Shown here piece after piece: positions 1 to 64,000 of a stretch of 64,000 nucleotides of DNA. The DNA lies in assembly GCF_010119545.1 (NCBI RefSeq), contig NZ_JAAEAA010000017.1, positions 1 to 64,000 on the forward strand, written 5' to 3'. The notes below the pieces were generated by a model. It saw nothing but the letters and a program-made list of their open reading frames with translations. It was not told the origin of the DNA and made no database searches. The position numbers and the translations under genes are program-made. The stretch's first letter is position 1; the number at the start of each line of letters is the position of its first letter. This stretch comes from Pontibacter fetidus. Lineage in GTDB: Bacteria; Bacteroidota; Bacteroidia; Cytophagales; Hymenobacteraceae.

Positions 1-448
1 CAGGACCAAAAAGCCAATTGTTAGCCAGTTTTAAATTCACCCGCTAATACAAACACCCCTCTGCGCTCCCCTCAAGGGGAGAATTTGCTAGAACTTAACG
101 GCCCTGCCCTTTGAAGGGGGCAGGGGGGATGACAAACAGAAACTATAGAACTATAAGACAACTATAGCAAAAGCATGAACTCCCCACTTTAGAGGGGCAG
201 AGGTGTGTTTATACAAGAGCCTTTCTTCTCAGTAACAAGATCCTTCCAGGATGACAGAAAAAGAGGTAAAAAAGCTCCCTTCCTTAGACTACCGGGAACG
301 AGAGTTGGAGGTAGCGAGCGTGGCTCTGGGGGCAGGAGTTGGTTGGATCAACAGTTATGATAAAGTATAACCTGAGCTATAGAAAACTAACAGCTATAAA
401 ACATTCTTTCACTTCCCAAATCCGCTTGCTAACTACCTTTTTATAGTA
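1..448. repeat. Gap with dispersed intergenic repeats, no gene seen
   Basis: No convincing gene. The stretch holds pieces of repeats also seen elsewhere: a G-rich element near 190-212 (AGAGGGGCAGAGGTGTGTTT) resembles 11615-11634, and 236-256 is identical over 21 bases to 11661-11681 (contains CAAGATCC and GGATGAC). Positions 60-130 carry two further poly-G/poly-C palindromic pieces related to those near 17650. Several CTATAG words lie at about 144-165. It looks like an accumulation of short dispersed repeats rather than a functional unit. Confidence 0.6.
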
Positions 449-505
449 TCTACGAAAAAAATCGTAAATAAAGTTTCTATTTACGAAAACATTCGTATAA
501 CTTGG
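449..505 (+). promoter_or_regulatory. Paired BlaI-type operators and promoter
   Basis: Two 16-bp palindromes share the form TACGA-N6-TCGTA: 451-466 and 482-497. Their centres are 31 bp apart, about three helical turns, so two dimers would bind the same DNA face. BlaI/MecI/CopY repressors bind paired dyads of this sort next to their own gene. A promoter of the Bacteroidota type can be read as GTTTC near 473-477 and TAACTTGG at 498-505, which puts the second operator in the spacer between the two elements. Transcription would then start near 512, inside the longest possible reading frame, favouring the ATG at 546 for the downstream gene. Confidence 0.75.
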
Positions 506-545
506 TATGCAACATAAACACCCTAACTCTTATCTTTTAAAAACT

Positions 546-935
546 ATGAACCAGAACCAATCTTACAAACCTACCGACGCTGAACTGGAGATCCTCCAGG
601 TGCTGTGGCAAAACGGGCCCTCCACCGTTCGTTTTGTGCACGACATCCTCAGCGAAACCAAAGATGCCGGCTATACTACTACGCTTAAGCTTATGCAGAT
701 TATGGCCGAAAAAGGTATACTGGAAGCTGATAAATCCAGTAAATCGCATGTGTACAGTGCGTTGCTGTCAGAAGAAACTACGCAGCGCCGCCTCCTCGAC
801 CGTTTCCTGGATACGACCTTCCGGGGCTCGGCATCTAAGCTGGTGATGCAGGCGCTTGGCAGCCAGCATACATCTAAAGCAGAAATTGATGAAATAAGAA
901 ACCTATTAGATAAACTGGAAGGAGGCAACTCATGA
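546..935 (+). CDS. BlaI/MecI/CopY family transcriptional repressor
   Basis: A 129-residue winged-helix repressor. The N-terminus (PTDAELEILQVLWQNGPSTV) is the typical start of the family, followed by the recognition-helix stretch GYTTTLKLMQIMAEKGIL and a C-terminal dimerisation helix region with RRLLDRFLDTTFRGSASKLV. An ATG at 507 would add 13 residues, but the predicted transcription start and the family's usual length favour 546. The gene ends four bases into the following protease gene (ATGA overlap), the usual repressor/sensor pairing: the membrane protease is expected to relieve repression by cleaving this protein. It probably controls itself through the dyads at 451-497. The targets beyond this operon are unknown. 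Confidence 0.9.
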   Translation: MNQNQSYKPTDAELEILQVLWQNGPSTVRFVHDILSETKDAGYTTTLKLMQIMAEKGILEADKSSKSHVYSALLSEETTQRRLLDRFLDTTFRGSASKLVMQALGSQHTSKAEIDEIRNLLDKLEGGNS

Positions 936-3001
936 ACCTGATCTCACAACTGATTTCGGAAGGCTTAATAAAAGCCCTCGGCTGGACATTGCTACACTCA
1001 CTGTGGCAGGGTGCGTTAGTGGCTCTTACGCTAGCCCTTTTAATGATATTGTTGCAACGGCACAAAGCCACGCTGCGCTACTACCTGGGTATTGGTGCCA
1101 TGTTGCTGCAGCTACTTTTTTCGGCGGGCACATTTAGTTATTACTATGTTTCAGTAAAAGCTGCTTTACCTGCAACGGCAACATCCGGTACGCTATACTT
1201 CTCTGGGGCTACAACTATAGTTCCGGCTACACAAACCGCCGACTGGTCGCGGCCGCTAACGGTAGCTCAACTATACTTTGAGCAACATCTGCCGCTTATA
1301 GTTACCTTATGGTTGCTGGGCCTGGTGGTAATGGCCTTGCGCTTTATGGGCGGACTGGCTTATATGCAGCGGCTGCGCTACCGTGCTAACCTATTAGGCG
1401 ACAAGTGGCAGGATATAAAACAAACGATAGCTACCCAGATAGGCGTGAAGCAGGCCATAATGCTGGCAGAATCGGCGATGGTAAAAGTGCCGATGGTGAT
1501 TGGTTTTGCGAAGCCGGTGATACTGCTGCCGATTGGGGCGGTTGCAGGTCTGAGCACCGCGCAGGTAGAAGCTATACTTGCCCACGAACTGGCACATATC
1601 CGCCGGAACGATTTCCTGGTAAATCTGCTGCAATCTATAGTTGATATCCTGTTCTTCTATCATCCTGCTATCTGGTGGATGTCGGCGGTGGTGCGCGACG
1701 AACGCGAGAACTGCTGCGATGACATGGCGGTAGCTGTCTGCGGAAACTCGCTGGTATATGCCCGTGCCTTAGCTGCCATTGCTGCTATGCAGTTGCCGCA
1801 GTCGTCTAAGCTTGCTATTGCGCTTGCCGGCCGTAAAGGTTCATTGCTTGGCCGCATTAAACGGTTGGTAGAGCAGCCTGCCTTAAGGCCAACTTTTTCA
1901 GAAGGTTTTATGGCGGCCCTCGTGGTTATAGTTGGGGCGGTATTTTTATCGGCAGGTGCTATGGCCAGCATCAAAGACCAGCAAACCCCCGACCATGAGA
2001 TTCCGGTTAAAACAACGCTGCTTGAGGAAAGCCCAGTTACCAAACTCCCTGAAACGTTAGAAGACGAAAGTTACTCGGCCCACGCTTATACGGTGCAGGA
2101 TACAATGGGGCATAAGCAGGATGTAGTGATCATTAAAAACAAAAAAGGCAAAGTAACCGAGCTGTATGTAAACGGCAAACAGATACCTAAGGAAGATATT
2201 GAAGAATATCATAACGTAATAAACCAGCGCCTGCAGGCTACTAAAACCGCACCAAGAGCCAGCCGCGAAGAAGTGAGGCGACAGATTATAGTTGAGCGTG
2301 AAGCTGTAGCCGAAGCGCGCAGAGATAATGCTGCTAACCGCGAGGAAAGACGCCGCTACAGAGTGGATGTAGACAGGGATGGATTAGCTATACCTCCGAT
2401 GCCACCAATGCCGCCAATGCCTCCTATGGCACCAATGCCACCTATGCATGCCGTACCTCCGGTTCCGCCTGCACCCCCTATTGCACCCCTCGACCTGGAT
2501 GGTAAAAACAAAGAAGAAGCTAAAAAACAGCAGAAAGCCTATGAGCAGGCCATGAAGGAGTATGATAAAGAAATGCAGAAATTTGAGACAGAACTGAAAG
2601 CCTATGAAAAGAAAGTAGAGGCCAGCGCTGCCAAACGCGTGGAGGTGGATGTACGCAGAGAGCAAGTGCACCGCGAAGATGCTACCCGCCGCCATGCCGA
2701 GGCCATGGAGCGCCACAAGCTAAGCATGAAACGTCACGACGAAAGTATGAAGCGGCACGAAGAAATGTCGGCTGTGCTGGATAACGTAAATGCTGAGCTG
2801 ATAAAAGACGGACTCCTGAAAAAGAATGCAGACAAAGTAGACTTTAAAATAGACAACACCGGCCTGTACATTGATGGCAAAAAGCAGCCGCAGCAAGTAT
2901 ACACCAAATACCGCAACCTGCTGAAAACAAAAGACGGCAAGCCGATGAACTATACGTACAAAAAAGACGGTACCAACCGGCAGATCATGCTAAACGACTA
3001 A
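932..3001 (+). CDS. BlaR1-like M56 family membrane metallopeptidase with atypical sensor region
   Basis: A 689-residue M56 peptidase. Membrane segments are visible at about 13-40, 50-75, 118-138 and 325-346; the zinc site HELAH is at 218-222 and is followed by ENCCDD at about 259-264, the usual region of the third ligand. In this family it signals across the membrane and triggers loss of the BlaI-type repressor encoded just upstream, with which it overlaps by four bases. The region after the last membrane segment is not a penicillin-binding sensor. It has a short globular piece, a Pro/Met-rich stretch (about 488-520, repeats of PPM), a charged coiled coil with repeated His-Lys-Arg-Met units (about 525-620) and a small C-terminal domain. 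The signal sensed is therefore probably not a beta-lactam. A hairpin terminator follows the stop codon. Confidence 0.88.
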   Translation: MNLISQLISEGLIKALGWTLLHSLWQGALVALTLALLMILLQRHKATLRYYLGIGAMLLQLLFSAGTFSYYYVSVKAALPATATSGTLYFSGATTIVPATQTADWSRPLTVAQLYFEQHLPLIVTLWLLGLVVMALRFMGGLAYMQRLRYRANLLGDKWQDIKQTIATQIGVKQAIMLAESAMVKVPMVIGFAKPVILLPIGAVAGLSTAQVEAILAHELAHIRRNDFLVNLLQSIVDILFFYHPAIWWMSAVVRDERENCCDDMAVAVCGNSLVYARALAAIAAMQLPQSSKLAIALAGRKGSLLGRIKRLVEQPALRPTFSEGFMAALVVIVGAVFLSAGAMASIKDQQTPDHEIPVKTTLLEESPVTKLPETLEDESYSAHAYTVQDTMGHKQDVVIIKNKKGKVTELYVNGKQIPKEDIEEYHNVINQRLQATKTAPRASREEVRRQIIVEREAVAEARRDNAANREERRRYRVDVDRDGLAIPPMPPMPPMPPMAPMPPMHAVPPVPPAPPIAPLDLDGKNKEEAKKQQKAYEQAMKEYDKEMQKFETELKAYEKKVEASAAKRVEVDVRREQVHREDATRRHAEAMERHKLSMKRHDESMKRHEEMSAVLDNVNAELIKDGLLKKNADKVDFKIDNTGLYIDGKKQPQQVYTKYRNLLKTKDGKPMNYTYKKDGTNRQIMLND

Positions 3002-3032
3002 CTATAAACCAGGCTAACACGCTTATTTCCCG

Positions 3033-3070
3033 GAGAAGGACCCCCAGTTGGTGGTCCTTCTCTGATTTTA
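3033..3070 (+). terminator. Hairpin terminator of the blaI/blaR1-like operon
   Basis: A 10-bp perfect stem (GAGAAGGACC at 3033-3042, GGTCCTTCTC at 3053-3062) with a short loop is followed by a T-rich run. It sits 32 bases after the protease stop codon. The rest of the gap to 3316 shows no gene; it is AT-rich and has scattered CTATA words, ending with AACTATACTT at 3296-3305 just before the next start codon. Confidence 0.75.
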
Positions 3071-3316
3071 GAGTTTCGGTAAGGTGAGCTAGGTTGGCAG
3101 CAGATAGTTTTAACAGATAATTGAGTAACTTGAACTATAATAAACACGATAGTATACCATTACACTGGGCCGGCCTATAGTTTTAAGGAAAGAAAGTAGC
3201 AGTTTGTAAGGTCAGGTACCTTTTATACACTTACACCGTATTTTGCGTAATAGCAGAGTAGCTGTTGAGACTCCGGTATCACCCGCACCTGTTACAACTA
3301 TACTTATAGCTCCTTT

Positions 3317-5422
3317 ATGAATAAACTCTACAACAGTTGCCTGGTAGCGCTTACGCCTGCGCGTTTCAGGGTATGGCTGCTTTTCTTCAGCTTGTTTTTA
3401 ACGCAAACGCTTTTCGCCAGCGATAATGTACACATGATCCCGGTTAGCCTGCAGGAACGCGTGCAGGCCGCAGATATGGTAGTTGAAGGCGAAGTGATCT
3501 CCAAAAAATCTTTCTGGGATGCCTCCCGCGCCCGGATCTATACTTCCAATATCGTTAAAGTATACAAGGTTTTTAAAGGCACGCTGCAACCAGAGCAACT
3601 GGAGGTAATAACAGAAGGCGGCACTGTTGGCCTCGACAAACATGTGTATACTTCGGTATTATCGTTAAGCGTGGGGCAGCAGGGCATGTTTTTTCTGCAG
3701 CGCCAGCAACTACTGGCAACTACACCGGGCCGCACCAACTATAGCTCACGCCCTTATGCCGCCGAGCAGGGTTTTATCAGGTATAATGTGCGTACCCAAA
3801 CCGCAAAAAGCGTATTCGACAGCTATGCTTCTGTGGAGCAGGTATACCAGGCGGTAACTAAAACAACAGGCACCAACTATAGAACGATTAATACAAATCA
3901 GAAACTGCTTGTAAAACCGCAGCAGCAAAACCAGCGCAGTGCAGCTATACCTGTTGTTACTTCGTTTAGCCCCCGCGAGGCAAGTGCTGGTACCAAAACG
4001 GTACTAACTATAAATGGCAGCGGCTTCGGTAGTTCGCGCGGCACAGGCTCGGTTGCCTTCCGGAACGCAGACGACGGTGGCAAAACCTTTACCACCGCTC
4101 CTGTTGATGCCTACCTTTCCTGGACCAATACCCAGATAAAAATGTACATCCCGTCGGCCGGGTCAGATGACGGAACAGCCGGCACCGGCGAACTGAAAAT
4201 AACTGCCGCCGACGGCACTATAGTTACCACTGTTGATAAGATCACGATACCATTTGCTTACAGCAATATTTACAACGAGAACAAGTCGTACCAGCCAAGG
4301 CTGATAGACGATGACGGCGAAGGCGGGTATACCATCCGGTTTGCGCCCAGCATGCAGGGTCGGCCTAGTGCCCAGGAGGGTTTCAGGAGGGCCATGAACA
4401 GCTGGATCTGTACCACCAACGTGAACTGGAAGATAGGCGCGCCTATTACCAAAGAAAGCAGCACTGCCGATGGCGAAACCATTATCCGGTTTGCACCGGG
4501 CTCTGATGTGGGGGCTGGCGTGCTGGCGCGTACCCTTAGCCAGTACCGCGGCTGCACCAATACTGACACAGGCCAGACCGAGTGGTGGCTGTCGGAGTTT
4601 GATATGGAAATAAACAGCAACATAAACTGGCAGTATGGTCCAGGTGGTCCGGGCCCGAACCAGTTCGACTTTGAGACGGTAATGTTGCACGAGTTAGGAC
4701 ATGCGCACCAGTTGGGGCACGTAATTTTGCCAAATGAGCCGGCCATTATGGCTTATTCCCTGGAGTATACAAGAGCTATAAGAGGCCTGAGCCCGGCAGA
4801 CATAGAAGGCGGAAGATTTATAATAGCCCGCAGCCAGGAACCTAACTTCTGCGATAAAGATCCGATGGTGCCTAAAACAGACAGGGCATGCGAAATAATC
4901 GAGCTTAAAGCAGACTATACGACCGAAGGCGATGTTTTAGTAACCTGGAATCCAACCTCCGAAGCAAACATCAGCCGTTACATAATAGAGCGGAGCGCGA
5001 ACGGGAAAAACTTTGAAGACATTGGGACAGTTGCAGCATCCGAAGCCAACTCGTTTTTAGACACAGACCCGCTGCAAACATTTGCCACGTACAGGCTGCG
5101 CGTAGTTTACACCGATAACCAGGAGCGTTACTCTGATTTGGCGGTGGTCATAAACCCTGCCATGCTGTATAAGTTTGAGGTTTCGCCTAACCCTGTTGGT
5201 GCCGAAGAGAAGTTCAATATCCTGTTTCTGGTTAACGGCAACACTCCGGTGCAACTATACTTATATGACATGACGGGTAAAGTTGTCCGCAGTTCTAAGG
5301 TTACGTTTACCGATGCTAACATGCCGCTAGAGTTTGACTTGCAAGGGCTGGCCCCGGGCATTTACGTACTTAAATGGAGTTCGGCAAAAAGCAGTGGTAC
5401 CACAAAAATAATGAAACTATAG
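3317..5422 (+). CDS. Secreted matrixin-like zinc metalloprotease with IPT/TIG domain and type IX sorting domain
   Basis: A 701-residue exported protein. Order of parts: signal peptide (about 1-35, ending LFAS), an N-terminal domain, an IPT/TIG immunoglobulin-like domain (about 213-315), a metzincin-like catalytic domain, a fibronectin-III-like segment (about 535-615, SRYIIERSANGKNFEDIG), and a type A C-terminal sorting domain (about 618-701, starting VSPNPVG and ending GIYVLKW...IMKL) used for export by the type IX system. The zinc site at 458-468 reads HELGHAHQLGH: all three histidines and the glutamate are in place, but the glycine usual at position 8 of HExxHxxGxxH is Gln, with Gly two places later. 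IMAYS downstream fits the Met-turn. It is monocistronic, with its own terminator. Confidence 0.85.
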   Translation: MNKLYNSCLVALTPARFRVWLLFFSLFLTQTLFASDNVHMIPVSLQERVQAADMVVEGEVISKKSFWDASRARIYTSNIVKVYKVFKGTLQPEQLEVITEGGTVGLDKHVYTSVLSLSVGQQGMFFLQRQQLLATTPGRTNYSSRPYAAEQGFIRYNVRTQTAKSVFDSYASVEQVYQAVTKTTGTNYRTINTNQKLLVKPQQQNQRSAAIPVVTSFSPREASAGTKTVLTINGSGFGSSRGTGSVAFRNADDGGKTFTTAPVDAYLSWTNTQIKMYIPSAGSDDGTAGTGELKITAADGTIVTTVDKITIPFAYSNIYNENKSYQPRLIDDDGEGGYTIRFAPSMQGRPSAQEGFRRAMNSWICTTNVNWKIGAPITKESSTADGETIIRFAPGSDVGAGVLARTLSQYRGCTNTDTGQTEWWLSEFDMEINSNINWQYGPGGPGPNQFDFETVMLHELGHAHQLGHVILPNEPAIMAYSLEYTRAIRGLSPADIEGGRFIIARSQEPNFCDKDPMVPKTDRACEIIELKADYTTEGDVLVTWNPTSEANISRYIIERSANGKNFEDIGTVAASEANSFLDTDPLQTFATYRLRVVYTDNQERYSDLAVVINPAMLYKFEVSPNPVGAEEKFNILFLVNGNTPVQLYLYDMTGKVVRSSKVTFTDANMPLEFDLQGLAPGIYVLKWSSAKSSGTTKIMKL

Positions 5423-5442
5423 TCACGCGCATCTCACTTCAT

Positions 5443-5484
5443 CAGCGATGGGCCGGGACACACTTTCCGGCCCATCGCTGTTTT
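5443..5484 (+). terminator. Strong hairpin terminator of the metalloprotease gene
   Basis: A 14-bp perfect stem (CAGCGATGGGCCGG at 5443-5456, CCGGCCCATCGCTG at 5467-5480) with a 10-base loop is followed by TTTTAT. It lies 20 bases after the protease stop codon. Confidence 0.88.
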
Positions 5485-5505
5485 ATACCTATAGCTTCGG
5501 AGTAC

Positions 5506-5551
5506 AAATAAAAAACGGGCGTGCAACTTGCTTTCGCAAATGCACGCCCGT
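5506..5551 (-). terminator. Second hairpin, oriented as a minus-strand terminator
   Basis: An 11-bp perfect stem (ACGGGCGTGCA at 5515-5525, TGCACGCCCGT at 5541-5551). The A-tract lies on the left, so read on the minus strand the stem is followed by TTTTTTATTTG, a classic intrinsic terminator. On the plus strand no T-run follows. No minus-strand protein gene lies to its right before the plus-strand dgt gene, so the transcript that would end here is not identified. Confidence 0.7.
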
Positions 5552-5999
5552 TGCACAAACTCTAACACTTTATTTTTGCGTAGCTGCAATTAATAGCCTG
5601 TTGGCAGGCCTTCTGTATTATTTAGAGCTGCTTGTTTTGTTTATAGCTTGGAAAAGGTAAAAGGATCTGCAGCAAAAAAACATTTTTAAAAACAGCTTTG
5701 CAAGCCTATTTGCAACGCGGTTGTAACATCAGGTTTTATCGCTTTTATTGCTGGAAAAGATCATTTGAGCTATATAGGGCTATATTCGCTGTTAAAAAAA
5801 TCGGGCTTTAAGCGAGATTTGTAACATTGGGGCACTTTAAAATTTACGCACGCTAAGCCGGTAGTTTATTTATACAGATACAACTATATTTGAAGTATAG
5901 ATGCCGGCGCTATAGTTAGCGGCCGGCCAATTCTTAGTTTCATATCCTTACTGCGGGCGTGTAAATCTGAAACCTGCATGGCAAAGTATATTTCTCTTT
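5552..5999. other. Non-coding gap upstream of dgt, with promoter-like site
   Basis: No convincing gene in 448 bases. A short reading frame that spans the two hairpins looks accidental. TATATTTG at 5885-5892 fits the Bacteroidota minus-7 element TAnnTTTG and could serve dgt, although the minus-33 region (GTTTATT near 5864-5870) is only a weak match. The stretch 5600-5870 is AT-rich and could encode a small RNA on the minus strand ending at the hairpin at 5506-5551; this is inference from the terminator's orientation only. CGCTATAGTTAGCG, near 5909-5922, is a small imperfect palindrome built on the window-wide CTATAG word. Confidence 0.45.
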
Positions 6000-7373
6000 A
6001 TGACATTACCTACCACCACCTGGGCCAGATTGATCTCTAAAAAACGCTTCGAGAGTGCCGATAAAAAGTATACTTCTGATGAGTCGGTGCGGGGCGAGTT
6101 TCAGCGCGACTACGACCGTATTGTGTTCTCGTCGGCGTTTAGGAGACTGCAAAACAAAACCCAGGTAATGCCTATGCCCGAAAGCGATTTTGTGCACACC
6201 CGCCTTACCCATAGTTTAGAAGCATCGGTGGTTGGGCGTAGTTTAGGTCGTATAGTTGGCAAAAGTATACTAGAGCGTAATCCTCAATTAACTATAGAAA
6301 AACACATACAGGAAGCTGATTTCGGGGATATAGTGGCTGCTGCCTGTCTTGCCCATGACATTGGTAATCCGCCTTTCGGGCACTCCGGCGAAGATGCTAT
6401 TTCTGCTTATTTCGAGAGCGAAGCTGCACAGCCTTTTATGCAAAACCTGACCGAAGCCCAGCGCAAAGACCTGCAAAGCTTTGAGGGTAATGCCGCCGGT
6501 TTCAGAGTGTTGACCTATACGTATCCGGAGCACTGCAATTTATCCGGTGGCTTGAGCCTGACTTATACTACACTGGCAACTTTTACCAAATACCCGAAAG
6601 AGTCGCTGCCTGTGATAAAGCAAACAAAAAATACCAGCGAGAAGAAGTACGGCTTCTTCCAGACCGAGAAAGACTGGTTTAATACTATAGCTACAGAGCT
6701 TGGCTTGTTACGAAAAGGCGATGGCGAAACCGTTTTTTACCACCGTCACCCGCTAGCCTTTTTAGTAGAAGCTGCCGACGACATTTGTTACCGTATCATC
6801 GACTTTGAAGATGGGTTGAAGCTTGGCCTCGTTCCACATGAAAAAGGCATTGCCCTGCTGAAACAAATCCTGAACGACGACCCGAACCGTGTATCAACTA
6901 TAAAATTCTATGACTGGCGCGAAGAAATAGGCTATTTGCGTGCCCGTATCATCGGCAAACTGATTGACGAATGTTCCGCTGTTTTTCTTTCAAACGAGGA
7001 CGCATTATTAGCCGGTACTTTCGATACGCCGCTCATCAACCTGCTGGATTGCAAACCAGTGCTAGACGAGATCAAAATGCTTTCTATTGAAAATATATAC
7101 CGCAATAAACCCGTGCTGGAGATTGAAGCTGCTGGCTTTGAGGTGCTGGCTGGATTGCTGGATGCCTGCATGAAAGCCGTGTTTCTACCAGAATCAAAAC
7201 GCCACCGCAAACTTTCTGACCTTATCCCGACGCACTACATTAACCTGCCAGACGGAGTTACAGATTACGAACGCATCATCCACATCACCGACTTCGTTAC
7301 CAGCCTGACAGACCAGGCCGCTATTAACCTGTTCAGGAAAATTAAAGGTATAGAGTTGCCAAGGATGTATTAG
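6000..7373 (+). CDS. dgt: Deoxyguanosinetriphosphate triphosphohydrolase (dGTPase)
   Basis: A 457-residue HD-domain enzyme that hydrolyses dGTP (and often other dNTPs) to the nucleoside and triphosphate, affecting nucleotide pools. The sequence has RLQNKTQV near residue 52, HTRLTHSLEAS near 64-75 and the metal-binding HD motif LAHDIGNPPFGHSGED at about 116-132, then a second HD-region stretch (HRHPLAFLVEAADDICYRI) with the terminal Asp of the H...HD...D set. Length and motif order match the Dgt family. The start codon at 6000 follows an AT-rich leader with a minus-7-like TATATTTG at 5885. It is convergent with polA, separated by a repeat and a shared hairpin. Confidence 0.93.
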   Translation: MTLPTTTWARLISKKRFESADKKYTSDESVRGEFQRDYDRIVFSSAFRRLQNKTQVMPMPESDFVHTRLTHSLEASVVGRSLGRIVGKSILERNPQLTIEKHIQEADFGDIVAAACLAHDIGNPPFGHSGEDAISAYFESEAAQPFMQNLTEAQRKDLQSFEGNAAGFRVLTYTYPEHCNLSGGLSLTYTTLATFTKYPKESLPVIKQTKNTSEKKYGFFQTEKDWFNTIATELGLLRKGDGETVFYHRHPLAFLVEAADDICYRIIDFEDGLKLGLVPHEKGIALLKQILNDDPNRVSTIKFYDWREEIGYLRARIIGKLIDECSAVFLSNEDALLAGTFDTPLINLLDCKPVLDEIKMLSIENIYRNKPVLEIEAAGFEVLAGLLDACMKAVFLPESKRHRKLSDLIPTHYINLPDGVTDYERIIHITDFVTSLTDQAAINLFRKIKGIELPRMY

Positions 7374-7405
7374 AAGAATTACGAATTATTGACCCTCAAC
7401 TACTA

Positions 7406-7472
7406 TTGTCATCTCGAACAAAGTGAGAGATCTAATACAGCTTTTTTCTGAGATAGATTTCTCGAATGACAA
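7406..7472. repeat. Short inverted-repeat element
   Basis: TTGTCATCTCGA at 7406-7417 is matched, with one base gap, by its inverse TCGAATGACAA at 7462-7472, giving a 67-bp element with inverted ends. The arms resemble TTGTCATTCCGAGC near 11193 and the GGATGAC repeats at 236 and 11661. Just downstream, CAAGATCC...CGGGATGACC at about 7492-7522 is a further variant. It is of the dispersed intergenic repeat type common in Bacteroidota. Confidence 0.55.
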
Positions 7473-7540
7473 ATGTGGAACTATAGGACTTACAAGATCC
7501 CTCTACCACCGCTCGGGATGACCGTGAAGAATGGTGCATA

Positions 7541-7582
7541 AAAAAAGCGGTGGCTGGAATTATACTTCCAACTACCGCTTTT
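7541..7582. terminator. Bidirectional hairpin terminator between dgt and polA
   Basis: The stem (AAAAGCGGT ending at 7551, ACCGCTTTT at 7574-7582) has an A-run on the left and T-run on the right, so it can terminate both dgt from the left and polA from the right, 20 bases after the polA stop codon. An exact AACTATAGTT follows immediately at 7583-7592. Confidence 0.8.
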
Positions 7583-7601
7583 AACTATAGTTTAAGATAT
7601 C

Positions 7602-10442
7602 TTAGTGTGCTTCGAGCCAGTTGTCGCCAACTCCTAAACCAACTTCCATTGGTACGCTAAGCGGTAGAGCATTTGTCATTAGCTCTACAATTTTCGGGGT
7701 TACAATCTCCACTTCATCTTTTGGCGTATCGAACAGCAATTCGTCGTGTACCTGCAGGATCATGCGGGTTTTCAGGTTTTCCTGCTTCAGGTACTCGTGT
7801 ATGTTGATCATCGCAATTTTGATGATGTCGGCAGCGGTACCTTGAATTGGGGCATTTATGGCGTTGCGTTCAGCAAAACCGCGGATGTTCTGGTTGCGGG
7901 AATTGATATCGCGGAGGTAGCGGCGGCGACCCAGCAGCGTTTCTACATATTCATCTTCGCGGGCTTTGTTAATGGCTTCATCCATGTACTCCTTCACAGC
8001 CGGAAACTCCTGGAAATAAGCTTCTATAATATCAGCAGCTTCGCGGCGAGGGATGCTTAAGCGCTCTGCCAGACCAAATGCCGAAATACCGTAAATGATA
8101 CCGAAGTTTATAGTTTTAGCTTTGCGACGCATCTCACCATCTACCTGGTCGAGCGGCACATGAAACACTTTGCTGGCCGTGGAAGCGTGAATATCCAATC
8201 CATTCTTAAAGGCTTCTTTCATGGTTGGATCGCCACTGAAATCAGCCATAATGCGAAGTTCTATCTGAGAGTAGTCGGCGGAGATGAGCAGGTGTTTGTT
8301 ATCTCTAGGCACAAAGGCTTTACGTATCTCGCGGCCACGCTCGGTACGAACCGGTATGTTCTGCAGGTTGGGGTTGGTAGAGCTTAGTCGGCCGGTAGCG
8401 GTTACAGCCTGGTTAAAGGAGGTATGCACACGGCCATCCAATGAGCAAACCAGTTGCGGCAGCGCATCCACGTAGGTAGATTTTAGCTTAGTAAGCTGAC
8501 GATGATCCAGTATAAGCCTTACTATTTCGTGCTCGCCAGCAAGCTTAGATAAGATCTCCTCGCCGGTAGCGTGCTGTCCGGTTTTGGTTTTCTTAACCTT
8601 ACTTTTGCCATGTAGCTCCAGCCTGTCGAACAGTATCTCTCCTAGCTGCTTTGGCGAGCCGATGTTGAACTGTATACCGGCTATTTCAAAAATGCGTTTC
8701 TCCAACGTGATGATCTCGCTCTCAAGTTGCGTCGAGATATCCGCCAGCGCATCCGAGTCTATCGTTATACCTTCGCGTTCCACATCAGCTAAAACCTGCA
8801 CCAATGGCGTTTCCACTTCATGGAATAGCTTCATTAAACCGCGTTCCTGCAGCAGTGGCTCGAAGTATAGTTTCAGGCGTAGGGTAATATCGGCATCTTC
8901 ACAGGCATAATCCTTCACATCCTCCGGTGCCAGGTCCGACATATTTTTCTGGTTCTTGCCTTTGGGCCCTATCAGGTCGGTAATCGGAATTGGCGTATAG
9001 TTCAGGTATGTTTCTGAAAGCACATCCATGTTGTGGCGCATCTCCGGTTCCAGTAAATAATGCGCGAGCATGGTATCAAACAACGGCCCCTGCACTTCTA
9101 CGCCATAGTTTTTAAGCACCATGATATCGTACTTAATGTTCTGGCCAACTTTCTGGATAGCCGGATTCTGGAGTACGTTTTTGTAAAGGCTAACTATACG
9201 AAGCGTTTCTTCCTTGTCGTTTGGCGGTACCGGAATGTAATAGGCTTCGCCGGGGCGGTAGCTGAACGACATACCAACTAGACTAGCTGTGATGGCATCT
9301 ATACTTGTGGTTTCAGTGTCAAAAGAAATCTCTTCCTGTTTCTCTAGATAGCTTACCAGGCTTTCGTGCAGTTCGGGAGTATTGATGAGGTGATAATCAG
9401 CCATCGAGTTTTTGAAACTGCGCATCACAACAGGAGCTGCAGCCTCAACTATAGTTTCTTCTGTAGCCGTATCTGTAGCTCCGAAAAGTGACGTTTGACC
9501 GGAGTCTGAAGTTTTGCGTTTTGCCGTTTTGGTAGCTACACTTGCTGCCGCAGCAGCCATCGGTTGACCTAACACACGCTGGGCTAACTGCCGGAACTCC
9601 AGTTCGTTGAACAGATTGATCAGTTGTTCTTCGTTGGGTGCGTCGCAATGCAAACCTTCTTCACTAAACTCCAGCGGCACATCGCAGTGTATGGTCGCCA
9701 GCTCTTTCGACATGATTCCCTGGTCCGCGAAGTTCTCTACGTTCTCTTTTTGCTTGCCTTTCAACTCATGCGAGTTGGCGATCAGGTTCTCTACGGAGCC
9801 ATACTTCTGAATCAGCGCTTTGGCTGTCTTTTCGCCGATGCCCGGTATGCCCGGAATGTTATCTACCGCATCACCTTGCAAACCAAGTATATCTATTACT
9901 TGGCTTACATTCGAGATCTCCCATTTCTCCAGCACTTTGTTCACATCCCATACTTCCACGGCATTACCCAAAAAGGCAGGCTTGTACAAGAACACGTGCT
10001 CCGTTACCAACTGGCAATAATCCTTGTCGGGAGTCATCATGTACACATCAAAACCGGCTTTTTCGGCCTTGCCGGCCATCGTTCCAATAATGTCGTCGGC
10101 TTCATAACCATCCAGGATGAGCACCGGAATGTTGAAAGCTTCTACAATCTTTTTACAATAAGGTATAGCCAGCGAAATATCTTCGGGCATGGCCTGTCTG
10201 TTGGCCTTATAAGCAGCAAAGTTATCGTGACGGAACGTTTTAGCAGCCGAATCGAAGGCGACTCCAATATGCGTTGGTTTCTCTTTTTGCAGCACTTCTA
10301 CCAGTGTGTTGGTAAAGCCGAGCGCTGCGCCCGTGTTCATGCCTTTCGAGTTTATTCTGGGATTCTTGCTGAACGCAAAATGTGCCCGGTAAATCAGGGC
10401 CATGGCATCCAGCAGGAACAGTTTTTTTCTTGGTTCGCTCAT
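7602..10442 (-). CDS. polA: DNA polymerase I
   Basis: A 946-residue family A polymerase for Okazaki fragment maturation and repair synthesis. The N-terminal 5'-3' exonuclease domain spans about 1-295 (LLDAMALIYRAHFAF, DGYEADDIIG, GLQGDAVDNIPGIPGIG). The 3'-5' exonuclease domain (about 345-540) keeps its metal residues: FDTET at 374-378, NIKYDIMVL, and YACEDAD, so proofreading should be active. The polymerase domain has DYSQIELRIMADFSGD, the O-helix RRKAKTINFGIIYG and QVHDELLFD. A linker near 296-340 is Ala/Thr-rich and variable and carries a Thr-Ile-Val encoded by AACTATAGTT (9447-9456). The length is close to that of the E. coli enzyme. Confidence 0.97.
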   Translation of the reverse strand: MSEPRKKLFLLDAMALIYRAHFAFSKNPRINSKGMNTGAALGFTNTLVEVLQKEKPTHIGVAFDSAAKTFRHDNFAAYKANRQAMPEDISLAIPYCKKIVEAFNIPVLILDGYEADDIIGTMAGKAEKAGFDVYMMTPDKDYCQLVTEHVFLYKPAFLGNAVEVWDVNKVLEKWEISNVSQVIDILGLQGDAVDNIPGIPGIGEKTAKALIQKYGSVENLIANSHELKGKQKENVENFADQGIMSKELATIHCDVPLEFSEEGLHCDAPNEEQLINLFNELEFRQLAQRVLGQPMAAAAASVATKTAKRKTSDSGQTSLFGATDTATEETIVEAAAPVVMRSFKNSMADYHLINTPELHESLVSYLEKQEEISFDTETTSIDAITASLVGMSFSYRPGEAYYIPVPPNDKEETLRIVSLYKNVLQNPAIQKVGQNIKYDIMVLKNYGVEVQGPLFDTMLAHYLLEPEMRHNMDVLSETYLNYTPIPITDLIGPKGKNQKNMSDLAPEDVKDYACEDADITLRLKLYFEPLLQERGLMKLFHEVETPLVQVLADVEREGITIDSDALADISTQLESEIITLEKRIFEIAGIQFNIGSPKQLGEILFDRLELHGKSKVKKTKTGQHATGEEILSKLAGEHEIVRLILDHRQLTKLKSTYVDALPQLVCSLDGRVHTSFNQAVTATGRLSSTNPNLQNIPVRTERGREIRKAFVPRDNKHLLISADYSQIELRIMADFSGDPTMKEAFKNGLDIHASTASKVFHVPLDQVDGEMRRKAKTINFGIIYGISAFGLAERLSIPRREAADIIEAYFQEFPAVKEYMDEAINKAREDEYVETLLGRRRYLRDINSRNQNIRGFAERNAINAPIQGTAADIIKIAMINIHEYLKQENLKTRMILQVHDELLFDTPKDEVEIVTPKIVELMTNALPLSVPMEVGLGVGDNWLEAH

Positions 10443-10474
10443 AGTATAAAGGTAGCGTGTGTGGCTATTATCTG

Positions 10475-10482
10475 CAAATCTA
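10475..10482 (-). promoter_or_regulatory. Predicted minus-7 element of the polA promoter
   Basis: Read on the minus strand, TAGATTTG matches the Bacteroidota minus-7 consensus TAnnTTTG and lies 33 bases before the polA start codon. No clear TTTG minus-33 partner is visible 19-21 bases upstream, so this is a half match. The gap to the divergent gene at 10642 is about 200 bases; that gene may use TATATTTT near 10622-10629. Confidence 0.4.
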
Positions 10483-10641
10483 AGGTTTAGCGTAACAATT
10501 AGGCTTAAATAGGATTTTACAGATTTTTATTCAGCAATTGCTTGTCCGGTTTTGATTTGTATACGTTAGATAGGGCAACAGTTGTGCGTTATAAAAGCGC
10601 CAACCCTCCCTATCTGAATAGTATATTTTAAAGCTGAACCG

Positions 10642-11181
10642 ATGGCAAAGTTTTTACTCACCCTTTTTGCTGTTATAGTTATGTGCAGCTATGCCAGTGC
10701 ACAAAAATTATCCCTTACCCAAAACTTTAGTTCTGCCCTAAGTATAACTGATACGATTGCTACAAAACCAATGCTTGCCGTTTCAGGTCCTATGCGGCAA
10801 ATGGACTACTTAGCTTTGACGCCTAATGAAGAAACTATAGACGTTGAGCGAGATGCCATAGAAGAAGCAGCTAAGCTGAGGATACAGGCCAGAACCGATG
10901 CAAAAGCTTACTACAAACCGAAAGGCGTTTTCTGGGGAACTTTGGGAACCACTATTTTATATCCAGCTGCAGGTTTGTTAACAGGAGCTGTAGTTTCGAT
11001 AGTGCCGCCAGTTATAAATGATGAAGTAAACCCGAATGCGCATTTAATGAAGGATAAGGCCTATGAAGAAGCGTTTAAGAAACAGGCACATCGGAAGCGT
11101 TTCGGTAATGCCGCGGCTGGTTTTGGTATTGGAGTTGCGGTGTTGGGGATTGTGTCGAAGGTTATAGTTGGTGGGTTGTAA
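10642..11181 (+). CDS. Exported protein of unknown function with two C-terminal hydrophobic segments
   Basis: I do not recognise a family. The 179-residue product begins with a clear signal peptide (MAKFLLTLFAVIVMCSYASA, cut before QKLS). A polar central part follows, with an Ala/Glu/Arg-rich helix (ERDAIEEAAKLRIQARTDAK) at about 70-95. The last third has a hydrophobic Gly-rich stretch (about 97-120, WGTLGTTILYPAAGLLTGAV), a polar loop with charged residues (KAYEEAFKKQAHRKRFGN), and a second Gly-rich segment at the C-terminus. Similar small Bacteroidota proteins occur with this TM-charged loop-TM arrangement, but no role can be assigned. It is monocistronic, divergent from polA and followed by repeats. 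Confidence 0.7.
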   Translation: MAKFLLTLFAVIVMCSYASAQKLSLTQNFSSALSITDTIATKPMLAVSGPMRQMDYLALTPNEETIDVERDAIEEAAKLRIQARTDAKAYYKPKGVFWGTLGTTILYPAAGLLTGAVVSIVPPVINDEVNPNAHLMKDKAYEEAFKKQAHRKRFGNAAAGFGIGVAVLGIVSKVIVGGL

Positions 11182-12074
11182 GGTGTATTTTTGTCATTCC
11201 GAGCATAGCCGAGGAATCTTATATGTCCTATAGTTGACATTACTTGCTATCTGAACCAAGCTATCCTTTCAAACTTCTTGTATTCTTGGGAGCTTTACTT
11301 ACCTATCGTTTCAATCTAGCTTTGGTGCCCTCACGGCCGGGAGGCCCCGTCTTCGGGCATCGCGCTGCTGCCTTCTTGCTATCCTCGTTCCTCGGATTGG
11401 CTGCGCCACCGCAACAAGTCAAAGGCGCTCAACCCAAAGACTGTGATTAGTTCGATAGTAAAACTATAGCTATAGTTTGCTTATTCTCTTTTAGTTGAAG
11501 TAGATCAGCTTTTCTCGTGGTTGTAGTTCGGTAGGGACAGGTCGCGACCTGTCCGCCGCTTGGACTGTAATTATGAGACTACAAGCTCAACTATAGCAGA
11601 GAATTCCCCTCTTGAGAGGGGCAGGGGTGTGTTATAGCAAAGGCTTAACGCATCTTTCCACAAGATCCTTCCAGGATGACAAATAAAGTAGTAAGTAAAA
11701 ACTCCCTCTCCTGTTTTGGGGGTAGGGGCCCTCTTCAAAAGGAGAGGGTTGGGGAGAGGTAAAACAAGGGTGGTTGGATAACACGAACTATATAACTAAA
11801 GTCAACACCATTGCAAGCTTGTCCCTCGCGGGCCAGTTGCATCTGGAGATACAACACCTTAGATAGTCACGAGCGTGGACGCTCTCGCCAGTAATTACTA
11901 ACTTTAAAACTAAAGCCCTGAAGCTAGCAGGAGCTGCGCACACTGCCAGGTATCAATCCTGCTATCCCTTAAAATCCTGTAAATCCTGATTCAGACAGAA
12001 ACAATAAAGGAGACAGAGCCTAAGCCCCATCTCCTTTATTCGTAATTCTTCATTATTAATTCGCAATTATAACA
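11182..12074. repeat. 893-bp gap packed with dispersed intergenic repeats
   Basis: No credible gene. In order it holds: a TTGTCATTCCGAGC...GAGGAATCT element (about 11193-11219); a GC-rich tract at about 11320-11440 whose reading frame looks accidental; CTATAG words near 11463-11477; a 20-bp perfect palindrome GGACAGGTCGCGACCTGTCC at 11535-11554; a G-rich element at 11605-11634 resembling 190-212; the 21-bp repeat at 11661-11681 identical to 236-256; a further GGAGAGGG tract near 11735-11760; a GAGCGTGGACGCTC palindrome near 11870-11884; and at 11974-11997 a copy of the sequence also found at 21001-21024 and, inverted, at about 31110-31133. It appears to be a collecting site for short mobile or repeat debris. 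Confidence 0.65.
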
Positions 12075-12869
12075 CTACCAACTGCTACTAGCGCCGCCAC
12101 CTCCGAAGGAACCACCGCCGAAGCCGCCAAAGCCACCTCCACCTCCTCCGAAGCCGCCTCCTCCGCCACCAAATATGCCACCGCCGGTTCGGAATGTGCC
12201 GAAACCACCAGGAATAAAGATTGGTCCGCCTAAAGTGCGGGAATATCCTCTGCCACCACGGCCGCCGCCACCACCTCTAAACCTGGAAAGTATAAAAAGT
12301 ATAACTATAGCCAGGATAAAAATGGTCATCAGTGAAGGGCCGCCACCGTCTTCGTAGCTGGTTGTTGGGTCGGCCTGGTAAGCGCCCATTGAACGGGTAA
12401 TGATAACGTCCGTCGCTTCGTTCAGGCCTTTGTAAAATTCGCCCTGTTTGAAGTTTGGTTTTATAACATATTCAGTAATCTCCTTTGCCTTTGCATCTGG
12501 CACCAGGTGTTCCATGCCGTAACCCGTGCGCAGCGTTATTTGCCGTTCATCCTTTGCAATCAGAATCAGAATACCATTGTCATTTTTCTTACCGCCTATG
12601 CCCCATTGCTCACCCAGCCTGTCAGCGTAATCGGCTACTTCGTAATCGCCGATGGAGGTAAGCGTAACTATGGCTATTTGTGTGGACGTGGTATCGTTAT
12701 AGTTTACCAGTTTCTGTTCGAGGGCAGCTACTTCTTCCTGGGTTAGCATGCCGGCCATGTCGTTAACCAGGCGCGGCGGGTTTGGCCGTGGCGGAAAGTC
12801 CTTGTCCTGGGCAAAAACCAGCAGGCTCAGGCATAGAAGGCACAGGAAAAGTATAGCTTGTTTCAGCAT
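12075..12869 (-). CDS. TPM domain membrane protein with Gly-rich tail (YgcG-like)
   Basis: A 264-residue protein with signal peptide (about 1-20, SLLVFAQ), a TPM domain (about 35-165: VNDMAGMLTQEEVAALEQKL, TQIAIVTL, NGILILIAKDERQITLRTGYGME), one membrane segment (LMTIFILAIVILFILSRF, about 178-196) and a long Gly-rich C-terminal tail ending GGGGASSSW. TPM proteins of this shape occur with LemA in many bacteria and have been linked to envelope functions and, in plants, to photosystem maintenance; the activity here is not known. It is the last gene of a three-gene minus-strand operon, six bases after a second TPM gene. Confidence 0.85.
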   Translation of the reverse strand: MLKQAILFLCLLCLSLLVFAQDKDFPPRPNPPRLVNDMAGMLTQEEVAALEQKLVNYNDTTSTQIAIVTLTSIGDYEVADYADRLGEQWGIGGKKNDNGILILIAKDERQITLRTGYGMEHLVPDAKAKEITEYVIKPNFKQGEFYKGLNEATDVIITRSMGAYQADPTTSYEDGGGPSLMTIFILAIVILFILSRFRGGGGGRGGRGYSRTLGGPIFIPGGFGTFRTGGGIFGGGGGGFGGGGGGFGGFGGGSFGGGGASSSW

Positions 12870-12875
12870 AGGTTC

Positions 12876-13313
12876 TTAGTGTCCGAAGGAGATGTCGTCG
12901 CTTAATTCGTTTTTGTCTCCTTCTTTGTTGTAAGGGAAATGTGCTTTAAGTTGCTGGCCTGCCATTTTAATACCGTTGGCCAGGCCAGTGGCATAGTTTT
13001 TCTGCTTAAAATGGCTGATCACTTCTTCCGTAATATCTTCCCAGAAATGGTCGGGCACAATGGCATTTATACCGGCATCGCCAAGTACGGCAAACTGGTG
13101 GTCTTTGATGGCTATGTAAAAAAGTACGCCATTGCGCAGTTTGGTCAGGTGCATGTGCAGCTCAGCAAATACTTCGGTGGCACGGTCCAGCACATCACCC
13201 TGGCAATGGTTCTCAATGTGCACGCGTATCTCACCGGACGTATTTTGCTCCGCTTCCTGAATGGCAGCCAGAATCAGCTGCTCATCTTCAGGGGTTATTA
13301 TGTCTTTGGGCAT
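12876..13313 (-). CDS. Second TPM domain protein, soluble
   Basis: A 145-residue TPM domain protein without signal peptide or membrane segment (start MPKDIITPEDEQLILAAIQE; core NTSGEIRVHIENHC, NGVLFYIAIKDHQFAVLGDAGIN, DHFWEDITEEVISHFKQ). The end is His/Lys/Asp-rich. It lies between lemA and the Gly-rich TPM protein on the minus strand; only six bases separate it from the latter, so they are very likely co-translated. In family terms this trio (LemA plus two TPM proteins) is a recurrent set, but the shared job is unproven. Confidence 0.85.
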   Translation of the reverse strand: MPKDIITPEDEQLILAAIQEAEQNTSGEIRVHIENHCQGDVLDRATEVFAELHMHLTKLRNGVLFYIAIKDHQFAVLGDAGINAIVPDHFWEDITEEVISHFKQKNYATGLANGIKMAGQQLKAHFPYNKEGDKNELSDDISFGH

Positions 13314-13319
13314 AGTTTG

Positions 13320-13402
13320 AATGGTTAAATTGTTGGATTGTTAAATTGTTATCACAGTATGTGAGTCAACCATTTAACAATTAAGCCATTAAACAATTAA
13401 AC
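13320..13402. repeat. AT-rich inverted repeat between lemA and TPM genes
   Basis: GGTTAAATTGTTGGATTG at 13323-13340 is identical over 18 bases to 31084-31101. It is followed by inverted, imperfect copies (CAACCATTTAACAATT and CATTAAACAATTAA up to about 13400), so the whole forms a foldback of AT-rich sequence inside the operon. Confidence 0.6.
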
Positions 13403-13403
13403 A

Positions 13404-13982
13404 CTAAAACTGTACCGTCGGAGCTTTTTGTGCGCCTGCTTCGGCTTCAAAATAACCTTTCTTCTCGAAATCGAACCAGCCGGCTATAAAGTTACGCGGG
13501 AACGAGCGGATGTAAGAATTATAGTCCTGCACGGTTTCGTTAAACTTGCGCCTTTCCACAGAAATGCGGTTTTCAGTACCTTCCAGCTGCGCCTGCAACT
13601 CCAGAAAGTTCTGGTTGGCTTTCAGGTCTGGATATTGCTCTACGGTAACCAGTAAGCGGCTTAATGCACCCGATAACTCGCCTTGTGCCTGCTGAAATTT
13701 TTGAATATTTTCAGGTGTCAGTTCATCTGCGCTGATATTCATGCTGGTGGCTTTGGCGCGTGCTTCAATAACACGTGTCAGGGTTTCCTGCTCAAAATTG
13801 GCAGCGCCTTTTACGGTGTTTACCAGGTTAGGTATCAGGTCGGCGCGACGCTGGTAGGCGTTTTGTACGTTGGCCCAGGCAGCTTCTACGTTCTCATCTT
13901 TGGCTACCATTTCGTTATAACCACACGACGACTGCGAAGCCAGTATTACAAATCCGATCAGGTAAAAAAGTAGTCTTTTCAT
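13404..13982 (-). CDS. lemA: LemA family protein
   Basis: A 192-residue LemA protein. The N-terminal segment (MKRLLFYLIGFVILASQSSCGYNEM) has a lipobox-like SSC, so it may be lipid-anchored. The LemA core is clear: DENVEAAWANVQNAYQRRADLIPNLVNTVKG, then a long helical bundle and the C-terminal NEFVQDYNSYIRSFP-type motif (here ETVQDYNSYIRSFPRNFIAGWF). LemA proteins are envelope-associated helical-bundle proteins with no settled biochemical role. First gene of the lemA-TPM-TPM minus-strand operon; the 90-bp space to the next gene holds an AT-rich inverted repeat. Confidence 0.92.
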   Translation of the reverse strand: MKRLLFYLIGFVILASQSSCGYNEMVAKDENVEAAWANVQNAYQRRADLIPNLVNTVKGAANFEQETLTRVIEARAKATSMNISADELTPENIQKFQQAQGELSGALSRLLVTVEQYPDLKANQNFLELQAQLEGTENRISVERRKFNETVQDYNSYIRSFPRNFIAGWFDFEKKGYFEAEAGAQKAPTVQF

Positions 13983-14173
13983 AAGTTTATGTTAGGTAGT
14001 AAGTATACGGTATAGTTGTGCGCGTAAGGCGTTATCATTACGAAATTATGGCACCATCGTTTAAAGTTAGTCTTTTTATATTAACTAAACGCAATATTAA
14101 GAATGTGTAAGCACAGTGGTTTATAGTTTAGATTATTGCTTTAATTTAATATATTAGCAGAAATGTATAGTTT

Positions 14174-15175
14174 ATGAAGGCAGTTATCCCGGTAGCAGGT
14201 ATAGGTTCAAGGCTTCGTCCGCACACGCATACGCAGCCTAAATCGTTGCTGCCTGTTGCCGATAATACGATACTTGGCCACATCATAGACCGCCTTTCTG
14301 AAGCCGGAATTACAGATTTTGTATTCATAATCGGGTACCTGGGCGAGAAGATAGAAAGGTATGTAAAGCAGAAGTACCCGCAGCTACACGCAGAGTTTAT
14401 AGTACAGGAACCCCGCGAAGGCCTGGGTCATGCCCTCTGGATTGCCCGCCATACTTTCGAAAACGAACCTAGTGTGCTCATCATGCTTGGCGATGCTATC
14501 GTAGACACCGACCTGCAACCTATACTTGACGCGCCTTACTCGGTGCTGGGAGTGAAAAAGGTAGAAAAGCCGTCGTTGTTTGGCGTTACAGAAGTAGGCT
14601 TAGATGAGTTTGTGACGAAGCTGGTAGAGAAACCCAAAATACCGAAATCGAACTTTGCGCTTGTCGGACTATACAAAATTGCCAATCCTAAAAAGCTGAT
14701 CGAGTCGCTGGAGTATATTATAAACGAAGACCTGCGCACCTTAGGCGAATACCACCTGACCGATGCCCTGATGCACATGATTAAGTCGGGGGAGAAAATG
14801 GTGAAATGGAACATAGACCAATGGTTTGACTGCGGCCGTAAAGACACCCTGTTAGAAGCCAATGCTTTACTGCTGAACCGCCCGCACCTGCGCCACATCA
14901 ACTATAGCCAGCAATTTCCGGGGAGCATTATCATTCCACCGGTAACGATAGGTGCCGAGTGTACCATTACAAATTCTGTGATCGGGCCGAATGTTGCTAT
15001 CGGTGAGAACACCACTATTACCAGTTCTATACTCAGCAACTCTATCATCGGGTCTTTTTCGGAGCTGCAGTTTGCCGTGATGCATGATTCTATTATCGGG
15101 TCGGATGCCAGCTTTAAAGGGCTAAGCCATAGTCTGAACATCGGCGACAGCACCGAGATCAATTTTGGTCAGTAA
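14174..15175 (+). CDS. Sugar-phosphate nucleotidyltransferase with left-handed beta-helix tail
   Basis: A 333-residue NTP transferase. The start MKAVIPVAGIGSRLRPHT is the nucleotide-binding motif (GxGxRLRPxT) and PKSLLPVAD gives the conserved Lys. Further family marks are LGDAIVDTD at about 99-107, GVTEV, VEKPKIPKS and YHLTDAL. The last 90 residues form hexapeptide-type repeats (IIPPVTIGAECTITNSVIGP), as in glucose-1-phosphate thymidylyltransferases and mannose-1-phosphate guanylyltransferases with a C-terminal beta-helix. It makes an activated NDP-sugar for envelope polysaccharides, but which sugar and nucleotide cannot be told. The gene for a LytTR regulator follows after 45 bases. Confidence 0.85.
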   Translation: MKAVIPVAGIGSRLRPHTHTQPKSLLPVADNTILGHIIDRLSEAGITDFVFIIGYLGEKIERYVKQKYPQLHAEFIVQEPREGLGHALWIARHTFENEPSVLIMLGDAIVDTDLQPILDAPYSVLGVKKVEKPSLFGVTEVGLDEFVTKLVEKPKIPKSNFALVGLYKIANPKKLIESLEYIINEDLRTLGEYHLTDALMHMIKSGEKMVKWNIDQWFDCGRKDTLLEANALLLNRPHLRHINYSQQFPGSIIIPPVTIGAECTITNSVIGPNVAIGENTTITSSILSNSIIGSFSELQFAVMHDSIIGSDASFKGLSHSLNIGDSTEINFGQ

Positions 15176-15220
15176 CAAAGTGTAACTTAACTTACGAAGT
15201 ATAAAACCAGCCAGCGCTGC

Positions 15221-16078
15221 ATGTTCTCTTTTTTAGCCCAGCCTTACCCCGCCCGCGACCCGCGTTTTTCAAAAGCAATCCTTCAGGCCTTGCTTTCAGG
15301 CTTCCTGATCGCGTTTATACTAATCGTTTTTCAGCCATTCGGGAGTTATAACTGGCAGCATCCTTACAAGAATGTTATACTTGGCGGCTTTGGTTTGGTA
15401 GCGGTTGTAGTTAACCTAACAGATTTTATAGTTACGCAACGGTTGTTTAAAACCCATTTTTCTGAAAACCGCTGGACCGTCTGGAAAGAGATATTGCGCA
15501 ACATGGCGGGTTTTGTGCTGGCCGGGTTTTTCTGTGTAGTATATGGTTACTTTGCCGGGCTGATGCCTTTCTCGCTGATGCAGGTAACCTACATGGTGGC
15601 GGTGTGTTTTATGGTGGGCGCTTTTCCGGCAACTATACTTATACTGCTTAACTATGCTTACCTCTCGCACAAGTACAGCGCACCTTTTCAGCCAGCTCCA
15701 CAAACTCAGCCAACTATAGTTACGCCTTCTGAAGACACGCTTACCTTAACTGCCGAAAACGAAAAAGACACGCTAACCATAGCAGCTGATAGTTTGCTAT
15801 ACATTGCCGCCAGCGACAACTACTGCACCGTGTTTCACATGGAAAACGAGAAGCTGCACAAGACACTTTTGCGCAGCAGTCTAAGCCGCCTGGAAAGCCA
15901 GATCAACTATAGCCGCATCGTGCGTTGCCACCGCTCGTACCTGGTAAATCTGGATAAAGTCACTTCAATTTCGGGGAATGCGCAGGGCTATAAATTATAC
16001 TTTGATGTGGCTGTGGAGCCGGTTCCGGTTTCACGATCATACAACTCGGTTGTGAAAGAGCAAATGCTGGTTTGCTAA
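15221..16078 (+). CDS. Membrane-anchored LytTR family transcriptional regulator
   Basis: A 285-residue protein with four predicted membrane segments in the first 150 residues (AILQALLSGFLIAFILIVFQ, then near 47-65, 90-108 and 118-142), a linker with PQTQPTIVTPSED, and a C-terminal LytTR DNA-binding domain at about 180-283 (LLYIAASDNYCTVFH, RIVRCHRSYLVNLDKV, PVSRSYNSVVKEQM). There is no receiver domain, so the signal must come through the membrane part rather than from a phosphorelay. Bacteroidota carry many such 4TM-LytTR proteins; the ligand is unknown. It may be co-transcribed with the nucleotidyltransferase upstream. Exact AACTATAGTT at 15712-15721 encodes Thr-Ile-Val in the linker. Confidence 0.88.
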   Translation: MFSFLAQPYPARDPRFSKAILQALLSGFLIAFILIVFQPFGSYNWQHPYKNVILGGFGLVAVVVNLTDFIVTQRLFKTHFSENRWTVWKEILRNMAGFVLAGFFCVVYGYFAGLMPFSLMQVTYMVAVCFMVGAFPATILILLNYAYLSHKYSAPFQPAPQTQPTIVTPSEDTLTLTAENEKDTLTIAADSLLYIAASDNYCTVFHMENEKLHKTLLRSSLSRLESQINYSRIVRCHRSYLVNLDKVTSISGNAQGYKLYFDVAVEPVPVSRSYNSVVKEQMLVC

Positions 16079-16210
16079 CTGCCCCAGAAAGCTGCATTTC
16101 GCCCCTGTAGTTTGCCAAATACCCCAAAACCTTGCATTCAGGCCCTTTTCTGAGCGCGGCTTTTTACCTGCCTATACCTTTGGCGTTATAATCATCAAAC
16201 AAAAAACGCC

Positions 16211-17524
16211 ATGAAAAAGACCCTCAAAAGAATCGCGCTTGTACTTATAGCCACTCCGTTTGTGCTTGCTACTATAGCAGCTATCGTTTACTTTACTTAT
16301 GCCTTGTTAGCGGTTGGCGGCGAGAGCACGCAGCACCAGGCTTACCTGAAAAAACACATGCAGGAAGTAACCTTAGGCGAGAATAAGTTCGATATTTTTG
16401 ATGAAGCTTTTTATAACAGCAAAGTGATCATGCTGGGCGAAGTACACGGCTTTGCCAAACCGCAGGAACTGGACTTTGAGCTACTGAAACACCTGAACCA
16501 GAAAACCGGCCTTACCCACTACCTTGCCGAAGTAGACCACAGCCAGGCTTATTTCCTGAACCAATATTTAGCTACCGGCGACGAGAAATTACTAGATTAC
16601 GTGTACCAGACCTGGGTAGACCTAAACGCACAATGGGCCAACAAAGAGTCTTACAACAAGATGCAGAAGATCTATGCCTATAACCAAACACTCCCAACCA
16701 ATAAGCGCATAACTATAGTTGGTGTAGACAGAATTCACGACACCGATGTTACCAAACGGCACTTAACCGAACTGCTTCAAACCGCAAACTATAAAACCGG
16801 ATCAGATGCTATAGTTGATTCTTTAACGCAGCATTTAACGGATAGCACTACAGAGAACGACGCGCTGAGAACCTTCGCCAGCAACAACCTGAAAGCTGAA
16901 CTTGAGCTGCCACAAACTATAGCAACAGAGCTACAGCACATTTTCACTAACCTGCACTACCAGCAGCAAAACATTGCCCGCGACAGCGTCATGTTCCTGA
17001 ACCTGAAAAATCTGGCTTACACCAATAACTGGCAGAACGAGCAGTTTTACGGCATGTGGGGCCTGATGCACATGCTACAAAACAAAGTAAACGGCGGCTA
17101 TACTTCGTTTGCAGCACACCTGAAAAACAACGACTCCCCATTCAGAAACAAGATCACCACGATAAACATTATGGCTACCGACAGCGAGAACATGATTCCG
17201 GCGGGTATGATGCCGAAGTCTATCAACAAGGGGCAGGCTTATGTAAATACTACCTGGGTGAACAGCGACGGCCCGATGGTATTTGTGAACGGCATTAAAG
17301 ACCTGAAAGCAGTTACGAAAGAAAACTCTGTAGCTATCTTTAAACTGAATGCACAGGATTCGCCTTATAAATCTTCAGCCTTACTCTCTAATACCAGCGT
17401 ACTAATGCCGGGCCAGGGTGGTGTGAAGCCGGATGCTGAGAACGCAACTATAACACAGGCTTGCCAATACGTGGTACTTATCCGTAATTCTAAAGCTGCA
17501 ACGCCTATAAAAGCCATGTTGTAA
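16211..17524 (+). CDS. Membrane-anchored EreA/ChaN-like protein
   Basis: A 437-residue protein with one N-terminal membrane segment (about 8-35, IALVLIATPFVLATIAAIVYF). The rest should be periplasmic. MLGEVHGFAKPQELDFELLK at about 74-93 and the following HYLAEVDHSQAYFLNQYL resemble the GExHG...E..H core shared by erythromycin-esterase-like and ChaN-like (haem-uptake/TIKI clan) proteins, with a further His at GMWGLMHML around residue 281. The family assignment is tentative and substrate unknown; resistance to macrolides should not be assumed. It is monocistronic, preceded by a 130-bp gap and followed by a repeat-bearing gap. Confidence 0.5.
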   Translation: MKKTLKRIALVLIATPFVLATIAAIVYFTYALLAVGGESTQHQAYLKKHMQEVTLGENKFDIFDEAFYNSKVIMLGEVHGFAKPQELDFELLKHLNQKTGLTHYLAEVDHSQAYFLNQYLATGDEKLLDYVYQTWVDLNAQWANKESYNKMQKIYAYNQTLPTNKRITIVGVDRIHDTDVTKRHLTELLQTANYKTGSDAIVDSLTQHLTDSTTENDALRTFASNNLKAELELPQTIATELQHIFTNLHYQQQNIARDSVMFLNLKNLAYTNNWQNEQFYGMWGLMHMLQNKVNGGYTSFAAHLKNNDSPFRNKITTINIMATDSENMIPAGMMPKSINKGQAYVNTTWVNSDGPMVFVNGIKDLKAVTKENSVAIFKLNAQDSPYKSSALLSNTSVLMPGQGGVKPDAENATITQACQYVVLIRNSKAATPIKAML

Positions 17525-17868
17525 AAAGCTATACATGGCGCGAGTGTCCTCGCTCGTGACTTGCTATAGTTGGGCGTCCCGCCCAGTGGATCTCAGATCC
17601 ACTTTTATAGTTAGTCACGGATCACAGATCCGCGCCAGCAATGATGCAGGAGTAATTGTCCCCTTGAGGGGACCGCAGGGGTTTAATCGTGCACGAGGTC
17701 TTGCTGCTAATCAAAGCTATTGCAACTTAAACCGAATTTAACATCGCTATAATCCCCTCAGAGGGATAGTTCGCTTTACCATGACCTAACCGCAACTATA
17801 GCCCTTTTCAGGATAATTACTTATCTTAGCTTTTCCCGTATCACAATTAAACTCAGACGGAAAACATT
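17525..17868. repeat. Gap with GC-rich dyads, no gene
   Basis: No credible gene in 344 bases. It contains GAGTGTCCTCGCTCG near 17542, related to the dyads at 60967 and 61101; the paired elements GGATCTCAGATCC near 17589 and GGATCACAGATCC near 17620; CCCCTTGAGGGGACCGCAGGGG near 17662 (imperfect palindrome, given here by position) related to elements at 60-130; and CCCCTCAGAGGGA near 17754. CTATAG words lie at about 17563 and 17798. TATCTTAG at 17822-17829 is a weak minus-7 candidate for the peptidase gene. Confidence 0.5.
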
Positions 17869-20064
17869 ATGAAAAAGACCACTGTTCTACTGCTGGCTGG
17901 CGGCCTAACGGCTGTGTCGGCATGTAAATCATCGCAAACCGAAACCACAAGTGTGAATACTGAAACTACTACGGAAGCCACCGCAACGGCTGAAACTACT
18001 TTAGATTACCCCGATACCAAAAAAACAGACCACGTTGATACTTACCACGGCAAGCAGGTAGCTGACCCGTATCGTTGGCTCGAAACGCATACCGACGAAG
18101 TAGACCAGTGGATAAAAGCGCAGAATGAAGTAACGCAGGAATACCTGGGCGATATTGACTTCCGCGACAACATTAAGGCACGCCTGACTGAGATATGGAA
18201 TTACCCGAAATACGGCGCTCCGTTTAAAGAAGGCGGCAAGTATTACTTCTATAAAAACGATGGCTTGCAGAACCAGAGTGTGCTGTATGTGCAGGAAACC
18301 CTGGAATCTGAGCCAAAAGTATTCTTCGACCCTAACAAATTGTCTTCTGATGGAACAGTAGCGCTGTCGGCGTTTGCTTTCTCTAAAGATGGAAAGCATG
18401 TAGCGGTTGGTACATCAAGTGGCGGGTCTGACTGGAACACGTACCAGGTAATGGATGTGGCGACCGGTAAAATGCTGAATGATAAACTGGAATGGGTGAA
18501 ATTCTCTGGCCCGAGCTGGTACAAAGATGGTTTCTTCTATAGCCGTTACGATGCCCCAACCGAAGGCAACAAACTGGCCAACAAGAACGAATTCCACAAA
18601 GTATACTACCACAAAATTGGTACGCCGCAAAGCCAGGACAAACTGGTTTACGAAGACAAAGCACACGCCCTGCGCAACTTCTACGGCCAGACTACTGATG
18701 ATGAGCGCTTCCTGATCCTGAATGCATCGGAAGGCGCCAGCGGAGCAAACGCGCTATACTATAAAGACCTTACTGACCCGAAATCAACTATAAAACCTAT
18801 AGTTGACAACTTCGAGAGTGAGTACAATGTGGTGGACAACTTCGGTGACAAACTGCTGGTGATGACGAACAAGAATGCCCCACGCTACCGTTTAGTGATG
18901 ATCGATTCGAAAAAACCACAGGAAGCAAACTGGAAAACTATAGTTCCGGAATCTGCTAACGTAATGCAAAGCGTGTCTACAGTGGGTGGCCGCATTATTG
19001 CCAGCTACATGAAAGATGCTACCAGCCAGGTTGTAGTTTACGACCAGAACGGCAAGCAACTGAACACGGTAGAATTGCCGACCTTAGGTACAGTTAGCGG
19101 CTTTGGTGGCGACCAGAAAGACAAGGAGACGTTCTTTACCTTTACATCGTTTACCTACCCGCCAACCATTTACCGTTACGATGTACCGAACAACAAAGTA
19201 ACCCAGTTCCGCAAAACCGAAGTGAACGTAGATACCGACGCTTTCGAAACAAAGCAGGTGTTTTATACTTCAAAAGATGGTACCAAAGTGCCGATGTTTA
19301 TCGTGCACAAAAAAGGCCTGAAACTGGATGGCACGAACCCAACTTACCTGTACGCTTACGGTGGCTTTAACATCTCGATGACGCCAAGCTTCAGCATTGC
19401 CAACATGCTGTGGCTGGAGAACGGTGGTGTTTATGCGATGCCAAACCTGCGTGGTGGTGGCGAATACGGCGAAGACTGGCACAAAGCCGGCATGACGCCA
19501 AACAAGCAAAACGTATTCGACGACTTTATCGGTGCTGCCGAGTACCTGATCAACCAGAAGTATACTTCATCTGAAAGACTGGCTGTAGCTGGTGGCTCTA
19601 ATGGTGGTTTGCTGGTAGGTGCCTTTATGACACAGCGCCCTGAACTGGCTAAAGTTGCCCTGCCTGCAGTAGGTGTAATGGATATGCTACGCTTCCATAA
19701 GTTTACGATTGGTTGGGCGTGGGTGCCGGAATATGGCTCGTCAGATGATGCTGCTCAGTTCGAGAACCTGTACAAATTCTCGCCGCTGCACAACATTAAA
19801 GAAGGCGTGAAATACCCAGCAACCTTAGTTAAAACAGCCGACCACGACGACCGCGTAGTTCCTGCTCACTCGTTTAAGTTCATCTCTGAGCTACAGGCAA
19901 AAGGCGCTCCGGGTAATCCATATCTGATCAGAGTGGATGTGCGTGCAGGCCACGGTGCCGGTAAGCCAACATCGCTGGTAATCCAGGAGTATGCTGATAC
20001 TTATGCGTTCATCTATAAAAACATGGGCGTAAATCCTTACGAAGGCGAAGCTCAAAACAAATAA
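17869..20064 (+). CDS. Prolyl oligopeptidase family (S9A) lipoprotein
   Basis: A 731-residue serine peptidase. The signal peptide ends in a lipobox (AVSAC, about 16-20), followed by a Thr/Glu-rich linker, so it is an exported lipoprotein. A beta-propeller domain (about 50-455, starting DPYRWLETHTDEVDQWI) precedes the alpha/beta hydrolase domain. Catalytic residues are visible: Ser577 in GGSNGG, an Asp within DHDDRVVP (658-665) and His695 in RAGHGAGKP. S9A enzymes cleave short peptides after proline. PNLRGGGEYGEDWH is typical of the family. The gene is single, with its own terminator. Confidence 0.94.
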   Translation: MKKTTVLLLAGGLTAVSACKSSQTETTSVNTETTTEATATAETTLDYPDTKKTDHVDTYHGKQVADPYRWLETHTDEVDQWIKAQNEVTQEYLGDIDFRDNIKARLTEIWNYPKYGAPFKEGGKYYFYKNDGLQNQSVLYVQETLESEPKVFFDPNKLSSDGTVALSAFAFSKDGKHVAVGTSSGGSDWNTYQVMDVATGKMLNDKLEWVKFSGPSWYKDGFFYSRYDAPTEGNKLANKNEFHKVYYHKIGTPQSQDKLVYEDKAHALRNFYGQTTDDERFLILNASEGASGANALYYKDLTDPKSTIKPIVDNFESEYNVVDNFGDKLLVMTNKNAPRYRLVMIDSKKPQEANWKTIVPESANVMQSVSTVGGRIIASYMKDATSQVVVYDQNGKQLNTVELPTLGTVSGFGGDQKDKETFFTFTSFTYPPTIYRYDVPNNKVTQFRKTEVNVDTDAFETKQVFYTSKDGTKVPMFIVHKKGLKLDGTNPTYLYAYGGFNISMTPSFSIANMLWLENGGVYAMPNLRGGGEYGEDWHKAGMTPNKQNVFDDFIGAAEYLINQKYTSSERLAVAGGSNGGLLVGAFMTQRPELAKVALPAVGVMDMLRFHKFTIGWAWVPEYGSSDDAAQFENLYKFSPLHNIKEGVKYPATLVKTADHDDRVVPAHSFKFISELQAKGAPGNPYLIRVDVRAGHGAGKPTSLVIQEYADTYAFIYKNMGVNPYEGEAQNK

Positions 20065-20093
20065 CACAAGTATAAATCTGCCATTTGTACTTC

Positions 20094-20128
20094 AGCCGCG
20101 CTGCCTGCTATAGGTAGCGCGGCTTTTT
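20094..20128 (+). terminator. Terminator of the prolyl oligopeptidase gene
   Basis: A 9-bp perfect stem (AGCCGCGCT at 20094-20102, AGCGCGGCT at 20116-20124) is followed by TTTTTG. The loop contains CTATAG. Confidence 0.85.
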
Positions 20129-20196
20129 GTTATAAGCGTTTTAGCAACAGCAGCAGTTCTTCTGTACCTTAGCAACTATAACTCAAACCTATAACT

Positions 20197-20952
20197 ATGA
20201 AATCTTACCCAAGCAAAAGCCAGTTTATAGTTCGCTCCAGCGAGATAGATTACCATGGCAACGCTACGATACCCGCTTTGGTGAGCTATATGCAGGAAGC
20301 CGCCTGGGAGAACACGCACAGCATGGGCATTTCGATGTACGATTTGCTGGAGCGTGGCCTGACGTGGGTGTTGCAGCGCATGCGCGTAGAGATGTTCCGG
20401 TATCCCAAACATGGCGAAACTATAGTTGTAGAAACCTGGGCATCGGGGCGCGAACGTGTGTTTCTGCACCGCGATTTCAGGATCTATAGTTCGAAAAATG
20501 AGCTGCTGGGGCAGGCAACCAGTGTTTGGCTGGTAATGGATGTAATAAAGCGGCAGTTGGTGTCGGTGCCGGATTTTATAATGGAAGTAGAAGTAGTGCC
20601 AACGCACGAGCCGCTGCCCTTAGCCAAAGGGAAATTGCCGCAACTACAGGAGCCAGCCTATACGCAACGAATGCCCGTCCGCTGGCACGACATCGACCTG
20701 AACCGCCACGTAACCAACACCCGTTATTTACAGTGGATACTGGATACACTGCCAACTGAGATACTGGAGAAACAACTGCATGAAGTAGACATCATTTATA
20801 AAGCTGAAAGTTTACTGGGCGATACAGTTTTATCAGAAGCTGGCACAGGTGAAACAGAAACTATACTTTTGCATAAACTTACCAGCCAACAAACCGGCAA
20901 AGAACTGGTGCAAGCCAGGACAGTTTGGGAGTTTAAGAAGTTAGAAGGTTAG
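20197..20952 (+). CDS. Acyl-ACP thioesterase (FatA/FatB-like)
   Basis: A 251-residue double-hotdog thioesterase that releases fatty acids from acyl carrier protein. The N-terminal hotdog begins FIVRSSEIDYHGNATIPALV and has AAWENTHSMGIS and LTWVLQRMRVEM. The second hotdog carries DIDLNRHVTNTRYLQW at about 166-181, matching the DxNxHVNNxxY active-site motif of the family. The length fits bacterial acyl-ACP thioesterases. TACCTTAG at 20166-20173 is a possible minus-7 element. The next gene, a GNAT acetyltransferase, is 88 bases away beyond a dispersed repeat, so an operon is uncertain. Confidence 0.88.
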   Translation: MKSYPSKSQFIVRSSEIDYHGNATIPALVSYMQEAAWENTHSMGISMYDLLERGLTWVLQRMRVEMFRYPKHGETIVVETWASGRERVFLHRDFRIYSSKNELLGQATSVWLVMDVIKRQLVSVPDFIMEVEVVPTHEPLPLAKGKLPQLQEPAYTQRMPVRWHDIDLNRHVTNTRYLQWILDTLPTEILEKQLHEVDIIYKAESLLGDTVLSEAGTGETETILLHKLTSQQTGKELVQARTVWEFKKLEG

Positions 20953-21024
20953 AAAGTTTGGAAGTTAGAAAGTTATTCAATTCCTGCTAATCCTTTAAAA
21001 ATCTTGTAAATCCTGATTCAGACA
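20943..21024. repeat. Short tandem repeat and dispersed repeat copy
   Basis: AGAAAGTT-type units repeat at 20943-20974 (direct repeats of TTAGAAAGTT/TTGGAAG). 20981-21024 is a copy of a dispersed element also at about 11956-11997 and, inverted, at 31110-31149; the shared core is TAAATCCTGATTCAGACA. Confidence 0.6.
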
Positions 21025-21040
21025 ATTAACAATCAACAAC

Positions 21041-21514
21041 GTGACACAAATTAGAAAAGGAACAATAGACGACCTGCCGCAGGTGCATGCTTTAATACAG
21101 GAGTTAGCAGAATACGAGAAGGCACCCAACGAAGTAACCAACACTTTAGACGACATGCGACATGATGGTTTTGGCGAGCGCCCGATTTTTGAGTTTTTTG
21201 TGGCGGAAAACGCTGAAGAAGGAATTATAGGGATAGCGCTATATTATACCGCTTACTCCACTTGGAAAGGTAAAATGATTTTCCTGGAAGACCTGGTGGT
21301 GACGGAACGTCTGCGCAGAAGCGGTATCGGGAAAAGACTGTTTAATGCGGTAGCTGAGGAAGCCAAACGTGTGGGAGCTAAACGCTTTAAGTGGCAGGTG
21401 CTGGAGTGGAACGAGCCGGCCATCGCTTTCTATAAAAAGATTGGCGCCAACCTGGACGGCGAGTGGATAAACTGCAACATGACCGAAGAACAGATCCAGA
21501 ATTACAAAGCCTAA
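21041..21514 (+). CDS. GNAT family N-acetyltransferase
   Basis: A 157-residue GNAT protein, starting with GTG at 21041 (MTQIRKGTIDDLPQVHALIQ); no upstream ATG fits. The acetyl-CoA site is clear: FLEDLVVTERLRRSGIGKRL, with R-R-x-G-x-G at about residues 96-101, followed by the C-terminal WNEPAIAFYKKIGA motif. The pattern resembles diamine/spermidine or small-amine acetyltransferases (long KGKMIFLEDLVV strand), but the substrate is open. It ends shortly before an exact AACTATAGTT (21518-21527) and a strong bidirectional hairpin. Confidence 0.88.
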   Translation: MTQIRKGTIDDLPQVHALIQELAEYEKAPNEVTNTLDDMRHDGFGERPIFEFFVAENAEEGIIGIALYYTAYSTWKGKMIFLEDLVVTERLRRSGIGKRLFNAVAEEAKRVGAKRFKWQVLEWNEPAIAFYKKIGANLDGEWINCNMTEEQIQNYKA

Positions 21515-21532
21515 CTTAACTATAGTTTAAAC

Positions 21533-21580
21533 AAAAGTCCCGGCCCGTACATTGCATAAAAGTACGAGCCGGGACTTTTT
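21533..21580. terminator. Bidirectional terminator
   Basis: A long stem with one unpaired base (AAAAGTCCCGGC-CCGTAC at 21533-21550, GTACGAGCCGGGACTTTT at 21562-21579) has A-rich and T-rich flanks. It serves the GNAT gene from the left and the DUF4286-like gene from the right. Confidence 0.85.
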
Positions 21581-21599
21581 ACTTATAGTTGCCAGTATG

Positions 21600-21941
21600 T
21601 TATTCCTGGTCTTTGCGCTCTACGTTTACGCCTACAACTTCCAACATGGTTCTAAAAGAGGCATAGCGGCCTGCATAGCGGTCATTTACTTTTTGTTGCA
21701 AAGCAGGCGAATGGTCGCGCTGGTATTCTTGTAGGTCTTCTACGCTGCGGCAGGTGTATTGCACGGCATAAGTTGTTCCCCCGGAGTCTTCATCATCTCC
21801 CATTACCCGGCAAATCTGGTTCCCCAAAAAATAGCCGGTACCCATCACTTCCGGTATATGTACTTCTTTCATCCATTGCAGCCACTCAGCAGCCACGGTA
21901 TTGTCTATACTTACGGTTACGTTATATAAAATCATGCTCAA
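21600..21941 (-). CDS. DUF4286 family protein
   Basis: A 113-residue protein of the DUF4286 type: it opens (M)ILYNVTVSIDNTVAAEWLQW, then MKEVHIPEVMGTGYF and YAVQYTCRSVEDLQEYQ, the pattern of a small ferredoxin-like (antibiotic-biosynthesis-monooxygenase-like) fold. The start may be at 21941 or two codons later at 21935. Function is unknown in the family. Convergent with the GNAT gene across a shared terminator. Confidence 0.8.
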   Translation of the reverse strand: MSMILYNVTVSIDNTVAAEWLQWMKEVHIPEVMGTGYFLGNQICRVMGDDEDSGGTTYAVQYTCRSVEDLQEYQRDHSPALQQKVNDRYAGRYASFRTMLEVVGVNVERKDQE

Positions 21942-22093
21942 AAGTACGAATTAGGTGTAGCTTTAAAGAAAGAAACGGCGATAAATAAGTAAATGACCAT
22001 ACTATAGGCCCAAAAGCCATCAGGCAAGCATCTTGGCCATATTTACTTTAACTTAGCTTTCTCGTATAGTTTATAATTTAACTGAATAAAATT

Positions 22094-22591
22094 ATGAAAA
22101 ATTGTATTGCTATCAGTTTTTTAACCTTAGTCTTAAGTATGAGTTTAGTGCATCAGGCACCGGCTATAGCTGCCACCAAAACCGGAACTATAGTTTGGGT
22201 GGGCGTACATCCTACCGAGGCCAAGTATGATAAAATAATGGAAAAGTATGCCACTGGGCTAAAGGCTGCCTTCGCTGAAAAGGATGACAAAAAAACCATT
22301 GTGATGGTAAATAAACTGAACGACGACATGGTTACAAGCCTGCAGCAGCTAAAGCCGGAACTGGAAAAATGGATAAAGGGCATGACCGAAGCAGACAAAG
22401 AAGCTTTTGAGGAGCGGGCAGGAAGCAAGCCTTATCTTAAAACGATCTTCGAGATCATGTTTAACCCTGAAATAGGCAAGCGTATAGAGCAAAACCCCGA
22501 CCTCAAAAAAGCCCTTGACTCAGGTAACGCCCGTATGAAAGAACTAGGTTTTGATGACGAAGAAAGTAATTTAGAAGAAGGCCAAAAGTAA
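22094..22591 (+). CDS. Exported protein of unknown function
   Basis: A 165-residue product that I do not recognise. It has a signal peptide (about 1-27, SLVHQAPAIAA) and a mature part that looks helical and highly charged: KYDKIMEKYATGLKAAFAEK, then LKPELEKWIKGMTEADKEAF and a C-terminal acidic tail (DDEESNLEEGQ). No cysteine pairs, metal motifs or membrane segments are seen after the signal. An exact AACTATAGTT (22186-22195) encodes Thr-Ile-Val at residues 32-34. Only 27 bases separate its stop from that of the convergent gene. Confidence 0.7.
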   Translation: MKNCIAISFLTLVLSMSLVHQAPAIAATKTGTIVWVGVHPTEAKYDKIMEKYATGLKAAFAEKDDKKTIVMVNKLNDDMVTSLQQLKPELEKWIKGMTEADKEAFEERAGSKPYLKTIFEIMFNPEIGKRIEQNPDLKKALDSGNARMKELGFDDEESNLEEGQK

Positions 22592-22618
22592 GCGCTTAAT
22601 CAGGAGTGCTCGTTTCTC

Positions 22619-23149
22619 TTACTCGCATATCCAGTTGCCGGCGCTGTCGTCGTGGTAAACGGCTTCGGGTAAGGTGCGCTGATAGGCAACTATAATGGGT
22701 GCTTCTCCGGTAGTGGGTTGCAGTTGCATTTGCCCCTCCTGTAGTTGCAGAAAAACCCTGCCGTTTTTGTCGCTGATGGCTTTGAGGGTGCCGTTGGTGT
22801 TACGTAGCTTGTAGCTGTTGTAGGTGCTGAGGCCGGTAGCTGTCAGGTCTTTTACGGCAAAGTGGCGGGCTTGCTGACTAAGTTTTAGCACCGTATCTGC
22901 AGGTATGCACTCTACTTTTCCGCCTATCCACAGGTTCTCGCCCAGGCACTCCGAGGTTTCCATGATCAGGTCAAAATAGGCTTCGTTGGCAGGCACTGTG
23001 AGGGCGGCAACGGTAACAGGGGCTTGTTTTATGTGCGTAGCTACAGGTTGGTTTTGCTCCTGCCTATCGGGACGTGATGTATACAGCACCACAGCCAACA
23101 AAAGCAACGAAGATATATCCGCAATTCTAGAAGTAAACGGTATCTTCAT
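22619..23149 (-). CDS. Membrane-anchored or exported protein of unknown function
   Basis: A 176-residue product without a recognised family. Residues 10-24 (ISSLLLLAVVLYTS) form a hydrophobic anchor or signal peptide. The mature part is predicted mostly beta, with two cysteines close together (SECLGENLWIGGKVEC) that could form a disulphide and a final Cys in GNWICE at the C-terminus. Convergent with the gene at 22094. No partner genes are evident; the next gene on this strand starts about 170 bases before it and encodes a transporter. Confidence 0.6.
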   Translation of the reverse strand: MKIPFTSRIADISSLLLLAVVLYTSRPDRQEQNQPVATHIKQAPVTVAALTVPANEAYFDLIMETSECLGENLWIGGKVECIPADTVLKLSQQARHFAVKDLTATGLSTYNSYKLRNTNGTLKAISDKNGRVFLQLQEGQMQLQPTTGEAPIIVAYQRTLPEAVYHDDSAGNWICE

Positions 23150-23321
23150 AAGCAGGCAAAATTTAAAAGCTGTACTATAAATTTATACTTGCTGCCGGCG
23201 CTTTTAGTTGTACTGTTTCGGTGCTATTGATAGCAGGATTGTTGCCATAAAGCTTTAGTTGTCAATGTTTTGGTTTTGAGGGTTGTGGTATGTTATACCT
23301 GAGAAGCAGGACAAGGTGCAA

Positions 23322-24563
23322 CTATAGCGGTTCCATGTAATCCAGGTCCTTGCCATAGGTTTCGTCCAGCGTCAGGATAGAGATAACGGCAATAGCCATA
23401 GCAATAGCACCCAGCAACAAAGCACCCGGCAACAGCCCTATTCCGTCTTTCAGCATACTGAAGCCAATAGTAAGCGGCACCACGGCACCACGCACAAAGT
23501 TAGGAACCGTTGTAGTTACAGTAGCTCTTATGTTGGTGCCAAACTGTTCGGCAGCTATTGTTACAAATACAGCCCAGTAGCCGCTGGCAAAACCCAATGC
23601 GATACACAACACATAAAAGCCGTTGATTGAAAGATTGGCACTGAACAGGTACAAGGCTATGCTTATAGTTAGCAGCAACAGAAATATGAGTACAATACTG
23701 CGTCGGCTTTTAAACCGCTGGCTCAGGTAGCCGCTGGCAAAATCGCCGAATACCAGGCCCAGGTAGCAAAACGATACCGCCTTAGCAGCCGAAACAGCAC
23801 CACTTACACCAAGCGCCAACCCAAACTCTGGCGAAAACGTGATCAAAATGCCTACTACATACCAGATCGGGATGCCGATGAGGATGCATTTCAGGTATTT
23901 CCAGAAGCGCTTACCGTTGGTAAACAGGCTAAGGAAGTTTCCACGTGTAACCTGCGTCTGTTTCAGGTTTTTGAACATACCTGACTCGTAAACGCCAACC
24001 CGCAGCAACAGCAGCAACATACCCAAACCGCCACCTATAAAATATGCCGTGCGCCAGCCAAAATACTCGCCCACAAATCCCGCCAGTATCGCGCCCGAAA
24101 TACCTATAGTTGCCACTACCATCGTTCCGTAACCCCGTTTCTCTTTTGGCAGCACTTCGGATACCAGCGTTATCCCTGCTCCCAGCTCACCAGCAAGCCC
24201 CACGCCCGCCACAAACCGCAGCAAAGCATACATCGGGATATCGGTTACAAAGCCATTTAAGATATTGGCAACAGAATATAAAAAGATAGACCCGAACAAC
24301 ACCGATAACCTGCCACGCTTATCACCTAATATTCCCCAGGCCACACCACCCACCAGCATACCAGCCATTTGCATGTTCAGCAGCAGCACGCCATTCTCCA
24401 GCAAGGCAGCCTGCCCGGTTACGCCCAGGTCCTGCAGGCTGGGGATGCGCACAATACTAAACAGCACCAGGTCATAAATATCCACGAAGTAGCCAAGCGC
24501 GGCAACTATAACGGAGGCGTTTAAAAGGTAATGTTTTGCAGGTGCAGACGACATAACAGGCAT
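23322..24563 (-). CDS. Major facilitator superfamily transporter
   Basis: A 413-residue polytopic protein with about 12 membrane segments. The MFS signature between segments 2 and 3 is GILGDKRGRLSVLFGS; FVDIYDLVLFSIV in segment 1 and GAGITLVSEVLPKEKRGYGT after segment 4 resemble the metabolite:H+ symporter (sugar/organic acid) branch. The central cytoplasmic loop carries basic residues (KNLKQTQVTRGNFLSLF). The substrate cannot be inferred. Start may be at the first Met (24563) or at the fourth residue. A CTATAG word overlaps the C-terminal codons. No operon partner. Confidence 0.88.
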   Translation of the reverse strand: MPVMSSAPAKHYLLNASVIVAALGYFVDIYDLVLFSIVRIPSLQDLGVTGQAALLENGVLLLNMQMAGMLVGGVAWGILGDKRGRLSVLFGSIFLYSVANILNGFVTDIPMYALLRFVAGVGLAGELGAGITLVSEVLPKEKRGYGTMVVATIGISGAILAGFVGEYFGWRTAYFIGGGLGMLLLLLRVGVYESGMFKNLKQTQVTRGNFLSLFTNGKRFWKYLKCILIGIPIWYVVGILITFSPEFGLALGVSGAVSAAKAVSFCYLGLVFGDFASGYLSQRFKSRRSIVLIFLLLLTISIALYLFSANLSINGFYVLCIALGFASGYWAVFVTIAAEQFGTNIRATVTTTVPNFVRGAVVPLTIGFSMLKDGIGLLPGALLLGAIAMAIAVISILTLDETYGKDLDYMEPL

Positions 24564-24707
24564 AACCAGGTATAGTATAGGTACTTCTAAATATATGCGT
24601 TTCTGCAGATTAGTGCAAAGCTTGATAACTATAGTTTCTGCATAGGGCTATATGCTTTTTACTGATTTTGCTTTAGCTTAGGCACCCGAACAACAAATAA
24701 CTTACCT

Positions 24708-25331
24708 ATGCCCTCTATTTGCCAGAAACTACAATTAAAAGCTCCTTACAATTTATTGCTTCTGAATGCGCCAGCCCATTTAACAAGTGAATTTGAACAG
24801 AAAGGCGGAACTGTGAGCGAAGCTGCCACGGCCCAAGTGAAGCACGTTTATGATGTAGTGCAGTTGTTTGTAACTACAAAGGCAGAACTGGATGTATTGG
24901 GGCCACAGGCTATTGCAGCGCTTAAACCGGGAGGCATACTCTGGGTTGCCTATCCTAAAAAAACATCTGGTATAAAATCGGACCTGACGCGCGATGAAGG
25001 TTGGGCAACTATAAAAGAAATGGGTTATGCAGGCGTGCGCCAGGTTGCCATTGATGATACCTGGTCTTCGTTGCGGTTTAAACATACCTCAGAGCGAAAA
25101 GAACCCTCCAAATTCGGGGTCGATTACCTGGGCATCGACAGAGTAGCCAAAACCGTTACGCTGCCCGAAGACCTGAAACAAGCCTTAAAGCAAGCAAATC
25201 TGGAAGAGCGTTTTCAGAAACTATCTTTTACAGACAGAAAAGAACATGTAGTCGCGGTACTGGATGCTAAACGCCCCGAAACCAGGCAAAACCGGATACT
25301 GAAGATTGTGGAGAAGCTGCAAACCAAGTAA
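24708..25331 (+). CDS. DUF3052-like plus YdeI/OmpD-associated-like protein
   Basis: A 207-residue cytosolic protein of two parts. Residues about 1-125 resemble DUF3052 (KAPYNLLLLNAPAHL, then IAALKPGGILWVAYPKKTSG and a Trp-rich strand DDTWSSLRFKH), with a methyltransferase-like topology but no obvious SAM motif. Residues about 140-205 resemble the C-terminal YdeI/OmpD-associated domain (LPEDLKQALKQANLEERFQKLSFTDRKEHV... in pieces, ending ETRQNRILKIVEKL). YdeI-type proteins have been tied to envelope stress and bacteriocin protection in enterobacteria; transfer of that role here is not justified. Shares a perfect terminator with the convergent gene. Confidence 0.75.
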   Translation: MPSICQKLQLKAPYNLLLLNAPAHLTSEFEQKGGTVSEAATAQVKHVYDVVQLFVTTKAELDVLGPQAIAALKPGGILWVAYPKKTSGIKSDLTRDEGWATIKEMGYAGVRQVAIDDTWSSLRFKHTSERKEPSKFGVDYLGIDRVAKTVTLPEDLKQALKQANLEERFQKLSFTDRKEHVVAVLDAKRPETRQNRILKIVEKLQTK

Positions 25332-25340
25332 AACAGCTAT

Positions 25341-25380
25341 AAAACAGAAAAGGCGCTATAGTTAGCGCCTTTTCTGTTTT
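25341..25380. terminator. Perfect 18-bp bidirectional terminator with 4-base loop
   Basis: The left arm AAAACAGAAAAGGCGCTA (25341-25358) and right arm TAGCGCCTTTTCTGTTTT (25363-25380) are exact inverses with loop TAGT, ending genes from both sides. The apex contains the CTATAG word, seven-tenths of the window-wide palindrome. Confidence 0.92.
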
Positions 25381-25395
25381 ATATTTTGGTATATA

Positions 25396-25959
25396 TTATT
25401 GCTGAACCATTACGTCAAATTCAACTTCAACGTCGGTTTCGCCTTTTGTCGCATCGCCAGGGGCAGCCGCTTTCGTGCCTTTCTGGTGCTTTAATACTAC
25501 TTTAAGCTTGCCTGTGCCGGCAGCGCCTGTTACTATAGTTGCAGCCAAACCCAATGGGCGGTTCTGTGCGTCCTTATCTGTAACAGTTACAGTCATTAAC
25601 GAGCCAGCGCTTGGTGTGTAAAATACCTGGTGGTCGTTAGCTTCGCTCTTAACTTCTTTGTGTACTTCTACCGGTGGGTTTACATTCTCGTTCAGTAGGG
25701 TAAGCGTAGCCAGGTATGTGGTGTTTGGCTTAAGTGTAAGCGGGGTTTTAACTGGGGCATTGCCACCTACGCCATCCAGGTCTTTAGATGATGCAGCTAC
25801 CAGCTGACCTTTTGATTCTGGTTCAAGTGTAAGCGTAACGGTTGTAATCTCTTCATTATCCGGTGCAGGCTTCGGATCGTCATCGCCGCCGCAACCAGTT
25901 GTTGTAAGCAGAGAACCCATTAATAAAAATGCAAGGTAAGGTCTCAAAAACTTCTTCAT
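25396..25959 (-). CDS. Lipoprotein linked to a TonB-dependent receptor
   Basis: A 187-residue lipoprotein: signal peptide with lipobox TTTGC at about 19-23, an acidic linker (GGDDDPKPAPDNEE) and a beta-rich mature domain with repeats of TVTLTLEPES / TYLATLTLLNE type. Proteins of this shape are often found next to a TonB-dependent receptor in Bacteroidota and are sometimes labelled type 1 periplasmic binding fold; I see no direct proof of that fold. It lies 63 bases downstream of the receptor on the same strand and is likely co-transcribed. A surface-exposed substrate-binding partner of the receptor is the most plausible role. Confidence 0.75.
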   Translation of the reverse strand: MKKFLRPYLAFLLMGSLLTTTGCGGDDDPKPAPDNEEITTVTLTLEPESKGQLVAASSKDLDGVGGNAPVKTPLTLKPNTTYLATLTLLNENVNPPVEVHKEVKSEANDHQVFYTPSAGSLMTVTVTDKDAQNRPLGLAATIVTGAAGTGKLKVVLKHQKGTKAAAPGDATKGETDVEVEFDVMVQQ

Positions 25960-26022
25960 AAGTATAATTTACGTTAAGATGATAGACAAATACGGGGATT
26001 AAAATTAAATGATACTTATATT

Positions 26023-28401
26023 TTAAGATTGTGTTTTAAAATATAGCGGTAAGTTAATACGAATCAGCAACATTCTGGCAGTTTCGGTCGCAAAAAATCT
26101 TAATCTGTTCTGATAATCGCGATAAACCTTGTTTAAAAGGTTATTACCGGATACACTTATTTCAACGGGCTGGTTACCAAAATATAGGGTGGTACCGGCT
26201 TCGGCCTGCACTAAAAAATAACCGTGCGGGGCATCCATAAACGGGTCGGTCGTTTCATCAGACCGGTCCTGTTGTGCTACCATAAGCCCGCCAACCGAAA
26301 TAAAGCTGTCCTCAAAGTTTGCGTTGCCCAGGTTGCCAAGCTCGTACTGTAGTTCCGCATTCAGCCTGTCAGCCGGAATGTTAGGCAAATACTGGTCTTC
26401 TTCAACATTGTATGCCCTCACTATACTTGCTTTTGTATCCAGGCTGAGCTTATCTGTAAAGGCATACGACATATTCAGGTCTGCGCCATAAAAATGTGCA
26501 TCGGCCTGCCTGTAATAATAAGACAGGTACGTGCCTTTATTGCTTTGCAGCGGCACAGAGTCGGGTTGCAGGTAAATATAGTTGTTGATGGTGTTATAGT
26601 ATACGCTAAGGCCACCGTTAAAACGCGGGTTGCTGTGGTAGTTTATAGTTGCCGTGGTGTTCACAGCTTCTTCCGATTGCAGGGTTGGGTCGCCTTTTTC
26701 GTAAGATGCAGTGCCGTGGTGCACGCCATCTGCAAACAGCTCGCTTACATGCGGTGCCCGCGAAGCATAGCTCACATTGGCGCCAAACGTAAAATGGTAA
26801 CCGGCATCAAGCAAGGCGCCTGCACTCCCCGATAGGTTATGAAACGTATAGCGCGGTTTCTGAAGTGCGCCTTTGCTGTCGAAGGTTTTTACATCCATCG
26901 TTTTATAGTCGTAGCGCAGGCCGGTTTCCAGTTGCAGGTTATCTTTTCGCCACTTCTCTTCGGCAAAAGCGCCTGTGGTTAAGTTACGGTAAAAAGGTAC
27001 AAACATGCGTTCGCCTTCGCCATAGGTGTTGTCTTGCCACAGCGTCGTAAAACCTATACTTCCGGTTATAGCTGATGGCAACGTGTGTTCCCAAACCATT
27101 TCGGTAGTATGAGTTAGCAAGTCAAGGTGCAGGTCGGGTTTGGCCGGGTTATCTCTGGGCACATCCTTATCAAACTCCTCGCGGGTATTTTTCTGGAAAG
27201 CATAGGTAAACAGCAGCTTGCCTAGGTCGTCGGTGGTATAGGTGGTTTTAAACTTGGCTAGCTGGTGGCGTACATCCTGGTAAGGGCGCGCTATAGTATA
27301 GCTGAAGCTTCCGGTTTCTTCGGGGCGGCCACGGGCAATGGCATTTTCCAGGTCGGTTTTGTTGCCGATGTGTGCCGAAGTAAGCAAGCCTATTTTGGTA
27401 TGGAAGTAACTATAATAGCCCTCCGTTCCGAATCTGCCTTTGTTATAAGCTAATGTGGTGGCCAGGCTCTGCTCCTCGAAACCAGTATTTTTAAGGTTAT
27501 ACTCTGGTGTATGCGAATCGCCGGCCTTTTTAACAGAGCTATGCAGGCGCCAGCTGATAGGTTGATTTTGCAATTTGCCTTGCAACAAGCCAGCTATAGT
27601 TCCCATGCGTCCGTTGGTATTGCCTTGTAACCCAATATGGCCGCTCATGCCTGCCGAGTCTGGCATCGGGCTGGGGTTTACAAGTATAGTTCCGCCTATG
27701 GCATCAGAACCGTAACGCACGCCGGCAGCTCCTTTTACTACTTTCAGTTCGGTAGCTGCCAGGGCATCAATTTCGGGAGCATGTTCGTCGCCCCATTGCT
27801 GGGCTTCGTGGCGGACGCCGTTGTTAAGTATAACTATCCGGCTCCCCGACATACCATGTATCACAGGTTTTGCAACATTAGGCCCGGTCTGGAATGAGCT
27901 TACGCCTGGCAATTTCTCCAGCGATTTACCTAACGACAAGCCTCGGGTTTGCTCTAGTTCTCTGCCTCCTAACACTTCTGTAGCCTGCGATTCGGAAAGT
28001 ATGCGGGTGCTTACTACTTCTACGGATCGCAACATGGCAGCATCGGCGTGCAGTTGCAGGTCTCGTACAGAAGAGGTGGCTATTTTATAACTATACGCCT
28101 CGGTGGTATAGCCTATAAAACTTACTTTTAAGGTATAGTTGCCCTGGCACACGTGGTGGAAATGGTAATTGCCATATGCATCGGCAATAGCAGCGCGGTC
28201 CAGTTGCGGGATGTAAATAGTGGCGCCGGGCAGTGGAGCGCGTGTGTCGTGGTCTATTACTTTGCCTGAAATGGTAAGGCCGCAATCCTGCACCGCTCCC
28301 GATGTACCCTCGTACGGCAGCATAGTTTGGGCAACCACGGGCAATACAGTAAGAAACAGCGGCAGCAATAGCAGCTTTTGGGATATTTTAGTTAGTAGCA
28401 C
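26023..28401 (-). CDS. TonB-dependent outer-membrane receptor
   Basis: About 790 residues. Signal peptide, then a carboxypeptidase-regulatory-like domain (GLTISGKVIDHDTRAPLPGA ... SFIGYTTE), a plug domain (ESQATEVLGGRELEQTRG, GVSSFQTGPNVAKPVIHGMS, ATELKVVKGAAGVRYGSDAIG) and a 22-strand-type barrel ending in LLIRINLPLYF. The frame is open back to a TTG at 28437, but the GTG at 28399-28401 gives a standard signal peptide (LLTKISQKLLLLPLFLTVLP) and is preferred. A His-rich small exported protein lies upstream and a lipoprotein downstream, all on the minus strand, which suggests uptake of a metal or metal complex; the substrate is inferred, not shown. Confidence 0.9.
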   Translation of the reverse strand: MLLTKISQKLLLLPLFLTVLPVVAQTMLPYEGTSGAVQDCGLTISGKVIDHDTRAPLPGATIYIPQLDRAAIADAYGNYHFHHVCQGNYTLKVSFIGYTTEAYSYKIATSSVRDLQLHADAAMLRSVEVVSTRILSESQATEVLGGRELEQTRGLSLGKSLEKLPGVSSFQTGPNVAKPVIHGMSGSRIVILNNGVRHEAQQWGDEHAPEIDALAATELKVVKGAAGVRYGSDAIGGTILVNPSPMPDSAGMSGHIGLQGNTNGRMGTIAGLLQGKLQNQPISWRLHSSVKKAGDSHTPEYNLKNTGFEEQSLATTLAYNKGRFGTEGYYSYFHTKIGLLTSAHIGNKTDLENAIARGRPEETGSFSYTIARPYQDVRHQLAKFKTTYTTDDLGKLLFTYAFQKNTREEFDKDVPRDNPAKPDLHLDLLTHTTEMVWEHTLPSAITGSIGFTTLWQDNTYGEGERMFVPFYRNLTTGAFAEEKWRKDNLQLETGLRYDYKTMDVKTFDSKGALQKPRYTFHNLSGSAGALLDAGYHFTFGANVSYASRAPHVSELFADGVHHGTASYEKGDPTLQSEEAVNTTATINYHSNPRFNGGLSVYYNTINNYIYLQPDSVPLQSNKGTYLSYYYRQADAHFYGADLNMSYAFTDKLSLDTKASIVRAYNVEEDQYLPNIPADRLNAELQYELGNLGNANFEDSFISVGGLMVAQQDRSDETTDPFMDAPHGYFLVQAEAGTTLYFGNQPVEISVSGNNLLNKVYRDYQNRLRFFATETARMLLIRINLPLYFKTQS

Positions 28402-28549
28402 AGTCGTAATTTTAAGGAAACAGCTGAAAACAGCCAATCGGTTTTGGCGACAACTATAGGTGAAGGCTATAGTTCTTAAACCGCATAACTACATGATGTT
28501 GAACTGGTGCCTGGCTATAGTTGGATGCATAGTTCACAGGCCATAGGTG

Positions 28550-28876
28550 CTAAACAATAGGTGGGCCCCGCAAATACCGGGAAGTGCTCTTACAGGTATG
28601 CCAGTTGTTTTGGTAAAAGTTAACATAAGCCGTTTTCTGTTGCAGAGATGGCGCAATAGCTATTTCTGCCCAGCTACCCTGGAAAGGCTCATGGAAATTA
28701 TCTTCCACGGGGCAGTGCTTGTGTTTTTGTCCAACCTGGGCTTTATGTGCGTCTTCGTGGGCGTTATGTATCGTGTGGGTATGGGGGTGCAGTTCCAGTA
28801 TAAGCGCATCCGGTACCATCACTCTGGCAAAGAGCAAAAGCAAAACAATGGCGATATAGCTGGTAAACCGATACAT
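28550..28876 (-). CDS. Small exported His-rich protein upstream of TonB receptor
   Basis: A 108-residue protein with an N-terminal hydrophobic segment (about 5-22, SYIAIVLLLLFARVMVPDA). The segment after it is very rich in histidine (LHPHTHTIHNAHEDAHKAQ, then HKHCPVEDNFHEPF), resembling periplasmic zinc or copper binding regions. The HKHCPVEDNF-type motif recurs in small Bacteroidota proteins that accompany TonB receptors of this class. The C-terminal part is polar with one Cys. It starts the minus-strand cluster; the TonB receptor follows about 115-150 bases downstream. Confidence 0.72.
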   Translation of the reverse strand: MYRFTSYIAIVLLLLFARVMVPDALILELHPHTHTIHNAHEDAHKAQVGQKHKHCPVEDNFHEPFQGSWAEIAIAPSLQQKTAYVNFYQNNWHTCKSTSRYLRGPPIV

Positions 28877-29113
28877 TTAAGATAACTACGTTTACAAATA
28901 TAACAAGATCTGGTTCATGGCAATGGGCTTTTGACTGACTTACCGGCTTAAGGTTTAACCTGTCATAAATAACACAATAATAACCTGCTTTTATACTTGA
29001 AACGTCTGTTGGCTGACAACTTGTCGCAGAAACGCAGGTATAGCTATACTGGAACATGATTTGAACAAGGCTGCACAGAAGCAAATCACATAACGATATA
29101 GCAAACTATAAAC

Positions 29114-30937
29114 ATGGAAGAAAAAGGTAGTATTTCGATCCACACCGAGAACATTTTCCCGATCATCAAAAAGTTTTTATACTCTGATCATGAAATTTTC
29201 CTGAGAGAGCTGGTAAGTAATGCTGTTGATGCCACGCAAAAAATAAAACGCCTGGCTGCCATTGGCGAGTATAAAGGCGACCTGGGCGAGCCAAAAGTTG
29301 TAGTGTCGGTTGATAAAGATGCCAAAACGATAACTATAGCCGATAACGGTATCGGTATGACAGCCGAAGAGATCAAGAAGTATATCAACCAGATCGCTTT
29401 TTCGGGTGCTGAGGAGTTTGTGGAGCGTTACAAAGAGGCCGGCGACCGCAGCCAGATCATTGGTCAGTTCGGTTTAGGTTTCTATTCTGCGTTTATGGTA
29501 GCCGACCGTGTTGAGATCATCACAAAATCGTACCAGGAAGGCGCTGAGGCAGCACATTGGTCTTGTGATGGCAGCACCGAGTTTGCCATTAAAGAAGCCC
29601 GTAAAGAAGACAGAGGTACCAATGTTATCCTTAACGTAGCCGCTGATTCGGAAGAGTTTTTAGAGCCTTCTCGCATCAAAACTATACTTGATAAATACTG
29701 CAAGTTTTTGCCGGTTCCTGTAGAGTTCGAAGGCGAGATTATCAACAACCCAAACCCGATCTGGACAAAACAGCCATCGGAACTTACCGACGAAGACTAT
29801 AAGAACTTCTACAAGGAACTATACCCGTTCTCAGAAGCACCGCTTTTCTGGATCCACCTGAACGTAGACTATCCGTTTAACCTGACGGGCATTCTGTACT
29901 TCCCTAAGATCAAGAACGATTTCGAGCTGCAGCGCAACAAAATACAACTATACTCGCGCCAGGTATTTATTACCGACGAGGTAAAAGATGTGGTGCCTGA
30001 GTTCCTGATGCTGCTGCACGGTGTTATCGACTCGCCGGATATTCCGCTGAACGTAAGCCGCTCGTTCCTGCAGGCCGACTCAAGCGTGAAGAAGATCAAC
30101 ACTTACATCACTAAAAAGGTAGCTGATAAACTGGCAGAGATCTTTAGAAAAGACCGCGAAACGTTTGAAAAGAACTGGAACGATATCAATGTGTTTGTGA
30201 AGTATGGCATGCTGAGCGATGACAAGTTCTATGAAAAAGCGAAGGACTTTGTGTTGCTGGAGAGCATTGATAACAAATACTATACGATAGAAGAGTACAA
30301 AGCGCTTACACAGGCAAACCAGACCGATAAGAATGGCAACCTGGTACTGCTTTACACTACAGACGCGGACAAGCAGCACGCTTTTATAGAAGCAGCCCAA
30401 AGCCGCAGCTACGATGTACTGAAACTGGATTCGCTGATAGACAGCCACTTTATTGGTTTGCTGGAGCAGAAGCTGGAGAAAACTACCTTGAAGCGCGTTG
30501 ACTCTGAAACTATAGCCAAGCTGATAGAAAAAGATGAGACCCGCGAAAGTGTACTGAATGACAAGGAGAAAGAAAGCCTTAAAGGTATTTACGAAACGGC
30601 CATCGACAACAAGAACATGACCGTTGAAGTAGCTGCCATGTCGCCGGATGACGCGCCTGTAGTTATAACACTGCCCGAGTTTATGCGCCGCATGAAAGAC
30701 ATGAGCAAAACCGGTGGCGGCGGTATGATGTTTATGGGCGATATGCCGGATATGTATAACGTAACTGTGAACGCCAACCATACCCTGAACCAGCGCATCC
30801 TGAATGCCAAAGAAGATAACAAGGGCCGCATCGCCCGCCAGGCATTCGACCTTGCGTTGTTATCTCAGAACATGCTGTCGGGTGCAGCGCTTACAAGCTT
30901 CGTAAAACGCAGCTTCGAGCTGATCGATAAAGAATAA
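29114..30937 (+). CDS. htpG: Molecular chaperone HtpG (Hsp90)
   Basis: A 607-residue Hsp90. The N-terminal ATPase domain has ELVSNAVDATQKIKRLA, DNGIGMTAEEIKKYINQIAF and GQFGLGFYSAFMVAD; the middle domain has LYSRQVFITDEVKDVVPEFL and LNVSRSFLQADSSVKKI with the catalytic-loop Arg. The C-terminal dimerisation domain ends LLSGAALTSFVKRSFELIDKE. Slightly shorter than the E. coli protein but complete. It is monocistronic with its own terminator; it is upstream-divergent from the metal-uptake-like cluster. Confidence 0.97.
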   Translation: MEEKGSISIHTENIFPIIKKFLYSDHEIFLRELVSNAVDATQKIKRLAAIGEYKGDLGEPKVVVSVDKDAKTITIADNGIGMTAEEIKKYINQIAFSGAEEFVERYKEAGDRSQIIGQFGLGFYSAFMVADRVEIITKSYQEGAEAAHWSCDGSTEFAIKEARKEDRGTNVILNVAADSEEFLEPSRIKTILDKYCKFLPVPVEFEGEIINNPNPIWTKQPSELTDEDYKNFYKELYPFSEAPLFWIHLNVDYPFNLTGILYFPKIKNDFELQRNKIQLYSRQVFITDEVKDVVPEFLMLLHGVIDSPDIPLNVSRSFLQADSSVKKINTYITKKVADKLAEIFRKDRETFEKNWNDINVFVKYGMLSDDKFYEKAKDFVLLESIDNKYYTIEEYKALTQANQTDKNGNLVLLYTTDADKQHAFIEAAQSRSYDVLKLDSLIDSHFIGLLEQKLEKTTLKRVDSETIAKLIEKDETRESVLNDKEKESLKGIYETAIDNKNMTVEVAAMSPDDAPVVITLPEFMRRMKDMSKTGGGGMMFMGDMPDMYNVTVNANHTLNQRILNAKEDNKGRIARQAFDLALLSQNMLSGAALTSFVKRSFELIDKE

Positions 30938-30967
30938 GTGAACGATTAATTATACCTACAGTTTAAG

Positions 30968-30993
30968 GGCGGTACCTCAGGTGCCGCCTTTTT
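30968..30993 (+). terminator. htpG terminator
   Basis: A 9-bp stem allowing one G-T pair (GGCGGTACC at 30968-30976, GGTGCCGCC at 30980-30988) with a 3-base loop is followed by TTTTTG. Confidence 0.88.
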
Positions 30994-31250
30994 GCTTTCC
31001 CGTGAAACTTACAACCCGCTACCACAGTTATAGGCCAAGTTGGCAGGTATATGATTTATCTGCATCTTTACGTTACAACTATAGGTTAAATTGTTGGATT
31101 GCTAACTTATCTGAATCAGGATTTACAGGATTAAAGGATGCACAGGATTTCAGGTAGTTATAGTTGAAATCCATTTTGTTCGCCTTAGTCTATAGTTCAG
31201 CAATAAACAGTTTAACTAGCAACAATTAAATAGTCGCACATTTACGATTA
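30994..31250. repeat. Gap after htpG with dispersed repeats
   Basis: No gene. 31084-31101 is the same 18-mer as 13323-13340 (GGTTAAATTGTTGGATTG). 31110-31149 is an inverted copy of the element at 11956-11997 and 20981-21024. Two CTATAG-related words lie near 31158 and 31190. Confidence 0.6.
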
Positions 31251-32159
31251 ATGGCAAAGCACCCTCTCCGTATAGTTTATAGTTTGCTAACAGGTCTGTT
31301 TTTGCTGGCGCTGGGTGGCTGTGGCGAACCTAAATGGAACAGCGACTATAACCTGAACCAGGCACAGTTAAAGCAAAACCCCGACTCTGCTGCCCTTGCC
31401 TCTGCCGATACCACAAAACCGGACATTACGGCATCATCGATGCTGAAGGAGGTGGAGAAGAAGGAAAAAAAGGAACAAAAGAAACGCAGCCGTTATTTTC
31501 TGGGCGAGAAGGTACAGCGTGGCTTTACCCGCACTGGCCGCGACGAACGCGAAACCCTGGAGTTGTTCAGTTACCTGCCAAACTATAAAGAGCCCAATGC
31601 CTACGCCCAGGAAAAATACGTGTATGATGTAAAGCGTAAAAAAATAGGCAAAGTTCGCGGCGAGGTAGACTCAGACCAATACAAATTACTGCACGGGCCC
31701 TATAAAAAAATGTATGGCGATGTCGTGATTGAAGAAGGCTACTTTTACATTGGTACCAAACACCTGCGCTGGGAAAAGTATAACCGCAATGGCTTCCTGA
31801 CCGATAAATCGCACTATGACAAAGGCTTCCTGAGAGATGCTGTTATAACCTACTATGGTGGCAACACCGATAAGATAAAAGAGATAATACCGTATGCCTA
31901 TGGCGAAGTGCAGGGTACTTACTATAAGTTTTACGAAAACGGCCAGGTAGAATGGGTAGGCCATTACGATAAAGGCAAAAAAGTAGGCACCTGGATACAG
32001 CATTACGATTTTAAGAACCGCCGCCACTACGAGTTCCAATACCCGGAAACCGCTTACGAGCCACAAACCGAGCCCGAACTGATAAAAGAATACGACCGCC
32101 ACGGCACACTAATTTTCGAAAAAGGCAAACTGGATAAGCGTTCGGCGCAGCGTCAGTGA
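31251..32159 (+). CDS. YwqK-like MORN-repeat lipoprotein
   Basis: A 302-residue lipoprotein: lipobox ALGGC near 21-25, then a Lys/Glu-rich segment (LKEVEKKEKKEQKKRSRYF) at about 63-82. The second half has MORN/YwqK-type repeats (YFYIGTKHLRWEKYNRNGFL, YYKFYENGQVEWVGHYDKGK, KKVGTWIQHYDF), a beta-rich structural repeat used in Bacteroidota surface proteins. The label of antitoxin often given to YwqK-like repeats is not supported here by any toxin gene. Its last seven bases overlap the end of the convergent yraN-like gene. Confidence 0.75.
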   Translation: MAKHPLRIVYSLLTGLFLLALGGCGEPKWNSDYNLNQAQLKQNPDSAALASADTTKPDITASSMLKEVEKKEKKEQKKRSRYFLGEKVQRGFTRTGRDERETLELFSYLPNYKEPNAYAQEKYVYDVKRKKIGKVRGEVDSDQYKLLHGPYKKMYGDVVIEEGYFYIGTKHLRWEKYNRNGFLTDKSHYDKGFLRDAVITYYGGNTDKIKEIIPYAYGEVQGTYYKFYENGQVEWVGHYDKGKKVGTWIQHYDFKNRRHYEFQYPETAYEPQTEPELIKEYDRHGTLIFEKGKLDKRSAQRQ

Positions 32160-32515
32160 AAGGCATCCTCAAAATGAAGGATAGCCGGCGGGTTGGTAAG
32201 TGTTACCGAAACTATATCAAACCTGATCTCCTGGTGCCAACTATAGCTTAGTATAAATTCTTCGGCGGCATCTAATAACAGCTTTTCTTTTTTACTGCCA
32301 ACCGCTGTTTCCGGGAAGCCGAACGTATCGGTGGTGCGTGTTTTTACTTCAACAAATATCAATAAGCTATCTTTCTGTGCAATGATGTCGATCTCGGCGC
32401 GTTTGTACCTATAGTTCTTTTCGAGTATCGTATAGCCTTGTTCCTGCAGGTATAGTTGCGCCATGCTTTCGCCAAGTTGCCCGGTACGGATGTGGTTGTT
32501 TATTGGTGTTGCCAT
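32153..32515 (-). CDS. YraN family (UPF0102) nuclease-like protein
   Basis: A 120-residue protein with the restriction-endonuclease-like fold: TGQLGESMAQLYLQEQGY, then YKRAEIDIIAQKDSLLIFVE and EVKTRTTDTFG, giving the E...D...ExK catalytic pattern. The biochemical role in bacteria is unsettled (Holliday-junction or recombination links have been proposed). It overlaps the tail of the convergent MORN lipoprotein by seven bases and is divergent from lipB. Confidence 0.9.
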   Translation of the reverse strand: MATPINNHIRTGQLGESMAQLYLQEQGYTILEKNYRYKRAEIDIIAQKDSLLIFVEVKTRTTDTFGFPETAVGSKKEKLLLDAAEEFILSYSWHQEIRFDIVSVTLTNPPAILHFEDAFH

Positions 32516-32636
32516 CTAAAACTCGTAATTTGCGTCAGGTAATGATAGCCAACTCTTAACAACACCCGAAAGTTGCATAAGCGTATACTGTCAACTATAA
32601 ATCTGCCGTAAGGCGCCGCTTTTAAAGTTTAAACCC

Positions 32637-33374
32637 ATGGTACAGAATAAAGAAATACAGTTTGAGCAGCTGGGCCTGATCGACTACAAAGAAGCCTGGG
32701 AATATCAGGAAACGCTTTTTAACCAGCTGTTAGAGCTGAAAAGCCAGAACCGGAAAGCTGCCGAAGATGCACAGGTGCCAACACCCAATTACCTGTTGTT
32801 CTGTTCACACCCGCATGTGTATACTTTAGGCAAAAGCGGCCATGAAGAAAACCTGCTGATAGACGAAGAAGGCTTGAAAGCAAAAGGTGCCATGTACTAT
32901 AAAATTAACCGCGGCGGCGACATTACCTATCATGGTCCCGGGCAACTGGTAGGCTACCCTATACTTGACCTCGATAACTTTTTTACGGACATCCATAAGT
33001 ACCTGCGCTTTTTAGAAGAAGCTGTTATACTTACCCTGGAAGAATACGGTATTACGGCCGGGCGCATACCCGGCTTAACCGGTGTTTGGCTGGACCACGA
33101 AGCACAAATTAATCCACGTAAGATCTGTGCCATGGGTGTAAAGTGCAGCCGCTGGGTTACCATGCATGGTTTTGCCTTTAATATAAATACAGACCTGAAT
33201 TATTTTAGTAATATTGTGCCTTGCGGCATCAGCGATAAGAAAGTAACCTCGCTGGCACAGGAGTTGGGGCATGAAGTACCTTTGGCTGAAGTAGAGGAAA
33301 AAATGCTGATACACCTGGCCCACCTGTTTGATGCCGCCATTACTAAAACAGCTACACATGAAAAAAGATATTGA
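32637..33374 (+). CDS. lipB: Lipoyl(octanoyl) transferase
   Basis: A 245-residue LipB that moves octanoate from ACP to lipoyl domains. Motifs: SHPHVYTLGKSGHEENLL, NRGGDITYHGPGQLVGYP (about 91-108), AMGVKCSRWVTMHGFAFNI with the catalytic Lys near 167, and VPCGISDKKVTSL with the catalytic Cys near 196. The length is in the normal range. The downstream small gene overlaps its 3' end by 17 bases, so the two are translationally linked. Confidence 0.95.
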   Translation: MVQNKEIQFEQLGLIDYKEAWEYQETLFNQLLELKSQNRKAAEDAQVPTPNYLLFCSHPHVYTLGKSGHEENLLIDEEGLKAKGAMYYKINRGGDITYHGPGQLVGYPILDLDNFFTDIHKYLRFLEEAVILTLEEYGITAGRIPGLTGVWLDHEAQINPRKICAMGVKCSRWVTMHGFAFNINTDLNYFSNIVPCGISDKKVTSLAQELGHEVPLAEVEEKMLIHLAHLFDAAITKTATHEKRY

Positions 33375-33762
33375 TTTCGGAACGGTAGAAGGGGTTTCGG
33401 TGGCAGTAGCAACTACACCAAACGAGTCAGGAGTAGATGCCTGGAACGTATACCTGATCAATAATAATCCTTTCCCGATAGAGAACGTACTGGTGTCATC
33501 AAAAGGCTACGGCATACTGGACGGTGAAGAAGTGAAGACCTCGATGCTGCGCCATATGTTTGAGTTGGTTGATGCCAAAAGCTTTGTGCAGATAGAGCCG
33601 ATTGATCCTGCTATTTTCCACATAAACAACGAGTACTGGGTAAGCTATTACATTGATCGCCAGATTTATGACAAGAAATTTATCTTTGTGCCGGACTCTA
33701 TTACCCAGCATAACCTGATCGAGATAAGTATGCTTAACATGCAGGGCGTACTACATACCTGA
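33358..33762 (+). CDS. Conserved hypothetical protein overlapping lipB
   Basis: A 134-residue soluble protein, start MKKDIDFGTVEGVSVAVATT. The reading frame is open further upstream inside lipB, but the ATG at 33358 fits best. Sequence features: AWNVYLINNNPFPIENVLVS, ending in a beta strand-rich region with YWVSYYIDRQIYDKKFIFVP. It has no signal peptide, no membrane segment and no cysteine. I recognise it only as a protein common in Cytophagales; no function can be given. The overlap suggests co-expression with lipB. Confidence 0.75.
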   Translation: MKKDIDFGTVEGVSVAVATTPNESGVDAWNVYLINNNPFPIENVLVSSKGYGILDGEEVKTSMLRHMFELVDAKSFVQIEPIDPAIFHINNEYWVSYYIDRQIYDKKFIFVPDSITQHNLIEISMLNMQGVLHT

Positions 33763-33861
33763 TTTAAAGTGCAATAAAATTTATACTTTAGCTTTATAGT
33801 TGAAGGGTAAGCATCAGTAACCAAACTTAGTCGCCCCTATATTTAGCTGTACACCCACTTT

Positions 33862-34911
33862 ATGGAGCAGAAAATAATACATCTGGTGCTGTCTTTTACC
33901 TGGGCCTTTCTGATAGCCATTTTTGCTGTTCCTTCCATTATCCGGGTGGCTCACCTTAAAAACATTCTGGACCAGCCAAATTTCCGGACTGTGCACGAAG
34001 AGCTGACCCCGCGATTAGGTGGCCTGGCCATGTTTGCAGGGTTTACCTCAGCCCTCACCATTTTTGCCGATCTCGGTAATGGAGTGCAGCAACTTTTGGC
34101 GGGTTGTGTTATACTTTTCTTCATCGGTTTAAAAGATGACCTGATCGCCATTTCAGCTATGAAGAAATTTTCGGTGCAGCTATTGGCAACCGGTATAGTT
34201 ATGTTTATTGCAGATATCCGCATTACCAGTTTCCAGGGCATATTTGGTGTTGGCGAATTGCAGATAGGTATCAGTTATGGATTTACTTTCTTGGTAATTA
34301 TAGGTATAACCAACTCTATTAACCTGATCGACGGGTTAGATGGCCTTGCCGGTACGCTGGTAACTATAGCCAGCATTACGTTTGGCGTATACTTTTACTT
34401 GTTTGGTGGGGCCAACTATAGCAACTATGCAGCGGTTGCTTTTTGCCTGGTGGGCGGTGTTGTTGGTTTCCTGCGCTATAATTTTCACAAGGCTACCATC
34501 TTTATGGGCGATACCGGTTCGCTGTTATGTGGCTTTATTATATCTGTGCTTGCTATCCAGTTTATCGAGATGCGACAAGTGCCGGCTGCCCCGTCTGTAG
34601 CATTAGGTATCTTATTCGTGCCTATTTTTGATACAATTCGAGTGTTTTCAATCCGGATTTTTAACGGTAAGTCTCCTTTTATCCCCGACAAAAACCACGT
34701 GCATCATCGTTTACTGGCCATGGGGCTTAACCAGATAGCTACAGTGCTTACACTGGCATTCGTTAATATTCTTGTTATACTGTTTGTAGTAGGTTTCGGC
34801 GATTGGGGTAATTTAAATCTGCTATTGGCCTTATTAGCTGTTACCATAGCTTTTAGTATTGTGCTAGGAGTTTATAAATCCAGAAGTGCGCAGCGTGTTT
34901 CTAAAGTATAA
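33862..34911 (+). CDS. WecA/MraY-like undecaprenyl-phosphate sugar-1-phosphate transferase
   Basis: A 349-residue polytopic (about 10-11 segments) enzyme of the MraY/WecA family that attaches a HexNAc-1-phosphate to undecaprenyl phosphate to begin O-antigen, exopolysaccharide or teichoic-like polymer synthesis. Diagnostic motifs: TPRLGGLAMF, GLKDDLIAIS (DD motif), NLIDGLDGLAGT, FMGDTGSLLCGF and the cytoplasmic DKNHVHHRLLAMGL (His loop of WecA type). MraY itself has a different His loop, so WecA-like is preferred. Overlaps the start of the DUF4271 gene by 26 bases. Confidence 0.9.
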   Translation: MEQKIIHLVLSFTWAFLIAIFAVPSIIRVAHLKNILDQPNFRTVHEELTPRLGGLAMFAGFTSALTIFADLGNGVQQLLAGCVILFFIGLKDDLIAISAMKKFSVQLLATGIVMFIADIRITSFQGIFGVGELQIGISYGFTFLVIIGITNSINLIDGLDGLAGTLVTIASITFGVYFYLFGGANYSNYAAVAFCLVGGVVGFLRYNFHKATIFMGDTGSLLCGFIISVLAIQFIEMRQVPAAPSVALGILFVPIFDTIRVFSIRIFNGKSPFIPDKNHVHHRLLAMGLNQIATVLTLAFVNILVILFVVGFGDWGNLNLLLALLAVTIAFSIVLGVYKSRSAQRVSKV

Positions 34912-36067
34912 ATTTATTGCCTTCCTTTTTTGCGGCCTGCTTTTTTGTTTTGCCGTGTGGATGCCAGCTAAAGCGCAGGTGTTGCCCTTGGAGCAGGATA
35001 ATGCTATTACAACTGATTGGCTGGTATATAAAAACGGATCTAAAGAACTGGTACCTTATATAGAGGGTGTCACGACAGAGAGCCATGCACTGCACCAGTG
35101 GCTGCAGATAATTCCGGATAACCCCTTTCCTATCTCATTTGTAGCTCCCAAGGGCTTGTGCCTTTTCCTGAACAACCAATTAATATTTGTAGCTGACGCC
35201 ACCCAGGAGTATAAACTGAATTTAGCGCCTTATGCCCGAAGCCTGGAGGCAAGGCATGGCAAATACCTTTTAACCGTATGGCACCCGCAGCAGCAACCTA
35301 TAGTTAGTACCTTCCGGAATATAGAAGTGCAGCCGCAGGGAGAAAGTAAACAAGCCGGCGAATCTACATTTGCTGTGCGGGTAAGAGAATACGTGAACCT
35401 GAATGCCTTTATCATTTTTACGCTGCTGCTAGGTTTGCTGTATGGGGCATTAAAAAGTAACTATCCTTCCGACTTCAGCAGTTTGTATAATGTTAATTCC
35501 TTTTTCAGGGTTAGCTCGTTGCAGGAAGGGTTTCTGGTAAAACCCGTGAGCTCGTGGTCAAGTATCCTGTTTGTGCTGGTATTCTCGCTTTCGCTGGCGC
35601 TATTGATAGCGGCCATACACACCGAAATGCTGCATGTACGCTTGCTCGCTCAACTTATTCCGGCATCTGCGGCAGGTATAAGCTCCAAAATTATTTCTTA
35701 TACAGTACTGATATTCCTGTTTATCCTGTTAAAATACTTTTTCCTGAAGATGATGGCGTTTATCTTCGGGCTAGAGCAGGTAGTACACTTGCAGTACCGC
35801 GAGTTTCTGAGAACTATACTTTTTCTTGGGATATTTCTGCCGGTTATCGTTTTATTTTATCTCGCTTTTAATGCCAGCATGCCACAGGCTATACTCGTAA
35901 TAGCGAATATGGCGGTGTCGTTGATGTTGGCTATCACCGTAGTGCGGGTTTTTGCAACTGTAAATACCAAGGCTTCTGTACTAAATTTGCATTTATTTTC
36001 ATACCTTTGCGCCACAGAAGTTATTCCGCTTGCTATCATACTAAAATTGATCGTGTTTAACTTCTAA
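34886..36067 (+). CDS. DUF4271 membrane protein
   Basis: A 393-residue protein with a signal peptide (about 10-30, ending MPAKAQ), an extracytoplasmic N-terminal half and a C-terminal DUF4271 membrane domain with about 6 segments. The domain opens FSSLYNVNSFFRVSSLQEGF and continues with LIKYFFLKMMAFIFG-like and LQYREFLRTILFLGIFLPVI segments. The function is unknown. It starts 26 bases before the stop codon of the transferase gene and is followed 58 bases later by hemD, an arrangement recalled from other Bacteroidota. Confidence 0.82.
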   Translation: MRSVFLKYKFIAFLFCGLLFCFAVWMPAKAQVLPLEQDNAITTDWLVYKNGSKELVPYIEGVTTESHALHQWLQIIPDNPFPISFVAPKGLCLFLNNQLIFVADATQEYKLNLAPYARSLEARHGKYLLTVWHPQQQPIVSTFRNIEVQPQGESKQAGESTFAVRVREYVNLNAFIIFTLLLGLLYGALKSNYPSDFSSLYNVNSFFRVSSLQEGFLVKPVSSWSSILFVLVFSLSLALLIAAIHTEMLHVRLLAQLIPASAAGISSKIISYTVLIFLFILLKYFFLKMMAFIFGLEQVVHLQYREFLRTILFLGIFLPVIVLFYLAFNASMPQAILVIANMAVSLMLAITVVRVFATVNTKASVLNLHLFSYLCATEVIPLAIILKLIVFNF

Positions 36068-36125
36068 AAACACAATAAATGTAGTTGCAGCAGAAACTGA
36101 AGGTGTTAAATTAAGAGCCGCATAT

Positions 36126-36920
36126 ATGGTTGAGAGCAAAGCAAAAGGAAGTGCCAATCCTGAAAGACACAAAGTACCTATCAAGAGCATACTGGTAACC
36201 CAGCCGCAGCCTACAACAGATAACTCACCTTACGTAACTATAGCCGAGAAATACGGCATTAAAGTAGACTTCAGGGCGTTTATCGAAGTGGAACCGGTGC
36301 CTTACAAAGAGTTCCGTAAAGACAAAGTTGATATTTTAGCGCATACCGCTGTAATATTTACGAGCCGTAATGCCGTAGATCATTTTTTCAGAATCTGCCA
36401 GGAAAGCAAAATAGAAATGCCAGCTGACATGAAGTATTTCTGTATTTCAGATCAAACGGCGTATTACCTGCAAAAGTATATTGTACTTCGCAAGCGTAAA
36501 TTGTTTGTAGGCGAGAAAACGGCTAAAGATCTTTTCGAGGTGATTAAGAAGCATAAGAACGAGAAATTTCTGTTCCCTTGTTCTAACATCCGCAAAGATG
36601 ATATCCCGGAATTCATGGCAGCCAATAAGATTAAGTTTACAGAAGCGATCATCTATAAGACGGTAGCTGCTGACTTATCTGATCTGGATGATGTAACGTA
36701 TGACTGCCTTGCTTTCTTTAGTCCATCAGGGATAACTTCGCTGTTTATCAATTTCCCTAACTTTAAACAGAACAATACACGCATTGCAGCTTTTGGCCCT
36801 ACCACCGCTAAGGCTGTGCGCGACGCTGGCCTGGAGTTAGATATAGAAGCACCAATGCCAAATGCTCCGTCTATGACCGGGGCTATAGAAGTATATATTC
36901 AGAATCAGAAACAAAAGTAA
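36126..36920 (+). CDS. hemD: Uroporphyrinogen-III synthase
   Basis: A 264-residue HemD-family protein that closes and rearranges hydroxymethylbilane in haem/sirohaem synthesis. The N-terminus (VPIKSILVTQPQPTTDNSPY) and internal AVIFTSRNAVDHFFRICQE, LFPCSNIRKDDIPEFMAANK and FFSPSGITSLFINFPNF are the usual two-domain pattern, ending with FGPTTAKAVRDAGLELDI. Other porphyrin genes are not in the window. In many Bacteroidota this gene sits near DUF4271 and gliding genes, as here. Confidence 0.85.
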   Translation: MVESKAKGSANPERHKVPIKSILVTQPQPTTDNSPYVTIAEKYGIKVDFRAFIEVEPVPYKEFRKDKVDILAHTAVIFTSRNAVDHFFRICQESKIEMPADMKYFCISDQTAYYLQKYIVLRKRKLFVGEKTAKDLFEVIKKHKNEKFLFPCSNIRKDDIPEFMAANKIKFTEAIIYKTVAADLSDLDDVTYDCLAFFSPSGITSLFINFPNFKQNNTRIAAFGPTTAKAVRDAGLELDIEAPMPNAPSMTGAIEVYIQNQKQK

Positions 36921-36967
36921 AAAAGCTTTACCGGCCGCAACTTTTATTTCAGAAATACATACTATGT

Positions 36968-37015
36968 AAAACGCAAAGGCAAGAGAGTAGCATAACTGTC
37001 TGGTTTTTGCGTTTT
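36968..37015 (+). terminator. Probable hemD terminator
   Basis: AAAACGCAAA at 36968-36977 is matched by TTTGCGTTTT at 37006-37015. The loop is long (28 bases) so confidence is moderate. It separates the hemD transcript from the following outer-membrane gene. Confidence 0.5.
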
Positions 37016-37093
37016 AATGTTTAAGTAGTATATTTATACTTCTATATATCTCCTGCTTAAATTATACTGTATCTTGCTTTGTTGCAGTGGCCT

Positions 37094-38065
37094 ATGAAAA
37101 AGCTTTTACCTGTACTGGTTCTGATTTTGCTTTGTGTCCAGCACTTGGCTGCTCAGCAACAACCGCAGTTTACGCACTATAGCTTTAATGGCATGCAATT
37201 AAGCCCAGCCTATGCGGGTATTACCAACAGGCCGGAGATAGTATCGATATATAGGTACCAGTGGTTAGGGTACGATGCCACCTTTGATGATGGCGGATCC
37301 CCACAAACGCTGCTGCTTACAGCAAATACCCCGGTCAGGCTGCTGCATGGTGGGGTTGGTATTAACCTGATGCGGGATAAAATTGCGAACACGACATATA
37401 CCGTGGCAGCACTTTCCTATTCATTTCATATACCAATACGCGAAGGAAAGCTGGGGCTGGGCGTGCAGGGAAATGTGAACAATATCAAGAAAGGCAGTTA
37501 CAGACCCAATGATGATAATGACCCAAGTGTGCCGAATAACAGCTCGGATACAAAATATGACCTGGGGGCCGGCATCTGGTACGAATCAAGCACATTTTAT
37601 GCAGGTGGCGGTGTAACTAATCTACTTAAATCAGAGTATGAGTTTGCGAATCAGGAGGACGGTATAGACGATGATAAGAAAGGCCGTCTGCTTAGCGAAA
37701 ATCATATTTATGCTACTGCCGGTTATCATCTGCCTGTTTTAAGTATATTTATACTTACACCCATGGCCCTGATTAAGCACGATACCGAAACTTTTTCGTT
37801 TGATGCTGGTGCCAAGATAACGTACGATGAAAAATATTGGGCCGGAGTGAACTACCGGCATAAAGAAGCTGTTGGAGCGCTTATCGGGTTGAGTTTATTT
37901 ACAGATAATTCATTAAGAGTAGGATACGCATTTGACTTAACAATATTCAATAAAGTTGCCAAGGCACCAACATCACACGAAGTGATGCTTTCTTACAGGC
38001 TTCCCGAGCCGGCAGTGCGGTTTAAACCGCCAATGAGAACGCCACGGTATAACTTCACAAAATAA
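37094..38065 (+). CDS. PorP/SprF family type IX secretion membrane protein
   Basis: A 323-residue outer-membrane protein. After a signal peptide (MKKLLPVLVLILLCVQHLAA) it has the family opening QPQFTHYSFNGMQLSPAYAG, the RYQWLGYD stretch and a series of beta strands ending RLPEPAVRF. ATG 37094 is preferred to an upstream TTG at 37079. PorP/SprF proteins assist secretion and anchoring of surface proteins through the type IX machinery. It sits directly upstream of gldKLMN, but a promoter of its own lies before gldK. Confidence 0.9.
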   Translation: MKKLLPVLVLILLCVQHLAAQQQPQFTHYSFNGMQLSPAYAGITNRPEIVSIYRYQWLGYDATFDDGGSPQTLLLTANTPVRLLHGGVGINLMRDKIANTTYTVAALSYSFHIPIREGKLGLGVQGNVNNIKKGSYRPNDDNDPSVPNNSSDTKYDLGAGIWYESSTFYAGGGVTNLLKSEYEFANQEDGIDDDKKGRLLSENHIYATAGYHLPVLSIFILTPMALIKHDTETFSFDAGAKITYDEKYWAGVNYRHKEAVGALIGLSLFTDNSLRVGYAFDLTIFNKVAKAPTSHEVMLSYRLPEPAVRFKPPMRTPRYNFTK

Positions 38066-38201
38066 GGTTAATACATCAAAAAGCCGATATACGGGCAAAG
38101 TGCAATTCTTAAAAAAATACAGAAAAAAATTGTGATTAATCTGTAAAATAATACCCAAAAAATACCGTTGAAAAATAATAAATGCGTGTAGCAGGTAAAT
38201 G

Positions 38202-38234
38202 TTTGTTTATTTGGTACTAAACCTTATATATTTG
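38202..38234 (+). promoter_or_regulatory. Predicted promoter of gldKLMN
   Basis: TTTG at 38202-38205 and TATATTTG at 38227-38234, separated by 21 bases, match the Bacteroidota primary sigma promoter (TTTG, 19-21 bases, TAnnTTTG). The predicted start of transcription is near 38241, about 57 bases before the gldK ATG. A second TTTG (38210-38213) is too close to fit. Confidence 0.7.
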
Positions 38235-38297
38235 CTACAACAGTAAAAATGTGCTAAGAATACATTGCTAGAAATTTTACCTTTTTTAAGAGTCATC

Positions 38298-39317
38298 ATG
38301 AACAAACTATTTAAGCTGTCTTCCTTCGCTTTGGCGGTGTTGCTGCTTGCAGGTTGCGGATTGAGAAACAGACCGCAGGGAGACCTGGTTGGGTCGGAAG
38401 ATCGTCCTGATTATAATGCGCAGCAAATACCTTACGGTATGGTGGCGTGCCCGGGCGGAACTTTCCATATGGGGCAGGCAGATCAGGATATTGCTGCAAC
38501 AATGGCTAACCTGAATAAACAAGTGACGATTGGTGCCTTCTATATGGACGAAACCGAGATCACGAATAATGAATACCGCCAGTTTATGGACGTAATCCTG
38601 CAAGACTCTGTAGAGGTGCTGGGCGAGGATTGGGTTATGGCTGAGCTATATCCGGATACAACAGTGTGGGTAAAAGACTTTTCTTACCACATGGGGGATC
38701 CGCTGATGGAGTATTACTATACACACCCGGCATTTGATGATTACCCGGTAGTAGGTGTTGACTGGTTTGCTGCCAAGTATTTCTCTAAGTGGCGCTCTAA
38801 CTTTAAAAACCAGGCTAACGCAGATAACGGTATGGCTCCAATGCCAAGCTTCCGACTGCCTTCTGAGGCAGAATGGGAATACGCCTCTCGTGGTGGCCGC
38901 GACATGACGGTTTTCCCTTGGGGTGGTCCGTACCTGCGTAACGCAAAAGGCTGCTTGCTGGCTAACTTTAAGCCAGGCCGTGGCGACTACTACAGCGATG
39001 GTTTCTCTTACACAGCTCCTGTGGCACAATACTTCCCGAACGATTACGGCCTGTATGACATGGCAGGTAACGTAGCTGAGTGGTGCGAAGATGCTTATGC
39101 AGATGCTTACGTTCCGATTACGTGGGACTTGAACCCTGTATATTACGATGATAACGAGCCTCGTAAAGTAGTGAGAGGTGGTTCATGGAAAGATATCGCT
39201 TACTTCCTGGAGACAGGTACACGTAACTTCGAATACCAGGACTCTGCCCGTTCTTACATCGGTTTCCGTAATGCTATGGTTTACTTAGGCCGTTCATCAG
39301 GAAGAGAATTCAGATAA
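38298..39317 (+). CDS. gldK: Gliding motility / type IX secretion lipoprotein GldK (PorK)
   Basis: A 339-residue lipoprotein (lipobox LLAGC, Cys20) with a formylglycine-generating-enzyme-like fold: GGTFHMGQADQDIAAT, YMDETEITNNEYRQFMD, FRLPSEAEWEYASRGG, GNVAEWCEDAYADAY and VVRGGSWKD. GldK/PorK forms the outer-membrane-attached ring of the type IX secretion system with GldN. The frame is open further upstream, but the ATG at 38298 gives a normal lipoprotein signal. First gene of gldKLMN. Confidence 0.95.
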   Translation: MNKLFKLSSFALAVLLLAGCGLRNRPQGDLVGSEDRPDYNAQQIPYGMVACPGGTFHMGQADQDIAATMANLNKQVTIGAFYMDETEITNNEYRQFMDVILQDSVEVLGEDWVMAELYPDTTVWVKDFSYHMGDPLMEYYYTHPAFDDYPVVGVDWFAAKYFSKWRSNFKNQANADNGMAPMPSFRLPSEAEWEYASRGGRDMTVFPWGGPYLRNAKGCLLANFKPGRGDYYSDGFSYTAPVAQYFPNDYGLYDMAGNVAEWCEDAYADAYVPITWDLNPVYYDDNEPRKVVRGGSWKDIAYFLETGTRNFEYQDSARSYIGFRNAMVYLGRSSGREFR

Positions 39318-39388
39318 GAAACATCCAATACCCAATAATAAATTACAAAACCCAAACACTATCGTTCACAATTTAATTCGAAAACAAA

Positions 39389-40192
39389 ATGAGCAACGCT
39401 AAAGGACGCAGCTTTTTATACGACGTACTGATGCCAAAAATTTACGGTATCGGTGCCGCTGTCGTAATTGTTGGAGCACTTTTCAAAATCCAGCACTGGG
39501 ACGGCGCAGACCTTATGCTAATTGTTGGTCTTAGTACAGAGGCCGTAATCTTCTTCCTGAGTGCTTTCCAGCCACAGCCACATGATCCGGATTGGGCAAA
39601 AGTATATCCACAGCTTGCAGATGATTTTACAGGCGAAGCACTTATGCCAGCTACTGCAGCTGCATCAGGTGGTAATGGCCTTACCCGCAAGCTGGATGAC
39701 ATGCTGCTTGATGCAAACATCACCCCAGAAACTATAAACTCTTTAGGTTTAGGCTTAAACAGACTGAGCGAAACCGCTGCACAAATGGCAGATATGAGCC
39801 AGGCTACTACAGCTACTTCAGAGTATACATTAAGAGTAAGAGAAGCATCTGGTTCATTAGACAAAATGAATGCAGCTTATGCTACAACTGCTGAAGCACT
39901 TGCGCAAATGGCAGGTTCTACAGTAGATGCAAAAGAATACCACCAGCAGATTCAGGGCATGACCAGAAACCTTGGTGCACTAAACGCAGTGTACGAAATG
40001 GAACTTCAGGACGCTAACAACCACTTGAAAGCGATGAACAAGTTCTATGGTAACCTGAGCATGGCTATGGAGAATTTAACTGATGCCAGCAAAGATACAG
40101 AGCAATTTAAGCAGGAAGTTTCGAAGCTTACGCAGAACCTACACTCACTTAACACAGTGTATGGTAACATGCTGACAGCTATGAAAGGTTAA
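39389..40192 (+). CDS. gldL: Gliding motility motor protein GldL (PorL)
   Basis: A 267-residue inner-membrane protein. Two membrane segments near 15-62 (IYGIGAAVVIVGALFKI, DLMLIVGLSTEAVIFFLSAF) carry the polar residues typical of the proton-driven GldL/GldM motor, including Glu in the second segment (STEAVIF). The cytoplasmic part is a long helical region with repeats of MNAAYATTAEAL / LNAVYEMELQ / LNTVYGNMLTAM. It should act with GldM as the rotary motor of type IX secretion. The gap to gldM is 58 bases. Confidence 0.95.
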   Translation: MSNAKGRSFLYDVLMPKIYGIGAAVVIVGALFKIQHWDGADLMLIVGLSTEAVIFFLSAFQPQPHDPDWAKVYPQLADDFTGEALMPATAAASGGNGLTRKLDDMLLDANITPETINSLGLGLNRLSETAAQMADMSQATTATSEYTLRVREASGSLDKMNAAYATTAEALAQMAGSTVDAKEYHQQIQGMTRNLGALNAVYEMELQDANNHLKAMNKFYGNLSMAMENLTDASKDTEQFKQEVSKLTQNLHSLNTVYGNMLTAMKG

Positions 40193-40250
40193 TCCTGACT
40201 TATTTTATTGTTCTAAATCAAAGAAAACAACAGTTAAAATATAGTATAAA

Positions 40251-41852
40251 ATGGCTGGAGGAAAAGAGACACCACGGCAGAAGATGATCGGTATGATGTA
40301 CCTGGTACTTACCGCACTTCTTGCCCTACAAGTGAACTCGGCTATCCTGTTAAAATTTCAGTTCCTGGACGAAAGTTTATTGGGAGTGAATGGTAAAACA
40401 GTGACTGATAATGCCGGAGTTCTATCTAATATTCGTTCCGCAGTAGATAAAGGCGGTAACAGATCATCTGATAATCGTGTGCTTGGTAATGCACAGGAGA
40501 TTCGTAAGAGAACAGATGAAATGGTGAAATACATTCGTGAGATTCGTGAAAAGCTGATCGCAGAAACAGGGGGTAAAAATCCTGATGACCCGAACCAGTA
40601 TGCTAACCCTAGCGGTGAAGACAAAGTAGCGATGACAATGATTGGTGCAGCTGCCAAGAAAAATGGTGCAGCTTATGAGTTAAAAGATAAACTGAATGCT
40701 TATGCTAAGTTTTTAAAACCTTTTAACCCAAACACGCCTGATCAGTTAGCGAATGATGGAAAAGATGACCCTGTTGCAAAGAATGATAAAGCACAGCGTA
40801 ACAAAGACTTTGCTGAACTAAACTTCGAAAACACTCCGCTTGTTGCAGCTCTTGCTGTACTTTCTCAGAAAGAAAACGAAGTGTTAAAGTATGAGTCTGA
40901 TGCTTTACAGAAACTGGCTACACAGGTTGGTGCTGACATCATCAAGTTTGAGAAGATATTTGCGATGGCCCGTGCTGAGTCTAAGACTGTAGCTGCTGGT
41001 ACCAAGTATAAGGCTGATATGTTTATTGCGGCTTCTTCTGATGCGATCACGCCTAAAATGAGCTTCCAGGGAAGACCAGTAAAGGTAGTTGATGGAAAAG
41101 GACAAGTAGAATTTACTGCAGCTGCTTCAAACTACGATGCGGAAGGTAACTCAAAACAATCCTGGAAAGGTCAGATCACAATCAATCAGAATGGTCGTGA
41201 TACGACATTTCAGGTACAGGAAGAATACGTAGTAGCTAAACCAGTAATACAGGTACAGTCTGCTGCAGTACAGGCGTTATACTTCCAGTGTGCTAACGAG
41301 CTTAACGTACAAGTACCTGCATTGGGTGCAGTTTACGATCCAAGTTTCAGTGCATCAGGTGGTACAGCCATCAAAGGTGCTAAAAAAGGTTTAGTAACTA
41401 TCATCCCAAGCTCAACTGAAGTTAGACTTAACGTGAGCAGTGGTGGTAATGCCATCGGTTCTGAAACATTTAAAGTTCGTCCTATACCTAAGCCAACTCT
41501 TGTTGCTATAGTTAATGGTCGTCCGTTGGATGTGAAGCGTGGTGTGCCAGCACAGTCTTTCAGACAAGTAACTATAGAAGCAGTAGCGGAAGAAGGTTTT
41601 AAACAATTATTACCTAAAGAAGCACGTTATAGAGTAACACGTTGGAAAGCGTATCTTGTAAGAGGTACAAACCCAATCGACCAGGTAGATGTATCCGGAC
41701 CATCAGAGAACCTGACACGATTTGCTGCTAAAGCGAGCAAAGGCGACAGAGTTGTAATTGAAGTTCTGGATGTAAAGCGCCTGAACTATAAGGGAAGTGT
41801 TGTAGATGCTAAAACCAGTGGTGATACATTCTGGAACATACCATTAAACTAA
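40251..41852 (+). CDS. gldM: Gliding motility motor protein GldM (PorM)
   Basis: A 533-residue protein. The short N-terminal cytoplasmic stretch (MAGGKETPRQKMIGMMYLVL) leads into one membrane helix (about 13-33) and a large periplasmic part with the four-domain architecture of GldM/PorM: helical-bundle D1, then beta-rich D2-D4 with KPVIQVQSAAVQALYFQCAN, NELNVQVPALGAVYDPSF and VRPIPKPTLVAIVNGRPLD. It spans from the motor to the GldK/N ring. Only two CTATAG words fall inside this long gene. Confidence 0.95.
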   Translation: MAGGKETPRQKMIGMMYLVLTALLALQVNSAILLKFQFLDESLLGVNGKTVTDNAGVLSNIRSAVDKGGNRSSDNRVLGNAQEIRKRTDEMVKYIREIREKLIAETGGKNPDDPNQYANPSGEDKVAMTMIGAAAKKNGAAYELKDKLNAYAKFLKPFNPNTPDQLANDGKDDPVAKNDKAQRNKDFAELNFENTPLVAALAVLSQKENEVLKYESDALQKLATQVGADIIKFEKIFAMARAESKTVAAGTKYKADMFIAASSDAITPKMSFQGRPVKVVDGKGQVEFTAAASNYDAEGNSKQSWKGQITINQNGRDTTFQVQEEYVVAKPVIQVQSAAVQALYFQCANELNVQVPALGAVYDPSFSASGGTAIKGAKKGLVTIIPSSTEVRLNVSSGGNAIGSETFKVRPIPKPTLVAIVNGRPLDVKRGVPAQSFRQVTIEAVAEEGFKQLLPKEARYRVTRWKAYLVRGTNPIDQVDVSGPSENLTRFAAKASKGDRVVIEVLDVKRLNYKGSVVDAKTSGDTFWNIPLN

Positions 41853-41874
41853 AAATTAGAAGCTTACAAGGAGT

Positions 41875-42735
41875 ATGAAAGTAGTAAAAGCATTAGGTAT
41901 AGCAGCTGGTATTTTCCTGAGCGTAAGTGCAATGGCGCAGCAGGTTTCTACAACTGCAACAAGCAGTTCTTCTGCCAGACCAATACCGGAGCATGATATT
42001 CTGTTTAAAAAAACTGTATGGCGTAAAATTGACCTGCGTGAAAAGCAGAACAAGCCAATGTTTTCAGAAAACAGAGAGATCACGAAGATCATTATGGATG
42101 CGGTTAAAAGCGGTGAGCTGACAGCCTATGCCAATGATTCGGTGAGCAAGCCTTTAACTCGTGAAGAATTTGTTGGTAACATGACCAAAAAGGACAATGT
42201 TGAAGAACTGAGCGAGGAAGAAAAGGCAGCAGGCTTTGGACAGGAAAAGGAAGAGGATGATGCCTGGGGTGCTGCCCTTGGCGACAAAGCCGGTACTTCT
42301 ACTACAGGTCCTATAAGCAACGAGTTTTTCCCGAAGGAACTATACTTACTTGAGCTAAAAGAAAACATTGTTTTCGACAAGAAGCGCTCCAGAATGTATC
42401 ATGATATCCAGACGATAACGCTAAAAGTGCCTGCTACAACAAATGAGATGGGTATTGAGAACACAGTAGCATCGTTTAAAATGAGTGACCTGGTACGTGT
42501 TTTCCGTGCAAACCCGGAAACAGCTGTATGGTATAACGCTCAGAACGATGCACAACACAAGAATCTGGCAGATGCCTTTGACTTGTGGCTGTTCAGTTCT
42601 TATATCACTAAAATTTCTAACCCTGGCGACAGAGCTTTATCTGACATCTATGGTGGTGGACAGAAAGGATTATTAGCCGCTCAGGATGCAGCAGAAGCAC
42701 TGATAGAATACGAATACAGCCTTTGGAGCTACTAA
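41875..42735 (+). CDS. gldN: Gliding motility protein GldN (PorN)
   Basis: A 286-residue exported protein: signal peptide about 1-21 (IFLSVSAMAQ), a low-complexity Ser-rich start, and the GldN core (VWRKIDLREKQNKPMFSENR, ITKIIMDAVKSGELTAY, NEFFPKELYLLELKENIVFD). GldN pairs with GldK in the periplasmic ring of the type IX system. The spacing to gldM is 22 bases; a terminator follows, ending the operon. Confidence 0.95.
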   Translation: MKVVKALGIAAGIFLSVSAMAQQVSTTATSSSSARPIPEHDILFKKTVWRKIDLREKQNKPMFSENREITKIIMDAVKSGELTAYANDSVSKPLTREEFVGNMTKKDNVEELSEEEKAAGFGQEKEEDDAWGAALGDKAGTSTTGPISNEFFPKELYLLELKENIVFDKKRSRMYHDIQTITLKVPATTNEMGIENTVASFKMSDLVRVFRANPETAVWYNAQNDAQHKNLADAFDLWLFSSYITKISNPGDRALSDIYGGGQKGLLAAQDAAEALIEYEYSLWSY

Positions 42736-42752
42736 GCTTTAAAGCAGATACT

Positions 42753-42784
42753 AAAAAAGGAGACTCAAATGGGTCTCCTTTTTT
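42753..42784. terminator. Bidirectional terminator between gldN and uvrC
   Basis: AAAAAAGGAGAC at 42753-42764 pairs with GTCTCCTTTTTT at 42773-42784 (loop TCAAATGG). A- and T-runs flank both arms, so it can end both operons. An exact AACTATAGTT follows at 42824-42833 and overlaps the stop of uvrC. Confidence 0.85.
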
Positions 42785-42825
42785 ATTTATAGTTAGCACT
42801 ATAATTGACAGATGCAAGGAACAAA

Positions 42826-44640
42826 CTATAGTTGGCTATCAGGGTGCAAATAATTGAAAAGTATAGCTGCTTTTGATTTTCCTATTTCAGCAGTTAATTC
42901 TGCCAATGACAATTCTCTTAGCTTCTTTACAGATCTATACTTGTTCAGCAGCTGGTCTGAAATAACCGGGCCAATGCCTTTAATGTCGGTAAGTTCGGTT
43001 TTAAGGGTACCGGCATCGCGCTTACTTCTATGGAATGTAATGGCAAATCGATGTGCTTCGTCGCGTATTCGCTGAATTAAACGCAGCGATTCTGATTTTT
43101 TATCAATGTAAAGCGGCAGACTATCACCGGGGTAAAAGATCTCTTCCAGGCGTTTGGCAATACCAACTATAGCTACCTTGCCCCAGATATCGAGGTCTTT
43201 TAAAGCTTTAACGGCAAAGCTCAGCTGGCCTTTACCACCATCAATAATAATAAGCTGAGGCAATGGCTGGTTCTCATCCAATAACCTTCTGTAGCGGCGG
43301 GTCACAATCTCATACATCGATTCGAAGTCGTTAGGGCCAACAACAGTTTTGATATTGAAATGGCGGTAGTCTTTTTTGCTGGGCCTGCCATTTTTGAAAC
43401 AAACCATAGACGCAACCGGGTTATCTCCCTGAAAGTTAGAATTATCGAAACACTCGATGTGGCGGGGCAGCTCTGTTAAACGAAGGTCCTTTTTCATGGT
43501 CTCTAACACGCGTACCTCGCGCTGATCGCTTAGTTCCCGGTTCTTTTCCAGGCGGCCTTCCCGTTCCTTACGCAAATACATCGCATTCTTTAACGACAGG
43601 TTTAGCAACTTTTTCTTATCCCCGATCTGCGGGTAAGTAACGGTAACATTATCCAGCGGAAGTGTAATTTCTATGTTGCTGATAACCTCACGAGACGTAC
43701 TTTCAAATTCTTGTCGCAACTGAACTATAACCGAAGCAAGTATATCTTCATCGGCTTCGTCCAGCTTTTTCTGTACTTCTAATGACTGGGTAAGGATAAT
43801 AGAGCCATTCATTACTTTCAGGTAGTTCAGAAAAGCGCACTGCTCATTTGATGTGATCGAGAAAACATCAATGTTTGTAAGTGTGTTACTAACTACTGTG
43901 GACTTTAGCTGAAAGTCTTCGAGCATATCCAGTTTCTGTTTGTACTGGTGAGCAAGTTCAAACTGAAACTCGGCAGCAGCAGTAGCCATATGCTCTTTAA
44001 AATAGTTCTTTGCTATAGTTAAGTTACCTGAAAGTATATTCCTGATCTGAGAGATATAATAGTTGTATTCCGTTTCGTCAATGAACGCTTCGCAGGGGCC
44101 TTTGCAGTTACCGATGTGGTATTCAAGGCAAACTTTAAACTTTCCGGCGGAAATATTCTCAGGAGAAAGGTTATAAGTACAGGTTCGTAACGGATAAAGT
44201 GTGCGGATCAGATCCAGCACAATGTTCATAGTGGTTACGCTGGGGTAAGGTCCGAAGTAACGCGACCCGTCGTTGATCTTGTTACGCGTACTGATAACGC
44301 GTGGAAAGCGCTCATTTACGATACAAATGTATGGGTAGGTTTTGCCATCCTTCAGCAGGATGTTATATTTTGGCTGATACTGCTTGATAAGGTTATTCTC
44401 CAACAGGAAAGCATCGGCCTCAGTATCAACTATAGTAAACTGTATGTCCTTGATCTGAGAGACAAGCTTAAGTGTTTTCTTGTTATGCTGCGCAGAGCGG
44501 TTGAAATAGGAACTTACACGCTTCCGTATATCAACCGCTTTGCCAACATAGATAATGCCTTTATCGTCAAAAAACTTATAAATACCGGGCTTATGCGGCA
44601 GGTGCGATATGGTGTCTTTCAGCTTTTCGTTTGCAGGCAT
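42826..44640 (-). CDS. uvrC: Excinuclease ABC subunit C
   Basis: A 604-residue UvrC, the dual-incision nuclease of nucleotide excision repair. N-terminal GIY-YIG domain (HKPGIYKFFDDKGIIYVGKA), a Cys-bearing segment (LRTCTYNLSPENI, CLEYHIGNCKGPCEAF), UVR motif, RNase-H-like nuclease domain (IECFDNSNFQGDNPVASMVC, IIDGGKGQLSFAV) and C-terminal helix-hairpin-helix (LTDIKGIGPVISDQLLNKY). Complete. It is 12 bases downstream of the PBP1A gene and probably expressed with it. Confidence 0.96.
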   Translation of the reverse strand: MPANEKLKDTISHLPHKPGIYKFFDDKGIIYVGKAVDIRKRVSSYFNRSAQHNKKTLKLVSQIKDIQFTIVDTEADAFLLENNLIKQYQPKYNILLKDGKTYPYICIVNERFPRVISTRNKINDGSRYFGPYPSVTTMNIVLDLIRTLYPLRTCTYNLSPENISAGKFKVCLEYHIGNCKGPCEAFIDETEYNYYISQIRNILSGNLTIAKNYFKEHMATAAAEFQFELAHQYKQKLDMLEDFQLKSTVVSNTLTNIDVFSITSNEQCAFLNYLKVMNGSIILTQSLEVQKKLDEADEDILASVIVQLRQEFESTSREVISNIEITLPLDNVTVTYPQIGDKKKLLNLSLKNAMYLRKEREGRLEKNRELSDQREVRVLETMKKDLRLTELPRHIECFDNSNFQGDNPVASMVCFKNGRPSKKDYRHFNIKTVVGPNDFESMYEIVTRRYRRLLDENQPLPQLIIIDGGKGQLSFAVKALKDLDIWGKVAIVGIAKRLEEIFYPGDSLPLYIDKKSESLRLIQRIRDEAHRFAITFHRSKRDAGTLKTELTDIKGIGPVISDQLLNKYRSVKKLRELSLAELTAEIGKSKAAILFNYLHPDSQL

Positions 44641-44652
44641 TTTATACGCAAA

Positions 44653-46977
44653 TTAGATCTCCTCCGCGTCCAGGTTAATCTCAGTAGGTATCTGCAGGAA
44701 CTCATCCTGTTGAGCCGAATCGATCGGGATACCACCGCTGTTATACCTGGCGCAGTCTAATTCTACAGATAAAGGCGTTAAAGGTTTAGGGAAAGGCTGC
44801 TTTGAAACGTCTAAAGATTTATCAGCATACACTTTCTGCATAAAAGCACCATAAATTGGCATAGCTGTTTTGTTACCCTGCCCCAACGCAATTGATCGGA
44901 AGTGGATAGAGCGGTCTTCGCCACCAACCCAGGTACCTGTAACCAAATCTGGCGTAAGTCCCATAAACCAGCCATCAGACTGGTTCTGAGTAGTACCGGT
45001 CTTAGCAGCTATCTCGTTCTTCAGCCCATTGCGGTGGCGCAAACCATAGTAAGCAGTACCACCCGGTTCAGCAGCAGCCTTCAGCATATGGATCATCATA
45101 TAAGCAGTTTCCTCGCTCAGGGCCTCTACTGTTTTCGGGGCAAATACTTTCAAAACGTTACCATGCTTATCTTCAATTCTGGTAATATAGTTAGGTTCTA
45201 CCCAGGTGCCGCCGTTCACAAACGTGCCATAAGCACCTACCATATCAAATAAAGTAACATCGCTGGTACCAAGTGCAAGAGATGGTGTAGGGTCCAGTGG
45301 GGTAGAGATACCCATGCGCTTTGCTGTCTTAACAAGTGTTTCGGCACCCAGTTTGTTAACCAGGAAAGCAGAGATAGAATTAACAGACTCAGCCAGCGCC
45401 TTACGTAAGGTGAACTTCTGTCCCGAATATTTATTATCCGCGTTGTTAGGACACCACATGTTGCCATCCGGTAACGGAATACACACTTTGGTATCAATCA
45501 CCTCGTAGCATGGGTAATAGCCGTTTTCGATGGCAGTCGTGTATAAGAACGGCTTAAACGTAGAACCCGGCTGGCGCGCGCCTTGGTTTACGTGGTCGTA
45601 CTTAAAGTGCTTATAGTTGATGCCGCCTACCCAAGCCTTTATATGACCGGTTTGAGGTTCCATGGCCATAAAGCCTGCCTGCAGAAAGTGTTTATAGTAT
45701 TTGAGGGAGTCCATCGGGCTCATTTCTACCTGCTTTTCACCGTTCCAGGTAAAAATGGTCATCGGTACTTTTTTGTTCAGGTAGTAATTGATCGAATCCT
45801 CGTCGCCGTCAAAGCGGTCGTAAAGTTTCTGGTAACGGCTGGTGCGCTTAATAGCTTGCTCGGCAAAACCTTTAATTTCCTTTCCGTTACGGTCTGTCCA
45901 GGGATTGCGGTTTTTCCAGTGGTCGAAAAATAGTTTCTGCTGCCCCTCCATGTGTTTTTCCATGGCCTGCTCAGCATATTCCTGCATACGGGAATCTATA
46001 GTTGTGTAGATCTTCAAGCCATCGGCATAAAGGTCGTAGCCATTTTCGCGGCACCACTTCAGCAGAAACTTGCTGGCTTCGGTACGGAAGTATGGCGCCA
46101 GGCCAATGTTCTGGTTCTCTACACGGTAATCAAGGGCAATCTTTTTATCTTTTACCTGGTTATATTCTTCCTCCGTCAGGAAATCATATTTCACCATTTG
46201 TGATAACACCACATTGCGGCGGCGCATCGAGTTTTCAGGGTTAAATTTAGGGCTATAGTAGGTAGGGGCTTTCAGCAAACCAACCAACACAGCCGATTCC
46301 TCTAACTTTAAATCGTGCGGAGCTTTATTAAAAAAAGTTTTGGCAGCTACTTTTATACCAAAGGCATTCGACCCGAAATCCACGGTGTTCAGGTACATGG
46401 TCATGATCTCGCGCTTGGTATAGTTACGCTCCAGCTTTATAGCCATTATCCATTCCTTTGTTTTCAGGATGAGCATGCGCAGGCCTGGCACGTCGTTCAG
46501 TAAGCCATTATTCAGTTCATCGCCACGCGTGTTAAAAAGGTTTTTGGCCACCTGCTGTGTAAGCGTACTGCCACCCCCTTTGTTTTGGCCGGTTAAAAGT
46601 GAGAAACCGACGCGGGCCATTGCTTCGGCGTCAATACCAGAGTGTTTTTCGAAGCGCACGTCTTCTGTTGCGGTAAGCGCCTGTATCAGGTTTTCAGGAA
46701 GATCTTCGTAATCTACAGGCGAGCGGTTCTCCCGGAAATATTTGCCCAGCAGTTTATTATCGGCAGAATATAGTTCTGATGCCAGTTCGCTCTTAGGGTT
46801 TTCGAGGGTGCGCAGGTTGGGCAACTCACCAAAAAGGTTCAGGAAGTTGGCGCTTACTGCATACACGTAAAGTATAAAAGCCACAAAGCCGCCTCCAAAT
46901 AGCAGCCAAAGGGTGGTTACAACTTTAGGGAAAACCGTTTTCTGTGGTTCAATAGGTGTCTTTTGACGCGTAGTCAT
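44653..46977 (-). CDS. Class A penicillin-binding protein (PBP1A type)
   Basis: A 774-residue bifunctional peptidoglycan synthase. One N-terminal membrane helix (about 19-43), then the GT51 glycosyltransferase domain with ATEDVRFEKHSGID and GGSTLTQQVAKNLFNTRG. The transpeptidase domain has the active-site Ser472 in GSTFKPF, SVN in LAESVNSISAFL and KTGTTQ. The gene is preceded, after five bases, by the PorW/SprE-like lipoprotein gene, so the order on the minus strand is porW-like, PBP1A, uvrC. Confidence 0.95.
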   Translation of the reverse strand: MTTRQKTPIEPQKTVFPKVVTTLWLLFGGGFVAFILYVYAVSANFLNLFGELPNLRTLENPKSELASELYSADNKLLGKYFRENRSPVDYEDLPENLIQALTATEDVRFEKHSGIDAEAMARVGFSLLTGQNKGGGSTLTQQVAKNLFNTRGDELNNGLLNDVPGLRMLILKTKEWIMAIKLERNYTKREIMTMYLNTVDFGSNAFGIKVAAKTFFNKAPHDLKLEESAVLVGLLKAPTYYSPKFNPENSMRRRNVVLSQMVKYDFLTEEEYNQVKDKKIALDYRVENQNIGLAPYFRTEASKFLLKWCRENGYDLYADGLKIYTTIDSRMQEYAEQAMEKHMEGQQKLFFDHWKNRNPWTDRNGKEIKGFAEQAIKRTSRYQKLYDRFDGDEDSINYYLNKKVPMTIFTWNGEKQVEMSPMDSLKYYKHFLQAGFMAMEPQTGHIKAWVGGINYKHFKYDHVNQGARQPGSTFKPFLYTTAIENGYYPCYEVIDTKVCIPLPDGNMWCPNNADNKYSGQKFTLRKALAESVNSISAFLVNKLGAETLVKTAKRMGISTPLDPTPSLALGTSDVTLFDMVGAYGTFVNGGTWVEPNYITRIEDKHGNVLKVFAPKTVEALSEETAYMMIHMLKAAAEPGGTAYYGLRHRNGLKNEIAAKTGTTQNQSDGWFMGLTPDLVTGTWVGGEDRSIHFRSIALGQGNKTAMPIYGAFMQKVYADKSLDVSKQPFPKPLTPLSVELDCARYNSGGIPIDSAQQDEFLQIPTEINLDAEEI

Positions 46978-46982
46978 GTACT

Positions 46983-49907
46983 TTAATAATTGTTTTTGAA
47001 GAAAGTCTGGTATGCTTCCACATCCTTCTTCTGCATGAATTTCTGATAGTTGGCAGAAGATATTACAAAGGTAGTGAATTCTACGCCTCTAATTCTACCA
47101 ACCGGTGCCTGCGGGCCTTTTTGTTTTATGTTATAAGACTTTGCAATCTTTACATCCTGTATAGGGCGCACCAGCAACATGGTTTTACCAACTGTAAAAG
47201 GCTGCTCAGTTATAGTTAGTTTCTCGCGGCCAAACTGGCTCTTGTTAAATTTCTCATATTTTGGCGCCAGATCTTTAAAAGCCTCATGCCCTGTCGGGTA
47301 AATCAACACAAAATAATACGCACTATCCGGCTCCGAACTATAGGCCATCGGGTCTGGTGCCGGTAAGCTGGCTGCCACTGTTGCCGAATCGGGCAGGTTA
47401 GTGGTATCAGGCGTTATAGTGGGTGTTGCTATAGTTTGCGTTGCTATAGTTGTGGTATCGGCTGTAGTTGCTTTAGTAGTATCCGGCTTGGCCGTGTTTA
47501 TAGTTGGTTGCGCCGTTGCTGTAGGTGCAATTACTGTGCTAACTTTCTCTTCGGGTGTGGCCGATGAAGTAACTGCTTTGGGTTTGGCGTTTAGTTCAGG
47601 CGGTGCCTCTTTGCGCAACTGGTTTTTTTGCTCCAGCGAACTATAGGTTTCCAGCAGCTTGCCGGCATTAGCTTGTAAGGTACTGGTTGGGTAATCCTTT
47701 TGGAACTTCACTAACTGCTCGCGTAATACCTTCGGCTCTTTGGTGCGGGCCGTGATCATAATTTCCAGGTAAGCGGTTTTGTCCTGGATGTCGCTATGCG
47801 GGTATTGGCTTACCAATTGGTTTACGATCTGTTGGGCCATTTTATAGTTGGCTTCTTCGTAATAAGTATAGGCAGAGTCGTAAAGGGCATGTGCCTTCAG
47901 GTTTTCAACTGCATTTTTGTTCGTAAAATCAGTATCGTCTACCAACTGCGCAAACGCTGAATTCGGGAATTGCTGTTTTATCTTATTATAATAAACCTGT
48001 TTCTGTGCTTCGTTGCCCGCTTTGTTATAAATTAAGTATAGCGCATAGTAAGTTTCGGCGGCATGTTCGGTTTTAGGGAAGCGCTGCAGCAACTGCTCGT
48101 ACGTCTCGGTTGCCTTCTCTGTGTTTTTCAGGTTTTGGTTATAAATGTTACCCAGTGTAAATAAGGCCTCCTCTACCATTTTCTCTGATCGTTGCATGGC
48201 AGCTGTAGTCAGTGGAACATCCTGCAGATAAGTTTGTACCTGCGCCTGGGCTCTTGCTTCCGGACTTATAGTTGAATCTGGTGCGGCTATAGTCTGAGTG
48301 GGTTGCTGTGCTACCTGTTGTCCGCCGCTCTCGCCACGGCTCCTGTAGCGCCAGAAATCCTGTAAAGGCCTGTCGCCCCAGCGGCGTATAAATTCGGAGC
48401 GAGCAGTTGCCATAGCTGCCGGGTTATCGAAATACCAGACACCGGCACTGTTGGTGGTTGGGTTAAAGGCCACCGCGTTATCGGTGTTTATACCAGAGCG
48501 GCGTTTTTCTTTCTGAGTTTGCTCTTGTTGCTGTTGTTTTGCTAAAAGTTGCTGTCTTTCTTCTTCCTGGCGCTCTACCAGTTGCTGCAGAAAAGCCATT
48601 CGTTCCGGTTCGCTCATGCGTGCAATGCGCTGCAAACTGTCTTGTGTCTGGATGGTGTTATACTGCGTGGCAAATGAAGTTAGTACATCGCGGCGTTCAA
48701 CTACAGCATCGTATTCAGGAGCAGTTTTAGGGTAAACCTGTACAGCGCTGTCGTAGTAAGCCTGTGCCATGTTATACTTGCCCAAATGCTCAAAATATAT
48801 TTTACCGGCCGACAAGTAACTATAGGCATCCTGGTTAGGCAAACTTCCCTGCTCTTTTATAGACTGTTGCAGAAAAGTAAGGGCTTTCTCAAAGTTTCCT
48901 TTACGTAGCTCAAACTGGGCCATCTCGTACAGGATCTTATTTTTGTACTCCTTGTTCTTTTCGTCTTTCAGCATTTTCTCGTAAAAGCCGGCAATACGCT
49001 CCTGGTCCTGCTCATCGCTCAACTCCGAAACCTGGCCAATGTATAACCTGCTGAAAAAACCAAGGTCGTAAGGTGGGTTGCGTTTTAAAATTTTGCTGTA
49101 CTGTTTATAAGCCTCTTTGTCCTGGCCGGTGGCCTGGTATAGTTGTGCCAGCGCAAACCGTACCCGCGACTGCGCATCTTTCTGCTCAAAGTTAGGGATA
49201 GACAAGGCCAGGTTTTCGATCACCTTAGCCGTATCGCCAAGCATGCGGTGGTATTGCGCGCGTGCCAGGTATAGTTCACGGGCATTGTCCTTATTCAGCC
49301 GTTCGCGGCGCAACAGCTCCGATACCTGGTTCGCATTGTCTTCTTCCTCCATCTGCAAATAAGTGCGCATTAGCCATACCAATGCTTCGTGGCGCGCATC
49401 TTTATCTTTGCTTATCGTGTTGGCATATTTAAAAGTGCGGGCGGCATCTGCAAAATCAAGCTGGTAATAACGGGCGCGGCCTATCAGAATGTAACTGTCG
49501 TCAATCCATTTGCTGTTTTTGTGGTACTGAATCGGAAAGGACGCTTTCTTTACAATATCTTCCAGGTCGGCGGCAGCAGCTTTGGCAGTAGTAGAATCTA
49601 TAGTTGGGTAAATGGGAATAGCCTGGTTGTAATCGTACTGCATTTGGGCCTGCAGGGCTTCTTCTACAGCACGCAGTTTTTCGCGGGCCAGAAAGTAGCC
49701 ATTGTACCTTGCCGTAGTGTTATGGTAGGTTTTGCTTAGCGGATTGGTGCGCTCTACAGAACAGGCACCAGCCAGCAGCGCAATGAACAGGAGAAGAAGG
49801 TATGTTGCTTTTTGCTTCAAGTTGATTTGTGATGCAGGGATTATTCGGGCTAAGTATAAAAAATAACGTTGCAACCGGCTTTTAAAGTATAAGTATGCAC
49901 GCATCAA
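46983..49907 (-). CDS. PorW/SprE-like TPR lipoprotein of the type IX secretion system
   Basis: A 974-residue TPR protein. LLLLFIALLAGAC (Cys49) is a lipobox; the N-terminal stretch before it is unusually long, and a TTG at 49818-49820 would give a standard 20-residue lipoprotein signal, so that start is possible. The mature protein opens SVERTNPLSKTYHNTTARYN, typical of SprE/PorW, followed by many TPR units (for example YEQLLQRFPKTEHAAETYYA) and a Gln-rich stretch (QQLLAKQQQQEQTQKEKRR). A low-complexity Thr/Ala/Pro segment near 770-850 separates a C-terminal domain (YFVLIYPTGHEAFKDLAPKY). It lies near, but on the opposite strand from, gldKLMN. Confidence 0.88.
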   Translation of the reverse strand: MMRAYLYFKSRLQRYFLYLARIIPASQINLKQKATYLLLLFIALLAGACSVERTNPLSKTYHNTTARYNGYFLAREKLRAVEEALQAQMQYDYNQAIPIYPTIDSTTAKAAAADLEDIVKKASFPIQYHKNSKWIDDSYILIGRARYYQLDFADAARTFKYANTISKDKDARHEALVWLMRTYLQMEEEDNANQVSELLRRERLNKDNARELYLARAQYHRMLGDTAKVIENLALSIPNFEQKDAQSRVRFALAQLYQATGQDKEAYKQYSKILKRNPPYDLGFFSRLYIGQVSELSDEQDQERIAGFYEKMLKDEKNKEYKNKILYEMAQFELRKGNFEKALTFLQQSIKEQGSLPNQDAYSYLSAGKIYFEHLGKYNMAQAYYDSAVQVYPKTAPEYDAVVERRDVLTSFATQYNTIQTQDSLQRIARMSEPERMAFLQQLVERQEEERQQLLAKQQQQEQTQKEKRRSGINTDNAVAFNPTTNSAGVWYFDNPAAMATARSEFIRRWGDRPLQDFWRYRSRGESGGQQVAQQPTQTIAAPDSTISPEARAQAQVQTYLQDVPLTTAAMQRSEKMVEEALFTLGNIYNQNLKNTEKATETYEQLLQRFPKTEHAAETYYALYLIYNKAGNEAQKQVYYNKIKQQFPNSAFAQLVDDTDFTNKNAVENLKAHALYDSAYTYYEEANYKMAQQIVNQLVSQYPHSDIQDKTAYLEIMITARTKEPKVLREQLVKFQKDYPTSTLQANAGKLLETYSSLEQKNQLRKEAPPELNAKPKAVTSSATPEEKVSTVIAPTATAQPTINTAKPDTTKATTADTTTIATQTIATPTITPDTTNLPDSATVAASLPAPDPMAYSSEPDSAYYFVLIYPTGHEAFKDLAPKYEKFNKSQFGREKLTITEQPFTVGKTMLLVRPIQDVKIAKSYNIKQKGPQAPVGRIRGVEFTTFVISSANYQKFMQKKDVEAYQTFFKNNY

Positions 49908-50113
49908 AGCCGCTTACGCACCTGCTGCAAACTGGTTTAGCCAAGGCATCTCCTACAAAAATACACTATTATATAATATAAGGAACAGTTGCGGCAGGTT
50001 GAGTAATGAACTATAACGGAAAGGTTTAGGTTTCAGGCGGCATACCCGGTGTATAAAAAGTCAAAACTGTCTGCTTATTTATCAGTTACAGCACATTACA
50101 ACAAAAAAAGGCG

Positions 50114-50121
50114 TAATTTTG
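50114..50121 (+). promoter_or_regulatory. Predicted minus-7 element of the ATP synthase operon
   Basis: TAATTTTG fits TAnnTTTG. It lies only 16 bases before the atpZ ATG, so the leader would be very short. No clear TTTG element sits 19-21 bases upstream; the promoter call is tentative. Confidence 0.4.
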
Positions 50122-50136
50122 CATTAAACTATAGGT

Positions 50137-50364
50137 ATGGCAACTACTCCCGATAACGAAAAGAAAGATGGTGGCATAAAGCCATACATGAAATATTCCG
50201 GTTTGGCCTTTCAAATGATCGCGGTGATGGTGCTGGCTGCCTGGGGCGGTATGAAACTGGACGAACATTTTGCGACTCAAAACCCGTGGTTTACGATCGG
50301 GTTGCTGGTAATTGCGGTGGTAGCCTCTATGGTATTGGTTATACTTTCATTAAATAAAAAATAA
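50137..50364 (+). CDS. AtpZ/AtpI-like ATP synthase accessory protein
   Basis: A 75-residue protein with two membrane segments (GLAFQMIAVMVLAAWGGMKLD and PWFTIGLLVIAVVASMVLVI). The GxxLD pattern after the first segment is that of AtpZ/AtpI proteins, which help assemble the c-ring and may move Mg/Ca ions. First gene of the ATP synthase operon, six bases before the next gene. Confidence 0.85.
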   Translation: MATTPDNEKKDGGIKPYMKYSGLAFQMIAVMVLAAWGGMKLDEHFATQNPWFTIGLLVIAVVASMVLVILSLNKK

Positions 50365-50370
50365 CTGCTT

Positions 50371-50760
50371 GTGGATTTCTTAAAAAAGCTTGCGCTGTAT
50401 TCGTTGATTATCGGATTACTGATAGGTGCGTTACAGTTTTATTTTGGTAACCAGTTAGTGCACACGCATGTATGGTGGTTGTTCGGGTTTATGGTTATAG
50501 TTACTGCACTTACCTTTTATGTATCCAGGCTGGGTGTAAGCTACGATGCCGATAACTTTCAGCTCTACTATTTCGGGTCAATGGGTTTCCGGATGATCCT
50601 GAGCATTGCCCTTATATTTATATATGTGTTCCTGTTCTCGGAGAACGAGTTACAGTTCGTGCTTAACTTCTTTGTGTTATATTTTCTATTTACCGGGTTT
50701 GAAATTTACAGTTTGTTGGCTAACTTCGCACCGCAATTGAAAAAGCAAAACGAAGTATAA
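50371..50760 (+). CDS. Four-segment membrane protein of the ATP synthase operon
   Basis: A 129-residue protein starting with GTG (MDFLKKLALYSLIIGLLIGA). About four hydrophobic segments with few charges; topology like AtpI-related subunits but without a recognisable motif. Its place between atpZ and atpB, with a six-base gap before it, is typical of Bacteroidota operons, where such a small protein is conserved in position. The role is inferred to be in ATP synthase assembly. Confidence 0.65.
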   Translation: MDFLKKLALYSLIIGLLIGALQFYFGNQLVHTHVWWLFGFMVIVTALTFYVSRLGVSYDADNFQLYYFGSMGFRMILSIALIFIYVFLFSENELQFVLNFFVLYFLFTGFEIYSLLANFAPQLKKQNEV

Positions 50761-50798
50761 ATTGTTCCTTTACAACTGTTGCTTCTAACTATCTCTTA

Positions 50799-51830
50799 AT
50801 GAAGAAGTTATTTATTTTACTGTTTTCCTTCTTAACGATCACGGCTCAGGCTGCATCTTCAGAAGGCGGCGAGTTTAAGCCTGGCGATATGATCACGCAT
50901 CACATCGCAGATGATTATACATGGCATTTTGCTGATGGCGCCGTGCTGTATCTGCCAGTTATCCTGATAGATAATGGTAAGCCTGTTGTATTCTCATCCA
51001 GTAATTTCTATAACGAGCACCACGAGCTTGTGCCTTACAACGGGTACGTAATGGAGCACGGCCACATTTACAGAGCAAATGCTGCAGGTGAGCCATCAGA
51101 AGATAAGGCAGGTTTGATGGATTTCTCTATCACCAAGAACGTGGCTTCAATGTTTATCAGTGTTGCGCTGTTGTTCTTTGTGTTCTTCTCTATTGCAGGT
51201 AGCTACAAGAAAAACGCTGGCAAAGCGCCAAGAGGTATGCAGTCGTTCTTCGAGCCAATCATCATCTTTATCCGTGATGAAATAGCGAAAGCGAACATCG
51301 GCCCGAAGTATGAGCGCTACATGCCATACCTGCTGACAATCTTCTTCTTTATCTGGTTTAACAACCTGCTGGGCTTAATGCCGGGCGGTGCTAACTTAAC
51401 CGGTAACATTGCGGTAACGCTTGTGCTGGCTACGCTTACATTGTTGATTACGGTGTTTAGCGGTAATAAAAGCTACTGGGGGCACATCTTCGCTACGCCT
51501 GGTGTTCCGAAATGGCTTGCTCCTATCATGATCCCGGTTGAATTGATCGGTATCTTTACAAAGCCTTTTTCCCTGATGGTTCGACTTTTTGCTAACATTA
51601 CAGCAGGTCACATCATCATTCTATCCCTGTTCAGCTTGATCTTTATTTTTGAAAGTATAGCAGTTGGTCCGTTGAGCGTGGCGTTTGCTACTTTCATGAA
51701 CTTCCTGGAGCTTTTCGTGGCGCTGTTACAGGCTTATATCTTTACGTTGCTTTCTGCCATGTACTTTGGCGGTGCTGTAGAAGAGCACGACCATGTGGAT
51801 GATATGGGACATGGCGACGGCGGTCATTAA
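50799..51830 (+). CDS. atpB: ATP synthase F0 subunit a
   Basis: A 343-residue subunit a. Besides the membrane domain it has a signal-like N-terminus (MKKLFILLFSFLTITAQAAS) and a periplasmic extension of about 90 residues, as usual in Bacteroidota and longer than the E. coli protein. The essential Arg is at about 262 in SLMVRLFANITAGH. The end is His/Asp-rich (VEEHDHVDDMGHGDGGH). With the c-ring it forms the proton half-channels. Confidence 0.95.
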   Translation: MKKLFILLFSFLTITAQAASSEGGEFKPGDMITHHIADDYTWHFADGAVLYLPVILIDNGKPVVFSSSNFYNEHHELVPYNGYVMEHGHIYRANAAGEPSEDKAGLMDFSITKNVASMFISVALLFFVFFSIAGSYKKNAGKAPRGMQSFFEPIIIFIRDEIAKANIGPKYERYMPYLLTIFFFIWFNNLLGLMPGGANLTGNIAVTLVLATLTLLITVFSGNKSYWGHIFATPGVPKWLAPIMIPVELIGIFTKPFSLMVRLFANITAGHIIILSLFSLIFIFESIAVGPLSVAFATFMNFLELFVALLQAYIFTLLSAMYFGGAVEEHDHVDDMGHGDGGH

Positions 51831-51848
51831 TCTGAATTCTTTTTTTAA

Positions 51849-52124
<276 letters not shown>

Positions 52125-52139
52125 TAATAGCTTTTGCAG

Positions 52140-52175
52140 ATCTCACGTCCGGACGCATGGTCCGGACGATGAGAT
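52140..52175 (+). other. Intra-operon hairpin between atpE and atpF
   Basis: GTCCGGAC at 52147-52154 pairs with GTCCGGAC at 52160-52167 (self-complementary arms), extended by ATCTCA at 52140-52145 and TGAGAT at 52170-52175 across a small bulge. No long T-run follows, so it is more likely an mRNA stabilising or processing element than a full terminator. It lies just after atpE, the subunit needed in most copies. Confidence 0.6.
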
Positions 52176-52256
52176 TTAAGTAGTAAAATAGTTAAAGAGC
52201 CATAGTTGCAAATGCAGCGGGCAAACAAAAAACTAAATAGTCAACTTTCATAAACA

Positions 52257-52751
52257 ATGGAATTAGTAACCCCCAATTTCGGTCTAATTTTCTGGCAGTT
52301 AGTAACGTTTCTTATCGTTCTTTTCCTGCTTACCAAATTCGCTTGGAAGCCAATCATGAGCGCACTTCGCGAGCGTGAGACTTCTATCGAAAACGCTTTG
52401 AGCGCAGCAGAAAAAGCAAAGCTTGAAATGCAAGGCTTAAAAGCAGAAAACGAGAAACTGTTGGCTGAAGCACGTATGGAGCGCGACAAGATCCTGAAAG
52501 AAGCTTCTGATGCAGGTAACGCTCTTGTAGAGAATGCAAGAAACAAAGCAAACGAAGAAGGTTCTCGCTTAATTGCACAGGCCCGCGAAGCTATCGAGAA
52601 CGAGAAACTTGCTGCTCTTACTGAAGTGAAGAATATGGCTGCGGCCCTTTCAGTTGATATCGCTGAGCGCATCCTGAGAAAAGAGCTGAGCGATCCACAG
52701 GCGCAGCAGGCCCTGGCCCAGGATTATATCCGCGAAGTAACGCTTAACTAA
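52257..52751 (+). CDS. atpF: ATP synthase F0 subunit b
   Basis: A 164-residue b subunit: an N-terminal membrane helix (LIFWQLVTFLIVLFLLTKFAW) followed by a long charged helix (for example EKAKLEMQGLKAENEKLLAE), forming the peripheral stalk. The C-terminus has LSVDIAERILRKELSDPQAQ. Gap of 132 bases from atpE holds a hairpin. Confidence 0.95.
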   Translation: MELVTPNFGLIFWQLVTFLIVLFLLTKFAWKPIMSALRERETSIENALSAAEKAKLEMQGLKAENEKLLAEARMERDKILKEASDAGNALVENARNKANEEGSRLIAQAREAIENEKLAALTEVKNMAAALSVDIAERILRKELSDPQAQQALAQDYIREVTLN

Positions 52752-52805
52752 ACTTAAAACTGTTGGCGTTGCCCAAAGCAGCTGCCATACTTTATAAAAA
52801 GCACT

Positions 52806-53363
52806 ATGTCAGAATTAAGAGTTGCTTCCAGATACGCGAAGTCGCTGATTGAGCTGGCTGAGGAAAAAGGAGTTTTAGAGCAGGTGCATGAAGACATGAA
52901 GCTGTTCACAAGCGTGGTTTCCCAGAACAGAGGCTTTCAGATGCTGCTACGCAACCCTATCGTTAAGTCAGATAAAAAACTGGCGGTAATCAATGGTGTG
53001 TTCAAAGGCAAAGTGAACGAAATGACACTAGCTTTTTACAACATTGTAGCGCGCAAAAACCGTGAGTCGTTGCTGGAGTTTATTGCTACTGAGTTTGAGA
53101 AGCAGTATAACCTGAAGAAAGGTATACAGCGTGCCAGCATAACATCAGCTGCGCCACTTTCGGCAGCATTGCGTCAGCAGATAGGCGAAAAACTTGCCAA
53201 CGAAACCGGTAAAACGATACAGTTAGAAGAAATGATCGATCCGAGCCTGATTGGCGGCTTTGTGCTGAAAGTAGGCGATAAGCAGATCGATAGCTCTGTG
53301 AAGTATAGCCTTCGCAAGCTTAAAAATAATTTTAAAGACAATTCCTATATTAATAAACTATAA
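52806..53363 (+). CDS. atpH: ATP synthase F1 subunit delta
   Basis: A 185-residue delta subunit linking the stalk to F1. Opening [18 protein letters not shown] and the C-terminal [20 protein letters not shown] are the family signatures. It ends three bases before atpA, so translation is coupled. Confidence 0.95.
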
Positions 53364-53365
53364 TC

Positions 53366-54946
53366 ATGGCAGAAGTAAGACCTGACGAAGTATCAGCCAT
53401 ACTAAGAGAGCAGCTATCAAACTTCCGTTCTGAGGCAGAACTGGAAGAGGTAGGTACAGTACTGCAAGTGGGTGACGGTGTCGCTCGTATCTATGGCCTT
53501 TCCAGAGCACAGTCTGGTGAGCTTTTAGAGTTTGAGAACGGACTTCAGGCGCTTGTTCTGAACCTGGAAGAAGACAATGTTGGTGCCGTAATGCTTGGCG
53601 ATTACAGCGAGATCAAAGAAGGCGCAACAGTAAGAAGAACAAACCGCATCGCTTCAGTTAAAGTTGGTGATGGCATTATTGGCCGTGTGGTTAACACACT
53701 GGGTCAGCCTATAGATGGTCGTGGACCAATAGCGGGTGATTTATACGAAATGCCATTGGAGCGTAAAGCGCCTGGTGTTATCTATCGCCAGCCGGTAAAC
53801 GAGCCAATGCAGACTGGTATTAAAGCGATCGACTCAATGATTCCGATCGGCCGTGGTCAGCGTGAGCTTATCATCGGTGACCGTCAGACTGGTAAATCAG
53901 CTGTTGCGATCGATACTATCCTGAACCAGCGCGAGTTCTTCGAAAAAGGACAGCCTGTATTCTGTATCTATGTGGCAGTTGGTCAGAAAGCATCAACAGT
54001 AGCACAGGTTGTAAAAGCCCTTACTGAAGGTGGTGCCATGGATTACACAGTAGTAGTTTCGGCTTCTGCTTCTGACCCAGCTCCAATGCAGTTCTTTGCT
54101 CCGTTTACAGGTGCTGCTATCGGTGAATTCTTCCGCGATACTGGTCGTCCTGCACTGGTTGTTTATGATGACCTTTCTAAGCAAGCAGTAGCGTACCGCG
54201 AAGTGTCTCTGCTACTGAGAAGACCTCCAGGGCGTGAAGCTTACCCAGGTGACGTATTCTATCTGCACTCTCGTTTATTAGAGCGTGCTGCTAAAGTAAA
54301 CGCATCTGACGAGATCGCTCGTAACATGAACGACTTACCAGAGTCTATCCGTCATATGGTGAAAGGTGGTGGTTCTTTAACTGCTCTTCCAATTATCGAG
54401 ACACAGGCTGGTGACGTTTCTGCTTATATCCCGACTAACGTAATCTCTATTACAGATGGTCAGATCTTCCTTGAGACGAACCTTTTCAACTCAGGTATCC
54501 GTCCGGCGATCAACGTAGGTATTTCGGTATCTCGTGTGGGTGGTAACGCTCAGATCAAAGCGATGAAGAAAGTATCTGGTACACTGAAGCTTGACCAGGC
54601 GCAGTTCCGTGAATTGGAAGCGTTTGCTAAATTCGGTTCTGACCTTGATGCTGCTACTAAGCTTACAATTGAGCGTGGTCGTCGTAACCTGGAAATCCTG
54701 AAGCAGCCACAGTTCTCTCCGGTATCTGTAGCAGAGCAGGTAGCTATCATTTTCGCGGCTACTAACGGTCTTCTGGATGATGTTCCGGTATCAGAAGTAA
54801 GAACTTTTGAGAAAGACTACCTGCGTACCATGCGTGCACAGCACCAGGATACACTGAACGCACTGTTAGCTGGTAAACTGGATGACTCGACAACAGGCGT
54901 AATGCGTCAGGTTGCAAAAGAGCTTTCAGCTAAATACAAGAAGTAA
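53366..54946 (+). CDS. atpA: ATP synthase F1 subunit alpha
   Basis: A 526-residue alpha subunit. Walker A is [13 protein letters not shown] at about 171-183; the arginine finger region and VSVSRVGG-type motif are present ([16 protein letters not shown]). The gene ends the tight part of the operon; atpG follows after 73 bases. It contains very few CTATAG words, unlike neighbouring regions. Confidence 0.97.
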
Positions 54947-55019
54947 TTTTTAAGTTATGCGTTAAAGGTTAAGAGGATTGTTCTCTTAGCCTTTAACTTT
55001 TGCTCATAACAAAAACTAT

Positions 55020-55910
55020 ATGGCAAGTTTAAAAGAGGTTAGAAACCGCATTACATCCGTATCGTCGACACAGCAGATAACAAAAGCCATGAAAATGGTG
55101 GCAGCTGCCAAGCTAAGACGTGCACAGGACAATATTATGCGCATGCGCCCTTACGCGCAACGTTTAAGCGGGATCCTGACTAACCTGTCTTCGCTTACAG
55201 AAGGTTCAGTAGAAAACAAGTACTCTCAGAAACGTGAAGTTAACAGAGTGCTGATTATTACTGTAACGTCTGACCGCGGGTTGGCTGGTGCATTTAACTC
55301 TAACATTATTAAAGCTGCAAATTCACTGGCAACTACCAAGTATAGCCGTCAGCTGGAAGCCGGTAATGTTACCTTTTTAACTATAGGTAAGAAAGGATTT
55401 GAAGCATTTACCAAGCGTAACTTTAACGTGATAGGTGAGTTTAACACTGTTTTCTCTAACCTATCGTTTGATACAGTTCGTGCTGCCGCTGAGCGTGCCA
55501 TGGATGGTTTTGTGGCAGGTGAGTTTGATCAGGTTGATCTTATTTACAACGAATTTAAGAACGTAGCCACACAGGTTGTGCGTACGGAGCAGTTCCTGCC
55601 AATTGAAGAGCAGCCTGTAGATGATAGCAAAGCCGCTACTTTAATTCCGGATTATACTTTCGAGCCTTCTAAAGAAGAGATCATCCAGGAGTTGATACCT
55701 AAATCGTTGAAGATACAGGTGTACAAAGCTGTGCTGGAGTCAAATGCATCGGAGCATGGTGCCCGTATGACAGCCATGGATAAGGCAACTGAAAACGCCG
55801 GTGAATTGCTGAAGGAGTTGAAACTTACCTACAACAGGACGCGCCAGGCGGCCATCACGAAGGAGATTCTCGAGATCGTGGGTGGTGCAGAGGCCCTTGC
55901 TTCAAAATAA
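55020..55910 (+). CDS. atpG: ATP synthase F1 subunit gamma
   Basis: A 296-residue gamma subunit, the central stalk. N-terminal helix ASLKEVRNRITSVSSTQQIT and KAMKMVAAAKLRRAQ, VTSDRGLAGAFNSNI and C-terminal helix MDKATENAGELLKELKLTYN ending RQAAITKEILEIVGGAEAL are family marks. The operon stops here: no beta or epsilon genes follow, in keeping with Bacteroidota genomes where atpDC lie elsewhere. Confidence 0.95.
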   Translation: MASLKEVRNRITSVSSTQQITKAMKMVAAAKLRRAQDNIMRMRPYAQRLSGILTNLSSLTEGSVENKYSQKREVNRVLIITVTSDRGLAGAFNSNIIKAANSLATTKYSRQLEAGNVTFLTIGKKGFEAFTKRNFNVIGEFNTVFSNLSFDTVRAAAERAMDGFVAGEFDQVDLIYNEFKNVATQVVRTEQFLPIEEQPVDDSKAATLIPDYTFEPSKEEIIQELIPKSLKIQVYKAVLESNASEHGARMTAMDKATENAGELLKELKLTYNRTRQAAITKEILEIVGGAEALASK

Positions 55911-55935
55911 CGAAGAAAGAAATACCGATAAAGCA

Positions 55936-55968
55936 GCGCCCATCTCTAAGGTGGGCGTTGTTATTTTG
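55936..55968 (+). terminator. Terminator after atpG
   Basis: CGCCCA at 55937-55942 and TGGGCG at 55952-55957 form a short GC stem followed by TTGTTATTTTG. It ends the operon 26 bases after atpG. Confidence 0.65.
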
Positions 55969-56078
55969 TACCAATACCAGCCAGCATTAAATATATGTTA
56001 AGGTTTAAACTTTAACAGTAGCAACGGGCTGAAAACCAGAATGTGTGTTGTAACTTTAACGCAAACACAGAAGGGACA

Positions 56079-57737
56079 ATGAGAACTATAAGCGCCAAAA
56101 TTATACTTGTAGGTATGTTGCTGCTCACAGCGTGTGCAACCAATACAGGTACCATCAGTCAGAAGAGTAATGCTACAACTATAGACCGCCCCAAATTGGT
56201 GGTAGGTATAGTGGTGGACCAAATGCGCTACGACTTTTTGTACCGTTACTGGGACAAATATGGCAACGATGGATTTAAGAAGCTGCTGCAGAAAGGCTAT
56301 AGTTTCGAGAATGCCAACTATAGTTATGTGCCAACTTATACTGCACCAGGCCATGCAAGCATTTATACAGGCAGCGTACCATCAGTAAACGGCATAATTG
56401 CAAACAGCTGGTTTGACCGGGAGACAGGGAAAACCATGTATTGCGTAGAGGACAAAACGGTAAAAACAGTAGGCAGCACCTCAAAAGCCGGTGAAATGTC
56501 TCCTAAAAACTTACTGTCTACAACTATAACGGATCAACTAAAGCTGGCAACTAACAAAAGGTCTAAAGTTATAGCTGTGGCGCTGAAAGACAGAGGAGCT
56601 GTGTTGCCGGGTGGGTATATGGCCGATGGTGCTTACTGGTTCGATTCGGAGTCGGGTAACTTTATTACCAGTACGTTTTACAGAAATGAGTTGCCGCAGT
56701 GGGTTGTTGCGTTTAACCAGCAGAAACTGGCTGATAAATACCTGAGCCAAACCTGGAATACCTTATTGCCGATTGCGCAGTATAACAATAGTACTGCGGA
56801 TAACATGCCTTATGAGGAAGGCCTACCCGGAAAAACCGAGCCGGTTTTCCCTTACGATCTGGCCGCAATCAGAAGTACAGACTATGAACTACTGCGTTAT
56901 ACACCTTTCGGTAACACCTTAACCAAAGACATAGCCTTAAAAGCGTTACAGGCTGAGCAATTAGGCAAAGGCGAAGCGACAGATTTCCTGTCAGTTAGTT
57001 TTTCATCTACAGATTACATAGGCCACGACTTCGGACCAAATGCAATTGAAACAGAAGATACCTACATCAGGCTGGACCGCGAAATTGCTGAGTTACTGAA
57101 AGAATTGGAAAACACAGTTGGGAAAGATAATCTGTTGGTTTTCCTGACAGCAGACCATGGAGTAGCTAACGTAAATGCGTACATGCTGGAAGAACGGGTA
57201 ACCGCAGGAGCTATAAACTATAACGTATTAGGTGATTCTGTAAAGGCATATATGGCCCGAAACTATGGGCAAGGCAAATGGATGGAAAAGTATACCAACC
57301 AGCAGGTATACCTAAACAGAAAACTGATAGCTGAGAAAAAACTAAACTTGCAGGACGTGCAGCAGGATGTTGCCAACTACTTAAGCACTATAAAAGGCGT
57401 AGCTACTACTATAACCGCTGAGGCGTTGCAACGTACCAGTTGGAGCCACGGGCAAATGCAGTTAGCAGAAAACGGGTATAATGCCCGTCGTTCAGGCGAT
57501 GTGATCGTGCAGCTGGAAGCAAACTGGCAAATGCACGGGCCAAAAGGAACCGCTCACGGCTCGTACTCGAGACACGACACGCATGTACCGATGGTTTGGT
57601 ATGGCTGGAAAGTTAAACCCGGGCAAAGCACCACCTACGTAAACATAACAGACATTGCGCCAACACTGGCCAGCTGGTTACATATACAGGAGCCAACCGG
57701 AAGCGTAGGCAAAGCATTACAAGAATACATGAAATAA
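56079..57737 (+). CDS. PafA-like alkaline phosphatase lipoprotein
   Basis: A 552-residue alkaline-phosphatase-superfamily enzyme. The lipobox LLLTAC (about 13-18) precedes a short linker. Core motifs: LVVGIVVDQMRYDFLYRYWD, then the nucleophile segment VPTYTAPGHASIYTG (Thr88 by analogy with PafA), DYIGHDFGPNAIETEDTY and TADHGVANV for metal ligands, and DTHVPMVWYG near the end. PafA-type phosphatases release phosphate from organic esters even at high phosphate. The start at 56079 fits the lipoprotein signal; an upstream ATG at 56043 is less likely. The pyrophosphatase gene follows after 39 bases. Confidence 0.85.
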   Translation: MRTISAKIILVGMLLLTACATNTGTISQKSNATTIDRPKLVVGIVVDQMRYDFLYRYWDKYGNDGFKKLLQKGYSFENANYSYVPTYTAPGHASIYTGSVPSVNGIIANSWFDRETGKTMYCVEDKTVKTVGSTSKAGEMSPKNLLSTTITDQLKLATNKRSKVIAVALKDRGAVLPGGYMADGAYWFDSESGNFITSTFYRNELPQWVVAFNQQKLADKYLSQTWNTLLPIAQYNNSTADNMPYEEGLPGKTEPVFPYDLAAIRSTDYELLRYTPFGNTLTKDIALKALQAEQLGKGEATDFLSVSFSSTDYIGHDFGPNAIETEDTYIRLDREIAELLKELENTVGKDNLLVFLTADHGVANVNAYMLEERVTAGAINYNVLGDSVKAYMARNYGQGKWMEKYTNQQVYLNRKLIAEKKLNLQDVQQDVANYLSTIKGVATTITAEALQRTSWSHGQMQLAENGYNARRSGDVIVQLEANWQMHGPKGTAHGSYSRHDTHVPMVWYGWKVKPGQSTTYVNITDIAPTLASWLHIQEPTGSVGKALQEYMK

Positions 57738-57776
57738 CAGCGCTCAAAAGGAGGGCTACAAAGTACATTTATATTT

Positions 57777-58343
57777 ATGAATAAGTTAGACAAAAACAAC
57801 CCATGGCATAGCGTAAGCTACGGAGAGGAAGCACCAGGAGTAGTAAGTGCCATTATTGAAATACCAAAAGGATCGAAGGCGAAGTATGAACTGGACAAGG
57901 AAAGCGGCATGCTGAAACTGGACCGTGTACTTTTCTCGTCAATACATTACCCGGCCAACTATGGCTTTATACCTAAAACTTACTGCGACGACAAAGACCC
58001 ATTGGATATCCTGGTGATCTGCTCTGTGGATGTGCAGCCAATGTGCCTGATTGATGCAAAAGTGATTGGCGTAATGCAGATGATTGATAACAACGAAGAA
58101 GATGACAAGATTATAGCTGTTGCGAACAACGATATGTCGGTACGTCACATCAACGATATCTCTGAGTTGCCGCCGCATACGCTTTTAGAAGTACGCCGTT
58201 TCTTTGAAGACTATAAGAAGCTGGAAATGAAAGAAGTGATTGTAGAGCAGTTCCTGGGTCGTGAAGCAGCTTATAAGATCATTCAGGATAGCATAGATCT
58301 GTATAACGTTACGTTTACAGAAGAGAAGGAAAACGTATTGTAA
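57777..58343 (+). CDS. ppa: Inorganic pyrophosphatase
   Basis: A 188-residue class I soluble pyrophosphatase. The active-site motif is [13 protein letters not shown] at about 70-82, with [20 protein letters not shown] before it and [12 protein letters not shown] after it. It removes pyrophosphate from biosynthesis. The close spacing to the PafA-like gene may mean a shared transcript for phosphate recovery (inference). Confidence 0.95.
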
Positions 58344-58362
58344 GAATTTATTTTCCTGTTTT

Positions 58363-58397
58363 AGCCTGGCGTGGGATTTCCTGTGTCAGGCTTTTTT
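58363..58397 (+). terminator. ppa terminator
   Basis: AGCCTG at 58363-58368 pairs with CAGGCT at 58387-58392, extended by G-T pairs, and is followed by a T-run. Confidence 0.7.
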
Positions 58398-58454
58398 GTT
58401 TATACCCGTATGTGATTTGATAAGCGCCCAAGAGTTGCGAACTTGCAATGACAG

Positions 58455-59363
58455 ATGAACTATAACAAACAAGATACATACACAAGAAGTATTACCGGTA
58501 AGCCTGAAAATGGTCTGTTCCGGAGAATGCTGGTGTATCTGCTTTATAGCAGTGTGTTTATTTCTGTCTGTGCATTTGCCTTAACTATAGAAACGTACCT
58601 GCTGGCCGGGTTGCCTGTATCGCTGCCAATGGCGGTTTTTGTGTTTCTGGCCACGCTGTTTACCTATAACCTGAGCAGCATACAAAGCGTGGTGCTACGT
58701 GGCAGTAAAAGTCAGGAAAGTACCCAGCAAACGTGGTGGCACCGGCACCGGAAAGGCATGGCTATACTTGGGCTGGCCAGTATCGGGTTGGCAGCTATAG
58801 TTTACTTTTACTACGGCTTGCAACTCAATTTCTGGTTTGTGCTGCACTTGGCCATCATCTCCATAGGGTATACCATACCTATCGTTTATCGCCGCAAAAG
58901 TGTAAAGCCGCTGCGCAGGGTGCCATTGCTAAAAGTGTTTTTGATAGCGTATGTCTGGGCGGTGGTTACCGGGTTGTTTCCGTTGCTAGATGCCGGGGCT
59001 GATGTGCTGTCTGGTGAGTCTTTACAGTTATTTCTGCGTCGGTTCCTGTTTATACTTGCTTTGGCCCTGCTCTTCGATATCCGGGACTATAGTTACGACA
59101 AGCATACACGTACCTTAACCGTACCCGGCCTGATTGGGGTAAACTATACCAAATTGCTCTCACTGGGGTTGCTGCTGGCCTATGCTATCATCGTTATCAT
59201 CTCAGAAAAAGGTACTACAGAAATGGCGTTGCTGGCAAGCACGATCGGGGCAGCGCTGGTAGTAATGTTCTCGTCGGAGCTTAAGCCGCGGGTTTATTTT
59301 TTACTCCTGGCAGACGGGGCCATGCTGCTGCATGCTCTGATGGTTTTTCTGGCAAAAGGCTAA
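58455..59363 (+). CDS. UbiA-like membrane protein with degenerate motifs
   Basis: A 302-residue protein with about eight to nine membrane segments, in the layout of UbiA prenyltransferases. The second aspartate motif region is recognisable (LFDIRDYSYDKHTRTLTVPG, near 208-227), but the first motif position reads ATLFTYNLSSIQSV, lacking the NDxxDxxxD aspartates. Prenyl transfer is therefore doubtful; a related membrane role is possible. Its last four bases overlap the end of the convergent nnr gene. Confidence 0.6.
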   Translation: MNYNKQDTYTRSITGKPENGLFRRMLVYLLYSSVFISVCAFALTIETYLLAGLPVSLPMAVFVFLATLFTYNLSSIQSVVLRGSKSQESTQQTWWHRHRKGMAILGLASIGLAAIVYFYYGLQLNFWFVLHLAIISIGYTIPIVYRRKSVKPLRRVPLLKVFLIAYVWAVVTGLFPLLDAGADVLSGESLQLFLRRFLFILALALLFDIRDYSYDKHTRTLTVPGLIGVNYTKLLSLGLLLAYAIIVIISEKGTTEMALLASTIGAALVVMFSSELKPRVYFLLLADGAMLLHALMVFLAKG

Positions 59364-60871
59364 GCAGTAGTAAGCGCTATAAAAGCTTGCGGCAGATGAT
59401 CGATCAGGTCAGAAGCGATCATGCCAATTTCTCCTACTTTTTGTGAAGCCAGGTCGCCGGCAAGGCCATGTGCAAATACTCCCAGCAAGCAGGCTTGTTC
59501 TAAACTATAGTTTTGTGCTACCAGCGCCGTAAGTATACCTGTCAGTACATCGCCGGTGCCGCCGGTGGCCATGCCTGCATTACCTGTCGTGTTAAAGTAT
59601 ATAGTGCCTTCGGGGGTGCAAATAGCCGTGTTAGCTCCTTTCAGGCAGATATAGCAACTATACTCACGGCAAAACTCTTTCATGTCCTGCAGGCGGTCGT
59701 AGTCGTTTTTTGCTTTACCTACCAGCCGCTCAAACTCTTTTGGGTGTGGCGTAAAAATGACCTTATGTTTGGGCAGTTCTGCTTTAAGCTTGTCGCTGGT
59801 GGCTATAATGTTAATGGCATCGGCGTCAATAACTATAGGCGATGTGCTGGTGGTTAGCAGTTGTGCCAATGCTGCTTTGGTCATTTTATCAGTGCCTATG
59901 CCGGGGCCTAAACCAATTGCGCTATACTTTTCGAGGCCCTCAGGCAGCTCAGATAAATACTTCTGGTGCCGGTCTGTGTGTGTCATGGCCTCGGGTACGG
60001 CCGTCTGGAGGATGGTGTAACCGGCTTCGGGTACATGCATGGTAAGTAAACCTACACCGCTGCGTAAACAGCTTCGCGCCGCAAGCACAGCAGCACCCAT
60101 TTTACCGTAACTGCCACACAAAAGCAAAGCATGGCCATAGGTTCCTTTATGCGAGAATTTCCGGCGGGGTTTAACTAATTTCTTTGCCTCTTGGGTAGTA
60201 GCAAAATGGAAATCGGATGGTGCTGTAGCTATAAATGCCGGGCTCAGCCCAATCTGTACAACATGCCATGCTCCTACAAATTGCTCGTGCTGCGGCAGGA
60301 AAAAGGCCAGCTTAGGCAGCTCAAAACTAACCGTATAGTTGGCTTTAACTATAGCGCTTTCGGCAGGTGTTTGCGAATCGGTGTAAAGCCCGGAAGGCAT
60401 ATCAATACTTGTGATACAGGAGCCGCTGTTATTCAGGTAATCGATAAGTGCTGCAAACAAGCCGGTTACCGGGCGGTTTAAGCCGGTTCCGAAAAGGGCA
60501 TCAATAACGCAGGTGGCAGGGTGGAGTGGCGGAAAATCTGTAGGGGAATGTAGTGTTTGGCGAGTAATAGTATCGGGAAGGCGTTGCAGGTTTACGTTAT
60601 GGTCTTGAGAAGTATTTTGGCTGTCTCCAACCAGGTATACTTTTACATGATACTGGCGTTGCGAAAGTATACGGGCCACTGCCAGGCCATCCCCACCGTT
60701 ATTACCGGGCCCGCAAAAGATATACACATGCTCCTGTGGGGTAAACTTATTCTCGAACCAGGATGCAAAGGCCAGCGCGGCGCGCTCCATCAGCTCCAGC
60801 GAGTCTATCTCTTCATATTGTAACGTTGCGGCATCGGCTTCGCGTGTCTGGGCTGCGGAGAGTATTTTCAT
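59360..60871 (-). CDS. nnr: Bifunctional NAD(P)H-hydrate epimerase / ADP-dependent dehydratase
   Basis: A 503-residue metabolite-repair enzyme with two domains. The N-terminal YjeF_N epimerase (about 1-215) has CGPGNNGGDGLAVARIL and DALFGTGLNRPVTGLF. The C-terminal YjeF_C kinase-like dehydratase has GSYGKMGAAVLAARSCLRSG, GLGPGIGTDKMTKAALAQLL and TTGNAGMATGGTGDVLTGIL. Together they repair hydrated NAD(P)H. An exact AACTATAGTT lies at 59503-59512. Confidence 0.95.
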   Translation of the reverse strand: MKILSAAQTREADAATLQYEEIDSLELMERAALAFASWFENKFTPQEHVYIFCGPGNNGGDGLAVARILSQRQYHVKVYLVGDSQNTSQDHNVNLQRLPDTITRQTLHSPTDFPPLHPATCVIDALFGTGLNRPVTGLFAALIDYLNNSGSCITSIDMPSGLYTDSQTPAESAIVKANYTVSFELPKLAFFLPQHEQFVGAWHVVQIGLSPAFIATAPSDFHFATTQEAKKLVKPRRKFSHKGTYGHALLLCGSYGKMGAAVLAARSCLRSGVGLLTMHVPEAGYTILQTAVPEAMTHTDRHQKYLSELPEGLEKYSAIGLGPGIGTDKMTKAALAQLLTTSTSPIVIDADAINIIATSDKLKAELPKHKVIFTPHPKEFERLVGKAKNDYDRLQDMKEFCREYSCYICLKGANTAICTPEGTIYFNTTGNAGMATGGTGDVLTGILTALVAQNYSLEQACLLGVFAHGLAGDLASQKVGEIGMIASDLIDHLPQAFIALTTA

Positions 60872-61170
60872 GTGGAACAGCTGGCTGAGGTTATGCTTGA
60901 ATATACTATAGTTTTTGTTGGTGGTTGTTGGGTATAAGTTATTGGCTTCTGTCTTAATCTTTTGCTCTCGCTAGCGTCCCGCGAGTGTGGGTTGCGAGTG
61001 GACTCCGGCCGCTTTAAATTTTAAAAAAGATGTGAGTAACGGGTTAGACAAATAATGCATCAACAAAGTGCTTTAACGTGGCGGGACGCCACAGGTAGCT
61101 CACACTCGCGGGACGCGAGCGAGGGCAAAAAGTGACTCATATCCCCAAAACTTTCGGGACGAGGATACTA
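60872..61170. repeat. Gap holding a large inverted repeat
   Basis: No gene in 299 bases. 60967-60989 and 61101-61123 are inverse copies over 23 bases with one mismatch (arms contain GTCCCGCGAGTGTG / CACACTCGCGGGAC). A further GGCGGGACGCCAC lies near 61079. Related dyads occur at about 17540 and 11866. This has the look of a paired REP/BIME-like unit. Confidence 0.65.
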
Positions 61171-63573
61171 TTAAAACGCAATCGTAGCGGTTAGCTTAAA
61201 CTTCAGGTTATCCTTGTGTTTGGGTAAACTATAAGCGCCGTAGCGGTAAAAAGCACCAACTCCAATGCCCGAGAAAGCAGAACTAATGATGTTGTTAAGC
61301 ATCAGACCAGATTCAAAAAATCCTTTGTGCATCGTTTTAACCTGCGGAACTATAAAGTCGGGTAATGTTTGTTTCTGGTCGCCGATGCCGAGGTTGGTTA
61401 CCAACACTACATCCGGTTTAAAGAGTTTGGTGCGTAACAGGCGTCTGCCTAAGTTTTGTTGCAGGAAAAGTGCCGCGTACCTATCAGAGAAAAACTCATA
61501 AGGAGCCATTGTTTCGAAGCCCTCGCCAGCATATACTTCATAGTTATCAGAGTAGCTACCGTAGCCATTATACAGGTTTACGAATGGTGTATTTCCGATC
61601 ACCAGGCCTGCTGCCAGGGTGGTGCTTGTCTCGCCAAAGGTGCGTTGCTTCAAGCTGGCCTCTGCCCTAAAGTCGAATTTATTATAACTATAGTTTCCAT
61701 CCAGCACGCCATTTAAGCCACGCGTATATTGCAGCCACAGTACCGGGTAGTTGCCCGGCATGGGCATGGTCTGGTTAAACTGCTGCATCAGTTGCTCGCC
61801 GTAAGCATAGCGCAAACCTACACTTGCCTCCGCTATTTTATAAATAGCCTGTGGCTGATCATCCTGGAAGTATAACGTAGGCCTACGCTCTTCCTGTTGC
61901 AGTTGGGTGTGCAGTTGCAGATACCTGCCAAATCTGCCGGATAAGGCTACGTGCTGGTGTGTGGTATAGTCTAAAAACGGCAGCAGTGGCCGGCGCAGGT
62001 CTGAAAGCAATGTTTTTTGCCGGAAAGGTAACCGACGGCCGCCGGGTTCCAGCACATCTTCCCAGTAAGCGGCTTCCAGTGTCAGGTTAGTTGGTTTGTG
62101 AAGTATAAAAGCAGCATCGGCCCCGTATTTTGATTGCTCATCTTTAAAACCGTATGCCCAATAACCGCCTATAGCAAACCAGTCCAGGAGTTGGTTATTG
62201 GTATGCGCGCCAATGCCAAGCCGTAAGCCCTCAAAAGTGCTGAGGTGCAGCAAACGGTTCAGGTCTATACTTACAGGGCCTATGGGTAATTTTTTGGTAA
62301 ACAGGTACTCCATAAACCGAATGGTGCGGTCTAGTTTCTGGGCCTTACCAACGCTGTCCATTACGGTGTACGTTTGCTGCTCAAAAGCGTCAAGTGTATC
62401 GGGGCGGTGCTGTTGCCAGATGTAATCGGGTTGTTTGTTGGCCAGTGGGGTTTGCAGCAGGGCTACCGGCCCAAAATCACTTTTCTTCAGCCCGGGGTTC
62501 AGGTTTATGTCGGAGATGTAGGTGCGGATGTGGCCGTAGGGCTGGTGGCCTTTCAGTTCTATCTGTTGTACGGTTATTTCTACGTCGAGCTCGGTGGGGA
62601 ACCAGTGGCCCTGCACTTTGCTGAACTGCTGCTGTAGTTTTATGCCACGCTTATCGTCGCTGGCCGATTCGGCAATGATGTTTTGTACGGCCCAGCCATC
62701 GGAGTTAATATAAAGCAACCCTTTAAGCCCGGTAAAGTTCTTGCCCTGCAGCGGTGCAAACGAGATGATGAACACCGAATCCGGGCCGGCTACAACGGTT
62801 TCCTGCAGGGTAAAATCATACTTGCGGGCACTGCCCGGGCTAAGCGGACTCAGGTAATTCTTCCCGAAAAACAGCGGCATATCCGTGTACACCGAAAAAT
62901 CGCGGGCTTCGGCGGCCACTATTCCAAAACTGGGCTGCTGCAACCCCGATACGCGTGTAGCAACTATAGTTTCTTTGGTGCGGTCTGGTTTCAGGTAGGC
63001 AAATTCCGTTTCACTTTCCATCAAAAACAGGTGCTGCTTTGCCAGCAACTTCTGCATTTTATAGTAAGCAGAGTCTTCGCGGGTTTGGGGTTGGTTTGGG
63101 TTTCCGGGGCGCTTGCCCGGATCGGTGGCGGTAAGTATAAATTTGTTGTAAGTGCGATAGGTGTAGGCCGGCAGGTTTTCAGGGCGGTTGCGTTCGCGGT
63201 TACGGGTTGCCAGTGCTATAATGCGGTGCGCCGGGTTTATGCCTGCTCTAACTATAACTTCCTGAAGTTGCGCTGCCGATGGTTGCAGGTATACCTCAAC
63301 CTTACCCGTAGAATCTGGGGTGATGGTCTGTGGCGCGTAACCTACATAACTAAATCGTAAACTGGTAAGTGGCCTGGTATGCCGAAGCCTGAACTGCCCT
63401 TCGAGGTTGGTGTTGGTACCGGTCTCGCCGTTGTTGGCAGCTATACTTACAAAGGGCAGTTTTTCGTTAGTTTCGGCGTCGCGCACAGTGCCGTACACTT
63501 CCCGCACCTGCGCTATAGTTGGTATAGTTGCCAGGCAAAGTATAAACAGCAGGAAGCAGCGGAAGTATAGCAT
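61171..63573 (-). CDS. DUF5686 outer-membrane protein with carboxypeptidase-like N-terminal domain
   Basis: An 800-residue protein: signal peptide (about 1-21, TIPTIAQ), a carboxypeptidase-regulatory-like beta domain (EVYGTVRDAETNEKLPFVSI, SYVGYAPQTI), and a long beta-strand-rich DUF5686 part with FKPDVVLVTNLGIGD near the end and a terminal strand KFKLTATIAF typical of an outer-membrane barrel. The family is common in Bacteroidota and its transport or structural role is unknown. Two exact AACTATAGTT words lie inside (61686 and 62962). Confidence 0.85.
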   Translation of the reverse strand: MLYFRCFLLFILCLATIPTIAQVREVYGTVRDAETNEKLPFVSIAANNGETGTNTNLEGQFRLRHTRPLTSLRFSYVGYAPQTITPDSTGKVEVYLQPSAAQLQEVIVRAGINPAHRIIALATRNRERNRPENLPAYTYRTYNKFILTATDPGKRPGNPNQPQTREDSAYYKMQKLLAKQHLFLMESETEFAYLKPDRTKETIVATRVSGLQQPSFGIVAAEARDFSVYTDMPLFFGKNYLSPLSPGSARKYDFTLQETVVAGPDSVFIISFAPLQGKNFTGLKGLLYINSDGWAVQNIIAESASDDKRGIKLQQQFSKVQGHWFPTELDVEITVQQIELKGHQPYGHIRTYISDINLNPGLKKSDFGPVALLQTPLANKQPDYIWQQHRPDTLDAFEQQTYTVMDSVGKAQKLDRTIRFMEYLFTKKLPIGPVSIDLNRLLHLSTFEGLRLGIGAHTNNQLLDWFAIGGYWAYGFKDEQSKYGADAAFILHKPTNLTLEAAYWEDVLEPGGRRLPFRQKTLLSDLRRPLLPFLDYTTHQHVALSGRFGRYLQLHTQLQQEERRPTLYFQDDQPQAIYKIAEASVGLRYAYGEQLMQQFNQTMPMPGNYPVLWLQYTRGLNGVLDGNYSYNKFDFRAEASLKQRTFGETSTTLAAGLVIGNTPFVNLYNGYGSYSDNYEVYAGEGFETMAPYEFFSDRYAALFLQQNLGRRLLRTKLFKPDVVLVTNLGIGDQKQTLPDFIVPQVKTMHKGFFESGLMLNNIISSAFSGIGVGAFYRYGAYSLPKHKDNLKFKLTATIAF

Positions 63574-63596
63574 CTGGTAAAGATAATTGTCTGAAC

Positions 63597-63768
63597 CGCA
63601 GATTAAGGCAGATTTCTGGGATTAATTAGATTTTGGTTAATCCCTAAAGTTCCTGTATTATGCAGAATTATACTTTACGGTTTTAAGGAGTGAAAGTAAA
63701 ATGATCTACATGCGCTGTTGCAATCTCTTTCCAATCCCACAAATCCCTATCAATCTGCGGTTCAGACA
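63597..63768. repeat. Gap with inverted pieces of a dispersed repeat
   Basis: CCGCAGATTAAGGCAGATTT near 63597 and CAATCTGCGGTTCAGAC at about 63751-63767 are facing copies of a dispersed element related to the TAAATCCTGATTCAGACA family at 11974, 21001 and 31110. No gene. Confidence 0.5.
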
Positions 63769-63769
63769 A

Positions 63770-64000
63770 CTAAAACGTAAGCGACATGCCCATGCCCGGT
63801 TTACCATTTGGTAGTACCGTTGGTGAGATGACAGCATTATTATAGCCTTTGTCCTTAAAAAACTTGTCGTGGAGCCAGTACACGGCGTTTGCCGAAAGTA
63901 TACCAACTCCGGCACCAGCCAGCACATCGGCCATCCAGTGTTCGTTATTTAGCACGCGCATTATGCCGGTGGCACTAGCAATGGTATAACTACCTACACT
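63770..64000 (-). CDS. PAP2 superfamily phosphatase, C-terminal part (cut by window edge)
   Basis: The last 76 residues of a minus-strand protein that runs off the right edge; the frame stays open to 64000. SVGSYTIASATGIMRVLNNE followed by HWMADVLAGAGVG matches the third phosphatase motif of PAP2 proteins (SRxxxxxHxxxD), with Arg, His and Asp kept and Ser replaced by Met. A terminal hydrophobic helix and a beta-like tail (GKPGMGMSLTF) follow. Likely a membrane lipid phosphatase; the earlier motifs are outside the window. Confidence 0.75.
   Translation of the reverse strand, partial: SVGSYTIASATGIMRVLNNEHWMADVLAGAGVGILSANAVYWLHDKFFKDKGYNNAVISPTVLPNGKPGMGMSLTF

Follow-up and report, generated by a model that had tools for sequence, protein, structure and literature searches.

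A BlaI/M56 operon in Pontibacter fetidus with a candidate non-beta-lactam envelope sensor, fused to the protease here and possibly split from it elsewhere in Bacteroidota

What might a BlaR1-like protease respond to when it lacks the part that would read a beta-lactam? The annotation BlaR1 is often taken to mean a sensor for antibiotic resistance, and M56 proteins without a penicillin-binding protein (PBP) domain are already known as such. One protein without a beta-lactam-reading part is encoded near the start of the DNA stretch that we analyzed, 64,000 nucleotides from Pontibacter fetidus (hereafter the window).

The gene for this membrane protease (932..3001, + strand; 689 aa, assigned from its open reading frame, Pfam and alignment) has a non-beta-lactam outer part and overlaps by four bases a BlaI/MecI-type repressor gene (507..935, + strand). 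The repressor matches the Penicillinase_R profile (PF03965, 94.4 bits) and, among solved structures, MecI (E 9.5e-11) and BlaI (4e-6), and a start at 546 (129 aa) fits the starts of its relatives better than one at 507. A terminator-like hairpin follows the operon (3031..3064, + strand; -24.7 kcal/mol, z -3.67) and, since it lies 3′ of the M56 stop codon, the transcription unit probably consists of the repressor and M56 genes alone. The M56 protein found a match at E<1e-50 in 35/50 genus genomes, its own genome counted, the gene being cut by a contig end in one of the 35 (G029). In one relative (L009, G028:C1:3522013-3524117), the M56 gene lies in two frames, split within the Pro-rich stretch described below, perhaps through repeat slippage. 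The genome of the window carries a second BlaI-M56 pair (L047 3356-5391, G000:C16), which has no exact TACGA palindromes and whose M56 outer part, judged by eye, seems unrelated. The next gene in the window (3317-5422) codes for a secreted protein with an IPT/TIG domain and a type IX sorting tail; it also has a matrixin-like stretch scoring below the cut-off.

The original prediction of an intact M56 core was borne out. Peptidase_M56 (PF05569) covers residues 26-310 (1007..1861, + strand) and scores 107.6 bits (cut-off 31); both the HELAH motif (residues 218-222; 1583..1597, + strand) and E259 (1706-1708, + strand), the third zinc ligand by position, are kept throughout, H218, E219, H222 and E259 being invariant in 33/33 aligned proteins. 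The ligand roles are taken from Staphylococcus aureus BlaR1, in which, according to the accessible text of the structural paper (PMC9834060), zinc is held by H201, H205 and E242; the spacing of 37 residues from the second His to E259 is the same in both proteins. The core fold aligned with five BlaR1 cryo-EM entries (VIA-align Z 10.3-12.0, 215-242 residues, rmsd 4.5-7.3), the next row having a Z of 5.6. NCBIfam blaR1_generic matched residues 102-314 only, within the core, at 95.3 bits, below its equivalog cut-off of 400. As for the sequence sets, A1 leaves out L009 (the split gene) and L038-L040 and L043-L045 (unrelated outer parts), A2 leaves out L042 and seven near-duplicates, and A4 leaves out 19 of the 72 listed sequences.

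Sequence searches and the predicted structure likewise agreed with the claim that this protease has no recognisable beta-lactam-binding domain. No transpeptidase or beta-lactamase family was matched by Pfam in the whole 689-aa protein at E<=1, and no penicillin-binding family appeared for 53 outer parts among 25 of the 29 families listed (Pfam, E<=0.01). Those 29 families were scattered, mostly of coiled-coil types and with at most three members each, and the outer part of the window protein matched none (0 families at E<=0.01). An STxK acylation motif was present in just 1/29 genus outer parts, and the single SxxK of the window protein's outer part, at position 565, falls in a helix. A PBP fold was also looked for by Pfam, NCBIfam, Foldseek and VIA, and the rows naming such folds were at chance level: BEL-1 beta-lactamase in Foldseek (E 1.8-2.3, probability 0.09-0.12, TM 0.08-0.09, 41-51 columns), SHV-1 against the full-length model (Foldseek E 1.9, probability 0.04) and PBP3 7onk in VIA (Z 2.7, 38 residues). 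Structure prediction gave the outer part two small modules and a long helix, not a PBP fold. Judging from sequence and models, beta-lactams are not read by this protein via acylation of a PBP domain, because no such domain was found.

The outer part had been described as a PPM-repeat stretch at about residues 488-520 and a His/Met-bearing coiled coil. Both were found, the PPM stretch at 487-519, but the description had missed folded modules at 382-439 and 619-688. In sequence order, the N-module (residues 382-439; 2075..2248, + strand), defined by profile and model, consists of strands and then a helix and carries LYVNGK..IP. The Pro-rich stretch (IPPMPPMPPMPPMAPMPPMHAVPPVPPAPPIAP; 2390..2488, + strand), recognized in sequence and model, lies in low-confidence coil. 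It is followed by an uninterrupted helix with His/Met heptads, predicted to run for 102 residues (524-625; 2501..2806, + strand) and placed at 525-625 (101 residues) by a second AlphaFold model. The C-module (residues about 619-668; 2786..2935, + strand), with ELIKDGLL...LYIDGKKQP..KY, was defined by profile matches and model, and a beta hairpin modeled by AlphaFold closes the protein (residues 673-688; 2948..2995, + strand). The two models agree on the N-module strands (381-413) and helix (420/424-439), on a next helix (445-475/476) leading into the Pro-rich coil, on C-module strands near 635-641 and 644-647 with a helix at 654-663, and on the last hairpin. Mean pLDDT and pTM were 67.3 and 0.47 for the full-length model and 83.9 and 0.42 for the outer-part model; with these last two values, the pieces of the outer part can be trusted but their mutual arrangement is not fixed. 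At 1.5 A per residue, the calculated reach of the helix is about 15 nm, a length that would suit a reach to the peptidoglycan region or beyond.

The N- and C-modules have LY[VI][ND]GK..P......Y in common and look like an old duplication: hhalign related them with a probability of 95.3 (E 2.3e-8, a single comparison over 23 columns), and a C-module profile search of the own genome picked up the N-module at E 0.037. Foldseek returned no match at E<=0.001 for either the full-length or the outer-part model. The best structural rows for the C-module were EsaG (Z 5.3-5.5, 82 residues, rmsd 3.6-3.7) and the DUF600 protein BH3703 (Z 3.9), scores below the safe level of the tool, so that no fold is claimed.

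Two operator-like palindromes lie before the repressor gene, TACGAAAAAAATCGTA (451..466) and, 31 bases after it, TACGAAAACATTCGTA (482..497). Such a TACGAN6TCGTA pair precedes blaI in 30/30 genus loci (L006-L035), with a spacing of 29-32; more distant loci have two or three palindromes (L036-L042, n=7) or one (L043-L045, n=3). The genome contains three exact palindromes, where 4.4 would be expected from base composition, so their number proves nothing alone, and it is position and conservation that speak for them as putative repressor sites. One-mismatch palindromes were left unused (56 in the genome vs 161 for the reversed control). In most of the genus genomes listed, the blaI palindromes are the sole ones at a gene start. 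A requirement for paired inverted repeats is also described for two BlaI proteins of Clostridium thermocellum in the accessible text of PMC8457756. Three loci of Saprospiraceae type (L038 7949-11033, L039 and L040) share the M56 core and the TACGA palindromes but have outer repeats that look ankyrin-like by eye.

The third exact palindrome of the genome is located at L046 5210-5225, 274 bases upstream of a gene for a TonB-type receptor (OMP_b-brl_3). It is kept in 5/7 of the closest orthologues (G000, G017, G028, G013 and G049), with the ten arm bases intact and the center and flanks varying, in upstream DNA that is otherwise 53-72% identical. The two of the seven that lack it (G038 and G009) have no operon, and their receptors are 78% identical. 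In total, the palindrome is absent from 25/30 receptor loci, including those of operon-bearing genomes such as G032 and G031, with one-mismatch versions in G007, G010 and G043. A genus-wide rule was therefore rejected (5/30 loci only); apart from the seven closest orthologues, the palindrome is missing at all 23 remaining loci, so that the predicted receptor target is limited to a close group. None of the three exact genome palindromes lies at a beta-lactamase or PBP gene. The receptor promoter (L046 about 4990-5150) also shows a conserved direct repeat, TTTCAGAC, with a spacing of about 22 bases, as well as a TGGCAC-N5-TTG element resembling a sigma-54 promoter; element and repeat are largely kept in seven aligned genomes.

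The C-module is found well beyond this protease. Its profile has a match in 29/296 phylum genomes and 25/395 class genomes (the two sets overlap), and its carriers are M56 proteins, proteins adjacent to ECF sigma factors, two H+-pyrophosphatases and stand-alone proteins. All six C-module proteins with one likely membrane span, as judged by eye (L171-L176), directly adjoin an ECF sigma gene, called from sigma-70 Pfam matches in 5/5 scanned and by eye for L173. In the two H+-pyrophosphatases (L186 1932-4349 and L188 1664-4099; Pfam on L186), it forms the C-terminal tail. In two other loci, a gene that looks H+-pyrophosphatase-like by eye is found upstream of a blaI-M56 pair, immediately so in L226 and with one gene in between in L229. 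A tandem pair of C-modules occurs in the M56 proteins of L151 (3850-6849) and L152 (2238-4880). A palindrome lies near the operon in 10/12 fetched M56 loci whose protein has the C-module, the exceptions being L184 and L187. One genome (G302) combines an M56 protein with C-module but without palindrome and a stand-alone C-module protein.

The stand-alone proteins have 256-356 aa and, by eye, an N-terminal anchor or a lipoprotein-like start; 12 of 13 short C-module ORFs were retained, G339 being left out for its partial match (E 9.8e-4). One or two exact palindromes lie about 20-50 bases before 5/12 of the stand-alone genes (L145, L146, L147, L148 and L150; for L147 an internal Met serves as the start). 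Of the 12 genomes searched, exactly these five have a strong BlaI (best E <=2e-26), and in every one of them an M56 gene comes after a blaI gene that has a palindrome of its own. G100 contains just two exact palindromes in its whole genome, one at blaI and one at the stand-alone gene. The other seven genomes have no palindrome; five are without BlaI and two have weak matches near 1e-5, which pass the Pfam cut-off (27.4-27.7 vs 22.6 bits), so that "no BlaI" is a judgement for these two. This co-occurrence (5/5 vs 0/7) gives a Fisher p of 0.0013, which is optimistic because four of the five genomes belong to one family. None of the 29 ORFs in the blaI-M56 regions of the five genomes matched the C-module profile. 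In such genomes, the stand-alone module protein seems to share its repressor with the M56 gene. We tentatively put at a little under an even chance a broader reading, in which the KDGLI...VNGKKQP..KY module reads the envelope across the phylum Bacteroidota as a unit not described before. It would be placed on at least two unrelated signaling machines (M56/BlaI and ECF sigma/anti-sigma) and, in addition, would form a split receptor, with a separate periplasmic protein controlled by the very BlaI whose M56 partner has lost the module or has always been without it.

For the window operon, we lean, by a modest degree of confidence, towards a BlaI/M56 switch with a previously unrecognised non-beta-lactam envelope sensor that would be fused here and split elsewhere. 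Beside the gene order, catalytic residues, operator conservation, lack of a PBP match, recurrence of the module and palindrome co-occurrence in trans, which were all observed, we infer repression, cleavage, the orientation of the arm, and the signal with its sign. A repressor dimer would hold its own operon shut at the two palindromes and, in the close group of species, might also bind upstream of the one receptor gene. The M56 protein would be an inner-membrane protein whose zinc site faces the cytoplasm and whose periplasmic arm has the N-module near the membrane, followed by the flexible Pro-rich stretch, the helix of about 100 residues and, at the far end, the C-module. The protease would be turned on by some envelope change or when the modules bind a partner protein, and would then cleave the repressor and open the regulon. 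In the genus of the window the arm belongs to the protease, and in others the module is found on a separate protein. As the apparently co-regulated stand-alone proteins have the same module, we favor as the input either a partner protein or an envelope signal that is shared.

Other readings of the outer part have to be weighed against this one. A metal sensor, with copper or some other metal bound by the PPM repeats and the His/Met heptads of the helix, would fit the periodic His (588, 595, 602 and 609) and Met (592, 599 and 606) of the window protein, which recur every seven residues in the helix and are present in its own subgroup. However, these His positions are kept as His in only 13, 12, 16 and 15 of 29 genus sequences, being otherwise mainly Arg, and the Met positions as Met in 7, 8 and 7; no Cys was found in 33 outer parts, the Pro-rich stretch is kept in relatives with its Met often V, L or A, and neither the operon nor the third palindrome comes with a metal gene. 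The suggestion that the coiled coil senses metal is thus weakened and was rejected as a family property, and we regard such a sensor as very improbable, though one may still exist in the subgroup of the window protein. Somewhat less remote, though still doubtful, is a sensor of beta-lactam or cell-wall damage that needs no PBP domain, peptidoglycan fragments that act on BlaI being one possible route: the BlaI of Bacillus licheniformis can respond to a peptidoglycan dipeptide, as stated in the accessible text of PMC3305447, and the state of the wall could be reported by a long periplasmic arm. The gene content at the three exact palindromes, with neither beta-lactamase nor PBP, and the near absence of STxK from the genus outer parts speak against it.

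We give the same low weight to the idea that the outer part is a mere spacer or anchor, its module having no sensing role and the M56 protein being constitutive or driven by its transmembrane part. The low-complexity composition, Pro-rich and then a charged helix, and the free variation of the outer part among fetched relatives, as with the ankyrin repeats of L038-L040, would suit a spacer; conservation of the C-module across the phylum and its recurrence on unrelated carriers would not. An unlikely alternative, though one with more in its favor, is that the C-module protein is the output: cleavage of BlaI would lead to a stand-alone protein that shields or supports the envelope and that binds the M56 module or coiled coil to switch M56 off in a negative feedback, with the two having become fused in this genus. 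This would agree with the BlaI-type palindromes directly before five of the 12 stand-alone genes, with the kinship of the N- and C-modules, which makes a like-with-like contact possible, and with the lipoprotein-like or membrane anchor at the start of several stand-alone proteins. Proteins encoded beside ECF sigma factors usually have an input role, however, and the module is joined to such proteins as well.

If the module is a sensor, as in the switch that we favor, one small domain would, in Bacteroidota, link the control of sigma factors with the proteolysis of repressors. The predicted target list is short (the repressor operon, the receptor and the stand-alone protein), which makes the signal directly testable. 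A literature search, with most subscription journals and preprints outside its scope, found nothing on the C-module, on its sharing between M56 and ECF systems or on the cis/trans relation under one kind of operator, nor on BlaI with TonB receptors in Bacteroidetes.

Compared with known systems, the operon resembles BlaR1/MecR1-BlaI/MecI of S. aureus (8EXP-8EXT; PMC9834060, accessible text) in its HEXXH...E M56 core, its adjacent BlaI-family repressor gene and its upstream palindromes. It differs from that system in having modules and a long helix in place of a penicillin-binding sensor, in its TACGA half-site, and in a third palindrome that is found at a TonB-type receptor and not at a beta-lactamase. 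Very small autoregulated regulons, predicted here, are shared with BlaI_0696 and BlaI_1845 of C. thermocellum, whose target promoters have paired inverted repeats for four protomers; the DNA motif is different, and the C. thermocellum pair is tied to a beta-lactam response by annotation, as far as the accessible text of the report goes (PMC8457756). TolA and other long periplasmic helix proteins have a similar long charged helix, and NCBIfam TolA gave a weak match to residues 511-604 (E 0.24); unlike in TolA, no TolA C-terminal domain was seen, and the match reflects coiled-coil composition only. Finally, the ECF sigma/anti-sigma pairs of Bacteroidota (L171-L176) include sigma-adjacent membrane proteins, of an anti-sigma role inferred from position, which end in the same C-module; while their transducer is a sigma factor, here it would be a protease and its repressor.
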